Shown in pieces: positions 1-64,000 of a DNA stretch of 64,000 nt. The stretch lies in contig NZ_JAPEOK010000001.1 of the NCBI RefSeq assembly GCF_026341515.1, forward strand, positions 2,356,001 to 2,420,000. Reading direction: 5' to 3'. The translations under genes were made by a program, and so were the position numbers. This DNA comes from Streptomyces sp. NBC_00878. Lineage in GTDB: Bacteria; Actinomycetota; Actinomycetes; Streptomycetales; Streptomycetaceae. Every line of letters begins with the position of its first letter. The first letter of the stretch is position 1. Under the pieces are notes generated by a model, which saw only the letters and a program-made list of their open reading frames with translations, did not search any database and was not told the DNA's origin.

Positions 1-1154
1 GCCGGCGCCGACCGCAGATACCGCGCAAGCTCCGCACCGACCGCCCACCCGTCCTCCTCCACCCGCAGCGCCGGATCCCGGAGCGCCTCCGTCCCGGTCG
101 GCAGCATCCAGTCGCCGAGCGCGAGCCGCACCATGTTCCGCGGCTGGAGCAGGAAGTCGATGAACGCGGCGGCCTCCTCCTTGTGCGGACTGTCCTCCGC
201 GACGGACAAGGTCTGTGGACTCACCCCCTGAGTGAGCCCATCCGCTCCGGCCGGCGCGGGCAGCACCTGCCAGTCGAAGCCCTCCGGCGCCTGTTGCACG
301 ATCTGCTGCCGGTACGAGAACCCGAGCGGAACCATCGCGTACTTGCCGCCGAAGAAGCCGGGCAGTGTGTCGGATCCGCCGCTGCCGAGCGTCGAACTCG
401 ACGCGCTGCCATCGGTGTTGACCTGATCGTGAACAGTCCGAGGCACCACCTCGTCGGCCGCCCCGAACCGAATCCGCACCTTGCCGTCCGAGCCCCGATG
501 GAACAACTGCCCGCCGGTCGAGAGCGACAGGTCGAGGGTCGCCGACACGGGTTCCTTGAGCGGCCAGGCCACACCGTACTTCCCTTCCCCATCGCCCAGT
601 TCATCGGTGATCGCCCTGAACTCGTCCCAGGTCCACGGCTGTTCGGGCGTCGGAATCCGTACGCCGGACTCCCGCAACCACGTGGCGTTGGCGATCAGGA
701 CACGCGGCTCCTGGAGGAACGGCACGCCGTAGACCCCGTCCCCGAAGGTCACGGTCTCCCAACTCCGCTGCGGAATATCGGACTTGAGCCGCTCCGGCAG
801 GAGACCACGCAGATCCGCGAGATACCCGCCGTACGCGAAGTCCGCGAGGTCGTCCGAGGCGTCATGGATGATGTCCGGCGCCTCACCGCCCTCGAAGGAG
901 GTGAGCAGCTGGTCGTGAACGCTGTCCCAACTCCCCTGTACGTACTCGACCTTGACATCCGGATGTGCATCGTTCCATTCCTCCACCAGCTCCCTGTTGG
1001 CGTCGACGGACTCCTGCTGCCAGGCGAGGGACTGGAAGCGGAGGGTGACCCTGCCGTCCCGCGAGCCGCCGCCGTCGCCGTCGCCGCCGGTGCAGGCCGT
1101 ACAGCTCGTGAGCAGCAGCGCCACCACCATCGCGACGAGCCGTTTCGTCCGCAT
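1..1154 (-). CDS. ABC transporter sugar-type solute-binding lipoprotein (C-terminus off window)
   Basis: Extracellular binding protein of a carbohydrate-type ABC importer. The first ~25 residues are a lipoprotein signal (MRTKRLVAMVVALLLTSC) with a lipobox Cys, followed by a Gly/Asp-rich linker and a type-1 binding fold (VTLRFQSLAWQQESVDANRE, later WTWDEFRAITDEL, FIDFLLQPRN) as in the SBP_bac_1 family. Start ATG at 1154 overlaps the permease stop (TGATG), so the genes are translationally coupled. The 3' end lies before base 1. Substrate cannot be read from the sequence; family membership is clear, sugar specificity is inference. Confidence 0.9.
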   Translation of the reverse strand, partial: MRTKRLVAMVVALLLTSCTACTGGDGDGGGSRDGRVTLRFQSLAWQQESVDANRELVEEWNDAHPDVKVEYVQGSWDSVHDQLLTSFEGGEAPDIIHDASDDLADFAYGGYLADLRGLLPERLKSDIPQRSWETVTFGDGVYGVPFLQEPRVLIANATWLRESGVRIPTPEQPWTWDEFRAITDELGDGEGKYGVAWPLKEPVSATLDLSLSTGGQLFHRGSDGKVRIRFGAADEVVPRTVHDQVNTDGSASSSTLGSGGSDTLPGFFGGKYAMVPLGFSYRQQIVQQAPEGFDWQVLPAPAGADGLTQGVSPQTLSVAEDSPHKEEAAAFIDFLLQPRNMVRLALGDWMLPTGTEALRDPALRVEEDGWAVGAELARYLRSAP

Positions 1155-1987
1155 CAGCTCTTCACCGCCCCGGCGAGCATCCCGCCCGTGATCCGTTTCT
1201 GGATGACCGCGAAGACGACCAGCGAGGGCAGGGTCGCCAGGAACGCGGCCGCCGCGAGGGGCCCGAGGTCCGCCACGCCCTCCGCGCCGAGGAAGTGCGT
1301 GAGGACGACCGGAAGGGTCTGTTTCTCCGGGGTCTTGAGGAGCACCAGCGCGAAGAAGAACTCGTTCCACGCGCTGATGAACGCGAACAGCGCCGTGGCC
1401 ACGATCCCCGGCGCGAGCAGCGGGGCGGTGATCGAGACCAGCGTCCGCACCTTGCCGGCTCCGTCCACCGCCGCGGCCTCCTCCAGCTCGGTCGGCACGG
1501 CCCGTACGTACCCCACGAGCATCCACAGCGCGAACGGCAGCGCCCACACCACGTACACCATGATCAGACCCGCTACGGAGTTGATCAGCCGCAGGTTCTT
1601 CAGGACCAGGAACAGCGGGATGATCACCAGGGCGAACGGGAACGCCTGGCTGACCACGACCCAGCCGGTCGCCGCCTTCGCGAGCCGCGTGCGGTGCCGG
1701 GCCATGACGTACGCCATCGGGGTCGCGATCAGTACGGCGATCACCGCCGCGCCGACCGCCGCGATCAGCGAGTTCAACGCGGCGTCCAGCAGCGGCTGTT
1801 CGTCGAAGGCCTGCCGGAAGTTGGCGAGGGTCGGGTCCTTGGGGATCCAGGTCGGATGCAGACTCCCCAGCTCGCGCGGCGGTTTGAAGGCGGTGGAGAT
1901 CAGCCAGAGGAAGGGGAATGCGAGGAAGACGAGATACCCGAGGAGGGCGAGGTACTGGCTCGCGCGAGCCGATTTCCGTGTCCTCAC
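1154..1987 (-). CDS. ABC transporter permease, MalG/UgpE-like
   Basis: Inner-membrane subunit of the same importer, 277 aa. Six predicted membrane spans, and the EAA loop that docks to the ATPase is visible as LEEAAAVDGAG about two thirds along. Starts with GTG at 1987, overlapping the upstream permease stop in GTGA. No ATPase gene is present in the cluster, which fits Streptomyces sugar importers that share a common MsiK ATPase (known for the family, not shown here). Confidence 0.92.
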   Translation of the reverse strand: MRTRKSARASQYLALLGYLVFLAFPFLWLISTAFKPPRELGSLHPTWIPKDPTLANFRQAFDEQPLLDAALNSLIAAVGAAVIAVLIATPMAYVMARHRTRLAKAATGWVVVSQAFPFALVIIPLFLVLKNLRLINSVAGLIMVYVVWALPFALWMLVGYVRAVPTELEEAAAVDGAGKVRTLVSITAPLLAPGIVATALFAFISAWNEFFFALVLLKTPEKQTLPVVLTHFLGAEGVADLGPLAAAAFLATLPSLVVFAVIQKRITGGMLAGAVKS

Positions 1988-2964
1988 GCGTCCTCGCCTC
2001 CCCTCAGCCGGCCGACCAGGTAGAGGGCGAGGATCACCGAGATCACCGCGACCATCACGCATCCCATCGCCGCCGCGTAGCCGAACTGCCCGTAGCGGAA
2101 GGCCTCTTCGTACGCGAACAGCATCGGCAGCCGGGTGCGACCGCCCGGCCCGCCGTTGGTCAGGACGTACACCAGGGCGAATGAATTGAAGTTCCAGATG
2201 AAACTGAGCGCGGTGATGGCGAGCGCTACCGGTTTGAGGGCGGGCCAGGTCACCGTGCGGAAGCGGCGCCAGGCGCCCGCGCCGTCCATCGCCGCGGCCT
2301 CGTGCAGTTCGTGCGGGGTGTTCTGCAGTCCGGCGAGCAGGGCGACCGTCGTCTGGGGCATGCCCGCCCAGACGCCGACCACGATTACCGCGGGCAGGGC
2401 GGTGGCCAGACCGCTCAGCCAGTCGCGGCCCTCGCCCAGGCCCAGGTCGCGGATGGTCTCGTTGAGGATGCCCGCGTCCGGGTTGTAGACGAGCCGCCAC
2501 ATGATGCCGACCACCACCTCGGGCATCGCCCACGGGATGATCGCGAGCGACCGCGCCAGCCAGCGGAAGCGGAGGTTCTCGTTGAGCAGCAGGGCGAGGC
2601 CGAGGGCGAGGAGGAACTGCGGGATCGTCACCCCCACCGCCCACAGCAGACCGATCCGGAACGAGTCCCAGAACAGGGTGTCGTGCAGCAGGTCCTGGAA
2701 GTTGAGGGTCCCGATCCACTGCGTGGGCTCGGTGCGGCCCGACTGGGAGTCGGTGAACGCCAGCGCGATGCCGTAGAGGAGCGGTCCGACGCTGAGCACC
2801 AGGATCGGGATCAGCGCGGGCAGCACCAGGAACCAGGCGCCGTGGTCGACGAGGCGGCCACCACCCGGGCCATCGCCTCCGCCCGGCGCACCCCTCGCCG
2901 ACCGTTTCACCGACCGCTTCACCGACCGCTTACCTGACCGCTTTCGCACGGTCGCCAATGTCAC
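1984..2964 (-). CDS. ABC transporter permease, MalF/UgpA-like
   Basis: First gene of the importer operon, 326 aa, membrane permease with the EAA-type motif LHEAAAMDGAGAWRRF. The N-terminus carries a short basic repeat (KRSVKRSVKRSARG, residues ~12-25) encoded by tandem 12-bp units, then a Gly-rich stretch before the first membrane span (WFLVLPALIPILVLSVG). The repeat could be cytoplasmic and is probably not essential. Promoter must lie in 2965-3178, shared with the divergent kinase-like gene. Confidence 0.92.
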   Translation of the reverse strand: MTLATVRKRSGKRSVKRSVKRSARGAPGGGDGPGGGRLVDHGAWFLVLPALIPILVLSVGPLLYGIALAFTDSQSGRTEPTQWIGTLNFQDLLHDTLFWDSFRIGLLWAVGVTIPQFLLALGLALLLNENLRFRWLARSLAIIPWAMPEVVVGIMWRLVYNPDAGILNETIRDLGLGEGRDWLSGLATALPAVIVVGVWAGMPQTTVALLAGLQNTPHELHEAAAMDGAGAWRRFRTVTWPALKPVALAITALSFIWNFNSFALVYVLTNGGPGGRTRLPMLFAYEEAFRYGQFGYAAAMGCVMVAVISVILALYLVGRLRGGEDA

Positions 2965-3178
2965 GAAACCATCCCCTCTGGGCTGCTCGTGTCGGTCTGG
3001 CCGTCCCGGCGGCCCTCGTCATCGTGCTGACGTACTGACACGCCGTCAAGGCAGCGCGCACACCCTCCCGAGGGCTCCCACCAGTGCGAATGCGACACTG
3101 GGCGGCGCATGGCGGGATCTCGACCGCCGACACGACGAAACCACGAGAAACACGGACTCCACGAGCGAGAGGCGAGTG

Positions 3179-4030
3179 ATGGACGAGGCACAGGCGCGGG
3201 ACGTGCTCGCCGAAGCGGGGTTCGACCGGGGCGCGGAGCTGCTCGCGCTGGGCGAGAACGCCGTGTTCGCGGCCGGTGACCTGGTGGTCAAGGTGGGGCG
3301 CGACGCCGAACTCCTGGACCGGGCGCGGCGGGAACTGGCCATCGCCGCCTGGCTCGCGGAGGCGGGCGTCCCCGCGGTGCGGGCCGCCGAATCCGAGGCA
3401 CGGTCCGTCGCCGGTCACCCGGTGACGGTGTGGCATCGGCTGCCCAGTTCCGTACGCCCCGCCGAACCCGGCGATCTGGCCGAGCTGCTGCGACTGGTGC
3501 ACGCCCTGCCCGCCCCTTCCTTCACGCTGCCGCGCCGCGAGTTGCTGGGCGGGGTCGAGCGGTGGCTGCGGCTCGCGGGTGACGCGATCGACCCGGCGGA
3601 CGCCGCGTTCCTGCGGGACCGGCGCGACGGCTTCGCCACGGCCGCCGCCGCGCTCACCCCGCATCTGCAGCCGGGCCCGATCCACGGTGACGCGCTGCCC
3701 CGCAACGTCCACGTCGGCCCCGACGGGCCGGTCCTGGTCGACCTGGAGACCTTCTCCACCGACCTGCGTGAACACGACCTCGTGGTGATGGCGCTGTCCC
3801 GCGACCGGTACGGGCTGCCCGCCGAGGCATACGACGCGTTCACCGGGACGTACGGCTGGGACGTACGCGAGTGGGCCGGGTGCGGGGTGCTGCGCGGGGC
3901 CCGCGAGACGGCCAGCTGCGCCTGGGTCGCCCAGCACGCACCGACCAATCCGAAGGCGCTGGCGGAGTTCGTGCGCCGGGTGGCGTCACTGCGGGACGGC
4001 GACGAAACGGTTCGCTGGTATCCCTTCTGA
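3179..4030 (+). CDS. Aminoglycoside phosphotransferase (APH) family protein
   Basis: Protein of ~283 aa with the APH/choline-kinase fold: Gly-rich lobe near the N-terminus (LGENAVFAAGDLVVKVG), catalytic HGDALPRNVHV around residue 170 and the metal-binding DLETF where DFG-like residues sit. Likely phosphorylates a small hydroxylated or amino compound; nothing shows that it confers drug resistance. ATG 3179 is preferred over GTG 3176 because GAGAGG lies five bases upstream of it. Divergent from the ABC importer. Confidence 0.85.
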   Translation: MDEAQARDVLAEAGFDRGAELLALGENAVFAAGDLVVKVGRDAELLDRARRELAIAAWLAEAGVPAVRAAESEARSVAGHPVTVWHRLPSSVRPAEPGDLAELLRLVHALPAPSFTLPRRELLGGVERWLRLAGDAIDPADAAFLRDRRDGFATAAAALTPHLQPGPIHGDALPRNVHVGPDGPVLVDLETFSTDLREHDLVVMALSRDRYGLPAEAYDAFTGTYGWDVREWAGCGVLRGARETASCAWVAQHAPTNPKALAEFVRRVASLRDGDETVRWYPF

Positions 4031-4242
4031 GGCCGCTCCCCGGGGCTGCTCCCTTCAAGAGTGAGTGCTGGGGCTGGATGCGGTTGTCCGCTGTGTGCCG
4101 GGAGGGTCTCCTCGGTCATGGGTGTGTTGTGGGCTGCCGTTCTCCGGGAGGGGAACGGAGGTTCTTGGGTCGAATGGGTGACCTTTGCGGGGGTGCTCGT
4201 TGACTGCGGTGACGGGTTCTTCGGCCGGGCGGGGGTGAACGG

Positions 4243-5877
4243 GTGGGTGGGCTGCGGGAGTTGGCGGTGTCGTTCGTGGTGCCCGGTCCCGCCGGGGTAG
4301 CTGTCCGGGACCGGCTGCGGGTGAGCGAGTCGGATGCGGCGGTGCTGGCCGAGGTCGGTGTCTTCCTCGGGTCGCTGGCGTCTGGTGATCTCGCGGAGCG
4401 GTCCCGGCAGGGGCTGACGCATGATGCGGCTGGGTGGGCGGTGCGCAAGCGGGAGCTGACGGGGAAGTCGTCGGCGCGTTGGGCGGGCAGTATCACCAGG
4501 GCCACGCATGATCAGTGGTCGCTGGCGAGGCGCGGGCAGGCCGCGTATCTGGGCTGGTTGCGGGGGCAGGTCGTCTCGGTCGAGGCGCGGCTGGCCAGGC
4601 CGCTGGGTGCCAAGGGGAACAAGCGCGAGGGGCTGGCGCGCGGCTATGGCTCCCGGAGTGAGTGGCATGCCAAGTCCCGCCGCCTGCAAACCCTCAAGGA
4701 CCGGTTGGCGGTGGTGGAGCGTGACTGGGCGGCGGGCCGGGTGCGTGTGGTGCGGGGCGGCAAGCGGCTCGCCAACGCCCGCCACCACCTGGCGGCGGCC
4801 GGGCTGAGTGAGCAGGAGTGGCGGGAGCGGTGGCAGGCGGAGCGGATGTTCCTGGCCGCTGACGGGGAGTCCGGCAAACGCTTCGGGAACGAGACCATCC
4901 GCGTCACCGACACCGGCCGGCTCTCGATCAAGCTCCCTGCCCCGCTGGCGCACCTGGCCAACGCACCGCACGGCCGGTACGTGCTCGAAGCGACCGTGCG
5001 GTTCCGGCACCGGGGTGCGGAGTGGCGTGACCGGATCACGGCGAACCGGGCGGTGGCCTACCGCATCCACCACGACACGGCACGCGGACGCTGGTATGTG
5101 ACCGCCGCTTGGCAGCGCGCTGCCGTTCCCGCCATGCCGCTGGAGGCGGCGCTGGCCCGGGGTGTGGTCGGGGTGGACATGAACGACGACCACCTCGCCG
5201 CCTGGCACCTCGACGTGCACGGCAACCCGGTCGGCGCACCGCAGCGCTTCTCCTACGACCTCACCGGCAACGCGGAGCACCGGGATGCGCAGATCCGGCA
5301 CGCGCTGACCCGTCTGCTGCACCACACCCGCCGCTGCGGGGCCGCCGCGATCGCCATCGAGGACCTCGACTTCACCGACGGCACAAGCCGGGAGCGGCAC
5401 GGCCGCAACAAACGCTTCCGCCGCCTGCTCTCCCGCTTCCCCACCGCCAAACTCCGCGCCCGGCTCGTCTCGATGGCAGCCGAGCAGGACATCGCCGTCG
5501 TCGCGGTCGACCCGGCCTACACCTCCCGCTGGGGTGCCCAGCACTGGCAGAAACCCCTCACCACACCGACTCGCAAGATTTCCCGGCACGATGCGGCAAG
5601 CATCGCGATCGGGCGACGCGCCCTCGGACACCCGATCAAGCGACGGACGGCACCGCCCCCACACCACCAGAGTGATGGTGCGGGGCATCGGACCGCCCAG
5701 GCCCGACCGGACACCCGACAGCGCGAGGAAACCCGCCCCCACCCACCCGGACCACGCACCAGATGCGCGCCGCCGGACCGTGGAGCGAACGCGGGAGACC
5801 AGCGTGCCCAACACCGTTCGGGGCACACGGCCGAGCAGCAGTCCTGGCAACAGGACTCAATCCCGCTCAGTCTCTAG
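4243..5877 (+). CDS. TnpB-related RuvC-fold protein (IS200/IS605 accessory type), no zinc finger
   Basis: 544 aa protein of the Streptomyces TnpB-related family. Three RuvC acidic positions can be placed: D312 (GVDMNDDH), E373 (AIEDLDF) and D450 (SRHDAASIAIG), so the nuclease site looks intact. The CxxC...CxxC zinc ribbon that classical TnpB carries between the last two motifs is absent: that stretch (DPAYTSRWGAQHW) has no Cys. TnpB proteins are RNA-guided nucleases in IS200/IS605 elements; no TnpA transposase is adjacent, so this copy is non-autonomous or domesticated. Frame is closed just upstream of 4213, so start is GTG 4243 or slightly later. It ends next to a decapitated EamA gene. Confidence 0.85.
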   Translation: MGGLRELAVSFVVPGPAGVAVRDRLRVSESDAAVLAEVGVFLGSLASGDLAERSRQGLTHDAAGWAVRKRELTGKSSARWAGSITRATHDQWSLARRGQAAYLGWLRGQVVSVEARLARPLGAKGNKREGLARGYGSRSEWHAKSRRLQTLKDRLAVVERDWAAGRVRVVRGGKRLANARHHLAAAGLSEQEWRERWQAERMFLAADGESGKRFGNETIRVTDTGRLSIKLPAPLAHLANAPHGRYVLEATVRFRHRGAEWRDRITANRAVAYRIHHDTARGRWYVTAAWQRAAVPAMPLEAALARGVVGVDMNDDHLAAWHLDVHGNPVGAPQRFSYDLTGNAEHRDAQIRHALTRLLHHTRRCGAAAIAIEDLDFTDGTSRERHGRNKRFRRLLSRFPTAKLRARLVSMAAEQDIAVVAVDPAYTSRWGAQHWQKPLTTPTRKISRHDAASIAIGRRALGHPIKRRTAPPPHHQSDGAGHRTAQARPDTRQREETRPHPPGPRTRCAPPDRGANAGDQRAQHRSGHTAEQQSWQQDSIPLSL

Positions 5878-5878
5878 G

Positions 5879-6838
5879 AACGGTTCCAGCTATCTGTCCG
5901 CCCAGACGGCCACCGCCGTACTGCCCGTTCTGGTGGTGCTCTTCGCGCGGTACGCCCTGTCCGCGCTCGCCTGTCTCGGTCTGGTCGCCGCCGACCGGAG
6001 GTCCGGCGGATGGACCCGAGACGAGCTCCGGATCGGCGTGCCGCTGGGCGTCACCCAGGCGGCCGTCCTGGTCGTGGAGACGTACGGCGTCGCCCGCACG
6101 AGTGCGGCCAACGCGGGGCTGATCATCAGCCTGACCATCGTGATCACTCCCCTCCTCGACCGCACGGGCCACCGCGGCGGCCTCCCCCTGTCCTTCTACG
6201 CGGCCGCCGGCGTCTGCCTGCTGGCCGTCGGTCTCCTGATGTCGGGCAACGGCTTCCACGCGCCCCGTCTCGGCGACCTGCTGATGCTCGCCGCCGCGCT
6301 GATCCGGGCGGTGCATGTCGCACTCGTCGGCCGGCTCACCGTGAACCGTGCGATCCGCCCGCTGCGGCTGACCACCGTGCAGACCCTCGTCGGCTCGGCG
6401 CTGTTCCTGCTGCCGGCGTCCGGCGAACTGTCCACGCTCGCCCACATCGGCTTGGCGGGCTGGGCCCAGCTGCTCTATCTCGCCCTGTTCTGCAGTGTGT
6501 TCGCCTTTCTCGCACAGACCTGGGCCGTCCAGCGCACCTCCGCGAGCCGGGCCAGCCTCCTGCTGGGCACCGAGCCGATCTGGGCCGCAGCCGTGGGAAT
6601 CACCCTGGCCGGCGACCACTTCACCCCGCTCACGGGTCTCGGCGCGGCGATGATGGTCGCCGGAACGTACTGGGGCCAGTCCATCGAACGCGCCCACCGC
6701 GCCGCCACCTCCGAGGGGGCTCGGCCGCCGTCGACGGCGTCGGCCCCTTCAGAGACCCGCACCGTTCAGGGGCGCGGGGCTGTGACATCTGCGGCTCCGC
6801 CGCGTGGGCGCGACAAGCCACAACCAACCCGCAGGTGA
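5879..6838 (+). pseudogene. EamA/DMT-family transporter lacking its N-terminus
   Basis: Reads as the drug/metabolite transporter family from the end of the first membrane span (GSSYLSAQTATAVLPVLVVL) through about nine hydrophobic spans to the C-terminal EamA repeat (LLLGTEPIWAAAVGITLAGD). The usual start and first ~25-30 residues are missing; upstream in-frame sequence belongs to the 3' end of tnpB read in another frame. An in-frame GTG at 5804 with GGGAG before it could restart translation as a chimera, so residual expression is possible. The last ~25 codons run into a dispersed intergenic repeat. I call it broken by the tnpB element. Confidence 0.7.
6766..6834 (+). repeat. Dispersed Streptomyces intergenic repeat, copy A
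   Basis: About 69 bp shared with 13575-13644 (same bases apart from a few changes), both ending ACCCGCAG, and lying at gene 3' ends. It contains GC-rich inverted segments and may act as a terminator or a palindromic repeat element. Confidence 0.75.
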
Positions 6839-6851
6839 CGAACGACCCCCG

Positions 6852-7595
6852 TCAACGTCCGCTCCCCGCGGAGCGTTGCTCCGCGTCCGACAGGTCCCGC
6901 AGCGGCCACACCCCGTCCACCACCGCCGTCTCGTCCCCCTTGCTGCGCAGGAAGCTCTGGAAGTCGGCCGCCCATTCCGCGTACCACTCGATCTGGCGGC
7001 GGTGCAGCTCCGCCGGGCCGAGGGCCGCGACCTTGGGGTGGCGGGCGGCTATCGCGCCGGCGAGACGGGCCGCCGCCAGGGCGTCCGCCGAGGCGTCGTG
7101 GGCGGAGTCGAGCGTGATCCCGTACTCCACGCAGACCGCTTCGAGATTCCGCTTGCCGCGGCGGTAGCGGTCCACGGAGCGGTCGATCGTGTACGGGTCG
7201 ATGACCGGCGCGGGATCGACTCCGCCGAGCCGGTCGCGCAGTGACGGCAGTCCGTACCTCCGCAGTTCGGCGGAGAGCAGGGTCAGGTCGAAGGCCGCGT
7301 TGTACGCCACGACCGGGACGCCCGACTGCCAGTACGAGACGAGGACCGAGGCGATCGCGTCGGCCACCTGGTCGGCGGGCCTGCCCTCGGCCGTCGCCCT
7401 TTCGTTGCTGATCCCGTGCACCGCCACCGCGTCCGCCGGGATCTCGACTCCCGGGTCGGCGAGCCATTCGCGGTGCCCTACCGGCTCTGTCCCCCTGACC
7501 TCGATCACGGCCCCGGTGACGATGCGCGCCTCGCGCGGATCCGTCCCGGTCGTCTCCAGGTCGAAGCCGACCAGCAGCTCCCCGTGCCAACCCAT
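6852..7595 (-). CDS. DEDDh 3'-5' exonuclease (DnaQ/epsilon-like)
   Basis: 247 aa exonuclease. The DEDDh residues are visible: D and E in GFDLETTGTD near the N-terminus, D in AYNAAFDLTLL, and H plus D in DSAHDASADALAAARLAG. Acts on DNA or RNA 3' ends with two metals; a role in repair or RNA trimming cannot be distinguished. Start chosen at MGWHGELL (GAAGGGGG 5-6 bases upstream) instead of an ATG 11 codons earlier, which has its Shine-Dalgarno too close. Downstream of, and same strand as, the HEPN gene. Confidence 0.85.
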   Translation of the reverse strand: MGWHGELLVGFDLETTGTDPREARIVTGAVIEVRGTEPVGHREWLADPGVEIPADAVAVHGISNERATAEGRPADQVADAIASVLVSYWQSGVPVVAYNAAFDLTLLSAELRRYGLPSLRDRLGGVDPAPVIDPYTIDRSVDRYRRGKRNLEAVCVEYGITLDSAHDASADALAAARLAGAIAARHPKVAALGPAELHRRQIEWYAEWAADFQSFLRSKGDETAVVDGVWPLRDLSDAEQRSAGSGR

Positions 7596-7687
7596 GCCGG
7601 CCCCCTTCTTCGTGGTGCGATCCCCCATGACCTCCACGATCCCATGGGCCACTGACAATCCGAGGACCGCATTCCGCTTGACGCCTG

Positions 7688-8920
7688 TCAGGACACAGGC
7701 CGCGAATCGGCCCAAGCCACCTCGAACTCCTCGCGATACGTCCCGAAAAGCCCCTCTTCACCGGCCTCGTCCGGCTTCAACACCCGCCCCCCGCCGCGCA
7801 GTACGAGCACCGGCGCCTCCATCCCGCGCGTCCGGCGCAGATACGACTGCACGACCGCTATGCCGTCCGAGCCGTCCCCGTCGACGAGGTACGCCGTGAA
7901 GCGGGGCGTCTCGTCGTAGACCTGGATCTCGAAGGCGCCGGGATCGCGCAGCCGGGCCCGGACCCGGCGCATGTGCAGGATGTTCATCTCGACGGAGCGG
8001 CTCAACTCACCCCGCTTGATGCCGAGTTCGCGCTCGCGGCGCTTCACCGCACTGGACGCGGGGTTCAGGAACAGCAGCCGCACCCGGCAGCCGGACTCGG
8101 CCAGCCTGACGAGCCGCCGGCCCGAGAAGTTCTGTACGAGGAGGTTGAGGCCGATACCGATGGCGTCGAGGCGGCGGGCACCGCCGAAGATGTCCTCGGC
8201 GGGGAACTGCCGCATCAGCCGCACCCGGTCCGAGTGCACGCCCACCACGTCCGCGTACCGGTCGCCGACCAGTTCCTCGACCGCGTCGACCGGCAGCCGG
8301 CGCGCGGACGGTACGTCACTGCCCGCGCCGAGTATTTCCAGGAGCTTCGCGGAGGCGCGCTCGGCCTGGGCGAGGACGGCCTCGGACAGGGCCCGGTTCC
8401 GCGAGACGACGTTGCGGGTGACTTCCAGTTCGTCCAGGGCGAGTTCGACGTCCCGGCGCTCCTCGAAGTACGGCTCGAAGCACGGCCAGTGCTGCACCAT
8501 CAGCTCGCGCAGCTGGGGCAGCGTGAGGAAGCTGAGGACGTTGTCGTCGGCCGGGTCGAGCAAGTAGCCCTTGCGGCGGCTGACTTCGCGGACGGCGACG
8601 GCCCGCTGCACCCACTCCTGCCCGGCGGGTCCGGCGGCGGCGACCACCCAGTCGTCCTCGCCGTGGACGGGCTCGTAGATCGGGCGGAGAACAGCGGCCA
8701 CGACCGCGCGCAGCCGCTGTTCGACGAGGTTCAGCCAGATGTAGGCCCGGCCGGCCCGCTGGGCGCGCGTACGCACCTCACGCCAGGCGTCGGCGCCCCA
8801 GTCCAGCTCCGCTCCGATCTCCATCGGTCGCGCCAGGGACACCGCGCCCGGTGGGGCATCCGTGGAGCTCCCCTCGTGACCGCCGTCACCAGGGGGCAAC
8901 TCCAGCCCTCCGGACCCCAC
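7688..8920 (-). CDS. SAV2148-family HEPN domain protein
   Basis: About 410 aa protein of the SAV2148 family, which is highly conserved in Streptomyces. The N-terminal half (AYIWLNLVEQRLRAVVAAVL onward) is the HEPN-type helical domain; the C-terminal half is a mixed region with RLVRLAESGCRVRLLFLNP and VYDETPRFTAYLVDGDG, resembling phospholipase-D/DUF-like nucleotide-sensing domains. HEPN proteins are often RNases, but I cannot point to a clear Rx4-6H motif, so catalysis is unproven. GTG 8920 has AAGGCGG upstream. Followed 92 bases later by the exonuclease gene, so the two may be co-transcribed. Confidence 0.8.
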   Translation of the reverse strand: MGSGGLELPPGDGGHEGSSTDAPPGAVSLARPMEIGAELDWGADAWREVRTRAQRAGRAYIWLNLVEQRLRAVVAAVLRPIYEPVHGEDDWVVAAAGPAGQEWVQRAVAVREVSRRKGYLLDPADDNVLSFLTLPQLRELMVQHWPCFEPYFEERRDVELALDELEVTRNVVSRNRALSEAVLAQAERASAKLLEILGAGSDVPSARRLPVDAVEELVGDRYADVVGVHSDRVRLMRQFPAEDIFGGARRLDAIGIGLNLLVQNFSGRRLVRLAESGCRVRLLFLNPASSAVKRRERELGIKRGELSRSVEMNILHMRRVRARLRDPGAFEIQVYDETPRFTAYLVDGDGSDGIAVVQSYLRRTRGMEAPVLVLRGGGRVLKPDEAGEEGLFGTYREEFEVAWADSRPVS

Positions 8921-9022
8921 CCGCGCACCGCCTTCCGCTCCCCCGAGCACTCCCCCAGCCAACGATCAAGGAAGGGTACTCCGGGAGCGGCGGACGGTGC
9001 AGCCGGATGGACAGGTCGTTTC

Positions 9023-10339
9023 TCAACTACCGTTGTCCGGGCGGCCGTTCTGATTGGCAAGCTCCGGCGGAGTGAGCGGATTCATAGCGGTGACATCGCG
9101 CGGGGCAATGGAGAAGCCCTGCCAGTGGACCGGCATGGGCTGCTGGTCCTCGTCCCGGGCGACGTGGTGGAAGCCGATGTTCACCCAGGCCACGGGGTTC
9201 GTGATGGTCTCTCCGTTGACCCACTTGTCGACGGACTTACCAGCTCCGGTACCGCAATTGGGCAGGTTGTTGCTGGCGAACTGCTCGCACTTCTTGTACT
9301 GGGTGAAATAGACGTCGTGCTTGGTGAAGCTGCGGCCCGGGTACTTGGAGGTGGCGCCCGGGACGAACTCGTACGAACGGGCGTGTTCGTCCTTGTTCTT
9401 GCCGGTGGTGCTGACCACGCGCCACCAGCGCATGTTCTTGGCGTCGCCCGCGAGTTCCTTGTTGACCGGCGTACGGGTGGTCTTGTTCCTCGGGGCCGCG
9501 CCGCCGGCGGCGGGCGGGCTGACCACGGAGTCGTACTGCTCGACCTTGTTCTTGGAGTTGCCGTCGAGGCCGAAGTTGAGCCGCCAGAAGACGTTGTGGC
9601 TGTGGCTGGTGGCGTACGCCTTGGCGCCCTTGCCGATCGGCCAGCCGCGGCCGTCACCGGCGTCGTAGTCACCGGGCGAGAGGCTGCCGGTGGCGCCGAC
9701 GTTCATGTTGATCGTGCCGTCGTCCGAGAAACGCCACTCGGTCATGTACTCGTACCAGCCGACCTGGTTGACGGTGTAGACGAGCAGGTCCTTGCCCTGC
9801 TGCTGGAAGACCTTGTTCGCCGTGTCGCCCTGCATGCGGTAGGCGTGGCCGCGCGAACGGGTCGTGGTGCACAGGCCCTTGACGTTCGGGTGCGCCGGGT
9901 CCGCGCCCGGGACCTTGACCGTCTTGATCGTGCCGCCGGGGCACTCCCCGGGGGCCATGTCCTTCAAGCCCGATCCGAAGCCGTAGCCCGTGAGGTCGTC
10001 GTACTCGACCGAGCCGTCGTCGTAGGGGACGTGTATCTGGGCGAGCTTCGCACTTGTCAGGACGCGTATGGGGCGGGCTTCCCCCTTGGGCTGGTACGAG
10101 ATGTTCTCCAGGACCAGCCCGGACTCACCCTCGTAGCGCCAGCACATCGTCCAGGTGGTGCCGGTGGAGAGTTTCTGCTCGATCTTGTAGGCCGCGCTGC
10201 AGGCGGCGGCCGCCGCGGGGGCGGCCTTGGGCTGGGCGACGGCCGGCCCCGCGGCCGTGGAGGCGCCGACGGTCAGGGCGGCCACCGAGAGGCCCACCAC
10301 CGTCCGTCCGCGGGCGCGGGTGATGCTGTTCACGCGCAT
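9023..10339 (-). CDS. Secreted copper amine oxidase, catalytic-domain-only protein
   Basis: About 438 aa with an N-terminal signal peptide (MRVNSITRARGRTVVGLSVA, cleavage after AVAQ). The rest matches the catalytic beta-sandwich of copper amine oxidases: a WYEYMTEWRFSDDGTI segment where the topaquinone Tyr lies, GATGSLSPGD, a HSHNVFWRLNFGLDG copper-ligand segment and IGFHHVARDEDQQPMPVHW near the C-terminus. The Asn that normally precedes the cofactor Tyr (N-Y-D/E) is Trp. Predicted reaction is oxidation of primary amines to aldehyde, ammonia and H2O2. Full-length bacterial enzymes are larger; the missing N-terminal domains seem to be in the gene just upstream. Confidence 0.75.
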   Translation of the reverse strand: MRVNSITRARGRTVVGLSVAALTVGASTAAGPAVAQPKAAPAAAAACSAAYKIEQKLSTGTTWTMCWRYEGESGLVLENISYQPKGEARPIRVLTSAKLAQIHVPYDDGSVEYDDLTGYGFGSGLKDMAPGECPGGTIKTVKVPGADPAHPNVKGLCTTTRSRGHAYRMQGDTANKVFQQQGKDLLVYTVNQVGWYEYMTEWRFSDDGTINMNVGATGSLSPGDYDAGDGRGWPIGKGAKAYATSHSHNVFWRLNFGLDGNSKNKVEQYDSVVSPPAAGGAAPRNKTTRTPVNKELAGDAKNMRWWRVVSTTGKNKDEHARSYEFVPGATSKYPGRSFTKHDVYFTQYKKCEQFASNNLPNCGTGAGKSVDKWVNGETITNPVAWVNIGFHHVARDEDQQPMPVHWQGFSIAPRDVTAMNPLTPPELANQNGRPDNGS

Positions 10340-10432
10340 GAAAAGGTGACTCCCTTGCACAAGCAGGAAAGTGGGAAATGGGAAAAATGAACGAAGGTCG
10401 CTGAACCGCTGCCGGTGAACGGCAAGGGGCGG

Positions 10433-11233
10433 TCAGCCGACCTTGGCGACCTTCCGGGTGCTCAGATCGATCACCAGGTCACGGGTGTCGATCCAGGGAC
10501 CGTTCTTGGCCTTCACGAAGAGCGTCACGCAGCGGTGCTTGCCGCAGTCGGCGAGGGCCGCGGGCGTGCCCGGGTTCGCCCGGTACACCATGCTGCTGAG
10601 CAGCAGCTGGTCAGGAGTGGTCAGCTCCTTGTCCGTGGCGTCCTTGAAGTCGGCCTTCAGGCCGGCGCCGAGCGGGTCGGCGAGCAGCAGCTGCGCCGCC
10701 TCGATGTTCTCGGTGCGGTTGAGCGGCGGCTGAACGCCCTGCTGGGTGTCGGTCTCCTCGACCTTGCCGGTGTCGAGGTTGACGGTCTTGGTGACGAGCT
10801 TGTCGTTCTTGTAGTCGTAGAACGACACGTCGGCGCGGCGCGGCGCGTCCGGGTCGTCCAGTTCGCTCGTCTTGGGATCGGCGAGGTCGACGGCGAGCGA
10901 CTGCGGACCCTGCTCGCCCTCGACGTTCTCGCCGGTGCGGCGCAACTGCTGGTCCAGGGCGAGCTTCTCGACACGCTCGGTCTCGTCCTCGGTGAGCGGG
11001 TCGCGTCCCTCGCCGGTGTCGCCCTCCGCCGGAGCCTGCTCGACGACGCCGGGAGCCACGGCGCCCTGGCCCTGGCCGGCCTGCTGGGAGGTCTGGCCCG
11101 CCCCCTTGCCGTCGGAGTCGTCGGCGCCTGCCGAGCCCGGCAGGGTGATCCCGATCATCACGGCGGTCCCGGCGACCGCGATGGCCGTACCCGCCACCAC
11201 CTTGCCCAGATGGCGGTGCACTATCGTGCGCAC
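10433..11233 (-). CDS. Secreted partner of the amine oxidase (N2/N3-like domains)
   Basis: 266 aa, starts GTG 11233 after GGGGGAAAT. N-terminal signal (RTIVHRHLGKVVAGTAIAV...AGA), a Gln/Gly/Glu-rich linker, then a domain with RRADVSFYDYKNDKLVTKTV, NRTENIEAAQLLLADP and CVTLFVKA...DLVIDLSTRKV. That pattern (strand-rich, 'FDY...DL..GKV', 'E.EA...ADP', 'V.VDL....V') is what the N2 and N3 domains of amine oxidases show. Ninety-three bases upstream of the catalytic gene on the same strand. Assignment as a split subunit is inference from order and motif likeness. Confidence 0.6.
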   Translation of the reverse strand: MRTIVHRHLGKVVAGTAIAVAGTAVMIGITLPGSAGADDSDGKGAGQTSQQAGQGQGAVAPGVVEQAPAEGDTGEGRDPLTEDETERVEKLALDQQLRRTGENVEGEQGPQSLAVDLADPKTSELDDPDAPRRADVSFYDYKNDKLVTKTVNLDTGKVEETDTQQGVQPPLNRTENIEAAQLLLADPLGAGLKADFKDATDKELTTPDQLLLSSMVYRANPGTPAALADCGKHRCVTLFVKAKNGPWIDTRDLVIDLSTRKVAKVG

Positions 11234-11411
11234 ATTTCCCCCTACTCCCCCTGTGTCTCTAGGAGGCGCTCGAGTCCCACTGGTTGGCATACCGCGTATG
11301 CACTGGTCATTCGGTAAGAGGGACGTAAGTCATAGGTGGTTCCATCACTTTCGGGGAGACTCGGGCGGGAGTCGCCCCCGGGGGCGTCGCACAACTGGAA
11401 GAGTTGCATCC

Positions 11412-13538
<2,127 letters not shown>

Positions 13539-13574
13539 GTGGACAGGCAAGCTCCGGTGGCACCCCGCGCCCCG

Positions 13575-13644
13575 TCAGGGGCGCGGGGCTGTGTCCATAT
13601 GCGGCTCCGCCGCGTGGGCGCGACAAGCCACAGCGAACCCGCAG
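13575..13644 (+). repeat. Dispersed Streptomyces intergenic repeat, copy B
   Basis: Second copy of the repeat at 6766-6834, here between glgX and treY, same orientation. A related segment in the opposite orientation lies at about 60527-60575. Confidence 0.75.
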
Positions 13645-13731
13645 CTTCAAACGGCGCTCCCCGCGGAGCGAGACGCGGAGCGCAAGCGTGTCGATGGCAC
13701 AAACAGCCGCCAGGCGGGTACGTAGGTTCCC

Positions 13732-16284
<2,553 letters not shown>

Positions 16285-16466
16285 TTGTGGCTGACCGGCG
16301 GCGCCCCGCGGCGGGGCTCGGGCCGCACCGGGCGTGCGGGGGCGAAATGCCCCCGGCTACCGGTAATGCTGCCGGGCGCTCCCCGGAGCCGCCCCTTCAC
16401 ATCCTTGACAGTTCACCCGGTCCGTGGAGTACTGCGGATTGCGACGTCGGGCGGACCTAATCGGGG

Positions 16467-17717
16467 GTGAGTCTCCTGCCGGAGCTGCGCTACCCCAGTG
16501 TGACCGAACTCGTCTCTTCGGCCCGGGCGCTGGCGGCCCATCGGCCGGGCCTGAGTTCCCTCAGACAGATCGGCTCCTCACGCGCCGGCCGGCCCCTGCA
16601 ACTGCTCTCCCTGGGCCACGCCGCGCGCTCGGTGCTGGTCGTCGCGGGCGCCCACGCCAACGAACCCACGGGCGGCTCCACTCTCCTGTCGCTGGCCGAA
16701 CGGGTGCTGCGCGACCGGCGGTTGCGGGCCGACACCTCCTGGCACTTCCTGCTCTGCGCGGACCCGGACGGCGCCAGCCTCCATGTGACACCGGCGCCGC
16801 GCACGCTGCTCGACTACCACCTCGGCTTCTTCCGCCCGGCGGGCCCCGAACAGCCCGAGTGGTCGCCGTCCGTGCTGCCGCCCGACCGGCTGCCGCCCGA
16901 GACACGCGCCCTCACCGGAGTCATCGACGAACTCCGCCCCTACCTCCAGGCGACCCTCCACGGGACGGATCTGGGCGGCAGCTGGGTGCAGTTGACGAAG
17001 GACATACCGGGCCTCGCCGAACCGTTCGCCAAGTCCGCGGCGGAGCTGAACATCCCGGTGGAGACGGGCGCTTCGGACGCCGCCGGCTGGCCTGCCTCCG
17101 GGCCGGGTGTGCATGTGATGCCCGACCGGGGCTCGGACCTGGCGTACCCGAGCATGCCGGACGACGCCCGGCACAGCACCTGGTACCACGCCCACCGGTA
17201 CGGCGGTCTGACCGCGGTCGTCGAGGTACCGATGTGGGCGAGCGACCTGGTCGACGACCCCGCGCCGCATCCGGCCCCCGCGGCGGCGATGCGACGACTC
17301 GCGCGTCGCCTCCTTCAGGACGCGGTCCAGGTCGAGAAGGTTCTCGCCGAGGCGCTGCCGCGCCTTCGCGGGCCGGACGGTCCGCTGCTGCGCGCCGCCA
17401 AGTGGGCGCTGGCGCTGGTGCCGGGACTGGCGGACGACTGGGCGCAGACGCCGCCCGCGGACACGACGATGGCGTACGTCGGCAGCGTCGACGCGTTCGG
17501 CCGACGGCTCCCGCTGCGGGCCGCGGCAATGCTCCTGCGGGTCCTCCAGGAGGCCGACGACCGCGCCGCGCCCCATCTGGAGTACCTGGTCGCATCCTGG
17601 AGCGAGGCCTTCGCCGAGCGCTTCCGGGCACGCTGGGTGCCGTTGGAGCACCAGGTCGAGCATCAGAGCCGCACGGTGGTGGCGGCGGCACGGCACGCCA
17701 GGGACCGGGCGGCTTGA
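16467..17717 (+). CDS. M14-type zinc carboxypeptidase family protein (paralogue 1)
   Basis: 416 aa. Zinc-peptidase signatures of the M14/succinylglutamate desuccinylase-like fold: HxxE in AGAHANEPTGG (first zinc ligands), TLHGTD (third His ligand) and a Glu in VVEVPMW (catalytic). No signal peptide, so probably cytoplasmic; cleaves a C-terminal residue or an N-acyl amino acid, substrate unknown. Starts GTG 16467. It is a paralogue of the gene at 18285-19688 (shared LPxL.RY.SV.EL start, HANEP.GG, S/TLHG.D.GG, VVE.PMW), with an inhibitor gene between. Confidence 0.8.
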   Translation: MSLLPELRYPSVTELVSSARALAAHRPGLSSLRQIGSSRAGRPLQLLSLGHAARSVLVVAGAHANEPTGGSTLLSLAERVLRDRRLRADTSWHFLLCADPDGASLHVTPAPRTLLDYHLGFFRPAGPEQPEWSPSVLPPDRLPPETRALTGVIDELRPYLQATLHGTDLGGSWVQLTKDIPGLAEPFAKSAAELNIPVETGASDAAGWPASGPGVHVMPDRGSDLAYPSMPDDARHSTWYHAHRYGGLTAVVEVPMWASDLVDDPAPHPAPAAAMRRLARRLLQDAVQVEKVLAEALPRLRGPDGPLLRAAKWALALVPGLADDWAQTPPADTTMAYVGSVDAFGRRLPLRAAAMLLRVLQEADDRAAPHLEYLVASWSEAFAERFRARWVPLEHQVEHQSRTVVAAARHARDRAA

Positions 17718-17768
17718 GGCACGCGCGCGTGGGGGCCGTTTCTGTTCCTGTCGGCACGCGCGCGTGCC
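17718..17768. terminator. Repeated alternating CG hairpin between convergent genes
   Basis: GGCACGCGCGCGTG occurs at 17718-17731 and again at 17753-17766 where it extends to a full 16-bp palindrome. It lies between converging M14 and inhibitor genes and probably ends transcription in both directions; the alternating purine/pyrimidine run could also form Z-DNA. Confidence 0.6.
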
Positions 17769-17789
17769 CGGCCGCTCACTTCATGCGGC

Positions 17790-18242
17790 TCAGTTCGACA
17801 GGGCGAAAACCGCCCCTGTCCGCGCCGCCAGCACACAGGAGTTGGCGTACGTCTCCGTGTGCGTGACCGCGCGGCCACCCCATTCGCCGCGCGCGGAGGC
17901 GGTCACCGGCGCGTAGATCATCGGGCAGTGGACGCCCGTGGGCGGGATGCGGCCGATGGCACCGCCCGCGGCCCGGAGTTCCCCGCAGGCCCGTACCGCG
18001 TGCGCGTGGCCCTGGGGCGGGTCGCACAACAGCAGCGCGCCGCGCGTGTCACCGGAGCCGGTGTCGCTGTCGGTGTCGCCGGCGCGGATGTCGCCGCGGG
18101 TGACCGTGACGTAGAGCCAGTTGCCCGCGAGCGACTCCGGGGGCGCCGCCGCCCGGGCCGGTACCGAACCCGCCACGAGGAGAGCACAGGCGGCGAGCAG
18201 ACAGGTCCGTACGGCCGCCGTGGCTTTGTGAGTGTTCGTCAT
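17790..18242 (-). CDS. Subtilisin inhibitor-like (SSI family) secreted protein
   Basis: 150 aa: Sec signal peptide (AAVRTCLLAACALLVAGSVPARA) then a ~110 aa SSI domain. The conserved framework is seen in LYVTVTRGD, ALLLCDPPQGHAHAVRACGEL, CPMIYAPVTA, ETYANSCVL and AVFALSN, with four Cys for two disulfides. The reactive loop is CPMIYAPV, so P1 is Met as in the prototype inhibitor (CPMVYDPV), predicting inhibition of subtilisin-type proteases. An acidic insert (DTDSDTGSGDTRG) lengthens the first loop. Two metallopeptidase paralogues flank it. Confidence 0.88.
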   Translation of the reverse strand: MTNTHKATAAVRTCLLAACALLVAGSVPARAAAPPESLAGNWLYVTVTRGDIRAGDTDSDTGSGDTRGALLLCDPPQGHAHAVRACGELRAAGGAIGRIPPTGVHCPMIYAPVTASARGEWGGRAVTHTETYANSCVLAARTGAVFALSN

Positions 18243-18284
18243 GGCCTGTGCATCGGCACACGAGGCCCCGAGGCCCACCCCGAC

Positions 18285-19688
18285 TCACTCGAACGGTACT
18301 TCGGCCCTCATCGGGGAGGGGCCGAGCGGACGCGCGCCGGGCGACGGCAGGGGTGCCTGACACCGCGCCAGGTCGAACGCGGCGAGCACCACCCGCGCCT
18401 GGTACTCGACCTGCCGCGCGACCGGGATCCAGCGTGCCCCGTGGCCGTCGTGGTAGTCCGCGCACCACTCGTCGATGAGCCGGTCGAGGTCCGCCGTCGC
18501 ACCGGACGGGTCGTGCCCGGCGGCGGTCACCAGCTGGTGCAGCAGCCCCGCCGTGCGCAGCGCTATCCGCCGCGCGGAGATGCGCAGCGCGGTCAGCCGG
18601 GCCGTGTTGAGCGGCGGCAGCGGGCGCGCGCCGCCCTCCGCGTCGGTGTCCGGACCGGTGTCGGGGTCCCAGGAGGCGGCGAGGCCGGGGCCGACCAGTA
18701 AATAGTCGTCGACCGGAGCGAGGAGCCGGTCCGTGTCCGGAGCCGTGTCCAGACAGGGGCGGATCCGGGCCAGCAGCCCCTCCAGAAGGGCCGTCTCGCG
18801 CCGCAGCGTGCGGCTGACGGCCCGCAGGGCCCCGTCGGTGTCCGCGGGCACCGAGCCGTCCCCCACGGCCGCCACGCCCCACATGGGCGCCTCGACGACC
18901 GCGGTCACCGTGCCGTAGGGGTGCGGGTGGAACCAGGTCGACTCGACCGCCGCCTCCGTGATGGCCGCGGCCAGGTCGCCGCGGCGCGGGGGCGGGATGC
19001 GGTAGACGGCGGGCCCGAGGGTGGGCCAGTACAGCGTGTCGTACGGCCCGAGTTCCAGCGGGATGCCCAGGCGACCCGCGATGTGCGCGAGGCGGGGCGC
19101 GAGTCCGGGCAGGTCGCGTGTCAGCTCGACGAAGCCGCCGCCCACGTCGACGCCGTGCAGGGAGCACTGGAAAAAGGGCCGCAGTTCGTCCTGGAGGGCG
19201 AGCAGGGTACGGGTCTCCGGCAGGACGGCCCCCTCGGCGCCGTCGGGCAGCCACTCGGGCTGTTCGAGGAAGCCGGGCCGGAAGAAGTTCCGGAAGTAGT
19301 GGCCGAGTGTGTACGGGCCGGGCAGCCAGCCCTCGTTACGGCGGGAGCCGTCGGGGTCGAGGCACAGCAGCAGGTTCCAGGTCACGTCGGCGCCGTCGCA
19401 CAACCGGGGGTCGGCCAGGGCCCGTTCGGCCAGCCGCAGCACGGTGGCGCCGCCCACCGGCTCGTTGGCGTGGGGGCCCGCGACGACGAGGGCCTGGCGG
19501 CTGCCGTGTCCGACGGACAGCAGCGACATGGGCAGTCCGGCCCGCGACGTGCCCACTTGGCGCAGCCGGGCGTCCCGCGGACAGCGGTCGACGAGCGCGG
19601 CCGCCCGGACGCCCAGCTCGTCGACGGACAGGTAGCGGAGGAGTTGCGGCAGGGTCTTTACCTCCGCTGAGAAGGGCCGTTGTTTCAC
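18285..19688 (-). CDS. M14-type zinc carboxypeptidase family protein (paralogue 2)
   Basis: About 467 aa paralogue of the protein at 16467-17717 with the same site residues: AGPHANEPVGG, CSLHGVDVGG and VVEAPMW. It carries an extra Asp-rich loop (DPDTGPDTDAEGG) and a longer C-terminus. Start is uncertain: GTG 19688 has no ribosome binding site, while a strong GGAGG sits at the GTA codon where the paralogue has its start, making a rare CTG eight bases later a possible true start. Same strand as the inhibitor gene, 42 bases upstream. Confidence 0.8.
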   Translation of the reverse strand: MKQRPFSAEVKTLPQLLRYLSVDELGVRAAALVDRCPRDARLRQVGTSRAGLPMSLLSVGHGSRQALVVAGPHANEPVGGATVLRLAERALADPRLCDGADVTWNLLLCLDPDGSRRNEGWLPGPYTLGHYFRNFFRPGFLEQPEWLPDGAEGAVLPETRTLLALQDELRPFFQCSLHGVDVGGGFVELTRDLPGLAPRLAHIAGRLGIPLELGPYDTLYWPTLGPAVYRIPPPRRGDLAAAITEAAVESTWFHPHPYGTVTAVVEAPMWGVAAVGDGSVPADTDGALRAVSRTLRRETALLEGLLARIRPCLDTAPDTDRLLAPVDDYLLVGPGLAASWDPDTGPDTDAEGGARPLPPLNTARLTALRISARRIALRTAGLLHQLVTAAGHDPSGATADLDRLIDEWCADYHDGHGARWIPVARQVEYQARVVLAAFDLARCQAPLPSPGARPLGPSPMRAEVPFE

Positions 19689-19873
19689 TTGCTGTGCAGG
19701 TGTACGCACAGTGAGTCACGACTGCGGGGGTACGTCAACACCGCTGCACCCGGCAGGACGTTCACATCCCGAATGGCCGTCCGCGGAGGCTGCGGTTCCG
19801 TCCGTACGGCGCGGGCGCACGAGCGGGGCGCGAAGGCGGACGGGCCGACGCGAAGGCGGAAAGGCGGGCGCGC

Positions 19874-19897
19874 GGGCGGGCGGGCGGGCGGGCGGGC
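19874..19897 (+). repeat. GGGC x6 tandem run
   Basis: Six perfect tandem GGGC tetramers inside a G-rich intergenic stretch (about 19830-19900) just downstream of the FHA gene stop. Able in principle to form a G-quadruplex on the plus strand. Confidence 0.9.
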
Positions 19898-19925
19898 GGC
19901 TGTGCGTACGCGGCTCGCGCGTGCC

Positions 19926-20483
19926 CTAGGCCGCCGCGAGCCGGAACGTCATGCGCCCGAAGCTGACCTGGTCGCCGACCTGGACGACGGCGGCGCTGAT
20001 CACGCGCCGCCCGTTCACGGACGTGCCGTTGGTGGAACCGAGGTCGCGCAGCACCCACATGCCGCCCTGGCGGGTGAGTTCGGCGTGCACCCGGGACACC
20101 GTCTCGTGGCTGAGCCTCAGACCGCTGGCCGGGTCACGGCCTATGCGCAGCGGATACGGGCTGTCCGGCCGGGGCAGCAGCAGCTTGGGAAGCCGCTCGG
20201 CCTGCCACGCCCTGCGCAGCCGTACGGTGAAGCCGGAGACCGCCTCGACCGTACCGAAGAGCAGCTGAGCCCAACGGCTCTCCGTGTGCAGGTCGGCGAT
20301 GAGCGCGGCGAGCTCGTCCGAGGTGCGGGCGGCGAACGCGAGTTCCATCCGCTGCACGAACGTGTCGTGCGAGAGCCTGCCCTGGGCGGCGCCCTCCCGC
20401 AGCACCCTCAGCGCCCTGTCCCGCTCGGCGTCCGACAACCGCGCGGGAGCGGGATAGGTGTGGAACTCCGAGGACGACGTCAC
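19926..20483 (-). CDS. DUF1707 and FHA domain protein
   Basis: 185 aa. The N-terminal ~55 residues are DUF1707 (RLSDAERDRALRVLREGAAQ...DELAALIADL); the C-terminal ~95 are an FHA phosphothreonine-binding domain with PLRIGRDPASGLRLS, ETVSRVHAEL, and DLGSTNGTSVNGRRV. It should read phospho-Thr marks made by Ser/Thr kinases; partner unknown. GTG 20483 begins the conserved domain. Divergent from treZ across a 192-bp regulatory region. Confidence 0.9.
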   Translation of the reverse strand: MTSSSEFHTYPAPARLSDAERDRALRVLREGAAQGRLSHDTFVQRMELAFAARTSDELAALIADLHTESRWAQLLFGTVEAVSGFTVRLRRAWQAERLPKLLLPRPDSPYPLRIGRDPASGLRLSHETVSRVHAELTRQGGMWVLRDLGSTNGTSVNGRRVISAAVVQVGDQVSFGRMTFRLAAA

Positions 20484-20539
20484 GGAGCCGATTGTCTGGC
20501 AGCACGGCCGGAGTGTCCAGAAAACGCAGCACTCCAGCA

Positions 20540-20556
20540 GCACTCCAGAGGAGTGC
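20540..20556. promoter_or_regulatory. Palindrome between FHA gene and treZ
   Basis: GCACTCC-AGA-GGAGTGC, a perfect 7-bp inverted repeat, preceded by a direct repeat of its left arm. It sits midway between divergent starts at 20483 and 20676, a position suited to an operator. No regulator is identified. Confidence 0.5.
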
Positions 20557-20675
20557 CTACGTCAGGTTCGGTCCTTTCGAGTCGTTCGATCGGGAGGATT
20601 CGAAGGTGAATTGATCTCGTTTGACGCACCATGGGACCGGCGACGTCACGGTGGGCAGACGAAGGAGAACCGTCC

Positions 20676-22421
20676 GTGCAGTTCGAGGTGTGGGCACCAG
20701 AGGCCGATCGCATGACACTCCACTGCGCGGACACCACGCGCGCGTTGGAGCCCGATCCGGAGCGCGTGGGGTGGTGGAAGGGGGAGGCCGAGGCACAGGA
20801 CGGCACCCGGTACGGGTTCGCGGTGGACGACGGCCCGGTGCTGCCCGACCCGCGCTCACGCCGACAGCCGGACGGGCCCGACGGGCTGAGCGCGGTCGTC
20901 GACCACGAGCGGTACGCGTGGCGCGCCGAGTGGCCCGGACGCGGGCTGCCGGGCGCCGTGCTGTACGAGCTGCACGTGGGCACGTACACCCGCGAGGGCA
21001 CCCTGGACGCGGCGGCCGAGCGGCTCGGGCATCTGGTGGAACTGGGCGTGACCCACGTCGAGTTGATGCCGCTGTGCCCGTTCCCGGGGCGGCACGGCTG
21101 GGGGTACGAGGGCGTGTCGCTGTGGGCCGTGCACGAGCCGTACGGCGGTCCCCAGGCCCTGAAGCGCTTCGTCGACCGGGCGCACGAGCTGGGGCTCGGT
21201 GTCGTCCTGGACGTCGTGCACAACCACCTGGGGCCGTCCGGCAACTATCTGCCCGCCTTCGGGCCGTACTTCACCCAGACGCACCACACCCCCTGGGGCG
21301 CGGCCGTGAACCTGGACGCACCCGGTTCGGACGAGGTGCGTGCCTTCCTGCTGGGCAGCGCACTGGCATGGCTGCGCGACTACCGGTTCGACGGACTGCG
21401 GCTGGACGCCGTGCACGCGCTGCGCGACACGCGCGCGTGCCACTTCCTGGAGGAGCTGTCGGCCGCCGTGGACGCACTCGCCGGCGAACTGGACCGGCCG
21501 CTGTTCCTCGTCGCCGAGTCGGACCTGGCCGACCCCCGGCTCATCACGCCCCGCAAGGAGCACGGGCTCGGACTGCACGCCCAGTGGAACGACGACTTCC
21601 ACCACGCGCTGCACACCGCGCTGACCGGTGAGGCGCAGGGCTACTACGCGGACTTCGCCCGGGCCCCGCTCGCGTCCGTCGCCAAGACGCTGACGGCGGG
21701 CTTCTTCCACGACGGCACGTACTCCAGCTTCCGCGGCCGCCGTCACGGCCGCCCGCTGGACCTCACGCGGATCTCCGCACACCGCCTCCTGGGCTACGCG
21801 CAGACCCACGACCAGATCGGCAACCGCGCCCAGGGCGACCGGCTCTCGGCCGCCCTCTCCCCCGGCCTGCTGGCCTGCGCGGCCGCGCTGACGCTGACCG
21901 GACCGTTCACGCCGATGCTGTTCATGGGCGAGGAGTGGGCGGCGGGCACGCCCTGGCAGTTCTTCACGGACCACACGGATCCCGAGCTCGCGGAGGCCGT
22001 ACGCCGGGGCAGGCGGCGGGAGTTCGCGGCGCACGGGTGGGCCGAGGAGGACGTCCCCGACCCGCAGGACCCCGCCACCCGTGACCGCTCCTGCCTGGAC
22101 TGGTCCGAGCCGGAGAACGGGCTCCACGCGCGCGTGCTCGACTGGTACCGCGAACTGATCGCCCTCCGGCACGCCCAGCCGGACCTCTCCGACCCCGACC
22201 TCGCGGACGTCAAGGTCGCCTACGACGAGGCCGCCCGCTGGCTCGCCTTCCGCCGCGGCGACGTCCGGGTGGCCGTGAACCTCGGCAAGGAGCCCGCGGA
22301 GATCCCCCTCGGCACCCGTCCCGCGCGCGTGCTGGCGGCGTGGGAGCCGGTGGAGGTGCCGGGGGCGGACGGGGTGCTGAGCCTGCCGGGCGAGTCGTGT
22401 GTGGTGCTTCTGCAGGGGTGA
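20676..22421 (+). CDS. treZ: Maltooligosyl trehalose trehalohydrolase
   Basis: 581 aa GH13 enzyme that releases free trehalose from maltooligosyl trehalose made by TreY. Starts GTG 20676 (VQFEVWAPEADRMTL) after AAGGAGAAC. N-terminal CBM48-like domain, then GH13 barrel: LYELHVGTYTREGTL, LDVVHNHLGPSGNYL, nucleophile D244 (GLRLDAVHAL), E281 (LVAESDL) and D379 (QTHDQIGNRAQGDR). Together with glgX and treY it completes trehalose synthesis from glycogen, though it is separated from treY by four unrelated genes. Confidence 0.95.
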   Translation: MQFEVWAPEADRMTLHCADTTRALEPDPERVGWWKGEAEAQDGTRYGFAVDDGPVLPDPRSRRQPDGPDGLSAVVDHERYAWRAEWPGRGLPGAVLYELHVGTYTREGTLDAAAERLGHLVELGVTHVELMPLCPFPGRHGWGYEGVSLWAVHEPYGGPQALKRFVDRAHELGLGVVLDVVHNHLGPSGNYLPAFGPYFTQTHHTPWGAAVNLDAPGSDEVRAFLLGSALAWLRDYRFDGLRLDAVHALRDTRACHFLEELSAAVDALAGELDRPLFLVAESDLADPRLITPRKEHGLGLHAQWNDDFHHALHTALTGEAQGYYADFARAPLASVAKTLTAGFFHDGTYSSFRGRRHGRPLDLTRISAHRLLGYAQTHDQIGNRAQGDRLSAALSPGLLACAAALTLTGPFTPMLFMGEEWAAGTPWQFFTDHTDPELAEAVRRGRRREFAAHGWAEEDVPDPQDPATRDRSCLDWSEPENGLHARVLDWYRELIALRHAQPDLSDPDLADVKVAYDEAARWLAFRRGDVRVAVNLGKEPAEIPLGTRPARVLAAWEPVEVPGADGVLSLPGESCVVLLQG

Positions 22422-22469
22422 CGGGTGGGCGTAAACGCTTGCGTAAACGTTTACGCCCACCCGTCACCC
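22416..22469. terminator. Perfect 22-bp inverted repeat, probable bidirectional terminator
   Basis: Arms 22416-22437 and 22448-22469 pair without a mismatch across a 10-base loop; the left arm includes the treZ stop. It separates convergent treZ and the kinase-like gene. It also contains a palindrome CGTAAACGTTTACG (22442-22455) like LacI-family operators, noted separately. Confidence 0.85.
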
Positions 22470-22493
22470 CCGGCCCACCGTCCACCCGCCGTC

Positions 22494-23423
22494 CTACAGC
22501 GGCTCGTCCGTCTCGTCCCGTAGTTCCGTGACCCGTTCCAGCAGGATCGCCTCCCAGGAGCGCCGGAGTTGGGAACGGAGCAGCGGCAAGAGGCTGTTGT
22601 CGTGGTGCTGGAGGCGGTCGGCGAGGCGCGTCAGGGTGTCACAGCGGGCCAGCCACAGGCCGCGCAGACAGGGGCGGGCGCCGTAGCCGGCGAGGGTGGC
22701 CGCGCGGACGGCCGCGGGGGCGCCGACGGCGAGGGCGAGGCCCGCGATGTCCTCGGCGGGGTCACCGATCACGGCGTCGGTCCAGTCGAGGACTCCGCGT
22801 ACCCGCCCGTCGGCGCTGACCACGAGGTGCTCGCCCTTGAGGTCGTGGTGGACGAGGAAGGCGGTGCCGGGCTGCGCGGCGAGCTGGACGGCCGCGGGCG
22901 CGGTCAGCTGGTGGAGCCGGACGGGGTCGAACTCGTCGTCGGCGGCGAGCCGTTCGGCGGCCCGCTCGGCGGCGGTCCGGAGCGATTCGAGGGACCGGGG
23001 CGCGGCCCGGGGTACGCCGAGGACCTCGGCCTGGCGCACCGGCACCTCGCGCAGTCCCGTGAGCAGTCCCGCCAGGTCGGCCTCGCCCACGGCGGAGACG
23101 TCCTGCCGCTCGCCGGAGCCGCCCGGGATCAGCGTGTCGAGCGTGTACGCCAGACCGCTCGCCCACTCGCCGTGCGCGATGCTCACCGGGACGGCGACCC
23201 CGATGTGGGGGCGCACCAGGTCGCGCAGCCGCAGTTCGCGCCGCTGCCGCTGGGAGGCCTCACGGTCCGGGGCGAGTCGCAGTACGTGGCGTGTGCCCAC
23301 GAACCACGTCGAGTGCTCGCCGCCGTCGGCGACGGGCGTGATCCGGGGCCCGTCGCTGTCCGGGAGCAGGGAACGGACAAGACGTCGCACGGTGTCCGCG
23401 GTGGGTGTCGCTGCCTGGGTCAT
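22494..23423 (-). CDS. APH-family phosphotransferase
   Basis: 309 aa. Kinase-like fold: GGEHSTWFVGTRHVLRLAPD in the N-lobe, catalytic HHDLKGEHLVV (Asn of the usual HxDxxxxN replaced by His) and metal site VLDWTDAVIGDPAEDIAG. The His in place of Asn occurs in several homologues, so activity is plausible. Follows the M24 aminopeptidase gene after 45 bases on the same strand and is likely in its operon. Substrate unknown. Confidence 0.85.
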   Translation of the reverse strand: MTQAATPTADTVRRLVRSLLPDSDGPRITPVADGGEHSTWFVGTRHVLRLAPDREASQRQRRELRLRDLVRPHIGVAVPVSIAHGEWASGLAYTLDTLIPGGSGERQDVSAVGEADLAGLLTGLREVPVRQAEVLGVPRAAPRSLESLRTAAERAAERLAADDEFDPVRLHQLTAPAAVQLAAQPGTAFLVHHDLKGEHLVVSADGRVRGVLDWTDAVIGDPAEDIAGLALAVGAPAAVRAATLAGYGARPCLRGLWLARCDTLTRLADRLQHHDNSLLPLLRSQLRRSWEAILLERVTELRDETDEPL

Positions 23424-23468
23424 GGTCGCGCCGTCTGCCGTTCGGGTCCGGGGTCTCCTGAGGGGTGG

Positions 23469-24626
23469 TCAGTGCACGACGGCCATCTCTCGGGAGGTGT
23501 TGTTGAGGCGGCGTCCGCCGTCCTCGGTGACCGTCACGATGTCCTCTATGCGTACGCCGAAACGGCCCGGCAGATAGATTCCGGGCTCTACGGAGAAGCA
23601 CATCCCGGGCACGAGCGGCTGTTCCTCGCCCTCGATCATGTAGGGCGGCTCGTGAGTGGTGACGCCGATGCCGTGCCCGGTGCGATGGATGAAGCGGTCG
23701 CCGTACCCGGCCTCGGTGATGTGCGCGCGGGCCACCCGGTCGACGTCCTGACAGGCGATACCGGGCCGGACGGCCTGGACCGCCGCCTCCTGGGCCTCGC
23801 GGACGACGTCGTGGACCCGTAGTTCCTCGGCACTCGGCTCGCCGACGTGCACCGTACGGGAGGTGTCGGAGCCGTAGCCGTGCCTCAGTCCGCCGAAGTC
23901 GAGGACGATCGTGTCGCCGTGCTCGATGACGCGTTCGCCCGCCTCGTGGTGCGGGCTGGCGCCGTTCGGCCCCGAGCCGACGACCGTGAAATCGACCTGG
24001 GAGTGCCCGAACCGCCGCAGCAGGTCGGCGAGGTCGCCGGCGATCTCCGACTCGCGGCGACCGGCGAAGGACACCTTGAGGATCTCCTCGTACGTCGCGT
24101 CCGCGGCCTCTCCCGCCGCCGCCAGCCGCTCCAGTTCCGCCGCGTCCTTGACGGCCCGAAGCATCGGCAGTCCCTCGGTGAGGGAGACGTACGAGGTGCC
24201 GGGCAGCGCCTTCTGGAGGCCCAGCAGATGCAACGCCCAGGCGTTGTCGCTGACCCCGATGGGGGCACTTCCCACGCCGTTGAGGCTGTGAGGGAGGCCT
24301 GAAGTGTCGAGGAGCGGGGCCGTCGTCGCGTACGGGTCCTTGCCGTCGGTCCAGTCGCGAAGGGTCAGCGCGGGCGCGCCCGCCGCCTTCTCGGCGTCCG
24401 GGGCCTCCAGGGTGGGCACGACGAGTACGGGGTCCTGTCCGGCGGCGAGCACCAGCAGGGTGAGCCGCTCGGTGGCCGCGGGCGGCGCGTAGCCGGTGAG
24501 CCATACGAGGTCGGGTCCGGGCGCGATCAGTACCCCGGCCAGCCCCGCGTCGGCGGCGGCCCGCGCGGCGCGCTCCATCCGGGCCCGGTAGTCGTCGGCG
24601 GTGAAGGGCGCGGGCGTGGCGGTCAT
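23469..24626 (-). CDS. M24 family Xaa-Pro aminopeptidase
   Basis: 385 aa cytoplasmic metallopeptidase that removes N-terminal residues before proline. N-terminal creatinase-like domain (~1-150) and C-terminal pita-bread domain. Metal ligands are visible: D in VLDFGG, D in GSDTSRT, H in RTGHGIG, E in SVEPGIY and E in RIEDIVTV, plus the substrate-binding His in THEPPYM. ATG 24626. Confidence 0.93.
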   Translation of the reverse strand: MTATPAPFTADDYRARMERAARAAADAGLAGVLIAPGPDLVWLTGYAPPAATERLTLLVLAAGQDPVLVVPTLEAPDAEKAAGAPALTLRDWTDGKDPYATTAPLLDTSGLPHSLNGVGSAPIGVSDNAWALHLLGLQKALPGTSYVSLTEGLPMLRAVKDAAELERLAAAGEAADATYEEILKVSFAGRRESEIAGDLADLLRRFGHSQVDFTVVGSGPNGASPHHEAGERVIEHGDTIVLDFGGLRHGYGSDTSRTVHVGEPSAEELRVHDVVREAQEAAVQAVRPGIACQDVDRVARAHITEAGYGDRFIHRTGHGIGVTTHEPPYMIEGEEQPLVPGMCFSVEPGIYLPGRFGVRIEDIVTVTEDGGRRLNNTSREMAVVH

Positions 24627-24741
24627 CCGGGCCTCCGTGGGTCAAAAGGGGCTACGGGCAGCATCCTGCCCGGACAGCGGGGGCGGCGCGAGCCGGTCAC
24701 CGCGACTTTTCGGCCAGGCGTCGCGACATCGCGTCGCGACA

Positions 24742-25368
24742 TCAGCCCTCCAGGGCGAGGCGTGCGCCGAGGAGTAGCAGTACGCCTCCGGAGACCTGCT
24801 CCAGCCTGCGCCGCACGCCGACCCGGGACAGCACGGTCCTCATACGGCCGACGAACCAGACGTACAGGCTGTAGTAGCCGCACTCGTAGACCGCCCAGAG
24901 GGCGGCGAGGCTCAGCATGGTGGGCAGGTGCGGGGCGCCCTCCGGCACGAACTGCGGGAGGAAGGACATCGCGAAGATCGCCGCCTTGGGGTTGGCGAGG
25001 TTGATCAGCAGCCCGGTCCGGTAGGAGGCCCAGCCGCTCTTCACGACGGTGTCCTGGCCCACGCCGTCGTCCGCGGCGCCCCTGGCGCGGCGGGCCTGCC
25101 ACAGCGCCTGCACTCCGAAGACCACAAGCACGACGGCTCCCACGTAGCGCATCACGTCGTACGCCACCTCGGAGGCGGCGAGCAGTCCGGTCAGGCCGAA
25201 CGCGGCGACGGCGCCCCACACGAAGACACCGGTCTCGTTGCCCAGGACCGTGAGGAGTCCGGAGCGCCTGCTGTGCAGCGACCGCTTGATGATCAGCACG
25301 GTGCTCGGCCCGGGCGAGGCGGCGATCAGTGTGCAGGCGCCGAGGAAGGCGAGAAGGGTGCTCAACAT
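24742..25368 (-). CDS. LysE/RhtB family exporter
   Basis: 208 aa with six hydrophobic segments and the family start MLSTLLAFLGACTLIAASPGPSTVL, then GLLTVLGNETGVFVW and NLANPKAAIFAMSFLPQF. Exports amino acids or related metabolites across the membrane. Start at ATG 25368 matches the family N-terminus; a possible longer start 12 codons up adds a non-membrane extension. Confidence 0.92.
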   Translation of the reverse strand: MLSTLLAFLGACTLIAASPGPSTVLIIKRSLHSRRSGLLTVLGNETGVFVWGAVAAFGLTGLLAASEVAYDVMRYVGAVVLVVFGVQALWQARRARGAADDGVGQDTVVKSGWASYRTGLLINLANPKAAIFAMSFLPQFVPEGAPHLPTMLSLAALWAVYECGYYSLYVWFVGRMRTVLSRVGVRRRLEQVSGGVLLLLGARLALEG

Positions 25369-25412
25369 GAGGCCATCGTGGCCCGTAGGAGGGGGCGCGG
25401 CCAAGACATTTG

Positions 25413-26192
25413 TCAGGTGATGACGCCAGGGGTCACGGAAAGCTGCTGGTAGCCGCCGCTCGCGTGCCGCAGCGTGAGCGTGACCGCGGTGCCGGGGCGC
25501 GCGGCGGCGACGGCCCGAGCGAGATCGGCTGCCGAGTCGACACGGTTCCTGCCGAAGACGAGCAGGACGTCACCCCGTACGAGACCGGCGGTGTACCCGG
25601 GGCCGGGGACGTGCACGCCGACGAGGAGCGCGCCCGGGCCGTTGGCGGCGTCGACGGCCTCCACCCCCAGGGTGGGCCGGTCATCGTGCGAGCCGTTCCG
25701 CGGCGCCCCGGACGGATCCTTCGGGGAGGCGGGACTCCCCGCGCCCGGGGCCGAGTCGGAGCCGCCCGACGACGACTTGGAGCTGCCGGAGGCCTGCTTG
25801 GAGCTGCCCGAGGACGGCTTGGAGCTGCCCCAGGCCTGCTTGGATCTGTCCGAGGCCGACTCGGCACCGCCCGGTGCCTGTGCCGACCCCCGCCCCGGGC
25901 CGGACGCCCTCGGCGAGCCACCCGATTCCGTCGCCTGGTTCCGCAGGTCGGCGAGCTTGCTCAGCCCGATCACCGTGGCGCCCACGGTGCCGAGGCCGAT
26001 CCCCGACAGCACGAGGACCGCCCCGACGAACAGGCTGAACAACAGGGTCATGAGCCGTCGCCCGCGCCGCCGTGCGGCGTGCGGGCGACGGACCGTTCCG
26101 GATGTTCCGGATGTTCCGGATGTTCCGGACGGGTGGCCGTCACTCGGCCCCCGGCCCGGCATCGGCTTGGGACGCAACGCGGTCTGTTCCAT
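25413..26192 (-). CDS. Membrane-anchored PDZ domain protein with Ser-rich linker
   Basis: 259 aa. Order: short cytoplasmic start with a TSG triplet repeat (encoded by 9-bp units near 26098-26130), one membrane span (LMTLLFSLFVGAVLVLSGIG), a Ser/Lys/Gly linker of repeated SSK motifs (~residues 95-150), and a C-terminal PDZ domain (GVHVPGPGYTAGLVRGDVLLVF...SAADLARAV). Likely surface-exposed; PDZ may bind C-terminal peptides of exported proteins. No protease domain is present, unlike HtrA/DegP. Confidence 0.8.
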   Translation of the reverse strand: MEQTALRPKPMPGRGPSDGHPSGTSGTSGTSGTVRRPHAARRRGRRLMTLLFSLFVGAVLVLSGIGLGTVGATVIGLSKLADLRNQATESGGSPRASGPGRGSAQAPGGAESASDRSKQAWGSSKPSSGSSKQASGSSKSSSGGSDSAPGAGSPASPKDPSGAPRNGSHDDRPTLGVEAVDAANGPGALLVGVHVPGPGYTAGLVRGDVLLVFGRNRVDSAADLARAVAAARPGTAVTLTLRHASGGYQQLSVTPGVIT

Positions 26193-26296
26193 GGATCGCC
26201 TCCGGCCAGAGCTCTACCCTCCGCAGCGGCGCCCGACGATCCTCGAACGGGTGATGCGTTTCCTTCCCGCTCGACGGGCCCGTCCGACCCTGTCTG

Positions 26297-28839
<2,543 letters not shown>

Positions 28840-29520
28840 ATGGCTGGCAACGTCATGCCGGAGGGGTACTACAGCGCGGAGGCGAGGGCGATCCTGCGGC
28901 TGTCCTCGAAGAGCCACTGGGACCTGCCGGTCCGCCTCGGCCACGGCTCGTCCTCCACCGTGCACTTCCTCGTCTCGCATCCCACTCCGCCCACCTTCGA
29001 CGGGCCCGAGGACCGCAACGGACGCCGCAACCACGACGAGATCCGGCTGTGGGCCGACTACATCGGCGGGCGGCGTCGTGGTGCGTACCTGTACGACGAC
29101 CGGGGTGTACGGGGTGGGCTGCGGCCCGGGGCCCGGTTCGTGATCGCGGGTGACCTGAACGCGGATCCGTTCGACGGGGACAGTTACGACAACGCGGTGC
29201 GGCAGTTGCTCGACCACCCGGCTGTGCGGGAGCCTGCCGTGCCGCCATCCTCTCGCGGAGGCGTGGAGGCGTCCCGGCTTCAGGGGGGTGCCAATGCCTC
29301 GCATGTCGGGAACCCGGCGTACGACACGGCGGACTTCGGTGACACCGCGCCGGGCAATCTCCGGGTCGACCATGTCATTCCGTCCCGGAGGCTGATCCCT
29401 GCGGGCAACGGTGTCTTCTGGCCGACGCCCGAGGATCCGTTGTACCGGCTTGTCGGCAACGGGACGGTGGTGCCGACGTCGGACCATCGGATGGTGTGGC
29501 AGGACGTGCGGCTGGGCTGA
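28840..29520 (+). pseudogene. C-terminal half of an endonuclease/exonuclease/phosphatase family protein
   Basis: 226 codons matching the second half of Streptomyces secreted endonuclease/exonuclease/phosphatase proteins: HFLVSHPTPPTFDGPEDRNG, FVIAGDLNADPFDGDSYDN, LQGGANASHVGNPAYDTADF and the terminal TSDHRMVWQDV, which supply the catalytic His and Asp. The first half, with the signal peptide and the metal-binding Asn/Glu, is absent upstream, so the product should be inactive. An ATG at 28840 is in frame but has no ribosome binding site. Confidence 0.75.
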
Positions 29521-29577
29521 GCCGGGCCTTTCGCCCCCGCCGGGCCTTTTTCGCCCCCGCCGCCCCTACCCTCCCCC
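29521..29577 (+). other. Left chromosomal flank with duplicated GCCGGGCCTTT...CGCCCCC unit
   Basis: Two adjacent ~20-bp copies directly after the pseudogene stop; GC-rich, probably remnants of its terminator. Outside the integrated element. Confidence 0.5.
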
Positions 29578-29612
29578 ACTCTCGGCTTGGAGACGCAGTC
29601 AAAGGGGAACCT
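29563..29612. other. attL, left attachment site
   Basis: Chromosomal half CCCCCACTCTCGGC, then TT (29587-29588), then element half 29589-29612. The element half pairs imperfectly with 38130-38153, as the two arms of one attP would. Joined to the right flank (CGCTCGAGCGGGGGG) the outer half makes a continuous Streptomyces intergenic sequence. Confidence 0.75.
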
Positions 29613-29710
29613 AGCTGTGACCAGCGGAAACGGCTGCTTCCGGGCACTCCATGGGGCCAGAAACCGTGACCGGACCGTGACTGTTCGGCGTGATCAACGC
29701 AGGCAACAAG

Positions 29711-29751
29711 ACGCCCCCAACTAGCCGCGCGCGCAGCGTAGTTGGGGGCGT
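29711..29751. terminator. 13-bp stem-loop terminator at left end of element
   Basis: Perfect arms 29711-29723 and 29739-29751 with a 15-base CG-rich loop. Closes the minus-strand micro-operon that ends at 29844 and insulates the element from the chromosome. Confidence 0.8.
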
Positions 29752-29843
29752 TGCCCGTACCTGACTGGGGGATCGGTACGGGGGTCATGCGTGCTGCCCT
29801 TGCCCCTCGCAGGGCCCCGGAGCGGCAGCCTTCGGGGGTGGTG

Positions 29844-30116
29844 CTAGGCGCCCTGGGCGTCGAGTTCCCGGTACGGGTTGCCTTCGGCGGGCGTGACGCG
29901 CCAGAAGGTTTCCACCATGGCCTTGAACTGACGATGCGTCGGATTCAGGCCCGTGTGTTTCAACGCCCAGACCTCAACAGGCAACCGCTCATTGTCAGTT
30001 GGCTGCGCTTGGGCACCGCATGTGATGCACTCGGCGGAGTAGATGCCCTGCGGGGCGCCCTCGCCGGTTTCCGCCCCGAGTGTCCACTCAGCGGCCCTGA
30101 TGATCGAACGGGTCAC
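29844..30116 (-). CDS. Small hypothetical protein with CxxC (DUF7848-like)
   Basis: 90 aa, GTG 30116 overlapping the upstream stop in GTGA. Contains CITCGAQAQP (possible half of a zinc site) and HRQFKAMVETFWRVTP. It resembles the small DUF7848-type proteins frequent in Streptomyces mobile elements; that label is from memory and tentative. Last gene of a three-gene coupled operon transcribed divergently from the XRE regulator. Confidence 0.65.
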   Translation of the reverse strand: MTRSIIRAAEWTLGAETGEGAPQGIYSAECITCGAQAQPTDNERLPVEVWALKHTGLNPTHRQFKAMVETFWRVTPAEGNPYRELDAQGA

Positions 30117-30322
30117 AGTTCCCCCCTGCTACGGCGGTTTACGTCGGCCAGCAGAGCGCGGAGCCTGTTCGCGCGCTCGTCACTGCCCTTGTGGCGCGGG
30201 CACGCGCACGGCGGGTATCCGCTGGAGAGATCCGGCACGTTCGACGGCGTCACGGTGTGCTCAGCGCGTACGAGGGTCCGGGCACCTGTCTGGGGGTCGA
30301 TCCGGTACACAGCGATGGTCAT
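30113..30322 (-). CDS. Small hypothetical protein, middle gene of element micro-operon
   Basis: 69 aa (MTIAVYRIDPQTGARTLVRA...CACPRHKGSDERANRLRALL). A CxCxxH cluster is seen; the rest is charged and helical at the C-terminus. ATG 30322 overlaps the upstream stop (TGATG). Not recognised. Tight coupling to both neighbours argues that the three proteins are made together. Confidence 0.6.
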   Translation of the reverse strand: MTIAVYRIDPQTGARTLVRAEHTVTPSNVPDLSSGYPPCACPRHKGSDERANRLRALLADVNRRSRGEL

Positions 30323-30630
30323 CACTGGGCATTCCCCCAAGGGGCGCCCTGGGCGCCTGTCCGGGCAGTCCTGGGCGCTTCGCCCAGCGCTGCCACATAG
30401 GGGCGGACGAGTGCGCCCGTGTGTTCCCACGGTGCGCACGGTTGCACAGGTGGGGTGTGCCGTTCCCTGCGCGTCCTGCGCGCCACGACGAGCCGCGCGC
30501 CGTGGACGTCCGGGGAGAACCGGTCACGGGGAGCTGCGGGCGGCGTAGCCGGTCGGCTGTGCCTGCCTGGGCTGCGCGGTCCGAACAGGGCCGCTCTCAC
30601 CCATTCGAGTGCGTGTGATAGGTAGTTCAT
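30322..30630 (-). CDS. Small hypothetical protein, first gene of element micro-operon
   Basis: 102 aa (MNYLSHALEWVRAALFG at the start, LVRPYVAALGEA near the end). It resembles a family of small Streptomyces proteins that end in an LVRPY-type motif and accompany mobile-element regulators. ATG 30630 with GAGGAGCAGG upstream. Unknown function; its promoter faces that of the XRE regulator. Confidence 0.6.
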   Translation of the reverse strand: MNYLSHALEWVRAALFGPRSPGRHSRPATPPAAPRDRFSPDVHGARLVVARRTRRERHTPPVQPCAPWEHTGALVRPYVAALGEAPRTARTGAQGAPWGNAQ

Positions 30631-30732
30631 TGGCTGCCTGCTCCTCAGGTGGTCCATGCCCCCGGACCGGTCGCACGGTTGCGGGGGTCTTGCGTCTGTC
30701 CACTCAACTGATTTGGTGAGCCGGTTGGGGAG

Positions 30733-30758
30733 TTGACCTGTGTTGACTAGGTGTTGAC
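30733..30758. promoter_or_regulatory. Three TTGAC repeats on one helix face
   Basis: TTGAC at 30733, 30743 and 30754, spaced 10 and 11 bp, in the 182-bp gap between the divergent micro-operon and XRE regulator. Helical spacing suggests cooperative binding by the regulator, or overlapping -35 boxes. Confidence 0.55.
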
Positions 30759-30812
30759 GGATACGCTGGACGCGAGGAACGCCGAGTCAACACCCCTGCC
30801 CAGGGAACGCCG

Positions 30813-32009
30813 ATGGATGATTTCCGCCAACGCGTGCGCGAGCTACTCGCGGAACGCAGTTTGAGCATGCGCGCTGCTGCGAAAGCCGCGCGTTACGACA
30901 TCGCTTACCTAAGCCGAGTACTGAACGGAAAGCAGTCGCCATCCGTTCAACTGGCTAAAGCCCTGGACGATTTACTAGGCGCCAAAGGTGAACTGGTCAC
31001 TCTAGCGAGTGGAAACCCGCTCGACACTCCTGCCGTCGAAACGGTCAACCGGGCCAGCATTACCGATTTCCTGCCGGATAACGACCCGTTGGCGCCATTG
31101 AAAGTCAGGCACGGGCGGCGCATTGGCGCGGGTGATGTGACCGACCTAGCCGGGCGCGTTCACGGGCTGCGCCTCGCCGATGACGTTCTAGCCGGTGGCG
31201 ACCTTATCCGCCCCGCAAAGAGAGAGCTGAAATCTGCCGTAAAGCTGTACCGCGAGGGAAGCCACACGGAGGAAATCGGGCGCGCACTGCTCTCCCAGAT
31301 TGGCGAATTGGCGCAGATCGCGGGATGGATTGCCAGTGATGCGGGGCTCCATGAGGAAGCGGAACGCATTTACAGACTGGGCATAAGTGCTGCCCAACAG
31401 GCAGGAGATAGAGCCCTAGTTGGCCATCTGGCCGGATCACTTGCCTACCAATACAGCAATACGGGCCATACAGGGGACGGCGTTCTACTCGCCCAGGCAG
31501 CCCTAGAAACGGCAGGCAAGGATGCGCCCAGGAAAGCGCGGGCGCTCTATCTTGACCGTGTCGCCTGGGCGCACACAAAGGCCAATGAGGCACAGCCTGC
31601 AATGCGTGCCCTGAGTGAGGCGTCCGCAGCCCTTGCCGAAGATAGCGAGGCGACAGGATCGCCCCAGTATCTCTATTGGGTCAATGCAGGCGAGTTGGAC
31701 GTCATGGAATCGCGCGTCTATACGGAGCTGAAACGCCCCCTGCGCGCGGTGCCGTTGTTGCGGGAAGTCCTAGCCCAATACGACGCTACGCACACGAGAG
31801 AGCTTGCTCTGTACCTCTCGTGGCTTGCCGTAGCTCTGGCAGACGCCAATGAGCCTGAGGAAGCGGCAGCAACGGCAAAGCGCGTCATCAGCCTTTCCGC
31901 AGACGTCGCGAGCGAGCGCACGGCGGAGCGCGTAAAGGTAGTTCTACACAGGCTTGAGGAATACCGCGACGTCCCAGAAGTGCGTGAAATCCTAGACGAC
32001 GCAGCCTAG
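30813..32009 (+). CDS. XRE-family regulator with TPR-like C-terminal domain; TTA codon
   Basis: 398 aa. N-terminal helix-turn-helix (residues ~1-60: SMRAAAKAARYDIAYLSRVLNGKQSP) and a long all-helical C-terminal part with TPR-like repeats (AERIYRLGISAAQQAGDRAL, LVGHLAGSLAYQYSNTGH, ALYLDRVAWAHTKANEAQ). Likely the switch regulator of the integrated element, perhaps sensing a peptide through the TPR domain. Codon 54 is TTA (30972-30974), the leucine codon read by the bldA tRNA in Streptomyces, so translation may depend on developmental stage. The gene runs opposite to the integrase, helicase and capsid genes. Confidence 0.88.
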   Translation: MDDFRQRVRELLAERSLSMRAAAKAARYDIAYLSRVLNGKQSPSVQLAKALDDLLGAKGELVTLASGNPLDTPAVETVNRASITDFLPDNDPLAPLKVRHGRRIGAGDVTDLAGRVHGLRLADDVLAGGDLIRPAKRELKSAVKLYREGSHTEEIGRALLSQIGELAQIAGWIASDAGLHEEAERIYRLGISAAQQAGDRALVGHLAGSLAYQYSNTGHTGDGVLLAQAALETAGKDAPRKARALYLDRVAWAHTKANEAQPAMRALSEASAALAEDSEATGSPQYLYWVNAGELDVMESRVYTELKRPLRAVPLLREVLAQYDATHTRELALYLSWLAVALADANEPEEAAATAKRVISLSADVASERTAERVKVVLHRLEEYRDVPEVREILDDAA

Positions 32010-32017
32010 AAATGCAG

Positions 32018-32068
32018 AATAGGCCCCGGTATCCGCCCCGCAGAAGCGAGGAGATACCGGGGCCTATT
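32018..32068. terminator. 16-bp perfect stem-loop between converging regulator and capsid genes
   Basis: Arms 32018-32033 and 32053-32068 are perfectly complementary with a 19-base loop. It serves both the regulator (ends 32009) and the capsid gene (ends 32084). Confidence 0.9.
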
Positions 32069-32083
32069 CATGGCCGAACAGGC

Positions 32084-33508
32084 CTAGAACGTCGGTGTCA
32101 CCAACCCCGTTCCGCCCACCTTTGCCATGGCGCCGGACGGGTACCGCTGGAATGTGTAGCCGAAGTACGCATAGGCCACGAGCAGCACGCCGAGGGATGC
32201 GGCGGCAGGCTGTTCCGCGCGAATGAACATGGGCGCGGCAGGATCTTCCCAGAGATGGCATTCATTGCGCGGCACCACGTAAATCTCATCCTCGGTGCCC
32301 CCACCGAGGTTCGTGGCAATGTTGTTGTCGATCACTACGAGAATGCCGGAAGAAAGCTTGGCACGAACCACCGGCCCGTATTCATTGGTGAGCGTCAGAC
32401 CACCGGAGTTGACCGGCATTCCGCTCGTGGACACGAACGGCCAGGTGGAGCCGACCTGTGACGAAAGCCAATTCCAGCGGCGGGAATGCATCACCGCATG
32501 CGTGGCGTACCCCATGTTCAACAGCGTGGCTTCGACAGTGGAAGCGGCACCCTGAATCTTCGGCCACAGCTCGGCAGCCGTAGGCGATGCGTCGGTATAG
32601 GCCGTGGCCGAAGCAACGTTCGTCAGACCCGTCGATGCCTGATTCAGGAGCGTCGAATCCAGCGTTGTTGCCACCCGGTTGAAAAGATCTTGCATGGTGA
32701 CGTCATCGATACCGGAGCCCCGCTCGATTGCCTGCCGAGAAACCGTCTGCTGGCCGGCCGCAGTCTGCACGGGAATCGAAAGCGGCGTGTCGTCCATGTC
32801 CTGTTCCGAAACCGCTGTGTTCTGTGATGTCTGGATTGCTGCGCTCGACGACGTGGTGATGCGGGAAAGCTCGATGGTCATACCCTGCGCGGGCAGCGGG
32901 TGAAGATTGCAGGCAGCGTCCGCGAACGGCCGTAGAGAGGTCGTGGCGGGGGCAAACTGTTCGGTCAGGTACTGCGGAACGGTAAGACCCGTGAACGCGC
33001 CCGTACCGACCGCACGGCTCAGGTACTGCCCGCGTTCGGTCTGCTCTTCCGCCATGTGCCGGGCGAGGCGTTCTTGCGCCCCAGGATCACCGAAGAGGAA
33101 CTGTCGAGAAATGTCACTCAGAAATGCTCGGCCGTTCGGGTCGTGGTCGGGCCGGTAGGTGCGCTCTTCCCGCCCGACACGCATTATCTGGTCATAGGCG
33201 AGCCTGCGCACGTTCGTGGGCGTGATCTGATTCGCCCTCTTGCCATACTCGATCTCTTCGATTTGCACGGCACGCAGCTGTTCAAGGTCGCGCCCAGCGT
33301 TACGGGCCTCGATCACCGAGGCATCTTTCGCTTCCATCAAACGCGTGACTTCCCGGTCCTCCTCCTGTGTGAGGTCGGAGCGGCCAGCACGCTGCGCGGA
33401 GTCGAGAATGGCATTGATCTGCTGCTGTGCAATGTCCTTGCTGCGACGCGCATTATCGCGCGCTGTTTCGACCTGGCTAATTCGGTCGGCAAGTGTGCGC
33501 GTAGTCAT
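32084..33508 (-). CDS. HK97-fold phage major capsid protein
   Basis: 474 aa. Residues ~1-105 are a charged coiled coil (ADRISQVETARDNARRSKD, EEDREVTRLMEAKDASVIEA) of the kind that serves as scaffold (delta domain) in HK97 capsids; after a linker the capsid core begins (GAFTGLTVPQYLTEQFAPATTSL) with the A-domain and terminal strands (SSGILVVIDNNIATN, LLVAYAYFGYTFQRYPSGAM). Normally cut by a prohead protease; none is encoded nearby. ATG 33508 follows GGGGG. No portal or terminase gene accompanies it, which is very unusual for a capsid gene. Confidence 0.9.
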   Translation of the reverse strand: MTTRTLADRISQVETARDNARRSKDIAQQQINAILDSAQRAGRSDLTQEEDREVTRLMEAKDASVIEARNAGRDLEQLRAVQIEEIEYGKRANQITPTNVRRLAYDQIMRVGREERTYRPDHDPNGRAFLSDISRQFLFGDPGAQERLARHMAEEQTERGQYLSRAVGTGAFTGLTVPQYLTEQFAPATTSLRPFADAACNLHPLPAQGMTIELSRITTSSSAAIQTSQNTAVSEQDMDDTPLSIPVQTAAGQQTVSRQAIERGSGIDDVTMQDLFNRVATTLDSTLLNQASTGLTNVASATAYTDASPTAAELWPKIQGAASTVEATLLNMGYATHAVMHSRRWNWLSSQVGSTWPFVSTSGMPVNSGGLTLTNEYGPVVRAKLSSGILVVIDNNIATNLGGGTEDEIYVVPRNECHLWEDPAAPMFIRAEQPAAASLGVLLVAYAYFGYTFQRYPSGAMAKVGGTGLVTPTF

Positions 33509-33729
33509 GGGAACCCCCAGGTTCAGTACACGCGGAAAGGGACGCGTGCCCGCTGCAAGGGGTCGGCCGTCGGAGCATCTGCCCGACAAGCCTGGACTCA
33601 CCACCCACCCGAAAGTCATCCGTTCCGGCGAGGGGCGCCCGTGGCACTTGGGAATCCGGCTGGACTGCGCTCCCCGGGGATATCTGCCCGGAAAGCACAG
33701 TCCATGTCTGGAACCGTATTCAGGGTATA

Positions 33730-33954
33730 TCAAAGGCCGGACATTTGTCTCTGCACCTCCGCCAGTGCCGCATCCCAATTCTCCACTGACCCGTTCTTGG
33801 TGGAGATCCCGTACTCATTCGCCCATGCCGCCAAGGCGAATATCAGCGGTAGCGGGTCGGAGTTGTCCACGATCACTGCGGCGCCTGCCTCGTCTCCGGT
33901 GAGGCAGGCACGGAGCAGAGCGGGGACGGTTGCGGGCTCAGGGGTCTTGTCCAT
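33730..33954 (-). CDS. Small hypothetical protein upstream of capsid gene
   Basis: 74 aa (MDKTPEPATVPALLRACLTG...PLIFALAAWANEYGISTKNG). A strong GAAGGAG lies before ATG 33954, so it is probably real. Mostly helical, acidic. It is the first gene of the capsid module; a 221-bp gap follows before the capsid start. Function unknown; a capsid-assembly or size-determining partner is possible but only by position. Confidence 0.65.
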   Translation of the reverse strand: MDKTPEPATVPALLRACLTGDEAGAAVIVDNSDPLPLIFALAAWANEYGISTKNGSVENWDAALAEVQRQMSGL

Positions 33955-34041
33955 GGCAACTCCTTCAAGATCGCGCCCAGGGATCTGGGCTCGGGGACTA
34001 TTTTTCGAGTTGGACGTGGGGCTGGAAAGGGCGCGCCTGCT

Positions 34042-34066
34042 AAAAAACGGCGGCGTTGCAAGCCGC
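34042..34066 (-). terminator. Intrinsic terminator with U-tract ending the replication module
   Basis: On the minus strand, stem GCGGC/GCCGC (34066-34062 with 34054-34050), 7-base loop, then CG and six T (34047-34042). Such U-tracts are uncommon in Streptomyces and fit a foreign origin. It stops transcripts coming from the helicase gene before the capsid genes. Confidence 0.75.
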
Positions 34067-34167
34067 GCGCTCGATGTTCCGCCCGTCCATGCTCGGTGGT
34101 CGCCCAGTGATTCAGGCGCATGTCTTTGCGATGCACCTTGTGCCTGCCTTGTGTCTGTCGCCTTGCG

Positions 34168-34352
34168 TAGCTATGCGGGGGTACTACGTACACCCCCGCA
34201 GCTATAGCTACACGATCAAGGTTTGCGATCAAGGAATAGCTACGAAAGCATTACGTGCCTGGTCAGAGGTAGTTACGAAAGCACTACGGGATAGCTACGG
34301 TAGTTACGGCCGATAGCTACGAAAGCATTACATGATCTTGTTTCGTAGCTAC
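34168..34352. other. Candidate replication origin with hairpin and iterons
   Basis: A 9-bp stem (34174-34182 with 34192-34200) flanked by TAGCTA motifs, followed by repeated 18-mers and an inverted copy (34341-34352). It lies directly downstream of the RepA-like ATPase gene and has lower G+C than its surroundings, as expected for an origin bound by its own initiator. Confidence 0.7.
34237..34331 (+). repeat. Iterons TAGYTACGAAAGCAYTAC
   Basis: Full 18-bp copies at 34237-34254, 34270-34287 (two changes) and 34314-34331; two tandem 9-mers TAGCTACGG and TAGTTACGG at 34292-34309 lie between. Start-to-start spacing is 33, 22, 9 and 13 bp. Confidence 0.9.
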
Positions 34353-34367
34353 CTGGTCGTTACGGGA

Positions 34368-35705
34368 TCAAGGCTCCTCTATGGATAGCTGGGCGGCGAT
34401 TTCTTCTCTCGCCGATGCCGCAGCGTTCGCGGCCAGAGCGTCCGCCTGCTGCTGTCCCTCGTACGTCACCTGATAGCGACCGGTATTAGGGACCTTCACG
34501 ATAAGGGCCTTACTTATGAGTCCCTTCATGTGTGTGGCCATTTTGGCGCGCTCATCTTTCTTGCCCAGGTGCTCGGCGACTCCCGTAGGAGAGGCGCCTA
34601 TCTCTCCGAACTCAGCGATGGCGCAAAGAGCCTCAGCTTGCTTACCGGTCACGATTATCTGCACTCTGACAGTCTCGGCCGTAAACGCGCCCTGCGTTCG
34701 CAGCGCCAAAGAGTCGCCAGTCTTTACAGCTTCTAGGGCGAGGTCTGGCGCTTCCACCATGTCTCTCTGGGCGAGGCTTTTAACGACGACTCCGCCGGCG
34801 CGTCGATCCCGCTTCACCTCAAACTCTGAGTCGATAGCTGCGAGGATTGCCGTTGCGCCCCTACCTCGCCCACCCTCGTTGCCAGAGTGGTGTACGAGCA
34901 TGACGGCTGCCTTCGTCCATTCCCTCAGCTTGTCCAGCCGGGCAACGATCTTTCCCATTTCACTGTTGCTGTTTTCCTCGTGTCCGACTGTGCAGCGCGC
35001 TTGCGTGTCGAAGATGACCAGGCCGTGTTCGCCTTGCCTCGCGTACGCGATGAGTTCGCGCATCTGGTCGTCGTCGCCGATCTGCACGGCTCTCGGATAG
35101 AACGTGACCCCTGTCATCTTCCGGTCGTTCATTTGCTCCCAGGCCCGCACGCGTGGCCTTACGCCTCGCGCCCCCTCGGCGACGACATAGAGGACGGGCA
35201 TCTCAGTGGTCCGATAACCGAACCATCGCTCACCCGTCCCTATAGCGGCAGCCATGGACAGTGCTATGAATGACTTGAGGCTTTTAGGTGGCCCGAATAT
35301 GCGAGACACGGTGTCCCGGTTGATAAACTCAGCAATCAAAGGCTCATGGGCATCGATGTTGTCAAGACTGTCTGCGCTTAGTGCGTCCGCTGCAAAGCGT
35401 GCGGCAAGTGAGGTTCTGCCTTCCTCCGATTCGAGGGCCGCCGAAAATTCCTCCTCCTTAATCTTGGCCGCTCGTTCTTTCGCACGGTCATAGCTCGCTA
35501 TCTCCTTTGCTTTGTCGTATTCGGCGGCATCCCGCCTGTGTGCCTCGATAATGGCCAGCGTCTTAGCGTCGACATCCGGGTCCGGGAGTTTGGTAGAGAG
35601 GGCGGCCACAATGCGCTGAGCATCATCGCTGAGACTCTCTAGCGGCACAGTCCCCGGATTGAGTAGCCACCACAGTGCGAGGCGCGCGTTAGGTTCTATC
35701 GTCAC
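34368..35705 (-). CDS. RepA/DnaB-like AAA ATPase (replicative helicase candidate)
   Basis: 445 aa. N-terminal ~130 residues are helical and charged; the RecA-like ATPase follows with Walker A FGPPKSLKSF, Walker B GLVIFDTQAR, and sensor segment VMLVHHSGNEGGRGRGATAIL with IDSEFEVKRD, the pattern of RSF1010 RepA-type helicases (AAA_25). The C-terminal ~90 residues look like a winged helix (ALCAIAEFGEIGASPTGVAEHLG), perhaps binding the adjacent iterons. GTG 35705 overlaps the upstream stop (GTGA). Likely drives autonomous replication after excision. Confidence 0.85.
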   Translation of the reverse strand: MTIEPNARLALWWLLNPGTVPLESLSDDAQRIVAALSTKLPDPDVDAKTLAIIEAHRRDAAEYDKAKEIASYDRAKERAAKIKEEEFSAALESEEGRTSLAARFAADALSADSLDNIDAHEPLIAEFINRDTVSRIFGPPKSLKSFIALSMAAAIGTGERWFGYRTTEMPVLYVVAEGARGVRPRVRAWEQMNDRKMTGVTFYPRAVQIGDDDQMRELIAYARQGEHGLVIFDTQARCTVGHEENSNSEMGKIVARLDKLREWTKAAVMLVHHSGNEGGRGRGATAILAAIDSEFEVKRDRRAGGVVVKSLAQRDMVEAPDLALEAVKTGDSLALRTQGAFTAETVRVQIIVTGKQAEALCAIAEFGEIGASPTGVAEHLGKKDERAKMATHMKGLISKALIVKVPNTGRYQVTYEGQQQADALAANAAASAREEIAAQLSIEEP

Positions 35706-35962
35706 TCGGCATCCTCGCTGCGGGCCTCTGCCGCTATCGCTGCCCTGATCGAATCGTGCCGAGAGCTGATCACTCCTCGGAGTACGGGGCATCCATTGTC
35801 GTGGCTGACGGTCATGTGCCAGACGCCTGATCCGTCGCGTGTCACTCCGCCAACGCGCGAATGGCAGTGACCGCATTTATAGCTTGCCGCGAATTGCTTC
35901 AGCTGTCGGGGCGCTACTGGGCGTTGCGTCCTACGCTTTCGGGGTTTCGGGTTTCCGGGCAT
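35702..35962 (-). CDS. Small zinc-finger-like protein
   Basis: 86 aa, basic N-terminus (KPRKRRTQRP) then CGHCHSRVGG and, ~25 residues on, HMTVSHDNGCPVLRG, enough Cys/His for one zinc site. ATG 35962 preceded by GGAG. Coupled to the helicase gene by a 4-bp overlap, so likely a replication or excision accessory protein; possible DNA binding is inferred from charge and zinc ligands. Confidence 0.7.
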   Translation of the reverse strand: MPGNPKPRKRRTQRPVAPRQLKQFAASYKCGHCHSRVGGVTRDGSGVWHMTVSHDNGCPVLRGVISSRHDSIRAAIAAEARSEDAE

Positions 35963-36159
35963 ACGTCATCACTCCATAGGTAGTTTTCTGATAATTGCGT
36001 CTCCGCTACCTGCGCCCAACGCTCTTCCCCATACGGGGGTTCATCGCGTCGCCATGTCCTAGCGGATGTACCGGTGACAATCTGGCCGCGCGCCTTCCGG
36101 CATTGCGCGACGGTTCTTCCAAACCCGGCCTGAACTATTGGGTTGTTGAGCGCAGGGGA

Positions 36160-36366
36160 TTACTCGACAGGGGGCAACAGGGCGCGAAGGCGCTCGACTT
36201 GGTCGGGAGTGAGGGGCGGGGCGCTTTCGATGTCGCGCCTGATGCGCTCTGCAAGGGCAAGTGCCCTCAACTCGCGTTGTTCTTCGGTGACATCAGCGTC
36301 AGGGTTCTGTCGCCTGCGCCCAGCGATGCGGGCGCGCAGCCTGGCAGCGTCAGGGGAAATAGGCAT
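36160..36366 (-). CDS. Small helical protein of element
   Basis: 68 aa (MPISPDAARLRARIAGRRRQ...LTPDQVERLRALLPPVE). Highly charged and helical; members of this small family are common in Streptomyces integrative elements. ATG 36366 with CGGAG upstream. A position between integrase and replication genes would suit an excisionase-like accessory factor, but no winged-helix motif is evident. Function unknown. Confidence 0.65.
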   Translation of the reverse strand: MPISPDAARLRARIAGRRRQNPDADVTEEQRELRALALAERIRRDIESAPPLTPDQVERLRALLPPVE

Positions 36367-36560
36367 AGGAGGACTCCGGGTAGGTGTCCGGGCGGTTCCC
36401 GGACTGTTTAGGAGTCCTCACGCTGCTGAATCGGAGTGGTCTCTCTCCGTGGCCCCGTAGGGTGAGCAACCGGGGCAAGCTCAAGCTTTACCCCGCAGGG
36501 CATCTCAAGGCAAGAAAGCACATTCGTGTAATTCGCTTGTACGGTCCCAGGAACGCCGAA

Positions 36561-36592
36561 GCGCCCCCGTCCCAGGGAAGGGACAGGGGCGC
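36561..36592 (-). terminator. Terminator of the integrase gene
   Basis: Arms 36561-36573 and 36580-36592 pair at 12 of 13 positions with a 6-base loop, 14 bases past the integrase stop at 36606. Confidence 0.8.
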
Positions 36593-36605
36593 CGGTGGTG
36601 GGCCG

Positions 36606-38108
36606 TTACGCGGCCGCACAGCCCTTGCAGTCGGCCTTGTGCATGTGGGCGCGGTCGGCAGGGTCTACGCGGCTCCCCGGACCAACCGGCATGATCCGCA
36701 CCTCGCCCAGCACCGAGGGAGCGAGCACCATGCGCGCGACGGCACGCCGTGCCGCCACGGGGGCAGCGGCCCAACGCTTCGCCACGTCCTTACCGGGCGT
36801 GATCATGTCGGCGAGTTGCGCGGGCGCCCTCAGCTTCTGTTCCTCGGCTTGCAGGCGCGCGATGTCCTCGCTGAGAGAGTCGACCAGTCGGCCCATGGCG
36901 AGCGCCTCGCCCACCGTGGCCGTCTTCGTGCCCTCCGCCTCGCGTCGCTCGCCCTCCAGCCGCTCTCTCTCGGTGCGGATCTCCTCGGCGCGCGCCTCAT
37001 CCTCCGGGGCAGCCGTAAACGCCTCATACACCCGGCTCTCGTCGGCCAGGAACGCCAGGATCACGCCCGGCTGCTCCTCGGTGCCGATCAGGAACTCATC
37101 AATGCGCGCACGGGGCACGCGGACGCATCCGTGTTCCCGGCACTCGTAGCAGGGGGCGCCCTTGACCTGTGCGGCGCGCATGGGGCCGCCGCACTTGCCG
37201 CACCGGATGATCCGGGTCAGGTCGTGCTGTGCGCGGCCGTCCGGGCGCCGCTTCTGTGCCTGCGTCCGGGTGTTGAGCATGCGCACAACCGCCCGGTAGT
37301 CGGCCTCTGACACAAGCCCCTTCCATGTGCCGGGGCGCTCCGTCCCGTGGTGCGAGCGGATACCGGCATACGCAGGCTTGACGACCATGCTCCGCAGGTG
37401 CTGCGGCACGAACGGGCGCCCCGAGCCGTTGACGATCCCGCGCGCCTTGAAGTCACGTGCGATGGCGCCCATGGCGTGCCCCGCCTTGATCCGCCGGAAC
37501 AGTTCGCGGATCACGTCGGCCTTGCTCAGTCCCGGAATGGCTTCGGTGGTGTCGGCCACCCAGTCCGCGAGCTTGCCCGTGCGGGTGTCGTGTACGGGCA
37601 CGTAGCCGTAGGGGGCGCGGCCGGTCGGACGGCCGTCGGCGGCGTTCGAGGCGGCATTGCGTGCGGTGCGGGTGTGCACCTTGTACGACTCGTACTGAGA
37701 GTCCACGGCGTCTTCCTGCAAGGTGCGGACATCGCGGCCGTTGCGGGGGTCGTAGGTGCGTCCATGGCTGGTCACATGGATGAGCTTGCCCTGTTCCTCG
37801 CACAGCTCGATGAGGGACGCCCATTCCGAGACCTTGCGGCTTCCACGCGACGACTCCCAGATGATCAGAACGTCGTCGGTGAAGGCGCCGGTCTTCAGGT
37901 CCTTGACCAGCCTCACGAAGTCACCGCGCTTCTTCCGGCCGTACTTGCTGGCCGATATGCCGTCGTCGATGTACGGGGCAGCGCTGATCACGATGCGGTG
38001 CGTCTCAGCGCTGCGGATGTTGTCGGCGTGCTGCTCGTCGCAGCTCTGCCCCTTCTTCTTGCTGACCCGGAGGTATTCGCGGCCGGTGATCTGCTGTGAT
38101 GTCGTCAT
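36606..38108 (-). CDS. int: Large serine recombinase (integrase)
   Basis: 500 aa. Resolvase-type catalytic domain with the nucleophile Ser in REYLRVSKKKGQS near residue 16 and conserved Arg in IIWESSRGSRKVSEW; recombinase domain (GRAPYGYVP, IRELFRRIKAGHAMGAIARDF, VVKPAYAGIRSH); zinc ribbon CGKCGGPM...CYECREHGC; and a coiled coil (RAEEIRTERERLEGERREAEG). Large serine integrases catalyse attP x attB recombination one way and need a directionality factor for excision. The start lies 45 bp from the attR core, the normal int-attP layout. Confidence 0.95.
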   Translation of the reverse strand: MTTSQQITGREYLRVSKKKGQSCDEQHADNIRSAETHRIVISAAPYIDDGISASKYGRKKRGDFVRLVKDLKTGAFTDDVLIIWESSRGSRKVSEWASLIELCEEQGKLIHVTSHGRTYDPRNGRDVRTLQEDAVDSQYESYKVHTRTARNAASNAADGRPTGRAPYGYVPVHDTRTGKLADWVADTTEAIPGLSKADVIRELFRRIKAGHAMGAIARDFKARGIVNGSGRPFVPQHLRSMVVKPAYAGIRSHHGTERPGTWKGLVSEADYRAVVRMLNTRTQAQKRRPDGRAQHDLTRIIRCGKCGGPMRAAQVKGAPCYECREHGCVRVPRARIDEFLIGTEEQPGVILAFLADESRVYEAFTAAPEDEARAEEIRTERERLEGERREAEGTKTATVGEALAMGRLVDSLSEDIARLQAEEQKLRAPAQLADMITPGKDVAKRWAAAPVAARRAVARMVLAPSVLGEVRIMPVGPGSRVDPADRAHMHKADCKGCAAA

Positions 38109-38129
38109 GTCTCACAGCATGCGCCGCAG

Positions 38130-38180
38130 AGGTCCCCTTAAGGAAGTGTCCCCTTCGCTCGAGCGGGGGGACCCCCATCG
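38130..38180. other. attR, right attachment site
   Basis: Element half 38130-38153, TT at 38154-38155, then chromosomal half CGCTCGAGCGGGGGGACCCC. The two element halves (here and 29589-29612) match as inverted repeats at 15 of 24 positions around the central TT. Confidence 0.75.
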
Positions 38181-38224
38181 TCCCTGCCTCGGGGGCCAGC
38201 CCCCGAACCCCCGCTCCCCAAACG

Positions 38225-38253
38225 CCGGAGGGGCTGAATTTCAGCCCCTCCGG
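38225..38253. terminator. Long GC hairpin in right chromosomal flank
   Basis: CCGGAGGGGCTGAA (38225-38238) pairs fully with 38240-38253. Typical Streptomyces intergenic hairpin; insulates the iron-regulated genes from upstream transcription. Confidence 0.8.
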
Positions 38254-38313
38254 CCAAGTCCCTCATCCCCTGTGACTCCAGAGGTACCGCTTGACGAGCC
38301 GTTGACCTGCAAC

Positions 38314-38332
38314 TTAGGTTTGCCTTACCTAA
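38314..38332 (+). promoter_or_regulatory. Iron box (DmdR/IdeR operator)
   Basis: TTAGGTTTGCCTTACCTAA matches the 19-bp iron-box consensus of DmdR1/IdeR regulators at nearly every conserved position. It lies 32 bp before ATG 38364, downstream of TTGAC sequences at 38291 and 38302 that could be -35 elements, so it would overlap the -10 region. Predicts repression when iron is plentiful. Confidence 0.88.
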
Positions 38333-38363
38333 GTGGTTTTCGCCTCCGAAAGGCCAACTGCCC

Positions 38364-38921
38364 ATGAGATCCGCCGTGTTCGCCCGTGCCACCCGAATCA
38401 TCGCTGTCGGCGCCACCGCCGCCGCGCTGACGGTCGGGCTCGCCACCTCCGCCTCGGCCGCCACCGCCACGCGGTCCGTGACGGTGAGCGGAACGACGTA
38501 CAACCTGTCGCTGACGGCCCCCGACAACCTGTCGGCCGCCGGACAGAACATCACCGTCTCCGGCAGCGGCTACAACACCATCCAGGGCGTCTACGTCGGC
38601 CTGTGCGTCATCCCCGACGGCGTCGTGCCCGGGGACCCGTCGACGTACACCTCCCGGCCGACCCCCTGCCTGGGCGGCGCGGACCAGGCCGGCACGACCG
38701 GCGCCTCGCACTGGGTGTCCAACTTCGGCGGCGGCACGGTCGCGAACAGCTCCACCTACGGCTCCGGCGGTTCCTTCAACGTCAGCGTGCACGTGAACCC
38801 GAACATCGCCACCGGCCAGGTCTGCGGCACGGACGTCGACTGCGCCATCGTGACGCGCGCCGACCACACCGGCAGCGGCAACCGCTCGTACGACGTCTAC
38901 ATCCCGGTCACCTTCTCGTGA
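38364..38921 (+). CDS. Iron-regulated secreted protein, Ig-like fold
   Basis: 185 aa: signal peptide (MRSAVFARATRIIAVGATAA...ASA) then an all-beta domain (TRSVTVSGTTYNLSLTAPDN, NITVSGSGYNTIQGVYVGLC, IVTRADHTGSGNRSYDVYIPV) with Cys pairs. It resembles neocarzinostatin-like/heme-uptake-associated secreted proteins of actinomycetes. The iron box upstream and the coupled LAxTG surface protein downstream suggest a role in iron or heme capture; ligand unknown. Confidence 0.75.
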   Translation: MRSAVFARATRIIAVGATAAALTVGLATSASAATATRSVTVSGTTYNLSLTAPDNLSAAGQNITVSGSGYNTIQGVYVGLCVIPDGVVPGDPSTYTSRPTPCLGGADQAGTTGASHWVSNFGGGTVANSSTYGSGGSFNVSVHVNPNIATGQVCGTDVDCAIVTRADHTGSGNRSYDVYIPVTFS

Positions 38922-40432
38922 CCGCGCCTCTCAGAACCCGGGGGCGGAGCGATGTGCTCCGCCCCCGGGCGACGGGCGTCCTGGCAGGAATCACGGCGGT
39001 GGTCCTCACCGCCGTCGTCGTCAGCACGCCCGCCGTCGGCGCCGACGACCCGCCCGGGACCGACGGATACGAGCAGACGGCCCGCCTCACGACCGTCGGC
39101 AAACCGCTCGACCTACTGCTGCACCCCCAGTCGGGGAAGCTGTACGTCGGGTCCGACACCGTCGCCGGTACGACGGGCGGCAGCCTGGCCGGCGTCTACG
39201 TCGTCGACCCGGCCTCCGGCGACGTCCTGAACTGGGTGAAGACCTCGCCCGGCAGCACGGGCGCGCCCGCCCAGCTCCCGGGCAAACGGCTCGCCGGGCC
39301 GCTGCCGGGCGACGGCGTGCACTACCTGGTCGGGCTGCGCGGGATCGCGGCCGTGAAGGACGGGGACGCGGCGGGACACGGGGGCTGGCTCACCACTACG
39401 ACGATCACGCAGGCCAAGGCCGGTGCGAAGGCGGGCACGGTCGTGGTCGTCCGCGGGACGAAACTGGAGGAGGTCGCCGTCGGCGAGACGTCGGTGACCG
39501 TGGAGCGCTCGCTGACCCTGCCGACCGCCGGTGGCCCGCTCGCCGTGGACACCGCCGCCGGGCAGATCTGGGTCACCGACAACACCAACAGCGTGCTGCG
39601 CAGGGTCGGTTCGGCCGACTTCGCGCCGGACGGCAAGGAGGTCCCGCTCGGCGCCGGGGCCGCGGTGTCTTTCCTGGAGTGGGACACCGAGCACGGGGTG
39701 CTGTGGGCGGGGCGCGGCACCGTACTGGAGGCGTACGACATCGCCTCCGGCAAACTCGCCGCCGCCTTCCCGGCGAAGCCCGGGGACACGATCGCGGACG
39801 TCGCCGTCGACCCGGGCTCCGACCAGGCGTTCGCGGTGTGGCAGGACTACGGCAATCCGCCGGAGGAGGGGGACGGGGTCGGTCGGCTCGCGGTGTACGA
39901 CACGGCGACGCTGAAGGACGTCGGCAAGGGCGCCGAACTGCCGGGCAACAACGGCCAGTTGGGCAGCTCGTCCGTCGCGGTGACGCCGGGTGGCGACTCG
40001 GTGTTCGTCGCGAGCCCGTCCGACGCCTCGCTCACCGTGTTCCGGGCGCCGGTGCCGCCGTCGCCCTCCAACTCGCCGTCACCGTCCGACTCGACGTCGC
40101 CGTCACCCTCGACGTCGGCCTCGCCCAGCCCTTCGGACAGTACGTCCGAGCCGTCGCCCAGCGACTCCGGCCCGGCCGCCGATCCGAGCGGCACCGGCAC
40201 CGGCACCACGGTGCCCGTCGACGGTCCGACCGCCGACGGGGGCAGCACGGGTGGTACGGGAAGCGGCGGTGCGGGGACCACGACCGGTGGCGGCTCGCTC
40301 GACACCAGCGGCGACGGGTCGCTCGCCTCGACCGGCACCGACGTACTCCTTCCCGCCGCGGCCGGCACCGCGGCACTGCTCGCCACCGGCACCGCCGCCG
40401 TGCTGTGGCGCCGTCGACGCGCCACGACGTAG
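38918..40432 (+). CDS. Cell-wall-anchored beta-propeller protein with LAxTG sorting signal
   Basis: 504 aa, GTG 38918 overlaps the upstream stop (GTGA). Signal peptide, then YVTN/YncE-like propeller repeats (LLLHPQSGKLYVGSDTVAG, LAVDTAAGQIWVTDNTNSVL, VAVDPGSDQAFAVWQDYG, VAVTPGGDSVFVASPSDASL), a Pro/Ser stalk, a Gly/Thr linker, and the C-terminal LASTG, hydrophobic span and RRRR tail. LAxTG is the class E sortase motif used by long chaplins in Streptomyces. Expressed with the preceding iron-regulated gene. Confidence 0.85.
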   Translation: MTAPLRTRGRSDVLRPRATGVLAGITAVVLTAVVVSTPAVGADDPPGTDGYEQTARLTTVGKPLDLLLHPQSGKLYVGSDTVAGTTGGSLAGVYVVDPASGDVLNWVKTSPGSTGAPAQLPGKRLAGPLPGDGVHYLVGLRGIAAVKDGDAAGHGGWLTTTTITQAKAGAKAGTVVVVRGTKLEEVAVGETSVTVERSLTLPTAGGPLAVDTAAGQIWVTDNTNSVLRRVGSADFAPDGKEVPLGAGAAVSFLEWDTEHGVLWAGRGTVLEAYDIASGKLAAAFPAKPGDTIADVAVDPGSDQAFAVWQDYGNPPEEGDGVGRLAVYDTATLKDVGKGAELPGNNGQLGSSSVAVTPGGDSVFVASPSDASLTVFRAPVPPSPSNSPSPSDSTSPSPSTSASPSPSDSTSEPSPSDSGPAADPSGTGTGTTVPVDGPTADGGSTGGTGSGGAGTTTGGGSLDTSGDGSLASTGTDVLLPAAAGTAALLATGTAAVLWRRRRATT

Positions 40433-40514
40433 GCGAATCGGCGGCGAATCGGCGAATCCGTACGGATACCCCGGAAGGTCCAACAGCCACGAGCAGGTCC
40501 GACTCGGGCCCGTA

Positions 40515-41192
40515 TCAGTGCTGTTGGGCCTTCTGCGGTGTCGCCTCGCTCGGCCGTACGACGACGAATCCCTCACCCTGGAGCACCAACTGCACCGCCT
40601 CTCCGGAGCCGCCGCGGATCATCGAGCCTATCGACTGCGAACGGTGCAGTGAGGTCTGGAGGTTGGCCGTCCAGCCGACGATCGCGTCGGTGTCGACGTA
40701 CACCGGCCACTGCGGCGAGACCGGGATGACCAGCGGGTTGCCCTCGCAGACGAGACCGAGCCTGCCCTGTCCGGTGAAGACGCTGTTGAACAGCCCACCG
40801 CCGCTCATGCCCGCCCCCTTCACCGTCTTTATCTCGTACTTCAGCGAGGCGTCGAAGCACAGCACGTTGCGGCCGTTGACGGTGAAGACGTCACCGGGGT
40901 CGATGTCGACGATGAAGCAGTTCTGCGCCTCGTGCGCGAACCAGGCCTCCCCCTGTCCGCGCACCGCCATGAGCGGCAGGCCCTCGCCGGTCACGGCCCG
41001 TTTCAGCATGCCGCCGACGCCCTGGCCCTTGCGCTCGAACTGCAGACTGCCCCGGTAGGCGATCATCGCGCCCTGCCGGGCGAGCATCTCACCGTTGACG
41101 GCGTACTTGATCGACTTGGCGTTCTCGACGCTCATGCCCGCCGCAGTGGCCGGCTGCACCATGTACTCGCTGGAAAACAGATCACCCTTCAT
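40515..41192 (-). CDS. AIM24 family protein
   Basis: 225 aa beta-rich protein of the AIM24/TIGR00266 family: MKGDLFSSEYMVQP start, GEMLARQGAMIAYRGSLQFE, LFNSVFTGQGRLGLVCEG, LVLQGEGFVVVRPSE. Function in bacteria is not established; the fold resembles TRAP-like trimers. Chosen ATG 41192 begins the family domain. Convergent with the LAxTG gene. Confidence 0.88.
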   Translation of the reverse strand: MKGDLFSSEYMVQPATAAGMSVENAKSIKYAVNGEMLARQGAMIAYRGSLQFERKGQGVGGMLKRAVTGEGLPLMAVRGQGEAWFAHEAQNCFIVDIDPGDVFTVNGRNVLCFDASLKYEIKTVKGAGMSGGGLFNSVFTGQGRLGLVCEGNPLVIPVSPQWPVYVDTDAIVGWTANLQTSLHRSQSIGSMIRGGSGEAVQLVLQGEGFVVVRPSEATPQKAQQH

Positions 41193-41355
41193 GCGGGCAT
41201 CCTGTCCCGGAAGCGCCGTTTCCACCATCCAACGACCGGATAAAAGGCGTGCGACGAATGTGTACGTGCGCGGAACGAAAGGCATTCGACGAAGGTGTAC
41301 GCCCGCGCAACGACAGGCGGGGCGGCCGACGCCCGCTCGCGTCGACCGCCCCTGC

Positions 41356-41371
41356 GGGGCCTTTCGGCCCC
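41356..41371. terminator. GGGGCC-TTTC-GGCCCC stem-loop
   Basis: Six-base-pair GC stem just downstream of the protease stop (41389), likely its terminator. Confidence 0.7.
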
Positions 41372-41388
41372 ATCCTGTGGGGGGTTGG

Positions 41389-43206
41389 TCAGAAGGTCAG
41401 CTTCCAGCCGTTGATCTTGCCGGTGTCCGCCGCGGCCACGTCCTGGACGCGCAGCTTCCAGGTGCCGTTGGCGGTCTCGCTGGACGCGTCCACGGTGTAG
41501 GTCGTGTTGACGTTGTCGGCCGAGTCCGAGCCCGAGGACTTCAGCCGGTACGCCGTACCGTCCGGGGCCACCAGGTCGATCACCAGGTCACCGCGGTAGG
41601 TGTGGGTGATGTCGACGCCGACCTGGAGGGCCGACGGCGCGTTGCCGCTGCGGCCGCTGACCGCGAGCGACGACTCGACGGCCGAGCCCGCGTCCGGGAT
41701 CGAGACGGCGGTGGTGCTGGTGAAGGTGGTGCCCCCCGTGGAGCCTCCCGACCCGCTCACCGCCTGCACGGTCTTGGTCGCGTCCGCGAGACCCGCGCCG
41801 CAGCCGCCCGAGCACGCGCCCGGCAGGGCACGCGAGTTGGTCTTGATCGCCGATTCGATCTGGGCCGGGGTCAGCGCGGAGTTCGCCGACTTGGCGAGCG
41901 CGGCGAGGCCCGCGATGTGCGGGGCGGCCATGCTGGTGCCCTGGTAGTAGGCGTACGACTCCGAACCGGGGCCCTGCGTACCGGAGTTCAGCGTGGACAG
42001 GATGCCGTTGGCGGTGCCGGTGCTGGTCTGGCCACCGGGTGCCGCGATGTCGACGACCGAACCGTAGTTGGAGTAACTCGCCTTGGCGCCGGAGCGGTTG
42101 AGTGCGGCGACCGAGATGACGTTGCTGCAGCTGGCCGGCGAGTAGTTGGCCGCGTTGGCGTTGCTGTTGCCCGCCGCGACGACGACCGTGGTGCCCCGGC
42201 CGACCGCGTTGTTGATCGCGGTCTGGGTGGCCGTGGTGCAGGCACCGCCGCCGCCCAGGCTCATGTTGATGACCTTGGCGACGTTGGTGTTGGCCGGGAC
42301 GCCGGAGACGGTGCCGCCGGACGCCCAGGTGATGGCGTCGATGATGTCGGAGTCGTAGCCACCGCACTTGCCGAGGACGCGCAGCGGGGAGATCTTCGCG
42401 TTGTACGCGATGCCCGCGACGCCCTTGCTGTTGTTGGTGACGGCCGCGATGGTGCCCGCGACGTGCGTGCCGTGCCAGGAGGAGGAGCTGCCCGTGGTCT
42501 GCTCGCACTCGCCGGCGGAGTACCAGTCGCCCGGGTCGGCCGGGTTGCTGTCACGGCCGTTGCCGTCCACGGAGACCGCGGTGTCGGAGATGAAGTCGTA
42601 GCCCGCGACGATGTTGGCGGCGACGTCGGAGTGGGTGACGTAGCCGGTGTCGATGACGGCGACGGTCACACCGCTGCCGGTCGCGGTGGACCAGGCGCCG
42701 GGCACACGCATGCCCGCGGTGGTCTCGAAGAGGTCCCACTGCTTGCTGTACTCGGTGTCGTTCGGGTCGGCCTGCGGCTTGTTGAGGCGGTCCGGCACGA
42801 CGTACGCGACCTGCGGGTCTGCCTGGTACTCGGCGACGACGTCGGCGACATCGGCCTTGCTCAGCCGCTCGCCCAGGTCGACCAGCGCGGCACCGGTGCC
42901 GAGGCGGCGCTGGAAGTCGAGGTCCTCGCCGGCCTCCTTGCCCTTGGCCTCGGCGTCGGCGGAGGCGGCCGTGTTCGACCTGGCCTCGGTGGCGCCCGAC
43001 TTGTAGCCGACGATCAGACGCTCGGCGGGGGCGGCCACGGCAGCGGCGGCGGACTTGGCGGCCTGCTCGGTGGGGACCTTGGCGGTGGCCGGACCTGCCA
43101 GGGCGAGGGACGTGGCCGTCCCGGCCAGCAGTGTCGCGGAGATCGCGGCGACGGATATCAGCTTCCGTCTCGTGGGGCGTGGAGTACGCAAGTGAGTGCC
43201 TTTCAT
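41389..43206 (-). CDS. Secreted S8 (subtilisin-like) serine protease with P domain
   Basis: 605 aa. Signal peptide (RKLISVAAISATLLAGTATS), I9-type propeptide (ERLIVGYKSGA...AYVVPDRL), then the catalytic domain with Asp in AVIDTGYV, His in SSSWHGTHVAGT and Ser in YQGTSMAAPHIAG; a C-terminal proprotein-convertase P domain (VSIPDAGSAVESSLAVSG, THTYRGDLVIDLVAPDG, GTWKLRVQDVAAADTG). Extracellular endopeptidase. The window also encodes an SSI-type inhibitor with a Met P1 (17790-18242), a candidate regulator of such proteases. Confidence 0.95.
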   Translation of the reverse strand: MKGTHLRTPRPTRRKLISVAAISATLLAGTATSLALAGPATAKVPTEQAAKSAAAAVAAPAERLIVGYKSGATEARSNTAASADAEAKGKEAGEDLDFQRRLGTGAALVDLGERLSKADVADVVAEYQADPQVAYVVPDRLNKPQADPNDTEYSKQWDLFETTAGMRVPGAWSTATGSGVTVAVIDTGYVTHSDVAANIVAGYDFISDTAVSVDGNGRDSNPADPGDWYSAGECEQTTGSSSSWHGTHVAGTIAAVTNNSKGVAGIAYNAKISPLRVLGKCGGYDSDIIDAITWASGGTVSGVPANTNVAKVINMSLGGGGACTTATQTAINNAVGRGTTVVVAAGNSNANAANYSPASCSNVISVAALNRSGAKASYSNYGSVVDIAAPGGQTSTGTANGILSTLNSGTQGPGSESYAYYQGTSMAAPHIAGLAALAKSANSALTPAQIESAIKTNSRALPGACSGGCGAGLADATKTVQAVSGSGGSTGGTTFTSTTAVSIPDAGSAVESSLAVSGRSGNAPSALQVGVDITHTYRGDLVIDLVAPDGTAYRLKSSGSDSADNVNTTYTVDASSETANGTWKLRVQDVAAADTGKINGWKLTF

Positions 43207-43548
43207 GGCCCGCTCCGGGCAGCGCGGAGCAGCGGTGCGATGCGGTGCATGCGGTGCGGTGCGGAGCAGCGGTTCGATTCGCTTCGTCGTCGAAGCGGCG
43301 GGGGGTGCAATCGAAAAGGCGCGAGGGCCGGCCGTGCGCGAGCCACCAGTCAGGGGTTACCTGTGGTTCGGCTGTGCTCGAACAATAGGTGGCGCATTCG
43401 TCCGCCGATACGGGGAAAACCCTCGATCCATGGCCGGGAACCCCCTATGGGGAGTGGCCGGTTGGCGAGAAAGCACCCTTTCCGGAGTTTCGATCCGGTT
43501 CGGTCCTGTTCGGTTCGGTCCGCTCCGGTCTCACCGGCGTCGGCGGGC
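43207..43548. other. Gene-free leader of the protease with short repeats
   Basis: 342 bp without a gene. Runs of GCGGTGC-type heptamers (about 43230-43270) and of CGGTTCGGTCC-type units (about 43490-43535) are seen. Must hold the protease promoter; no consensus is clear. Confidence 0.6.
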
Positions 43549-45366
43549 TCAGGCGTCGGCGGGCTCGTCCGCCGTCAGGCCGTCGTCGGTGGCCGCGAGG
43601 AACTGCGTGGCGGCGAGCTCGGCGTACAGCGGATCGCCCGCCACGAGTTCGCGGTGGGTGCCCACCGCCCGTACCCGTCCCGCGTCCATGACGACGATCC
43701 GGTCGGCCATCGTCACGGTGGACAGCCGGTGGGCGACGACCAGGACCGTGGTGGTACGGGCGACATCGGCGACCGTGTCGCGCAGCGCGGCTTCGTTGAC
43801 CGCGTCGAGCTGGCTGGTGGCCTCGTCGAGCAGCAGCAGCCGGGGCCGCCTGAGCAGGGCGCGGGCGATGGCGACGCGCTGCCGCTCGCCACCGGAGAGC
43901 TTGGTGCCGCGGTGGCCCACGAGGGAGTCGAGCCCCTTCGGCAGCCGGCCGACGAGGGAGTCGAGGCGGGTGGTCTTCAGCGCGCGGAGCAACTCGCCCT
44001 CGTCGGCGTCGGGATTGCCGAGCAGGAGGTTGTCGCGGAGGCTGCCGGAGAGGACGGGCGCGTCCTGCTCCACATAGCCGATGGCGGACCGGAGCCCGGA
44101 GACATCCCAGTCGTCGAGGTCGCGGCCGTCCAGCGCGATGGTCCCCTCTTCAGGGTCGTAGAACCTCTCGATGAGCGAGAACACCGTGGTCTTCCCGGCG
44201 CCGGACGGCCCGACGAAGGCGGTCATGCCGCGCGGCGGGACGGCGAACGTCACGCCGTGGTGCACGTACGGCAGGTCGTCGTCGTAGCGGAAGCGGACGT
44301 TCTCGAAGGCGAGCGCGGCGGGTTCGGCGCCGGGCAGGGGCAACGGCGCGGGCTCGGCCGCCGATTCGGCGGGCAGCAGCCTGGCCTCCTCGATCCTGGC
44401 CAGGGCGGCCGCGCCCGACTGGTACTGGGCGACGGCTCCGACGACCTGCTGGATCGGCGCCATCAAGTAGAAGACGTACAGCAGGAACGCGACGAGGGTG
44501 CCGATGTCGACGGCACCGGTCGCGACCCGCGCGCCGCCCACGGCGAGCACCGTGATGAAGGCGACCTGCATCGAGAGGCCGGCCGTGTTCCCGGCCAGCG
44601 CCGCCCACTTGGCGGCCCGGACGCTCTGCCGCCACGACTCCTCGGCCGCCGCGTGCACGGCCCGCTCCTCGCGGTGCTCGGCACCGGACGCCTTGATGGT
44701 CCGGAGCGCGCCGAGGGTGCGCTCCAGCGAGACCCCCATCGCCCCGACCGCGTCCTGTGCAAGCCTGCTGGCGCGGTTGATCCGCGGCACGATCACGCCG
44801 ATCACCGTGCCCGCGGCCAGGACCACGCCCAGGGTGACGCCCGTCAGCACCGGATCGACGAACCCCATCATGGCGAGCGTGGCCACCAGGGTGAGCCCGC
44901 CGGTGCCGAGCCCGACCAGCGAATCGGTGGTGACCTCCCTGAGCAGTGTGGTGTCGGAGGTGATCCGGGCCATCAGATCCCCGGGCTCACTGCGGTCGAC
45001 GGCGGCTATTCGCAGCCGCAGCAGATGCGACACCAGGCCCCGCCGGGCCCCGAGCACGACGGACTCGGCGGTGTACCGCAGCACGTACGCGCCCAGCGCC
45101 CCGATCGCCGCGTTGGCGACGACCAGCCCCGACATGGCCAACAGCGCGCCGGTGATCGCCCGGTCGTGCCCCAGGTCGTCGATCAGCGACCGGGCGACCA
45201 GCGGCAGCGCGAGCCCCGCGGCCCCGGTCAGCAGCGACAGCACGGCCCCGAGGAGCAGCGTCCAGCGATACGGGCGTACGTACCCGAGCAGGAGCCGCCA
45301 CGGTGGCGTGGACGGTGATGCGGACGCCGATTCGGACGGCGATGCGGACGGGTCGGGCTGCGGCAC
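43549..45366 (-). CDS. ABC exporter, fused membrane and ATPase domains
   Basis: 605 aa half-transporter. Ser/Pro-rich start, six-span membrane domain (~25-310; [20 protein letters not shown]) and nucleotide-binding domain: Walker [12 protein letters not shown]-loop VEQDAP, signature [16 protein letters not shown], Walker [14 protein letters not shown]-loop VAHRLSTV. Type IV (MsbA/LmrA-like) exporter, probably a homodimer. GTG 45366 follows GAGGGGAG. Exported substrate unknown. Confidence 0.93.
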
Positions 45367-45481
45367 GGTGCTCCCCTCGATCGGCTCCCCCCACTCCCGG
45401 CCGGAGTACCGATTCGGAGTCTCGTCCGGAGCGAGGGGGATCAATGGAAGTATCGCCGACGCCACTGACAGTGCCGCGCCC

Positions 45482-47149
45482 TCACCCCTCCACGGGCGGG
45501 CGCGGGGACAGGCGCAGCACGCTTCCCTCGCCGTTCGCCGAGACGAGGAGGGAGCCGTCCGGGGCAACGGCGAGGCCCGCGAACGGGCGTGGCGAGCCGG
45601 GCATGCCCGCCGCGAACAGGGCGGGTTCGGTGCGGGTGATCCCCGGGGGCAGGCCGACCGCGAGGTGCTCGGCGTCGATCCGGCTCTCTCCCGTCGTGAG
45701 GGACACCGCCCGCAGACACCGGTGCTCGGTGTCCACCGTGAACAGTTCGTCCCCGCGCACAGCCAGCCCCTGCGGCGCGCCGAGGCCCTCCGCGACGGCC
45801 ACCGCCTCGCCCGCCCGGCCGTCTCCGCCGTCGTCGATCCGGAACACCGCCCCGAGTTCGTCGTCGCTGACATAGCAGCGTCCCTCGGCGTCGAAGGCTA
45901 CGTCGACGGGGTGCTGGAGCCCTTCCACGAGCACGGTGACGGTGTCGTCGTCCGTGTCGTCCGTGTCGTCCGTGTCGTCGATCCGTACGACGCGTCCGGC
46001 ACCCGTCTCGGCGACGACCAGGGCTCCGTCGGGCGCGAGCGCGATGCCGGTGGGCCCGTCGAGCCCCTTCGCCCGTACCCGCGTGGCCCTCCCGACCGGA
46101 TCGTACGTACGGACGTCGCCGTACTCGGAGGCGAAGTGGAGGAGCCCGTCGTCGGCGGTGATGCCGTGGATGAACGTCTGCAGTTCATGGGTGATCACGC
46201 CGCTGGAGTCGTGCTCCCCGGAGTCGCCCGGGCCCGCCAGGCGGTAGTGGTCCGCCGCGAACACCGTGCCCCGGAGGTCGACCGTCACTCCGAAGGGTCC
46301 GCTGAACCCGCGGGGAACGATCTCCCGGGTCCGGCCGTCCTCGCGCATCTCCGTGACGCCGCCGCTGCCGAAGCTGGAGACGAACATGCGGTTCTCCGCG
46401 TCGAAGGCCGCGTTGTCCAGCCCGAGGACACCGCTGACGACCACCGACCGCGCCCCGGTGGCGAGATCGATTCGGGTCACGATGCCGGCCGGGCCCCGCG
46501 ACAGGACGACCAGGACGCCGCCCTTGTCGAAGCGGACCGCGACCGGGTCGTCCACCTCCTCGGCGAACAGTTCGGGTGTGCCGCCGTCCGGCGGGATCCG
46601 CCAGACCTGGTTGCCGATCATGTGCGGGTAGTACAGGAAGCCGTCCGGGCCGAGTTGCATCGCGTTGCCCAGGGCCAGCCCGTCGGTCAGCACCACCGGG
46701 TCGCCGCCGTCCGGGAACAGCTCCAGCAGACGGCCGTTCATCGTCATCTCGTTGACGAAGAGCCGGTCTCCGACACAGGTGATGCCGTTGGGCACCCGCA
46801 CCTGGTCGGAGACGAGGCTGTACGTGCCCTCGGGGCTGCGCCGCCACACCCGGCCCGGCGTCAGGTCGGCGATGTACATCGAACCGTCCGCCCCGAAGGC
46901 GAGGTCGTCGGGTGCCTGGACCGGACCGTCCAGCGGCACCACCACGTCGACGTCCCCCGTGGCCGTGTCGACGGCGCTGATCTGCCCGGCGAGGAACTGC
47001 GCCACGTACAGCCGCCCGTCGGGTCCGAAGGTGACGCCGTTCGAACCCCACAGCCGGTTCGGGGGGTTCAGTCTCCGCAGGTCCCAACGGCTGCTTGTGG
47101 CAGGCGTGTTGCCGGTGTTGCCGATGTCGTCGTATCGGCTGGGTCGCAT
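45482..47149 (-). CDS. SMP-30/gluconolactonase-like lactone hydrolase
   Basis: 555 aa beta-propeller with NHL/SMP-30 repeats ([99 protein letters not shown]). Calcium-dependent lactonases of this fold open sugar or terpene lactones. It is the last gene of the P450-BVMO operon, 89 bases after the monooxygenase, hence the proposed role of opening the lactone that enzyme makes. An Asp-rich loop is encoded by 9-bp repeats near 45950. ATG 47149 after GGGGAACG. Longer than single-domain SMP-30, so two propellers may be fused. Confidence 0.8.
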
Positions 47150-47238
47150 CGTCGTTCCCCGTCCCTGGTCCCTGGGTTCGGTGCTGGTCACTCGGACGGC
47201 CGGGGCGCCGGTATCCCCCGAGTCGGCGCCCCGGCGGA

Positions 47239-49080
47239 TCAGCCGACGATGACGTCGTTCATGCCGCCGTCCGTACGCCAGTTCCTGAGCAGTTCGTGGA
47301 ACGCGATGGGTCCGTCGCCGTACGACTCGCTGCGCTTTCTGGGCATGCCCTCGTTGTTGTAGTAGCCGGGGGTGCACTCGGCCTGGAACTTGTAGAGGTC
47401 CGCGGCCTTCTGACGGATCGTCGCGACCCAGGCGTCCTGGGCCTCGGGGCTCGGCTCCACGTACCGGGCCCGGCGGCCCCGTGCCTCGGCGACCACTTCG
47501 GCGACATGGCCGGCCTGTTCGTCGAGGATGTGGACGTAATTCACCGAGCTGGCGTTCTGCAGCGGGCCGAGCTGGAAGAGGTTCGGGAAGCCGTGGCTGT
47601 AGAAGCCGTGGAGCGTCTTCGGGCCGTCCTTCCAGGCCCCGGGCAGGGTGGCGCCTTCCCTGCCGTACACGGGGAGTTGGCCGGAGAGGATGCCCGAGAC
47701 GCCCACCTCGAAGCCGGTCGCGAAGATGACGCAGTCGACCTTGTACTCGGCCCCGCCGACCACGACGCCGTCCTCGGTGACGCGCTCGACGCCGCCGTGG
47801 TCGGCGGTGTCCACCAGCGTCACGTTGGGGCGGTTGAACGTCTCCAGGTAGTGGTCGCTGAACGTGGGCCGCTTGCACATGTACCGGTACCAGGGCTTGA
47901 GCGCCTCAGCCGTCGAGGGGTCCGCGACGAGGGTGTTCACCCGGGCGCGGATCTCGTTCATCTTCTGGAAGTCGGCGAGTTCGTTCACTCGGTCGCGTTC
48001 CTCCGGCGGGAGGTCCGCGAAGGTGTTGGTGGGGATGAGGTTCTGCAGCAGCCGGGCGCTGCTGGTCCAGCCGTCGTTCACCAGGTCCTCGTCGGCGGGG
48101 GCGCCGGTGACGGTCCTCAGGAAGTTGTCCCTGCGGCGCCGCTGCCAGCCCGGTTCCAGTGACTCGGCCCATCGCGGGTCGGTGGGGCGCTGGCCGCGTA
48201 CGTCGACCGAGGAGGGCGTGCGCTGGAACACGTACAGCCGCTCGGCGTCGCGGCCGAGGTGCGGCACGATCTGGATGGCGGTCGCTCCGGTGCCGATCAC
48301 GGCGACGTGCTTGTCGGCGAGCCGGTCCAGGTTCCCGTTCGCGTCGCCCCCGGTGTACGCGTAGTCCCAGCGGCTGGTGTGGAAGGTGTGTCCCTTGAAG
48401 GTCTCGATGCCGGGGATGCCGGGGAGCTTCGCCTGGCTGAGCGTTCCGCTGGAGACCACCACATAGCGTGCCCGCATGCGGTCGCCGCGGTCGGTGGTGA
48501 CGAGCCACTCCAACTCCGTGTCGTCCCAGCGGAGTTCGGTCGCCCGGGTGCGGAAGCAGGCGTCCTCGTACAGTCCGAAGTGCCGTCCGATCGCCCGCGC
48601 GTGCTGCCGGATCTCCTCGCCGGGCGCGTACTTCCACTTCGGGACGTAGCCGATCTCTTCGAGCAGCGGCAGGTAGACGTACGACTCGATGTCGCAGTGG
48701 ATTCCCGGGTACCGGTTCCAGTACCAGGTCCCGCCGAAGTCCCCGCCCTGCTCGATGATCCGGATGTCCCGCACGCCCGCCTGCCGCAGGCGCGCTCCGG
48801 CCAGCAGGCCGCCGAACCCGCCGCCGACGACCACGACTTCCACCCGGTCGTTCAGCGGCTCCCTGGTGAACTCCGGTTCGGCCACGTACGGATCGGCGGC
48901 GTAGTAGCCGAACTCACCGGCGGCACGGTGGTATTGGGCGTTGCCGTCGGGCCGGATCCGGCGGTCTCGCTCGGCCCGGTAGCGGGCACGCAGGGCGTCC
49001 GGGTCGAACCCGAGCTCCGCCGGGTCGAAGTCGGGGGCGACGGACGGGGTGTGGGGGGACGGGGTGTGGGGGGTGGTCAT
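47239..49080 (-). CDS. Baeyer-Villiger-type flavin monooxygenase
   Basis: 613 aa. FAD motif VVVVGGGFGGLLAGARL (~80), the BVMO fingerprint FKGHTFHTSRWD, NADPH motif VAVIGTGATAIQIVPHL and the late IFATGFEVG. An N-terminal extension of ~75 residues (PHTPSPHTPS then FDPDALRARYRAERDRRI) is as in long cyclic-ketone BVMOs (cyclopentadecanone/steroid type). Converts a ketone to an ester or lactone using NADPH and O2. Lies between SDR and lactonase genes of the same strand. Confidence 0.93.
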   Translation of the reverse strand: MTTPHTPSPHTPSVAPDFDPAELGFDPDALRARYRAERDRRIRPDGNAQYHRAAGEFGYYAADPYVAEPEFTREPLNDRVEVVVVGGGFGGLLAGARLRQAGVRDIRIIEQGGDFGGTWYWNRYPGIHCDIESYVYLPLLEEIGYVPKWKYAPGEEIRQHARAIGRHFGLYEDACFRTRATELRWDDTELEWLVTTDRGDRMRARYVVVSSGTLSQAKLPGIPGIETFKGHTFHTSRWDYAYTGGDANGNLDRLADKHVAVIGTGATAIQIVPHLGRDAERLYVFQRTPSSVDVRGQRPTDPRWAESLEPGWQRRRRDNFLRTVTGAPADEDLVNDGWTSSARLLQNLIPTNTFADLPPEERDRVNELADFQKMNEIRARVNTLVADPSTAEALKPWYRYMCKRPTFSDHYLETFNRPNVTLVDTADHGGVERVTEDGVVVGGAEYKVDCVIFATGFEVGVSGILSGQLPVYGREGATLPGAWKDGPKTLHGFYSHGFPNLFQLGPLQNASSVNYVHILDEQAGHVAEVVAEARGRRARYVEPSPEAQDAWVATIRQKAADLYKFQAECTPGYYNNEGMPRKRSESYGDGPIAFHELLRNWRTDGGMNDVIVG

Positions 49081-49131
49081 GCTTGTTCCTTCTTGTCCTT
49101 CTGCTGCTGGGACGGGGGCTCGGCGTGGTCG

Positions 49132-49974
49132 CTACCGCGGACGGAAGTGGCAGCGGAGCCAGGCGGCCTGTCCCCCGTCGACGAGGAGATCGGTCCCGGT
49201 GATGTACGACGATTCCGGGCCGGTCAGGAACGCCACCGCGTCGGCGATCTCCCCGGGCGTCCCGGTACGGCCCGATCCGCTCGCCTCCAGCATCTCCATC
49301 ATGTGCGCGCCGGACGGGGAGGCGGCCTCCGCCTTGGACATCGCGGTCGCGATGACACCCGGGCTGAGGCTGTTCACCCGGGCGCCCCGCAGATTCCAGG
49401 CGAGCGCGGCGGCCTGCACCCGTACGTGGTTGGCCCGCTTGGTCACGATGTACGCGGTCTGCGCGTCGTCGCCGATGGCGGTGACGACGTCGAGGCCGAG
49501 GAGGTCCTCGGTGGGTGTCGTCGCGAGGGCGGCCTCCTGCTCCCGGCTCAGGGACGCGACATGGCCGGCCATGCTGGAGATCACCACCAGGGACGTACCG
49601 CGGGTGGCGACGGTCTCGAAGGCGTCGATCACGTGGGCCGTGCCGAGCAGGTTGACCTCGATGATCGCCTTCGCCGGCCCGGTCGCGGGCGAGACGCCGG
49701 CGGTGTGCACGACGGCGGCCACCCTGCCCTCCCCGGCCGCCGACTCCGCGAGCTTGCGCACCGCCTCGCGGTCGGTCACGTCGGTCACCATGCCGCGTAC
49801 CGCGTAGCCCTCGTCGGCGAGCGCGGTGACGGCCCGGTCGAGCCCGGGGCCGGACGCGTCGGCGAGGAGCAGGCTCCGGCCGTTGCCCAGTCGGCGTGCG
49901 ACCGCGATGCCCATCCCTCCCGCCCCCGTGACCACGACCACGTCACGACGCTCCTCGTCAGGACGGACTTTCAT
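49132..49974 (-). CDS. Short-chain dehydrogenase/reductase
   Basis: 280 aa NAD(P)-dependent oxidoreductase: cofactor motif VVTGAGGMGIAVARRL, NLLGTAHVI, catalytic Ser in VVISSMAGH and YxxxK in AYIVTKRANH, C-terminal YITGTDLLVDGG. ATG 49974 has GGAGG six bases upstream. In the operon it should oxidise the alcohol made by the P450 to the ketone used by the BVMO (inference from order). Confidence 0.93.
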   Translation of the reverse strand: MKVRPDEERRDVVVVTGAGGMGIAVARRLGNGRSLLLADASGPGLDRAVTALADEGYAVRGMVTDVTDREAVRKLAESAAGEGRVAAVVHTAGVSPATGPAKAIIEVNLLGTAHVIDAFETVATRGTSLVVISSMAGHVASLSREQEAALATTPTEDLLGLDVVTAIGDDAQTAYIVTKRANHVRVQAAALAWNLRGARVNSLSPGVIATAMSKAEAASPSGAHMMEMLEASGSGRTGTPGEIADAVAFLTGPESSYITGTDLLVDGGQAAWLRCHFRPR

Positions 49975-50049
49975 GAACAACCTCCGTGATGGGGTGAACT
50001 GCCATGCTCCCGGGCCCGGTTACGTCCGAGCCCGGGTCGTGCGCGGGGG

Positions 50050-51252
50050 CTACGGGGCGCCGGTGGCCGGTACGGCCTCGTGCCATGTGGCGCGCGCCGC
50101 GACGGACTGCCGCCAGCCGCGGATCGCCTTCGGCGGCATTCCGACCGCGAGCACCCCGGTCAGGTGGTCGCCCCCGCGGTAGGCGACGATGAACCGGCGC
50201 TCGGCCAAGTCCCCCTCCACGACGGCCACTTCGTCGTGCCCGCGCAGATAGCCGAAGGCCTGGACCTTCATGTCGTACTGGTCCGACCAGAAGTACGGCA
50301 CGGGCGCGAACGGCTTGCGCGCCTGCGGGTGCAGGAGGTTCCGGGCGGCGGCCATGCCCTGCTCGGCGGCGTTCGTCCGGTGCTCGATGCGCATCGGCAC
50401 CCCGAACAGCGGGTTGTACCAGCGGGCGACGTCACCGGCCGCGTACACAGCCCCGGTCTTCGGGCCGGGAGACTCCTGAGTCACTTCGCAGTACTCGTCG
50501 CAGACCAGCCCGTCGCCCACCGCGAGGCCGCTGTCCGCCAGCCACTCGGTGTTCGGCAGCGAGCCGACGGCCACCAACACCGCGTCGCCCTCGACGAGTT
50601 CACCGTCGGCCAGCCGCACGCCGGCGTCGGTCACCGCGGCCACCGTGACCCCGGTGCGCAGGTCCACCCCGTTCTCCAGGTGGGCGGCCGACAGGACGCG
50701 CCCGACCTCGTTGCCGACGGCGTGGCCGAGCGGTACGGGCGCCGGTTCCAGGAGGGTGACCTCGGCGCCGAGCCCCCGGGCCACGGCGGCGGCCTCGGCG
50801 CCCAGGAACCCGGCGCCGACCACGACCAGCCGCCGCCCCTGCGCCAGCCGGTCCCGCAGCGCGAGCGCGTCGTCCAGGGTGCGCAGCACATGCGTGTCAC
50901 CCTCGCCGGGCAGCCGCCGCGGACGCGCCCCGGTGGCCACGATCAGTCCCTCGTACGGCACCCGCGTCCCGTCGGCCAGCAGGACCGTACGCCCGTCGAG
51001 GTCGAGACCCGTCGCGGTGGTGCCGAGCCTCAAGTCCAGGTCCAGCGCGTCCAGTTCGGTCGGCGAGCGCAGGGTGAGCCGGTCATGTTCCCACTCGGCC
51101 GCCAGGATCTGCTTGGACAACGGCGGCCGGTCGTACGGCGCGTGCGGTTCTTCACCGAGCAGGGTGAGCGTGCCCTCGTACCCTTCCCTGCGCAGTGTCT
51201 CGACGGCCGCGAGCCCCGCCGCCGAGGCGCCCACGACGACGATCCGCCTCAT
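50050..51252 (-). CDS. Ferredoxin reductase (FAD, pyridine-nucleotide-disulfide type)
   Basis: 400 aa. FAD site RIVVVGASAAGLAAVETLR, PPLSK, NAD site LVVVGAGFLGAEAAAVA, TGAVYAAGDVARW, C-terminal reductase domain (PVPYFWSDQYDMKVQAFGYL). Passes electrons from NAD(P)H to the adjacent ferredoxin. ATG 51252 overlaps the ferredoxin stop (ATGA), so the pair is made in step. Confidence 0.95.
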   Translation of the reverse strand: MRRIVVVGASAAGLAAVETLRREGYEGTLTLLGEEPHAPYDRPPLSKQILAAEWEHDRLTLRSPTELDALDLDLRLGTTATGLDLDGRTVLLADGTRVPYEGLIVATGARPRRLPGEGDTHVLRTLDDALALRDRLAQGRRLVVVGAGFLGAEAAAVARGLGAEVTLLEPAPVPLGHAVGNEVGRVLSAAHLENGVDLRTGVTVAAVTDAGVRLADGELVEGDAVLVAVGSLPNTEWLADSGLAVGDGLVCDEYCEVTQESPGPKTGAVYAAGDVARWYNPLFGVPMRIEHRTNAAEQGMAAARNLLHPQARKPFAPVPYFWSDQYDMKVQAFGYLRGHDEVAVVEGDLAERRFIVAYRGGDHLTGVLAVGMPPKAIRGWRQSVAARATWHEAVPATGAP

Positions 51253-51446
51253 TGGTCGACCAGCCGGATCGCCGCCGCCGGACAGATCGCCACGGCTTCG
51301 CGCACCTCGTCGAGGAGTTCGTCGCCGGGCCGCTCCTCCAGCACGATCGCCACCCCGTCGTCGTCACGCTGGTCGAAGACGTCCGGGGCGGCGATCACGC
51401 ACTGCCCCGATGCCACGCACTTCGGTTCGTCCAGTTCCACACGCAT
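51249..51446 (-). CDS. P450-partner ferredoxin
   Basis: 65 aa single-cluster ferredoxin: KCVASGQCVIAAPDVF and AICPAAAI. The Cys pattern CxxSxxC...CP has Ser at the position that varies in actinomycete P450 ferredoxins (His in many), consistent with a 3Fe-4S or atypical cluster. Electron carrier between the reductase and the P450 57 bases upstream. ATG 51446. Confidence 0.93.
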   Translation of the reverse strand: MRVELDEPKCVASGQCVIAAPDVFDQRDDDGVAIVLEERPGDELLDEVREAVAICPAAAIRLVDQ

Positions 51447-51503
51447 GGTTTTCTTCCCTGCCCCTTCAGTACGTTCGCCAACTGCGTTCACCGTAAAGGC
51501 CGG

Positions 51504-52757
51504 TCACCAGGTGACGGGCAGCGACGCGACGCCGTACGTGGTGCCGTCGTGGTCGAAGTCGAGCTCCTCCACCTGGGCGGCCAGACGCAGCGTGGGGACA
51601 CGCCGGTAGAGGGTGCCGAAGACGACCTGGAGCTCCAGCCGGGCCAGGGACTGCCCCAGGCACTGGTGAGGTCCGTAGCCGAACGCGTTGTGCTGGCGCG
51701 CGGGCCGGGTGACGTCCACCTGGTCGGCGCCGGGGAACGTCTCGCGATCCCAGTTGGCGGCGTGCAGATCCATGATCAGGCCGTCGCCCGCGCGGATGAC
51801 CTGGCCGCCGATCTCGATGTCCTCGGTGGCGACGCGGCGCAGACCGACCTGGACGATGCTCAGATAGCGCAGCAGTTCCTCCACCGCGCCGGCGACGGTC
51901 TTCGGGTCCTCGGAGTCGCGCACCAGGGCGAGTTGCTCCGGGTTCTCCAACAGGGCCAGGGTGCCGAGGCTGATCATCGTCGCGGTGGTCTCGTGGCCGG
52001 CGATGAGCATCGCGACGCCCATGTGGACGGCCTCGGTCCGGCTCATCTCGCCGTTCTCGACCCGCCCGGCCATCTCGGACAGCACGTCCTCGCCCGGCTC
52101 GACGAGCTTCTTGCCGAGCAGGTCGTCGAGGTAGGCGGCGAGCGCGGTGCTCGCAGCCCGCGAGTCCTCGGGCGCGGCGGCCCGGTCGAGCGCGAGGCTG
52201 CTGTTCCTCTGGAAGAACTCGTGGTCCTCGTACGGCACTCCGAGCAGTTCGCTGATCACCAGCGAGGGCACGGGCAGCGCCAGCGCCGTCAGGAGGTCGG
52301 CCGGGTTGGGTCCGGCCAGCATGTCGTCGATCAGCCCGTCGACGATCTTCTGGATCGGGGCCCGCATGGCCTCGATCCGCTTGACGAGGAACGGCCCGTT
52401 GACCATCCGGCGCAACCGCGTGTGCTCGGGAGCGTCCGTGTTGACGATGAGCTCCGGGGTGTACTTGGCGATCTCCTGCCGGTACGCCGTCACGAACGGG
52501 AAGCTGCCGGGGCTCTTGTCGTTGGCGCTGACGCGGGGGTCGGTCAGCAGGGCCCTCTGCAGGGCGTGGCCGGTGATCATCCAGGGCGTACTGCCGTCCC
52601 AGATGCGGACCTTGCTGATCGGATTGCGCTCGCGCAGCTCCTCCACCGCCGGCGGCGGGGCGAACGGGCAGCCGGCCGCCCTCGGCATCGGGAACTCGGG
52701 CATCGTCTCGGCCGTGCCGGGCTCGTCGGACGCGGCGTCGGCCAGTGTCTCAGCCAT
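51504..52757 (-). CDS. Cytochrome P450 (CYP105-like)
   Basis: 417 aa bacterial class I P450. I-helix oxygen motif MLIAGHETTATM, ExxR in VEELLRYL, heme-binding FGYGPHQCLGQSLARLEL with the thiolate Cys. N-terminal PRAAGCPFAPPP is typical of CYP105 enzymes. First gene of the operon; hydroxylates a small lipophilic compound using electrons from the next two gene products. ATG 52757. Confidence 0.95.
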   Translation of the reverse strand: MAETLADAASDEPGTAETMPEFPMPRAAGCPFAPPPAVEELRERNPISKVRIWDGSTPWMITGHALQRALLTDPRVSANDKSPGSFPFVTAYRQEIAKYTPELIVNTDAPEHTRLRRMVNGPFLVKRIEAMRAPIQKIVDGLIDDMLAGPNPADLLTALALPVPSLVISELLGVPYEDHEFFQRNSSLALDRAAAPEDSRAASTALAAYLDDLLGKKLVEPGEDVLSEMAGRVENGEMSRTEAVHMGVAMLIAGHETTATMISLGTLALLENPEQLALVRDSEDPKTVAGAVEELLRYLSIVQVGLRRVATEDIEIGGQVIRAGDGLIMDLHAANWDRETFPGADQVDVTRPARQHNAFGYGPHQCLGQSLARLELQVVFGTLYRRVPTLRLAAQVEELDFDHDGTTYGVASLPVTW

Positions 52758-53087
52758 CTGACTCCTCGGTGGGGCTCCGCCGGAGCGGAGAACGGGGATG
52801 GGGTGGAGACCTCTGAGGTCACATGCAACCGGAGCGGACTGACGGTGTCCGGTCAGTTACCTGACATCTAGCTGACGTGACCCGGATCACAGCAGAGAAC
52901 AGACCGGATCGCGGCAGAGAACAGAGCAGCGAACAGAAGGGAACCGGGTCCGTACGAAGCCGTCGCAGAGGCGTGTTTTCGCGGCGCCGCTCACCGCGGA
53001 CACGACGAGGCGGCCGGTGCGTGAGCCGCACGGCCGCCGGGGGAAGGAGCCACAGGGATGAGGGCGCGGGAGGGGTATCGGGAGGGG
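52758..53087. promoter_or_regulatory. Leader of the P450 operon with palindromes and a 22-bp duplication
   Basis: 330 bp, no gene. Contains GACCTC-T-GAGGTC (52808-52820), GTCAG-TTAC-CTGAC (52852-52865) within a wider GGTCA...TGACC arrangement, and a tandem 22-bp repeat (52882-52903 and 52904-52925, two mismatches) with a third partial copy. These are the candidate operators of the operon. Confidence 0.65.
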
Positions 53088-53870
53088 TCAGCGTCCGAGC
53101 CGGTAGCCGAAGCCCCGGCGCGTGTGGATCAGCGGGGGTTGCTCCTGGTCCACCTTGCGGCGGAGCCGGGAGACGAGTTTCTCTATCGCGTTGCCCGCCC
53201 GGGTCTCGCCCCAGACGTGCCGGCAGATCTGCTCCTTCGACAGCACCCGTTCCGAGTTGACGAGCAGATGACGCAGCAGCCGGTACTCCGCCGGGGTGAG
53301 GTCGAGGGCCCGTCGGCCGCGCCAGGCCTGACAGGTGGCGTCGTTGAGGACGAGGTCGCCGTAGCGCGGCCCTTGGCGCACCGGGGTACGGCCACGCAGT
53401 AACACGTGTGCCCTGGCGAGGACTTCGGAGATCCGGAACGGCATGGTGACGTAGTCCGACTCACCCAGGCCGAGTTCGGACACGAGGAGGCCCAGCCGCT
53501 GGTACGCGGCCAGGAAGAGCACCGGGGGCCGGTCGGCCGGGCGGAAGCGGCGCCCCTCACCCAGGTCGTCGATGTCCGGGACCGACACATCCAGGACCAC
53601 GAGGTCGAAGCGGTGCTCGGCGAGCCGTGCCATACCCTGGGCACCGGAGCGCACGGCGGTCACCCGGTAGCCCGCCAGATCCAGTGTGGTCGTGAGCAGT
53701 TCGGCGATCGCGGAGTCGTGGACGATGACCAGGACGTGCTGCCCGTCCCCACGGGCGGGTACGGACGCTTCGGCACCGGTCTCGTAGACCCCGCCGACGC
53801 CGTCCATGCCGTGCACCCGGTCCACCTCGCCCATCTCGTTCATCACATCCATCGCATGCACCTCGTTCAT
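53088..53870 (-). CDS. Atypical OmpR/PhoB-family response regulator
   Basis: 260 aa. Receiver-like domain (HVLVIVHDSAIAELLTTTLDL; phospho-acceptor Asp in DLVVLDVSVPD) and C-terminal winged helix (LTPAEYRLLRHLLVNSERVLSKEQICRHVWG...NAIEKLVSRLRRKV, GFGYRLG). The conserved receiver Lys is Met (DYVTMPF) and the Thr/Ser switch is Ala (LFLAAY), so normal phosphorelay control is doubtful. No histidine kinase lies nearby. A Met/Asp-rich N-terminal extension makes the start uncertain among several ATGs. Confidence 0.85.
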   Translation of the reverse strand: MNEVHAMDVMNEMGEVDRVHGMDGVGGVYETGAEASVPARGDGQHVLVIVHDSAIAELLTTTLDLAGYRVTAVRSGAQGMARLAEHRFDLVVLDVSVPDIDDLGEGRRFRPADRPPVLFLAAYQRLGLLVSELGLGESDYVTMPFRISEVLARAHVLLRGRTPVRQGPRYGDLVLNDATCQAWRGRRALDLTPAEYRLLRHLLVNSERVLSKEQICRHVWGETRAGNAIEKLVSRLRRKVDQEQPPLIHTRRGFGYRLGR

Positions 53871-53936
53871 GAGTAGGAGACGGGCGGCGACGCGGGCGCG
53901 AACCGGGCACGGAACACGGGCCGTTGACGCCGGAGA

Positions 53937-54482
53937 CTACGGGGCCCGGCGCGGCTCGGAATCCTCGCCCTCGAACTTGCCCTCGGTGTGCAGGAAGTCG
54001 TCCACCATCCGATGGAACAGCGTGGACAGCTGGTGCAGTTCCTCCGGGGACCAGTGGGCCAGCGCGAGCTCCATGCCCCGGCAACTGGCCACGCGAATAC
54101 GGTCGATCGCCTCCTGGCCGACGGCCGTGAGCTGGATGCGCTGGGCGCGGCGGTCGTCCGGGTCCGGGACCCGGGTCACGTACCCGCCCTTCTCCAGCTG
54201 CTGCACCTGCCGCGTGACGTGCGACGCCTCCACGGCCAGCCGCCCGGCCAGCTCGCCGGGGCGCAGCGGTTCCGAATCGGCGATCTGCCGCAGCAGCGCC
54301 ACCGCGGCCCGGTCCAGCGAGACCCCGGCCAGCGCCATGAGGCGGTCGTGCTGTCTCACCCGACCGGTCAGATAGACGATGCGATTGAGGGCTCGCTCGA
54401 TCTCGACCACCTCGTCCGAGGCGGAGGAGGACGCGACCGCGGACAGCGGGTCGGGGGTGGGTGCGGGCGATGGGGTGGACAT
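53937..54482 (-). CDS. MarR-family regulator
   Basis: 181 aa winged-helix regulator: Ser/Pro-rich start, dimer helix, wing segment RPGELAGRLAVEASHVTRQVQQLEKGGYVTRVPDPDDRRAQRI, C-terminal dimer helices. A palindrome (54501-54519) lies 18 bp upstream of its ATG, as for an autoregulated MarR repressor. Responds to a small ligand, unknown. Confidence 0.9.
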   Translation of the reverse strand: MSTPSPAPTPDPLSAVASSSASDEVVEIERALNRIVYLTGRVRQHDRLMALAGVSLDRAAVALLRQIADSEPLRPGELAGRLAVEASHVTRQVQQLEKGGYVTRVPDPDDRRAQRIQLTAVGQEAIDRIRVASCRGMELALAHWSPEELHQLSTLFHRMVDDFLHTEGKFEGEDSEPRRAP

Positions 54483-54500
54483 GCGTTCCACTTTATCAGC

Positions 54501-54519
54501 TACTTGCCTAAGTCAAGTA
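54501..54519. promoter_or_regulatory. MarR operator candidate upstream of 53937-54482
   Basis: TACTTG-N7-CAAGTA, perfect 6-bp arms. It lies between the MarR start and the plus-strand gene remnant at 54543, so it may have controlled both. Confidence 0.7.
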
Positions 54520-54542
54520 AATCGCCGGAAGGGAGCATCACC

Positions 54543-54700
54543 ATGGCCACCATGAAGTCCGTCCGCACCGGTCCCGTCGGCCGGATCCGACATCGTCGAC
54601 ATCGAGCGGCCCTCCCCGGGCCCCAAGGACGCCCTGGAGAAGGCCGTCGTCACCTTCGGCGACCAGGACCGAGTCCGGCGCCCAACACGGCGGGCTTTCC
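54543..54700 (+). pseudogene. Remnant of a gene once divergent from marR (alcohol dehydrogenase-like start)
   Basis: ATG 54543 with GGAAGGGAG upstream begins MATMKSVRTGPVGRI; after a frameshift near 54585 another frame reads DIVDIERPSPGPKDAL, resembling the N-terminus of zinc alcohol dehydrogenases, then similarity stops. The good ribosome binding site and the operator position suggest a former MarR target gene, now mostly deleted. Identification rests on a short stretch and is tentative. Confidence 0.4.
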
Positions 54701-54773
54701 GGCGCGTTGGGCATTTCCAGCACGGCGGATTTTCCGGCGCGTCAGCCAGAACCCGCACTTCCCGCAGGCTCTA

Positions 54774-54802
54774 TGCATCATACACATTACGTGTGTGGTG
54801 CA
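54774..54802. promoter_or_regulatory. Operator candidate upstream of second MarR gene
   Basis: TGCATCATACAC-ATTAC-GTGTGTGGTGCA: 12-bp arms matching at 10 positions, 80 bp before ATG 54882. AT-rich for this genome, so it probably overlaps the promoter. Confidence 0.75.
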
Positions 54803-54881
54803 TATTTGATGTCATGGCATCTGCTCTGACCTCAGGCCAAGGCTCGGGGCGAGAGTCCAGTTCTGGGGAAGGACCGGCGGC

Positions 54882-55334
54882 ATGGACAAGCCCACGCACC
54901 TGATCGAGTTCGAGGCGATGCTGCTCGGGCGGCATCTCTACCTGAACTCGCCGCGGGCCCGGACGGGCGGCCGCCTGGAGCGCAGCGCGTACATCCTGCT
55001 CAGCCGTATCCGGATGGAGGGCCCGATGTCCATCGGGCAGCTCAGCGACGCCTTCGGTCTGGACGCCTCCACGCTCAACCGGCAGACCGCCGCCATGCTG
55101 CGCGGCGGTCTCGTCGAGCGCATCCCGGATCCCGACGGGGGCATGGCCCGCAAGTTCCGCATCACCGCCGAGGGCGAGCGCCGCCTCGACACGCACCGCG
55201 CGGAGGCCGTCAGCGGGCTGGAGAAGGTGATGGCCGACTGGGATCCCGAGGAGGTCGCCGCCTTCGCCGCGTACCTCAAGCGGTTCAACACGGACATCGA
55301 GAACCTCGACGAGCGTCCCTGGCCCCGCCCCTGA
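54882..55334 (+). CDS. MarR-family regulator
   Basis: 150 aa: IEFEAMLLGRHLYL dimer helix, ILLSRIRMEGPMSIGQLSDAFGLDASTLNRQTAAMLRGGLVERIPDPDGG winged helix, and C-terminal helices. The large palindrome upstream suggests autoregulation. No adjacent target gene on its strand; ligand unknown. ATG 54882 preceded by GGAAGGA some 12 bases up. Confidence 0.9.
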   Translation: MDKPTHLIEFEAMLLGRHLYLNSPRARTGGRLERSAYILLSRIRMEGPMSIGQLSDAFGLDASTLNRQTAAMLRGGLVERIPDPDGGMARKFRITAEGERRLDTHRAEAVSGLEKVMADWDPEEVAAFAAYLKRFNTDIENLDERPWPRP

Positions 55335-55403
55335 GCCCGCCCCGGACCCCCTGGGCCTGATCCGGCCCGTGGGACGAGTGCGGTCCCACGGGCCGGATGC
55401 GGG

Positions 55404-56126
55404 TCAGCTTCCGGCGGCGGAGGCGCGGCGCTTGGTCAGCCACCACCCTCCGGCTCCGAGGACCAGCACCGCCGCGACCACCCCGCCGACGACGAGGCCC
55501 GTGGACGATCCGCCGTCGTCGTTCTTCGTGTCGGCCGCGGCCTCCGTGGCCGCGGGCTCGGACGGCGTGACGGTGTCCGACGGAGTCGGGCTGGGTGTCG
55601 GGCTCGCGGTCGGGCTGGGACTGACGGGTGTGGCGCCCGGCGCCGCCGCCTTCAACTTCAGGAGCGGGGCGGGCTGTTCGGGCTCCTCACCGCCCTTGGG
55701 CAGCTCGATCCAGCGCGAGACCTCGCCGTCGCTGTAGGTGTCGATGGTCTTGAACGCCACCTCCTTGGCGTCCGGGAGCTGGCGGATCTTGACCTTGTAC
55801 TCGGCGTCGACGCCGGTCTTGAGGGCGGGACCGCCCACGACGTATCCGTCGTCGGTGGCCTTCAGCTGCCAGCCCTTGGGGGCCTCGTCGAGCGTGACGT
55901 CGGCCGGTGCGATCCCCTCCGGCAGCACGACGCGCACCTCGCGGAAGCCCGCGGAGGCGGACTCCGCCTCGCAGACGAAGGTGAGGGTGACGTTCTCGGC
56001 GAGGGCCTGCGCCTTGTCGGCCTCGACCTCCGTGTGCGCCGAGGCCGGACCGGCCAGTGCGAGGACAGCCGTCAGTGCGGCGGCGCCGGTCAGTGCGATA
56101 CGACGCCCATGCGTGGACAGCGACAC
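55404..56126 (-). CDS. YcnI-like (DUF1775) membrane-anchored copper-associated protein
   Basis: 240 aa: signal peptide ending ASA, mature protein beginning His (AHTEVEAD), the N-terminal His that binds Cu(II) in YcnI proteins. The DUF1775 domain (VTLTFVCEAESASAGFREVRVVLPEG, APKGWQLKATDDGYVVGGP) is followed by a Pro/Ser/Thr stalk and a C-terminal membrane span. GTG 56126 after AAGGAG. Overlaps the upstream membrane-protein gene by 37 bases. Confidence 0.85.
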   Translation of the reverse strand: MSLSTHGRRIALTGAAALTAVLALAGPASAHTEVEADKAQALAENVTLTFVCEAESASAGFREVRVVLPEGIAPADVTLDEAPKGWQLKATDDGYVVGGPALKTGVDAEYKVKIRQLPDAKEVAFKTIDTYSDGEVSRWIELPKGGEEPEQPAPLLKLKAAAPGATPVSPSPTASPTPSPTPSDTVTPSEPAATEAAADTKNDDGGSSTGLVVGGVVAAVLVLGAGGWWLTKRRASAAGS

Positions 56127-56842
56127 AGTGGAACTCCTTGCTGGTGGGACCGGGCGGGCCGAAGCCGGGCCCGGGTGAGAGGGACGACGGGGACGGGCAT
56201 CCGTCCCGGCGGTCCCCTGCGCACCAGCGCGTGTTCCAGGGTCTGTGTCCGTGCTCCTGCCGGGAGGTCGAAGGAGCCGGCGAGCGGTACGAGCCGCGGC
56301 CGGTACCCCGTGGGGACGGCCGCGCCCGGCAGGACCCAGGCGATGACCGCCGCCGCCAGGGCGCGCAGCGTACGGCCGGTGGCCAGCGCCGCCGTGACCG
56401 CCGTGTCGGCCCGGTGGAGCAGCCAGGCGACGACCAGGGCGGCGACGACATGGGCGGTCGTCATGGCCGCCCCGGAGGCGTGCTGCCAGGGGTGTCCGCC
56501 GGCTCCCGCCGCCATCGCGTCGTGACCGGCGTGGGCCAGGTGTCCCGTACCGGCGCGGTGGCCACCGGCCGTCGTCAGCGCGAGGTGCATCGCGGCCTGG
56601 GCCGCCAGGACGCACGCGCCGACCGCGAGCAGCCCGGGCCCGCGGCGGGTGAAGGGCCGTACGGCGACGAACTGCGCGACGGCGAGAACCGTCACGAGCC
56701 GCCACGGCACCTGCCCGCCCTCGACCGCGTGATGGCCGACGGCGGCGAGCACACTGCCGACGAGGGCGAACGTGACGGCCCGGACCCGGGCGCCCGCGCG
56801 GCTCGGCCGCGGGCTCCGGCCCCGGCCGTCGCGCTGCGTCAC
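56090..56842 (-). CDS. Integral membrane protein, His-rich loop
   Basis: 250 aa with about five hydrophobic spans (AVTFALVGSVLAAVGHHAVEGG, AMTTAHVVAALVVAWLLH) and a His-rich loop (GGHRAGTGHLAHAGHDAMAAGAGGHPWQH) able to bind metal. It overlaps the YcnI-like gene downstream, a pairing common in Streptomyces copper loci. Probably helps YcnI in copper handling; exact role not known. Confidence 0.75.
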   Translation of the reverse strand: MTQRDGRGRSPRPSRAGARVRAVTFALVGSVLAAVGHHAVEGGQVPWRLVTVLAVAQFVAVRPFTRRGPGLLAVGACVLAAQAAMHLALTTAGGHRAGTGHLAHAGHDAMAAGAGGHPWQHASGAAMTTAHVVAALVVAWLLHRADTAVTAALATGRTLRALAAAVIAWVLPGAAVPTGYRPRLVPLAGSFDLPAGARTQTLEHALVRRGPPGRMPVPVVPLTRARLRPARSHQQGVPLCRCPRMGVVSH

Positions 56843-56979
56843 ATGGTCACCTGGCACGGTCGCCCATCACCCTCCACCGAGTTCACCTTGTCGCATACGT
56901 CTACGTCACAGGTGATGGGGCCGTTCACCCGGGGTCGCACGAGGAGGAACCCGCCGACGCCCGGGGGTGCCGGAACGGT

Positions 56980-57459
56980 TCAGTCCGCCGCGCCGAGGGA
57001 CCAGCGCGGGACGCTGCCGGTGAGGCGGCACGTGAGGAAGTACAGGGGTATCGGCGGGGTGTAGGGCGAGCCGCCCGCGGGGCTGTGGATCAGCCGGGGC
57101 CGGTCGGCCCAGAGGCCGCGGCGGACCCGCGTCCAGGACGGGTCGGCCAGGTGCGCGCCGACGGTGTACGTCGTACAGGACGGCCAGGTGACGCCTATGT
57201 GGGACCCGGACGGGACGATCCACCACCAGCGCTCGTCGCCGTCGGAGTCGTCGGCGAAGACGCAGCCCACGCGGGGCAGCGAGCGCATGATGCGTTCGCC
57301 GTGCTGCCGGGACGTGCCCACGGCGTCGCATCCCAGGCCGGCGCGCAGCTGGGCGGGGATGACCAGGCGGCCGGGGTGCCTGGACGGGAGTGTCGCGGGG
57401 GTGCGGGGCCGCGGGATGTACGCGCGCGGCCGCGGTTCAGGGGCGTGCTGCAGTTCCAT
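56980..57459 (-). CDS. Conserved Streptomyces protein of unknown function, WhiJ-like cluster
   Basis: 159 aa. Conserved core: RVGCVFADD, WWWIVPSGSHIGVTWP, RLIHSPAGGSPYTPPIPLYFLTCRLTG. I recognise it as the small protein that accompanies ATPase/XRE/DUF397 groups in Streptomyces but know no function. Overlaps the upstream ATPase gene by 23 bases, so it is translated with it. Confidence 0.75.
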   Translation of the reverse strand: MELQHAPEPRPRAYIPRPRTPATLPSRHPGRLVIPAQLRAGLGCDAVGTSRQHGERIMRSLPRVGCVFADDSDGDERWWWIVPSGSHIGVTWPSCTTYTVGAHLADPSWTRVRRGLWADRPRLIHSPAGGSPYTPPIPLYFLTCRLTGSVPRWSLGAAD

Positions 57460-58123
57460 GATGCAGGTGTCCTTCGGCCGAGTGGGGGGTGGGCCGGGTG
57501 AGATACGTGCTGCGCCCGGTGGAAGCGGGTTCTCGGGACTCCGACGACGTGGGCTCCGACGGCGTCGGCTTCGTCGGCATCGGCTGTGCGGGCGTCGGCT
57601 TCGTCGGCATCGGCTTCGGCTTCGGCTTCGACGCCACCGACCGCAACGGCTGGGACGGCACCGGATGGGGCGGCACCGGCTCGGACGTCAGGACTGCCCA
57701 GACGACGCGTCCGGAACCGTCCACCGAGTCCCTGACGCCCCAGTCGCTGCTGAGCATGCCGACGAGCATGAGCCCGCGGCCGCCCTGGTCGTCGGGCCCC
57801 GGTCTGCGCAGTGCCGGGAGGGTCAGGCCGCGGCTCTGGTCCTCGACCTCTATGTGGAGCCGGTCGCCCGCGGTGCGCAGTCTGCAGACGATCCACTCGC
57901 TCGCCGTATGGGTGAGCGCGTTGGTGACCAGTTCGGAGGCAACCAGGACAGCGTTGTCACACGTATCGGTGCACGTGCCCCACTCACTCAGCAGTTCGCG
58001 CACGTTCCTGCGGGCCACACCCACCGAGGCGGGGGCGGGAGACAGTCCGAACACGCCTGCCCTGTGGGGGTGTTCATCCTCGGGCAGTCGGCCCAATGGC
58101 TTGGGGTGAGAGGGCGGAGCCAT
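57437..58123 (-). CDS. ATP-binding protein, RsbW/anti-sigma-like
   Basis: 228 aa. HATPase domain: N-box VASELVTNALTHTAS, LHIEVEDQSRGL and GGRGLMLVGMLSSDWGV. The last ~80 residues are a Pro/Lys/Thr repeat tail (PTKPTPAQPMPTKPTPSEP) encoded by imperfect repeats. Such orphan kinase-like proteins regulate partner regulators or anti-anti-sigma factors. ATG 58123 with AAAGGCG upstream. Divergent from the XRE/DUF397 pair. Confidence 0.85.
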   Translation of the reverse strand: MAPPSHPKPLGRLPEDEHPHRAGVFGLSPAPASVGVARRNVRELLSEWGTCTDTCDNAVLVASELVTNALTHTASEWIVCRLRTAGDRLHIEVEDQSRGLTLPALRRPGPDDQGGRGLMLVGMLSSDWGVRDSVDGSGRVVWAVLTSEPVPPHPVPSQPLRSVASKPKPKPMPTKPTPAQPMPTKPTPSEPTSSESREPASTGRSTYLTRPTPHSAEGHLHHGTAARP

Positions 58124-58430
58124 CGCCGTTCGCCTTTCTTCTGCCTTCGCACCGGAGGTCGCGCCAGTGCCGGTACCACGTGGCCCGGTTCCACTTCGAG
58201 CCACGTGACAGCTCGTTGCGCACAGTGACGAACGCGGCCGAGCCTCCCCCAACTCGGTCGCGCCGTCCCGCCGTTCACCGGACCGGTCGCTACGCACCAC
58301 TGTGACATCTGCCCTCAACAGCTCGCAACCGACAAGTTGAAATTTGCAATTCGACGGGTGCATGCTTCCCCCGTCGAACGGATGATCGTGACAGACTGCG
58401 ACCTCGAAGCCCGCTGTGAGGGGGTAAGGC
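58124..58430. promoter_or_regulatory. Divergent regulatory region of WhiJ-like cluster
   Basis: 307 bp between the ATPase and XRE genes. Two CCACGTG motifs (58177 and ~58201) and an AT-rich imperfect palindrome GTTGAA-N8-TTCGAC near 58334-58353, a likely binding site of the XRE regulator. No gene seen. Confidence 0.6.
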
Positions 58431-59306
58431 GTGACCTCGGAAACCGACTGGGGCGGCGCGCCCTCTGTCCTGCGCATGATCCTGGGCAGGCAGCTGGAGG
58501 AGTTGCGCAACCGTGCTGGACTGACGTTCGAGCAGGCCGGTGAGGCGATCGGGGTCAGTCACTCCACGATCCGCAGGATGGAAGCCGCCAAGGTGGCCCG
58601 GCTCAGGCTCCCGGACGCCGAGAAGCTGCTCCAGGTCTACGGAGTCACGGACCAGCAGGAGATCGACACCTTCCTGAAATCCGTCCGCGAGGCCAACAAG
58701 CGTGGTTGGTGGCACACATACCGTGACGTGCTGCCGGACTGGTTCGCCGCCTATCTGAGCCTGGAGCAGGCGGCGCTGCAGATTCGTGCGTACGAGCCAC
58801 AGTTCGTGCACGGCCTGCTACAGACCGAGAAGTACGCCCGTGCCCTGCTGGGTGCCGGGAATCCGCACGCCCCGACCGAGGCCACGGAGCGCAGGGTCGC
58901 GCTGCGTATGCGGCGCCAGGAGCTGCTGACCCGTCCCTCGCCGCCGCGCGCGTGGATCGTGATGGACGAGACCGTACTGCGGTGGCCGGTCGGCGGTCCC
59001 GAGGTGATGCGGGCCCAGATCGACCATCTGATCGAGGTCAACTCGCTACCCCAGGTAACCCTGCAGATCATGCCGTTCAAGAACGGCCCGCACCCTGCCA
59101 TGCGGGCCGGCGCTTTCCATCTCTTCCGGTTCCGGGCACGCGAACTGCCGGACATCGTCTACCTGAATGGTCTGGTGGGCGCTGTCTATCTGGACAAGGA
59201 CGACGACGTCGTGGTCTATCGCGAGGCCCTGGACCGGCTGGGCGCCCAGTCGGCGCCCGCCAGAAAGACCGAGGCTCTCCTCGGTGAGATTCGCAAGGAG
59301 CTCTGA
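58431..59306 (+). CDS. XRE regulator with DUF5753 (Scr1/WhiJ-like)
   Basis: 291 aa. HTH (LRNRAGLTFEQAGEAIGVSHSTIRRMEAAK, ~25-60) then DUF5753 (LSLEQAALQIRAYEPQFVHGLLQTEKYARALL, RAWIVMDETVLRWPVGGPEVM, QIMPFKNGPHPAMRAGAFHLFRF). WhiJ-type proteins repress development in Streptomyces and work with a DUF397 partner, here the next gene. GTG 58431. Confidence 0.93.
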   Translation: MTSETDWGGAPSVLRMILGRQLEELRNRAGLTFEQAGEAIGVSHSTIRRMEAAKVARLRLPDAEKLLQVYGVTDQQEIDTFLKSVREANKRGWWHTYRDVLPDWFAAYLSLEQAALQIRAYEPQFVHGLLQTEKYARALLGAGNPHAPTEATERRVALRMRRQELLTRPSPPRAWIVMDETVLRWPVGGPEVMRAQIDHLIEVNSLPQVTLQIMPFKNGPHPAMRAGAFHLFRFRARELPDIVYLNGLVGAVYLDKDDDVVVYREALDRLGAQSAPARKTEALLGEIRKEL

Positions 59307-59307
59307 C

Positions 59308-59559
59308 GTGCACCACCACATACGTGACGGACACATACACAACGGCATGCCGTCCCGGGAACTCGGCACACGCGGCTGGTACAAGCCGTGGAGCGACGAC
59401 GCGGGCGGCGCCTGCGTCGAGGCGAAGAAGCTCGGCGACGGCCGGGTCGCGCTGCGCCAGTCCACCGACCCCGACGGCCCCGCCCTGGTTTTCACCCCTC
59501 GTGAGATGACGAGTTTCCTGTCGGGCGTGAAGGCAGGTGTCGCCGACTTCCTCCTCTGA
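59308..59559 (+). CDS. DUF397 protein, partner of the XRE regulator
   Basis: 83 aa. Core WYKPWSDDAGGACVEAKKL, VALRQSTDPDGPALVFTPREM and FLSGVKAG is DUF397. GTG 59308 is one base past the XRE stop, its GGAG lying inside the XRE gene. DUF397 proteins relieve or modulate WhiJ-type repressors (established for WhiJ/Scr systems). The His-rich start (HHHIRDGHIHNG) is unusual. Confidence 0.92.
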   Translation: MHHHIRDGHIHNGMPSRELGTRGWYKPWSDDAGGACVEAKKLGDGRVALRQSTDPDGPALVFTPREMTSFLSGVKAGVADFLL

Positions 59560-59678
59560 GGCACCCCCCTTGTTCGCCTCCCGGACTCCCCTGGTTTCCT
59601 GAACACCTGATCTCCTCAACACCCTTGAATTTCCTACGCTTTGACTCTGAACCCAACGACTTGACAGGAGGGGCGGCT

Positions 59679-60494
59679 TTGCCCGACAACGGATGGCCGG
59701 CCGACCGCATCGACACCGAGAACGCGCACTCGGCGCGCATCTACGACTACATCCTCGGCGGTAAGGACTACTACCCGTCCGACAAGGAGGCGGGCGACGC
59801 CATGGCGCGGGAGTGGCCCGCCCTGCCGATCCACATGAAGGCCAACCGCGACTGGATGAACCGCGCGGTGGCCTGGCTGGCGAAGGAAGCGGGGATTCGC
59901 CAGTTCCTGGACATCGGCACCGGCATCCCCACCTCTCCGAACCTGCACGAGATCGCGCAGTCGGTGGCGCCCGAGTCACGGGTCGTCTACGTCGACAACG
60001 ACCCGATCGTCCTCACCCTCTCCCAGGGGCTGCTGGCCAGCACGCCCGAGGGGAAGACGGCGTACATCGAGGCCGACTTCCAGCAGCCGGAGAACGTGCT
60101 CGACTCCCCGGAGTTCCGCGAGACGCTCGACCTGGACAAGCCGGTCGCGCTGACCGTGATCGCGATCGTCCACTTCGTCCTGGACGAGGACGACGCGGTC
60201 GGCATCGTCCGCCGCCTCCTGGAGCCCCTGCCCTCCGGCAGCTACCTCGCGATGTCCATCGGCACCGCCGAGTTCGCTCCCGAGGACGTGGGCCGGGTCG
60301 CGCGCGAGTACGAGGCCCGGAACATGCCGATGCGGCTGCGCACGATCGATGAGGCCCACGAGTTCTTCGAGGGTCTGGAGCTCGTCGAGCCGGGCATTGT
60401 CCAGGTCCACAAGTGGCACCCGGACGCCACGAGTGGTGAGGGTATTCGGGACGAGGACATCGCCATGTACGGGGCTGTTGCCCGCAAGCCGTAG
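59679..60494 (+). CDS. SAM-dependent methyltransferase, DUF574 family; TTG start
   Basis: 271 aa. SAM motif FLDIGTGIPTSPNLHEIAQ with VVYVDNDPIVL and TVIAIVHFVLDEDDAVGIV. The start is TTG 59679, six bases after AGGAGGGGCGG; earlier in-frame codons lack a ribosome binding site. DUF574 methyltransferases often sit beside XRE/DUF397 genes in Streptomyces. Substrate unknown. Confidence 0.88.
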   Translation: MPDNGWPADRIDTENAHSARIYDYILGGKDYYPSDKEAGDAMAREWPALPIHMKANRDWMNRAVAWLAKEAGIRQFLDIGTGIPTSPNLHEIAQSVAPESRVVYVDNDPIVLTLSQGLLASTPEGKTAYIEADFQQPENVLDSPEFRETLDLDKPVALTVIAIVHFVLDEDDAVGIVRRLLEPLPSGSYLAMSIGTAEFAPEDVGRVAREYEARNMPMRLRTIDEAHEFFEGLELVEPGIVQVHKWHPDATSGEGIRDEDIAMYGAVARKP

Positions 60495-60526
60495 CGCTCC
60501 GCTGGTCGGCCGTTTATACCTGCGGG

Positions 60527-60575
60527 TCCGTTGTGGCTGGTCGCGCAGTTCCCCGCGCCCCTATCGGGGCGCGGG
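60527..60575 (-). repeat. Dispersed intergenic repeat, partial copy C
   Basis: GTTGTGGCTGGTCGCGCAG... is the reverse-oriented end of the repeat at 6766 and 13575, shortened and with a different centre. Confidence 0.55.
60552..60575. terminator. 10-bp GC hairpin between convergent genes
   Basis: Arms 60552-60561 and 60566-60575 with a TATC loop. Serves the methyltransferase and the M81 gene, whose last codons form its right arm. Confidence 0.8.
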
Positions 60576-62084
60576 TCGCTCGTTCGACGGGGGGATGATC
60601 CGGGCCGTCAGGTCCGGGTCGGGCATCGTCCTGTCGAACGGGTACATCGGGCGGTGGATGCGGTGGTGGCCCAGGCGGAGGAGGTTCTGGTCCACGCCGC
60701 CCGGGGTGAGCGCCATCTTCCAGTCGGCCGCCATGGCGAAGAGTTCGGGCTCCAGATAGCCGATCTTGACCATGACGACGTCGGCCTCGCGGGGCGACAA
60801 CTCCAGGTCGGTGAAGTCGTGTTCGTGGTGGTACGGCTTGCGCAGCGCGGTGAGGATCACGTGCACGCCGCCCACCCGTAGCACCACCTCCGCCCGCGCG
60901 TGCGGGTCGCCGTGGCGGATCGCGTGGACCACGCCGGTCAGGGTGAGCGGACCGGCATGCCGGTCGTCGACCTCCGCGCCCGCCGTGACGGTGACGGTCG
61001 CGCCGACGCCCGCCCGGACCGCCGTCTCCACCGCGGCCGGGCCGGGGAGCGAGGCGTAGATGACCGTCGGGCCCGACGGGTCCTTGAACTCCGGCCGGGA
61101 CAGCACCCGTTCGAGCCCCCATGTGACGTCGCCCGCGCCGCCCGCCGTCGGGTTGTCGCCGGTGTCGCTGATGAAGTAGGGCCTGTTCTGCGCGGGGGTG
61201 GCCAGTGCGTCGTCCAGGCAGTCGTCCAGCGTGCCTGTCGGGGCGACGAAGGCGAAGTCGTGCCGGGCCTCCCAGAAGCCGCGTGCGAGGCGTTCGGCGC
61301 CCGCCGTGACCGCTGTCTCCGACGGGCCCGTGACCACCACCGCCGCCTGGTTGCGGGGCTCGTCCGCCCAGGCATAGCCGACCCAGATCGCGGCGTCCGT
61401 GACGCCCTCCGTGGCCTCCACCTCGTCGACGGCCGCGTACACGCTCTTCGCGGGTTCGATACGGGTCGAGGTCTGCTCGCCGGCCAGGAGTACGGGCACC
61501 GGGATCCAGGCCTTGACCGGGCGGGGGGCGCCGGTCGTGAGGAGTTCCACCAGGTTGCGGGCCGCCCGCTCCTTGGTCTCCATGACGTCCTCGTGCGGGG
61601 CCGTGCGGTAGCAGGTGATCAGGTCGCTCAGGTGGGCGAGTTCGCGCGAGACGTTGCCGTGCAGGTCCATCGAGGTGGACACGATCACGTCCGGGCCGAC
61701 CGTCTCCCGGACACGGGCGAGCAGGACCGCCTCGGCGTCGTCCATCCCCTCCACGGTCATGGCGCCGTGGATGTCGAACCAGAGTCCGTCCAGGTGTCCC
61801 GACTCGCCGAGCCGGGCGAGGAGTTCGCCGGAGAGCTCGGCGTACGCCGCCGCCGTCACCGTACCGCCGGGCAGCGCCTTGCCGACCAGTGCGCCGCGCC
61901 ACTCGGCGACGTCCCCCAACGGCGTTCCGGGCGCCAGGAACTGATAGCGCGTCAGGATCTCTTCGGCGCGCTGGGGATGGAAGGCGGGAGCCTCGGTCCG
62001 GGCCGGGGAGAACGTCGACGACTCGATGGCGAGCCCGGCGATCGCGATGACGGGACGGGCGACGGGGGTACGGGCTGGTGGCAT
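60561..62084 (-). CDS. M81 family metallopeptidase (MlrC-like)
   Basis: 507 aa. Family signatures: AGLAIESSTFSP, DGLWFDIHGAM, STSMDLHGNVSRE with zinc-binding Asp/His, CYRTAPHEDVMETK, and late GDNPTAGGAGDVTW. The type member MlrC degrades linearised microcystin; actinomycete members probably cleave small peptides. ATG 62084 (GAGGAG close before it). It shares the strand with the ROK repressor 33 bases upstream, and a peptide-binding lipoprotein gene is divergent, pointing to peptide uptake and breakdown. Confidence 0.9.
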   Translation of the reverse strand: MPPARTPVARPVIAIAGLAIESSTFSPARTEAPAFHPQRAEEILTRYQFLAPGTPLGDVAEWRGALVGKALPGGTVTAAAYAELSGELLARLGESGHLDGLWFDIHGAMTVEGMDDAEAVLLARVRETVGPDVIVSTSMDLHGNVSRELAHLSDLITCYRTAPHEDVMETKERAARNLVELLTTGAPRPVKAWIPVPVLLAGEQTSTRIEPAKSVYAAVDEVEATEGVTDAAIWVGYAWADEPRNQAAVVVTGPSETAVTAGAERLARGFWEARHDFAFVAPTGTLDDCLDDALATPAQNRPYFISDTGDNPTAGGAGDVTWGLERVLSRPEFKDPSGPTVIYASLPGPAAVETAVRAGVGATVTVTAGAEVDDRHAGPLTLTGVVHAIRHGDPHARAEVVLRVGGVHVILTALRKPYHHEHDFTDLELSPREADVVMVKIGYLEPELFAMAADWKMALTPGGVDQNLLRLGHHRIHRPMYPFDRTMPDPDLTARIIPPSNERPAPR

Positions 62085-62117
62085 GGCTCCTCGCACGGTG
62101 AGGGCGGTCAGGGACGG

Positions 62118-63326
62118 TCAGGGGTGGGTTGCGGGGGCGACGCCGCCGGTGACGGCCTGGAGGGCGTTCGCCAGGGCCCGTTGGAGCGCGAACTGGCCCG
62201 CGCCGACGAGTCCCGCGTCCGCGCCGAGGCTCGTCCGCTCGATGACCAGGTGCTGGGTGACCAGCGGATGGCATCCCTCGTACAACTGGCTGCGGACGGC
62301 GGCGACGAACGGTTCGAGCGTCGAGAGGAGGCCGCCGAGGTAGACGGCGTCGGGGTTGAAGAAGTTGACGTTCGCGGACAGGACCATGCCGAGGTAGCGG
62401 CCGGCCTGGCGGACGGCGCGGGTGGCCTCCGGGTCGGCGTCGGAGGCGAGGCGTACGACGTCCTCGGTCGACTCGACCGCAAGGCCCCGCTCGCGCAGGA
62501 TGCGGACCAGCGCGGCTCCCGAGGCGACGGTCTCCAGGCAGCCGGTGTTGCCGCAGGAGCACGGGGTGTCGCCGGCCTCGACGCGTACGTGGGTGATCTC
62601 GCCGGCCGCGCCGGTGCCGCCCCGGTACAGCCGTCCGTCGGCGATGACGCCGGCGCCGATGCCGGAGCCGGTCTTCACCGTGATCGACTGGCGGCGCTCG
62701 GCGGGCTGGACGCTGTGTTCGCCCACGGCCATGCAGTTGGCGTCGTTCTCGATCGCCGCCGGAACGCCGAACTGGTCCTCCAGCCAGGCCCGGACGGGGA
62801 ACCTGTTCCAGCCGGGCATCCGGGCCGGGAGCGTCACGAGGCCCGACATGACGTCGACCGGACCCGGCAGGCAGAGGCCGACGCCCCGCAGCAGTTCCCG
62901 GCCGTGCTGTTCGGCGAGGGCCTCCAGCGTCCGGGCAAGGCCCGGCAGCGCCGCCTCGGGCCCGTCGGCCGTCGCGACCGGCACGGTCGACACGTCGGTG
63001 AGCCCGCCACCGGGCAGTACGACGCCGACGTGGGCGTGTCTGCCGCCGAGTTCGGCCGCGACGGCGAACCCGTCGCTGCCACCGAGCCGCAGCACCTTGC
63101 GCGGACGTCCGCCGGTCGAGGACCGCGTGCCGTGCTCCGCGACCAGTCCGTGAGCCACGAGTTGACCGACCGTCAGCGAGACGGTCGACGGCGCGGCGCC
63201 GAGCAGACCGGCGAGTTCGGTGCGCGTGGTGGCCTGCCCGGAGGCGAGCAGTTCGAGGACCCGCTCGGCCAGCGAGGAGACACCCCCCGTGGGGCTTCGG
63301 CGGTGCGGCACGCTTTTTTCCACCAT
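62118..63326 (-). CDS. ROK-family transcriptional repressor
   Basis: 402 aa. N-terminal winged helix (SLAERVLELLASGQATTRTELAGLLGAAPSTVSLTVGQL) and ROK sugar-kinase-like domain: AIENDANCMAVGEH, GSGIGAGVIADGRLYRGGTGAAGEI, zinc site CSCGNTGCLE. DNA binding is controlled by a ligand. Lies between M81 and the divergent peptide-binding gene, which it probably represses. ATG 63326. Confidence 0.93.
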   Translation of the reverse strand: MVEKSVPHRRSPTGGVSSLAERVLELLASGQATTRTELAGLLGAAPSTVSLTVGQLVAHGLVAEHGTRSSTGGRPRKVLRLGGSDGFAVAAELGGRHAHVGVVLPGGGLTDVSTVPVATADGPEAALPGLARTLEALAEQHGRELLRGVGLCLPGPVDVMSGLVTLPARMPGWNRFPVRAWLEDQFGVPAAIENDANCMAVGEHSVQPAERRQSITVKTGSGIGAGVIADGRLYRGGTGAAGEITHVRVEAGDTPCSCGNTGCLETVASGAALVRILRERGLAVESTEDVVRLASDADPEATRAVRQAGRYLGMVLSANVNFFNPDAVYLGGLLSTLEPFVAAVRSQLYEGCHPLVTQHLVIERTSLGADAGLVGAGQFALQRALANALQAVTGGVAPATHP

Positions 63327-63547
63327 GGACGAAGTAACTTCCGGCGTCGGGGTCTTGTCGGGGGTCTGCTGGGGTTCTGTTGAGGTTCCGGGCGACGAGC
63401 GTATGACCCCAGAGCCCCCTTCGCGCTTTTTGCAGAACGGCAGAAACAATCTTTTTACAGCGGTGCGCCTGTTTCTTCGAACAGTCGGGTCGTTGACTGG
63501 CTCCGCCCCACCCCGCCCCGCCCCGCTGTTCCCTCCGGAGGAGAGCC
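63327..63547. promoter_or_regulatory. Divergent promoter region, ROK repressor / peptide-binding protein
   Basis: 221 bp. The AT-rich centre (63425-63470, with TTTTTGCAGAACGGCAG and TTTTTACAG) stands out and should hold the promoters and ROK operator. GGAGGAGAG precedes ATG 63548. Confidence 0.5.
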
Positions 63548-64000
63548 ATGTCCCCTGCTCGCACGACGCTCGTCGCCTGTGCCGTCGTCTCGGCGGGCAC
63601 ACTGCTGCTCGCGGGCTGCTCCGGGACGACCGACACGTCGTCCCCGTCCCCCGACTCCATCAACTACGCGCTGCCCGCGAACTTCACGCCGAACTGGATC
63701 CTGCCGATCGGCACGGCCGCGCACCTCAACACCAACAACAGGTCCATCGCCGACAGTCTGTGGGAGCGGCTCGTCGCGTACGACGGTTCCACCGGCAAGA
63801 TCGCCTGGAACAAGAAGGCGTCCATCGCCACGGCCGCCGACTTCGCGTCCGACGGCAAGAGCGTCAAGATCACGCTGGGCGACCGCAGTTGGAGCGACGG
63901 CAAGCCGATCACCTCACGGGACGTCGAGTTCTGGTTCAACCTCATCAAGGCGAACAAGGCGGAGTGGGCGGGCTACAACCCGGGCAAGGCGCCGGACAAC
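63548..64000 (+). CDS. ABC transporter peptide-binding lipoprotein (SBP_bac_5), 5' part
   Basis: At least 151 aa, runs off the window. Lipoprotein signal MSPARTTLVACAVVSAGTLLLAGC, then NYALPANFTPNWILPIG, LWERLVAYDGSTGKI, and SDGKPITSRDVEFWFNLIKA, the family 5 (dipeptide/oligopeptide) binding-protein pattern. ATG 63548 with a strong GGAGGAG. Permeases and ATPases would be expected downstream. Confidence 0.92.
   Translation, partial: MSPARTTLVACAVVSAGTLLLAGCSGTTDTSSPSPDSINYALPANFTPNWILPIGTAAHLNTNNRSIADSLWERLVAYDGSTGKIAWNKKASIATAADFASDGKSVKITLGDRSWSDGKPITSRDVEFWFNLIKANKAEWAGYNPGKAPDN

Follow-up and report, generated by a model that had tools for sequence, protein, structure and literature searches.

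What can an integrative element do with a phage capsid gene when that gene is the only structural one found in it? The question is raised by an element of 8567 bp (8.57 kb) in Streptomyces sp. NBC_00878, which occupies positions 29587..38153 of the 64,000-nucleotide stretch of DNA analysed here (the window), one copy of its TT core being counted. A preliminary description had read this element as a satellite that depends on a helper phage, with a gene set different from the P4 and PICI types.

Boundaries and gene content

The ends, described as precise, proved exact to the base: CCCCCACTCTCGGCTT precedes and TTCGCTCGAGCGGGGGG follows the element, and the TT core is found at 29587-29588 and again at 38154-38155. 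The insertion splits a dispersed host repeat into two halves at this core, and joining the flanks recreates the repeat. A 45-nt exact string spanning the join is also present at locus L139 of the same genome, and the 18-nt repeat centre occurs 135 times in the source genome (with at most 2 mismatches) versus 0 times for a reversed control pattern. The related element L105 sits in the same repeat motif. No empty site emerged from syntenic relatives: G032 supplied the one close right flank inspected, and its left neighbour is unrelated. The GC content is 0.63 inside the element, lower than in the flanking 10-kb stretches (0.715 and 0.711). The features are listed below, with amino acid identities to proteins of other Streptomyces loci (L numbers).

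29573..29588, + strand: left att half, with the end of the host repeat, CCCCCACTCTCGGCTT and the core TT at 29587-29588
29844..30116, - strand: DUF7848 protein (PF25232, 5.8e-26), 90% in L103 and 87% in L105
30113..30325, - strand: s70, small protein, 59-75% in L103, L104 (46 residues only) and L105
30322..30630, - strand: s102, small ORF running divergently from the regulator (ORF call)
30813..32009, + strand: XRE-TPR regulator, on the strand opposite to the capsid gene (HTH_31, 3.3e-9; PHROG 10886 'transcriptional regulator', 6.4e-51)
32084..33508, - strand: HK97-type major capsid protein (MCP), 474 aa (PHROG 2263 'major head protein', 2.2e-45)
33509..33729, - strand: intergenic stretch between s74 and MCP, columns 81% identical on average across 4 elements
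33730..33954, - strand: s74, small protein upstream of MCP, present in 4/4 elements of the window family read
34236..34366, no strand: iterons, four 22-nt direct repeats adjoining repA (repeat search)
34368..35705, - strand: RepA-like AAA_25 replication ATPase, 445 aa, GTG start (PF13481, 1e-34; PHROG 906 DNA polymerase/primase, 7.8e-47)
35702..35962, - strand: s86, small protein, 44-51% in L103, L104, L105, L215 and L220
36160..36366, - strand: s68, small conserved protein, 91% in L105 and 64% in L215
36606..38108, - strand: large serine integrase, 500 aa (PF00239, 6.5e-17; PF07508, 1.4e-10; PHROG 95)
38154..38170, + strand: right att half, with the core TT at 38154-38155 and CGCTCGAGCGGGGGG next

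The integrase, the RepA-like ATPase, the regulator and the full-length capsid protein of the preliminary description were all confirmed in place by these family matches. Its iterons beside RepA were also borne out, the best repeat family having 4 members, whereas 100 first-order Markov resamplings gave 1.95 on average and never more than 3. A repeat related to these iterons is carried by L104, the RepA of which is 77% identical to the window RepA. The window integrase is 90% identical to that of L105, 49% to that of L215, and 25-27% to those of L103 and L104. No Pfam or PHROG family matched s68 or s86, the latter showing by eye a zinc-type CxxC...H..GCP pattern, and no family was matched by s102. 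For s74, 15 protein clusters were found, and its AlphaFold2 model consists of four helices (mean pLDDT 93). The conserved stretch between s74 and MCP is possibly a leader or packaging site; neither a cos nor a pac site was recognised.

The genes said to be missing were not found either. No terminase, portal, protease or tail gene was detected among the window proteins with Pfam and PHROG, and tblastn with terminase, portal and protease queries taken from two prophages returned nothing in the window, although the same queries do detect these genes in sister loci. An FtsK/TraB-type family was likewise not found among the window proteins. The element is integrative and lacks a complete virion gene set, as expected of a phage satellite.

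The capsid protein and close relatives

The window MCP is about 60% identical to the MCPs of complete prophages and keeps their length, including the N-terminal domain. No Pfam capsid model reached E 0.1 for it, and its profile had no match among PDB sequences. The MCPs of the elements form one clade (support 99/98; genomic contexts read for 4 members only) beside, not within, the sampled complete-prophage MCPs. Among 21 MCP loci on genome contigs, portal and protease accompany the capsid gene in 17, no other head gene is present in three (L103, L104 and L105), and one is cut by a contig end.

These three loci are further elements in two other Streptomyces, with L103 and L105 in one genome. 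According to the genes called in fetched loci with a home-made ORF caller, the order integrase-small protein-s86-Rep-s74-MCP-regulator is kept in all three, while integrase, Rep and regulator are exchanged, with other HTH- or TPR-type regulators in the position of XRE-TPR. The DUF7848 protein was not found in L104. Neither the draw of relatives nor one around G285 added a further close member of the family. Both refuting outcomes named in the preliminary description turned out in favour of its reading: the compact gene order recurs in other genomes, and the element MCPs group outside the sampled complete-prophage MCPs. Because three other elements share the gene order with modules exchanged, the sequence comparison indicates that the window element is not a one-off deletion; it belongs to a conserved family of its own, not derived from one prophage. 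The MCP is under strong purifying selection in elements that differ in integrase, replication genes and regulator, with dN/dS of 0.08-0.14 (L114 left out), below the values for the integrase (0.18), Rep (0.19) and s74 (0.20; one pair each).

Close relatives were also sought in viral collections. None of the matches listed for MCP in IMG/VR exceeded 64% identity, Rep and integrase searches, which reach close relatives only, found none, and the ATPase of element L027 retrieved only L027 itself, so that these searches gave no sign of the element in virions. Phage and plasmid collections yielded distant MCPs only, with identities not above about 32% and 52.5%, the phage figure being drawn from the best 40 of its 57 records.

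Capsid-bearing elements in other Streptomyces

A survey of 179 Streptomyces genomes yielded 78 PF05065 capsid loci, of which 15, in 13 genomes, read as compact integrase-plus-MCP elements on unrelated backbones. They were recognized by reading the gene maps of 39 portal-less loci, the others being one degraded element (L232), one capsid fragment (L242) and 22 phage-like or contig-cut loci. L175 (8.8 kb) is bounded by 44-bp tRNA-Ala repeats, and L181 (15.2 kb), which encodes MCP and a small terminase, by 49-bp tRNA-Thr repeats. Terminal direct repeats were found in five of nine loci (L217, L220, L221, L224 and L230) and not in the other four (L215, L216, L219 and L227), nor in L176 and L177; this search left out L218, L226, L231, L241 and L243. 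L215 and L219 end near contig ends, and in L226 two ORFs share the recombinase between them. L177, with MCP beside FtsK genes, and L176, with MCP plus a tape measure, stand outside both the 15 survey elements and the 19 elements scanned for families.

In these 19 elements (138 small and 41 large non-capsid proteins), no portal, large terminase, separate protease, tail, lysis or FtsK family was matched at 1e-5; this Pfam check excluded the L105 integrase and, of the 153 small ORFs, the 15 below 60 aa, and the L103 and L104 integrases lay outside the bounds. Besides MCP, virion and packaging families were represented only by two small terminases and two MCP-fused protease domains, the latter being the prohead proteases of L241 and L243. 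Twelve portal-without-capsid loci served as a control, and their gene maps contained no integrase-Rep-portal element; the control is weak because only nine of their proteins were scanned. No recognised replication gene was seen in five of the 15 survey elements (L218, L226, L231, L241 and L243), and self-replication is therefore not general to the class.

L215 has a window-type integrase and s68, but its MCP is 73% identical to that of L216, the replication genes of which are 84-85% identical to those of L175. The relationships indicate that capsid genes have been swapped between backbones. On the MCP tree, the element label needs seven changes, forced by supported branches, when L177 and L027 are counted as elements and L207 and L208 (>700 aa) and L200, L203 and L204 (contig-cut or same loci as L215 and L216) are left out. 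Several capsid elements share a replication module with the AICE-looking loci L178 and L180.

On balance, we lean slightly towards the view that integrative elements with capsid genes make up a large polyphyletic class in Streptomyces, and that they would repeatedly capture and exchange phage MCP genes and spread as satellites with a shell of their own, matched to the available helper. Such a class would comprise elements of about 9-15 kb where ends were found, with serine- or tyrosine-integrase backbones, several of them carrying AICE-like replication modules and no FtsK, and sometimes with a small terminase or protease fusion. If so, the capsid gene would determine which helper phages an element can use.

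Satellite interpretation and known systems

Taken by its gene content and relatives, the window element is probably a mobile phage satellite of the capsid-supplying type. Infection by a helper phage would relieve the XRE-type regulator, the serine integrase would excise the element, and RepA would replicate it from the iterons. The element MCP, alone or mixed with helper MCP, may then join head assembly and give heads that fit the 8.6-kb genome, to be completed by the portal, protease, large terminase and tail of the helper. On entry, the integrase would insert the element into one of about 100 copies of the host repeat. Damage to the helper, and therefore protection of the host, might be a by-product.

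Such protection could also be the main function. The MCP would then mainly poison the head assembly of incoming phages and be kept for the benefit of the host, with the element moving by other means; we consider this reading unlikely. The backbones of some capsid-bearing relatives, which we take to be AICE-like, would suit this view. No PF04860 portal was found in the source genome, in those of L103/L105 and L104, or in G285, and a resident helper of related head type was therefore not found in these four carriers, which counts against the satellite reading and also favours poisoning. According to two studies, Ccm acts against its own helper (PMC8569155), and Rcm, which is not a capsid homologue, also interferes with the helper (PMC12409344). 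Against it, a small terminase or fused prohead protease accompanies MCP in four elements, indicating packaging rather than poisoning alone. The satellite and anti-phage readings are compatible and do not exclude each other.

Independent prophage deletions might instead have left integrase, replication gene and capsid gene together by chance, the ORFs merely persisting. Sister MCPs do lie in complete prophages, and L106, one of these, also encodes a Rep with 45% identity across 314 residues; a truncated relative in G285 and the degraded L232 would fit decay. This explanation is nevertheless quite unlikely, and was weakened by the separate MCP clade, the precise ends, the low dN/dS of MCP, one gene order across several genomes with modules exchanged, two different element copies in a single strain (MNU76), capsid swaps between backbones, and retention of MCP in scanned elements that lack portal, large terminase and tail families. 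Use of the MCP shell for cargo or host purposes with no phage involved, as in encapsulins, which share the HK97 fold, would agree with the lack of other virion genes, but is very improbable for an MCP that keeps the length and N-terminal domain of prophage MCPs at about 60% identity, and that is carried by integrative elements whose backbones have swapped it.

Among known mobile elements, PICIs have a tyrosine integrase, Stl/AlpA-type regulation and a PICI primase-Rep, a layout that the window element, with serine integrase and AAA_25 Rep, does not follow; it may be said to work like a PICI without being one. AICEs such as pSAM2 have integrase, Rep or PrimPol and GntR-type parts in common with the capsid elements, and differ from them in FtsK/TraB, of which no family was matched in the window proteins or the 19 scanned elements. 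P4-type satellites have P4 alpha primase, Sid and Psu, and no such name appeared among the window Pfam and PHROG matches, which came from general family searches with no P4-specific query. Tycheposons and VEIMEs, integrative elements carried in virions, differ in hosts and backbones. Both are named from marine bacteria in PMC10803314.

The closest precedent, described in PMC8569155, is SaPIbov5 and other cos-type SaPIs with Ccm, a protein that redirects helper capsid assembly, is 24% identical to the helper's protein and does not form shells alone. The head gene of the window element is likewise a single phage capsid homologue, the other structural proteins of SaPIbov5 coming from the helper, whereas its backbone (serine integrase, AAA_25 Rep, XRE-TPR) and Streptomyces host are different, and its MCP is full length and about 60% identical to prophage MCPs. 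The preliminary description is partly supported. Its satellite reading stands as the best one, with its compact order recurring and its MCP clade separate, but a whole shell formed by the element unaided is a possibility only, Ccm being unable to form one, and the genes set it less far apart from PICIs than was claimed, because SaPIbov5 also has one capsid-protein homologue. In PMC10690885, cf-PICIs also have their own capsid protein and need helper tails, but encode protease, portal, connectors and both terminases, whereas the window element has MCP only and four relatives add just a small terminase or fused protease. Two satellite phages of Streptomyces in the same source, MulchRoom and MiniFlayer, also encode MCP, and have both terminases, portal and scaffold with no primase, the converse of a replication gene plus MCP.

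In the literature examined, satellites with a lone capsid homologue are described only for cos-type SaPIs. If the readings above are true, this strategy arose repeatedly within a single antibiotic-producing genus, the capsid gene crossing between unrelated backbones; AICE-like integrative elements and phage satellites, usually treated separately, would become linked, and small particles are predicted in Streptomyces lysates. The finding also bears on prophage surveys: an actinobacterial survey (PMC10023795) accepted integrase and any one structural domain, capsid included, as an intact prophage, and stated that satellites might be present among elements <15 kb.

Comparing MCPs of elements and prophages in pairs would allow direct study of capsid-size determinants. 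Divergence of the N-terminal domain was rejected as a sign of size adaptation, the phage-to-phage control showing that it is not specific to elements. Residues 346-395 are more divergent (0.42 versus 0.74 elsewhere) than in the control (0.51 versus 0.65), in a comparison that used 10 of 12 listed phage-B loci, a modest excess that may hint, indirectly, at a change of helper head size.

Anatomy and ends of the capsid element

The window lies at 2356001-2420000 of contig C1 in the source genome (G000), and its integrated element has a GC content of 0.63, against 0.71-0.72 in the flanks; the nearest named relatives of the element are Streptomyces. Its features are as follows.

29587-38153: integrated element
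38154-38170: right attachment half, core TT
Right to left: serine integrase, small proteins s68 and s86, RepA-like AAA_25 ATPase (Rep), iterons, s74, major capsid protein (MCP)
33509-33729: conserved stretch between s74 and MCP
Beyond MCP, opposite strand: XRE-TPR regulator; after it s102, s70 and DUF7848
29573-29588: left attachment half, core TT

Residues 41-473 of the MCP match PHROG 2263 'major head protein' (2.2e-45), and no Pfam capsid model reached E 0.1. Terminase, portal and protease queries from two complete prophages, with two tail proteins from one of them, gave no tblastn match in the window, while the identical queries do yield terminase, portal and protease matches in sister loci. 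Fifteen clusters of s74 came out of the protein search, and its structure model consists of four helices (mean pLDDT 93).

CCCCCACTCTCGGCTT closes the left flank, and TTCGCTCGAGCGGGGGG opens the right one. When connected through TT, the flanks give a 45-nt exact string, spanning the join, that is common to L139, a locus elsewhere in the source genome, and a similar repeat is uninterrupted in L144. The 18-nt centre has 135 copies in the source genome at up to two mismatches (control, 0). The same motif is occupied by L105, an element of Streptomyces sp. MNU76 with a 90% identical integrase, within what reads as a putative P-type ATPase gene; together with the 135 copies, this shows that the window-type integrase uses a dispersed repeat. 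A dispersed multi-copy repeat is an unusual target for a serine integrase. The search for an empty site in a syntenic relative, in which one close right flank (G032) was compared, came up blank.

A family with constant order and exchanged modules

A search of 5.8 billion proteins with the MCP returned ten clusters at 77-100% identity, followed after a gap by the next at 64%. These clusters and three fully read carriers form one clade with support of 99/98 (80-row tree; contexts read for four members).

Identity of the three MCP carriers to the window element
L105 (MNU76): integrase 90%; s68 91%; s86 47%; Rep 59% over 83 residues, first part only; s74 91%; MCP 82%; HTH regulator different; s70 73%; DUF7848 87%
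L103 (MNU76, second site): serine integrase different (25%); s86 51%; Rep 39% over 267 residues; s74 80%; MCP 88%; regulator different; s70 75%; DUF7848 90%
L104 (S. bicolor): integrase 27% (89% identical to that of L103); s86 51%; RepA 77%; s74 86%; MCP 84%; regulator different; s70 59% over 46 residues; DUF7848, no match

Gene order and the s74-MCP pair are constant across the four elements, and the integrase, Rep and regulator are exchanged. The preliminary description had proposed a compact arrangement devoid of terminase, portal, protease and tail genes; the blank tblastn result agrees with it, and the same order recurs in both MNU76 elements and in S. bicolor. This recurrence with exchanged modules speaks against a one-off prophage deletion as the origin, and by sequence comparison the window element reads as a member of a family and not a deletion derivative. 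A similar iteron unit stands in L104, which has a 77% identical RepA; the unit was looked for in L103, L105 and L215 without a match. According to NG86 pairwise estimates, with dS near 1 in several, dN/dS among the four elements is 0.08-0.14 for MCP and, from one pair each, 0.18 for integrase, 0.19 for Rep and 0.20 for s74. MNU76 harbours two distinct capsid elements, each at its own site; their integrases and regulators differ, as if they belonged to different immunity groups.

Among 21 loci with related MCPs on genome contigs, 17 have portal and protease beside MCP, three are L103-L105, and one (L123) is cut by the contig end. In IMG/VR, 94 loci encode an MCP relative and 80 were kept: 74 match terminase, portal or protease, five start at MCP, and one (L027) lacks a head-gene match despite 2.9 kb upstream. 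In L027, a 4.6-kb metagenomic contig whose MCP is 61% identical to that of the window, this upstream part holds a 143-aa ORF and a 641-aa ATPase of a type present in L177-L180. A genus-wide search of 392 genomes, sampled at one per species, gave a match in 21 genomes, with 22 MCP loci; portal and/or protease lie within 1.5 kb of MCP in 17, and the other five are the window, a truncated relative in G285, L013, L016 and L017.

Capsid elements across Streptomyces

L013, L016 and L017 led on to the loci L175-L177 and to a wider class. L175 (G267; 8.8 kb), bounded by 44-bp tRNA-Ala repeats, encodes a tyrosine integrase, an XRE-type ORF, an excisionase-like HTH protein, PrimPol, DUF3987, MCP (PF05065, 4.1e-22) and a GntR-type ORF. 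L177 has an integrase, PrimPol-type ORF, ATPase and MCP, and is ambiguous because FtsK-type genes (PF01580, 5e-4) adjoin; L176 is not capsid-only, as it also has a tape measure. The L027 ATPase led to L179/L181 (G069; 15.2 kb; 49-bp tRNA-Thr repeats), with a small terminase (PF05119, 1.1e-14) and MCP (PF05065, 3.2e-37).

PF05065, which misses the window-type MCP, was found at 78 loci in 58 of 179 Streptomyces-genus genomes, likewise one per species, half of them (39) with a PF04860 portal within 30 kb. All 39 portal-less loci were fetched, mapped with a home-made ORF caller and sorted by reading gene maps plus a Pfam check. Fifteen, from 13 genomes, read as compact integrase and MCP elements without another head or tail gene (L181, L215-L221, L224, L226, L227, L230, L231, L241, L243); the rest are one degraded locus (L232), one capsid fragment (L242) and 22 other-portal or contig-cut phages. 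Nine (L181, L215-L217, L219-L221, L224, L227) have a recognised replication gene or one homologous to such a gene; in L230 the assignment relies on position and on 53% identity to the L224 gene over a short stretch; and none was seen in L218, L226, L231, L241 and L243. Direct repeats bound five of nine loci tried: L217 (14.7 kb; tRNA-Arg, 45 bp), L220 (10.0 kb; 22 bp), L224 (10.9 kb; 89 bp at 91%), L230 (10.3 kb; 19 bp) and L221 (10.3 kb; 16 bp).

For the Pfam check, the called proteins other than capsids were taken from 19 elements (the 15, L175 and L103-L105); the 138 small and 41 large ones gave 23 and 16 families, respectively, at 1e-5. Besides two small terminases these were integrases and replication, HTH, GntR, HNH and DUF families. 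At that threshold none of the 19 showed a family for large terminase, portal, separate protease, tail, lysis or FtsK.

The capsid gene appears to move among such elements. L215 resembles the window element in integrase (49%), s68 (64%) and Rep (29%), and its MCP has no significant similarity to the window MCP and is 73% identical to that of L216. L216 in turn shares PrimPol (85%) and the DUF3987 protein (84%) with L175, and their MCPs are weakly similar (32% over 112 residues); L220 has s86 (44%) and s74 (42%) beside a different MCP and a tyrosine integrase. An MCP tree of 58 rows (22 element-labelled, 36 phage), in which several long branches leave exact placings unsure, requires seven changes of the element label, a minimum imposed by its well-supported branches. 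Such a pattern is expected if a single useful gene was captured and exchanged many times, and is not expected from random prophage decay. Other element MCP pairs gave NG86 dN/dS of 0.16, 0.15, 0.45 and 0.47, which is purifying but varied.

Several loci stand apart. The only head gene of L241 (7427-8824) and L243 (7847-9391), both serine-integrase-type elements, is a prohead protease fused to MCP. L181 and L227 combine a small terminase and MCP with membrane-type ORFs of an AICE-like kind, without an FtsK family. L253, L255, L256 and L262 encode portal-like proteins matching PF04860 (802 aa in L253, 823 aa in L262, shorter in the others), with no PF05065 capsid within 20 kb; an ABC transporter (L253) and a radical-SAM gene (L255) lie nearby.

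Predicted helper dependence and known satellites

Judged from this anatomy, the whole mechanism is probably that an infecting phage would induce the element through its regulator; the element would excise, be replicated by Rep, have its MCP build heads together with the helper portal, protease, terminase and tail, and insert at a host repeat copy. PF04860, which detects the portal of a sister-type prophage (1.2e-46), found none in the source genome or those carrying L103/L105, L104 and the G285 remnant, so any sister-type helper would need to arrive from elsewhere.

The window element would work in the manner of satellites that carry a single capsid homologue. In SaPIbov5, the nearest published case, the capsid homologue Ccm occupies pentamer places and converts the helper's prolate heads to a small isometric form, and it is unable to build shells by itself (PMC8569155). 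The window MCP, being of full length and sharing about 60% identity with MCPs of prophages, may form whole shells. Identity between element and prophage-type proteins is 42% over residues 346-395, versus 74% over the remainder of the mature part (51% vs 65% phage to phage), a weak hint of changed assembly; the N-terminal domain gave no comparable signal in the same comparison.

As initially supposed, the element is neither a PICI, from which it differs by layout, nor an AICE, since it lacks FtsK. It also differs from cf-PICIs, as portal, protease and terminase were not found. MulchRoom and MiniFlayer present the converse case, since they encode head and packaging functions and lack a primase (PMC10690885). 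Among the titles and abstract openings listed by searches of openly licensed literature, capsid-only elements in Streptomyces did not appear; PMC10023795 remarks that small elements of actinobacteria, below 15 kb, may be satellites. The stretch at 33509-33729, conserved in four elements, is a candidate leader RNA or packaging site.
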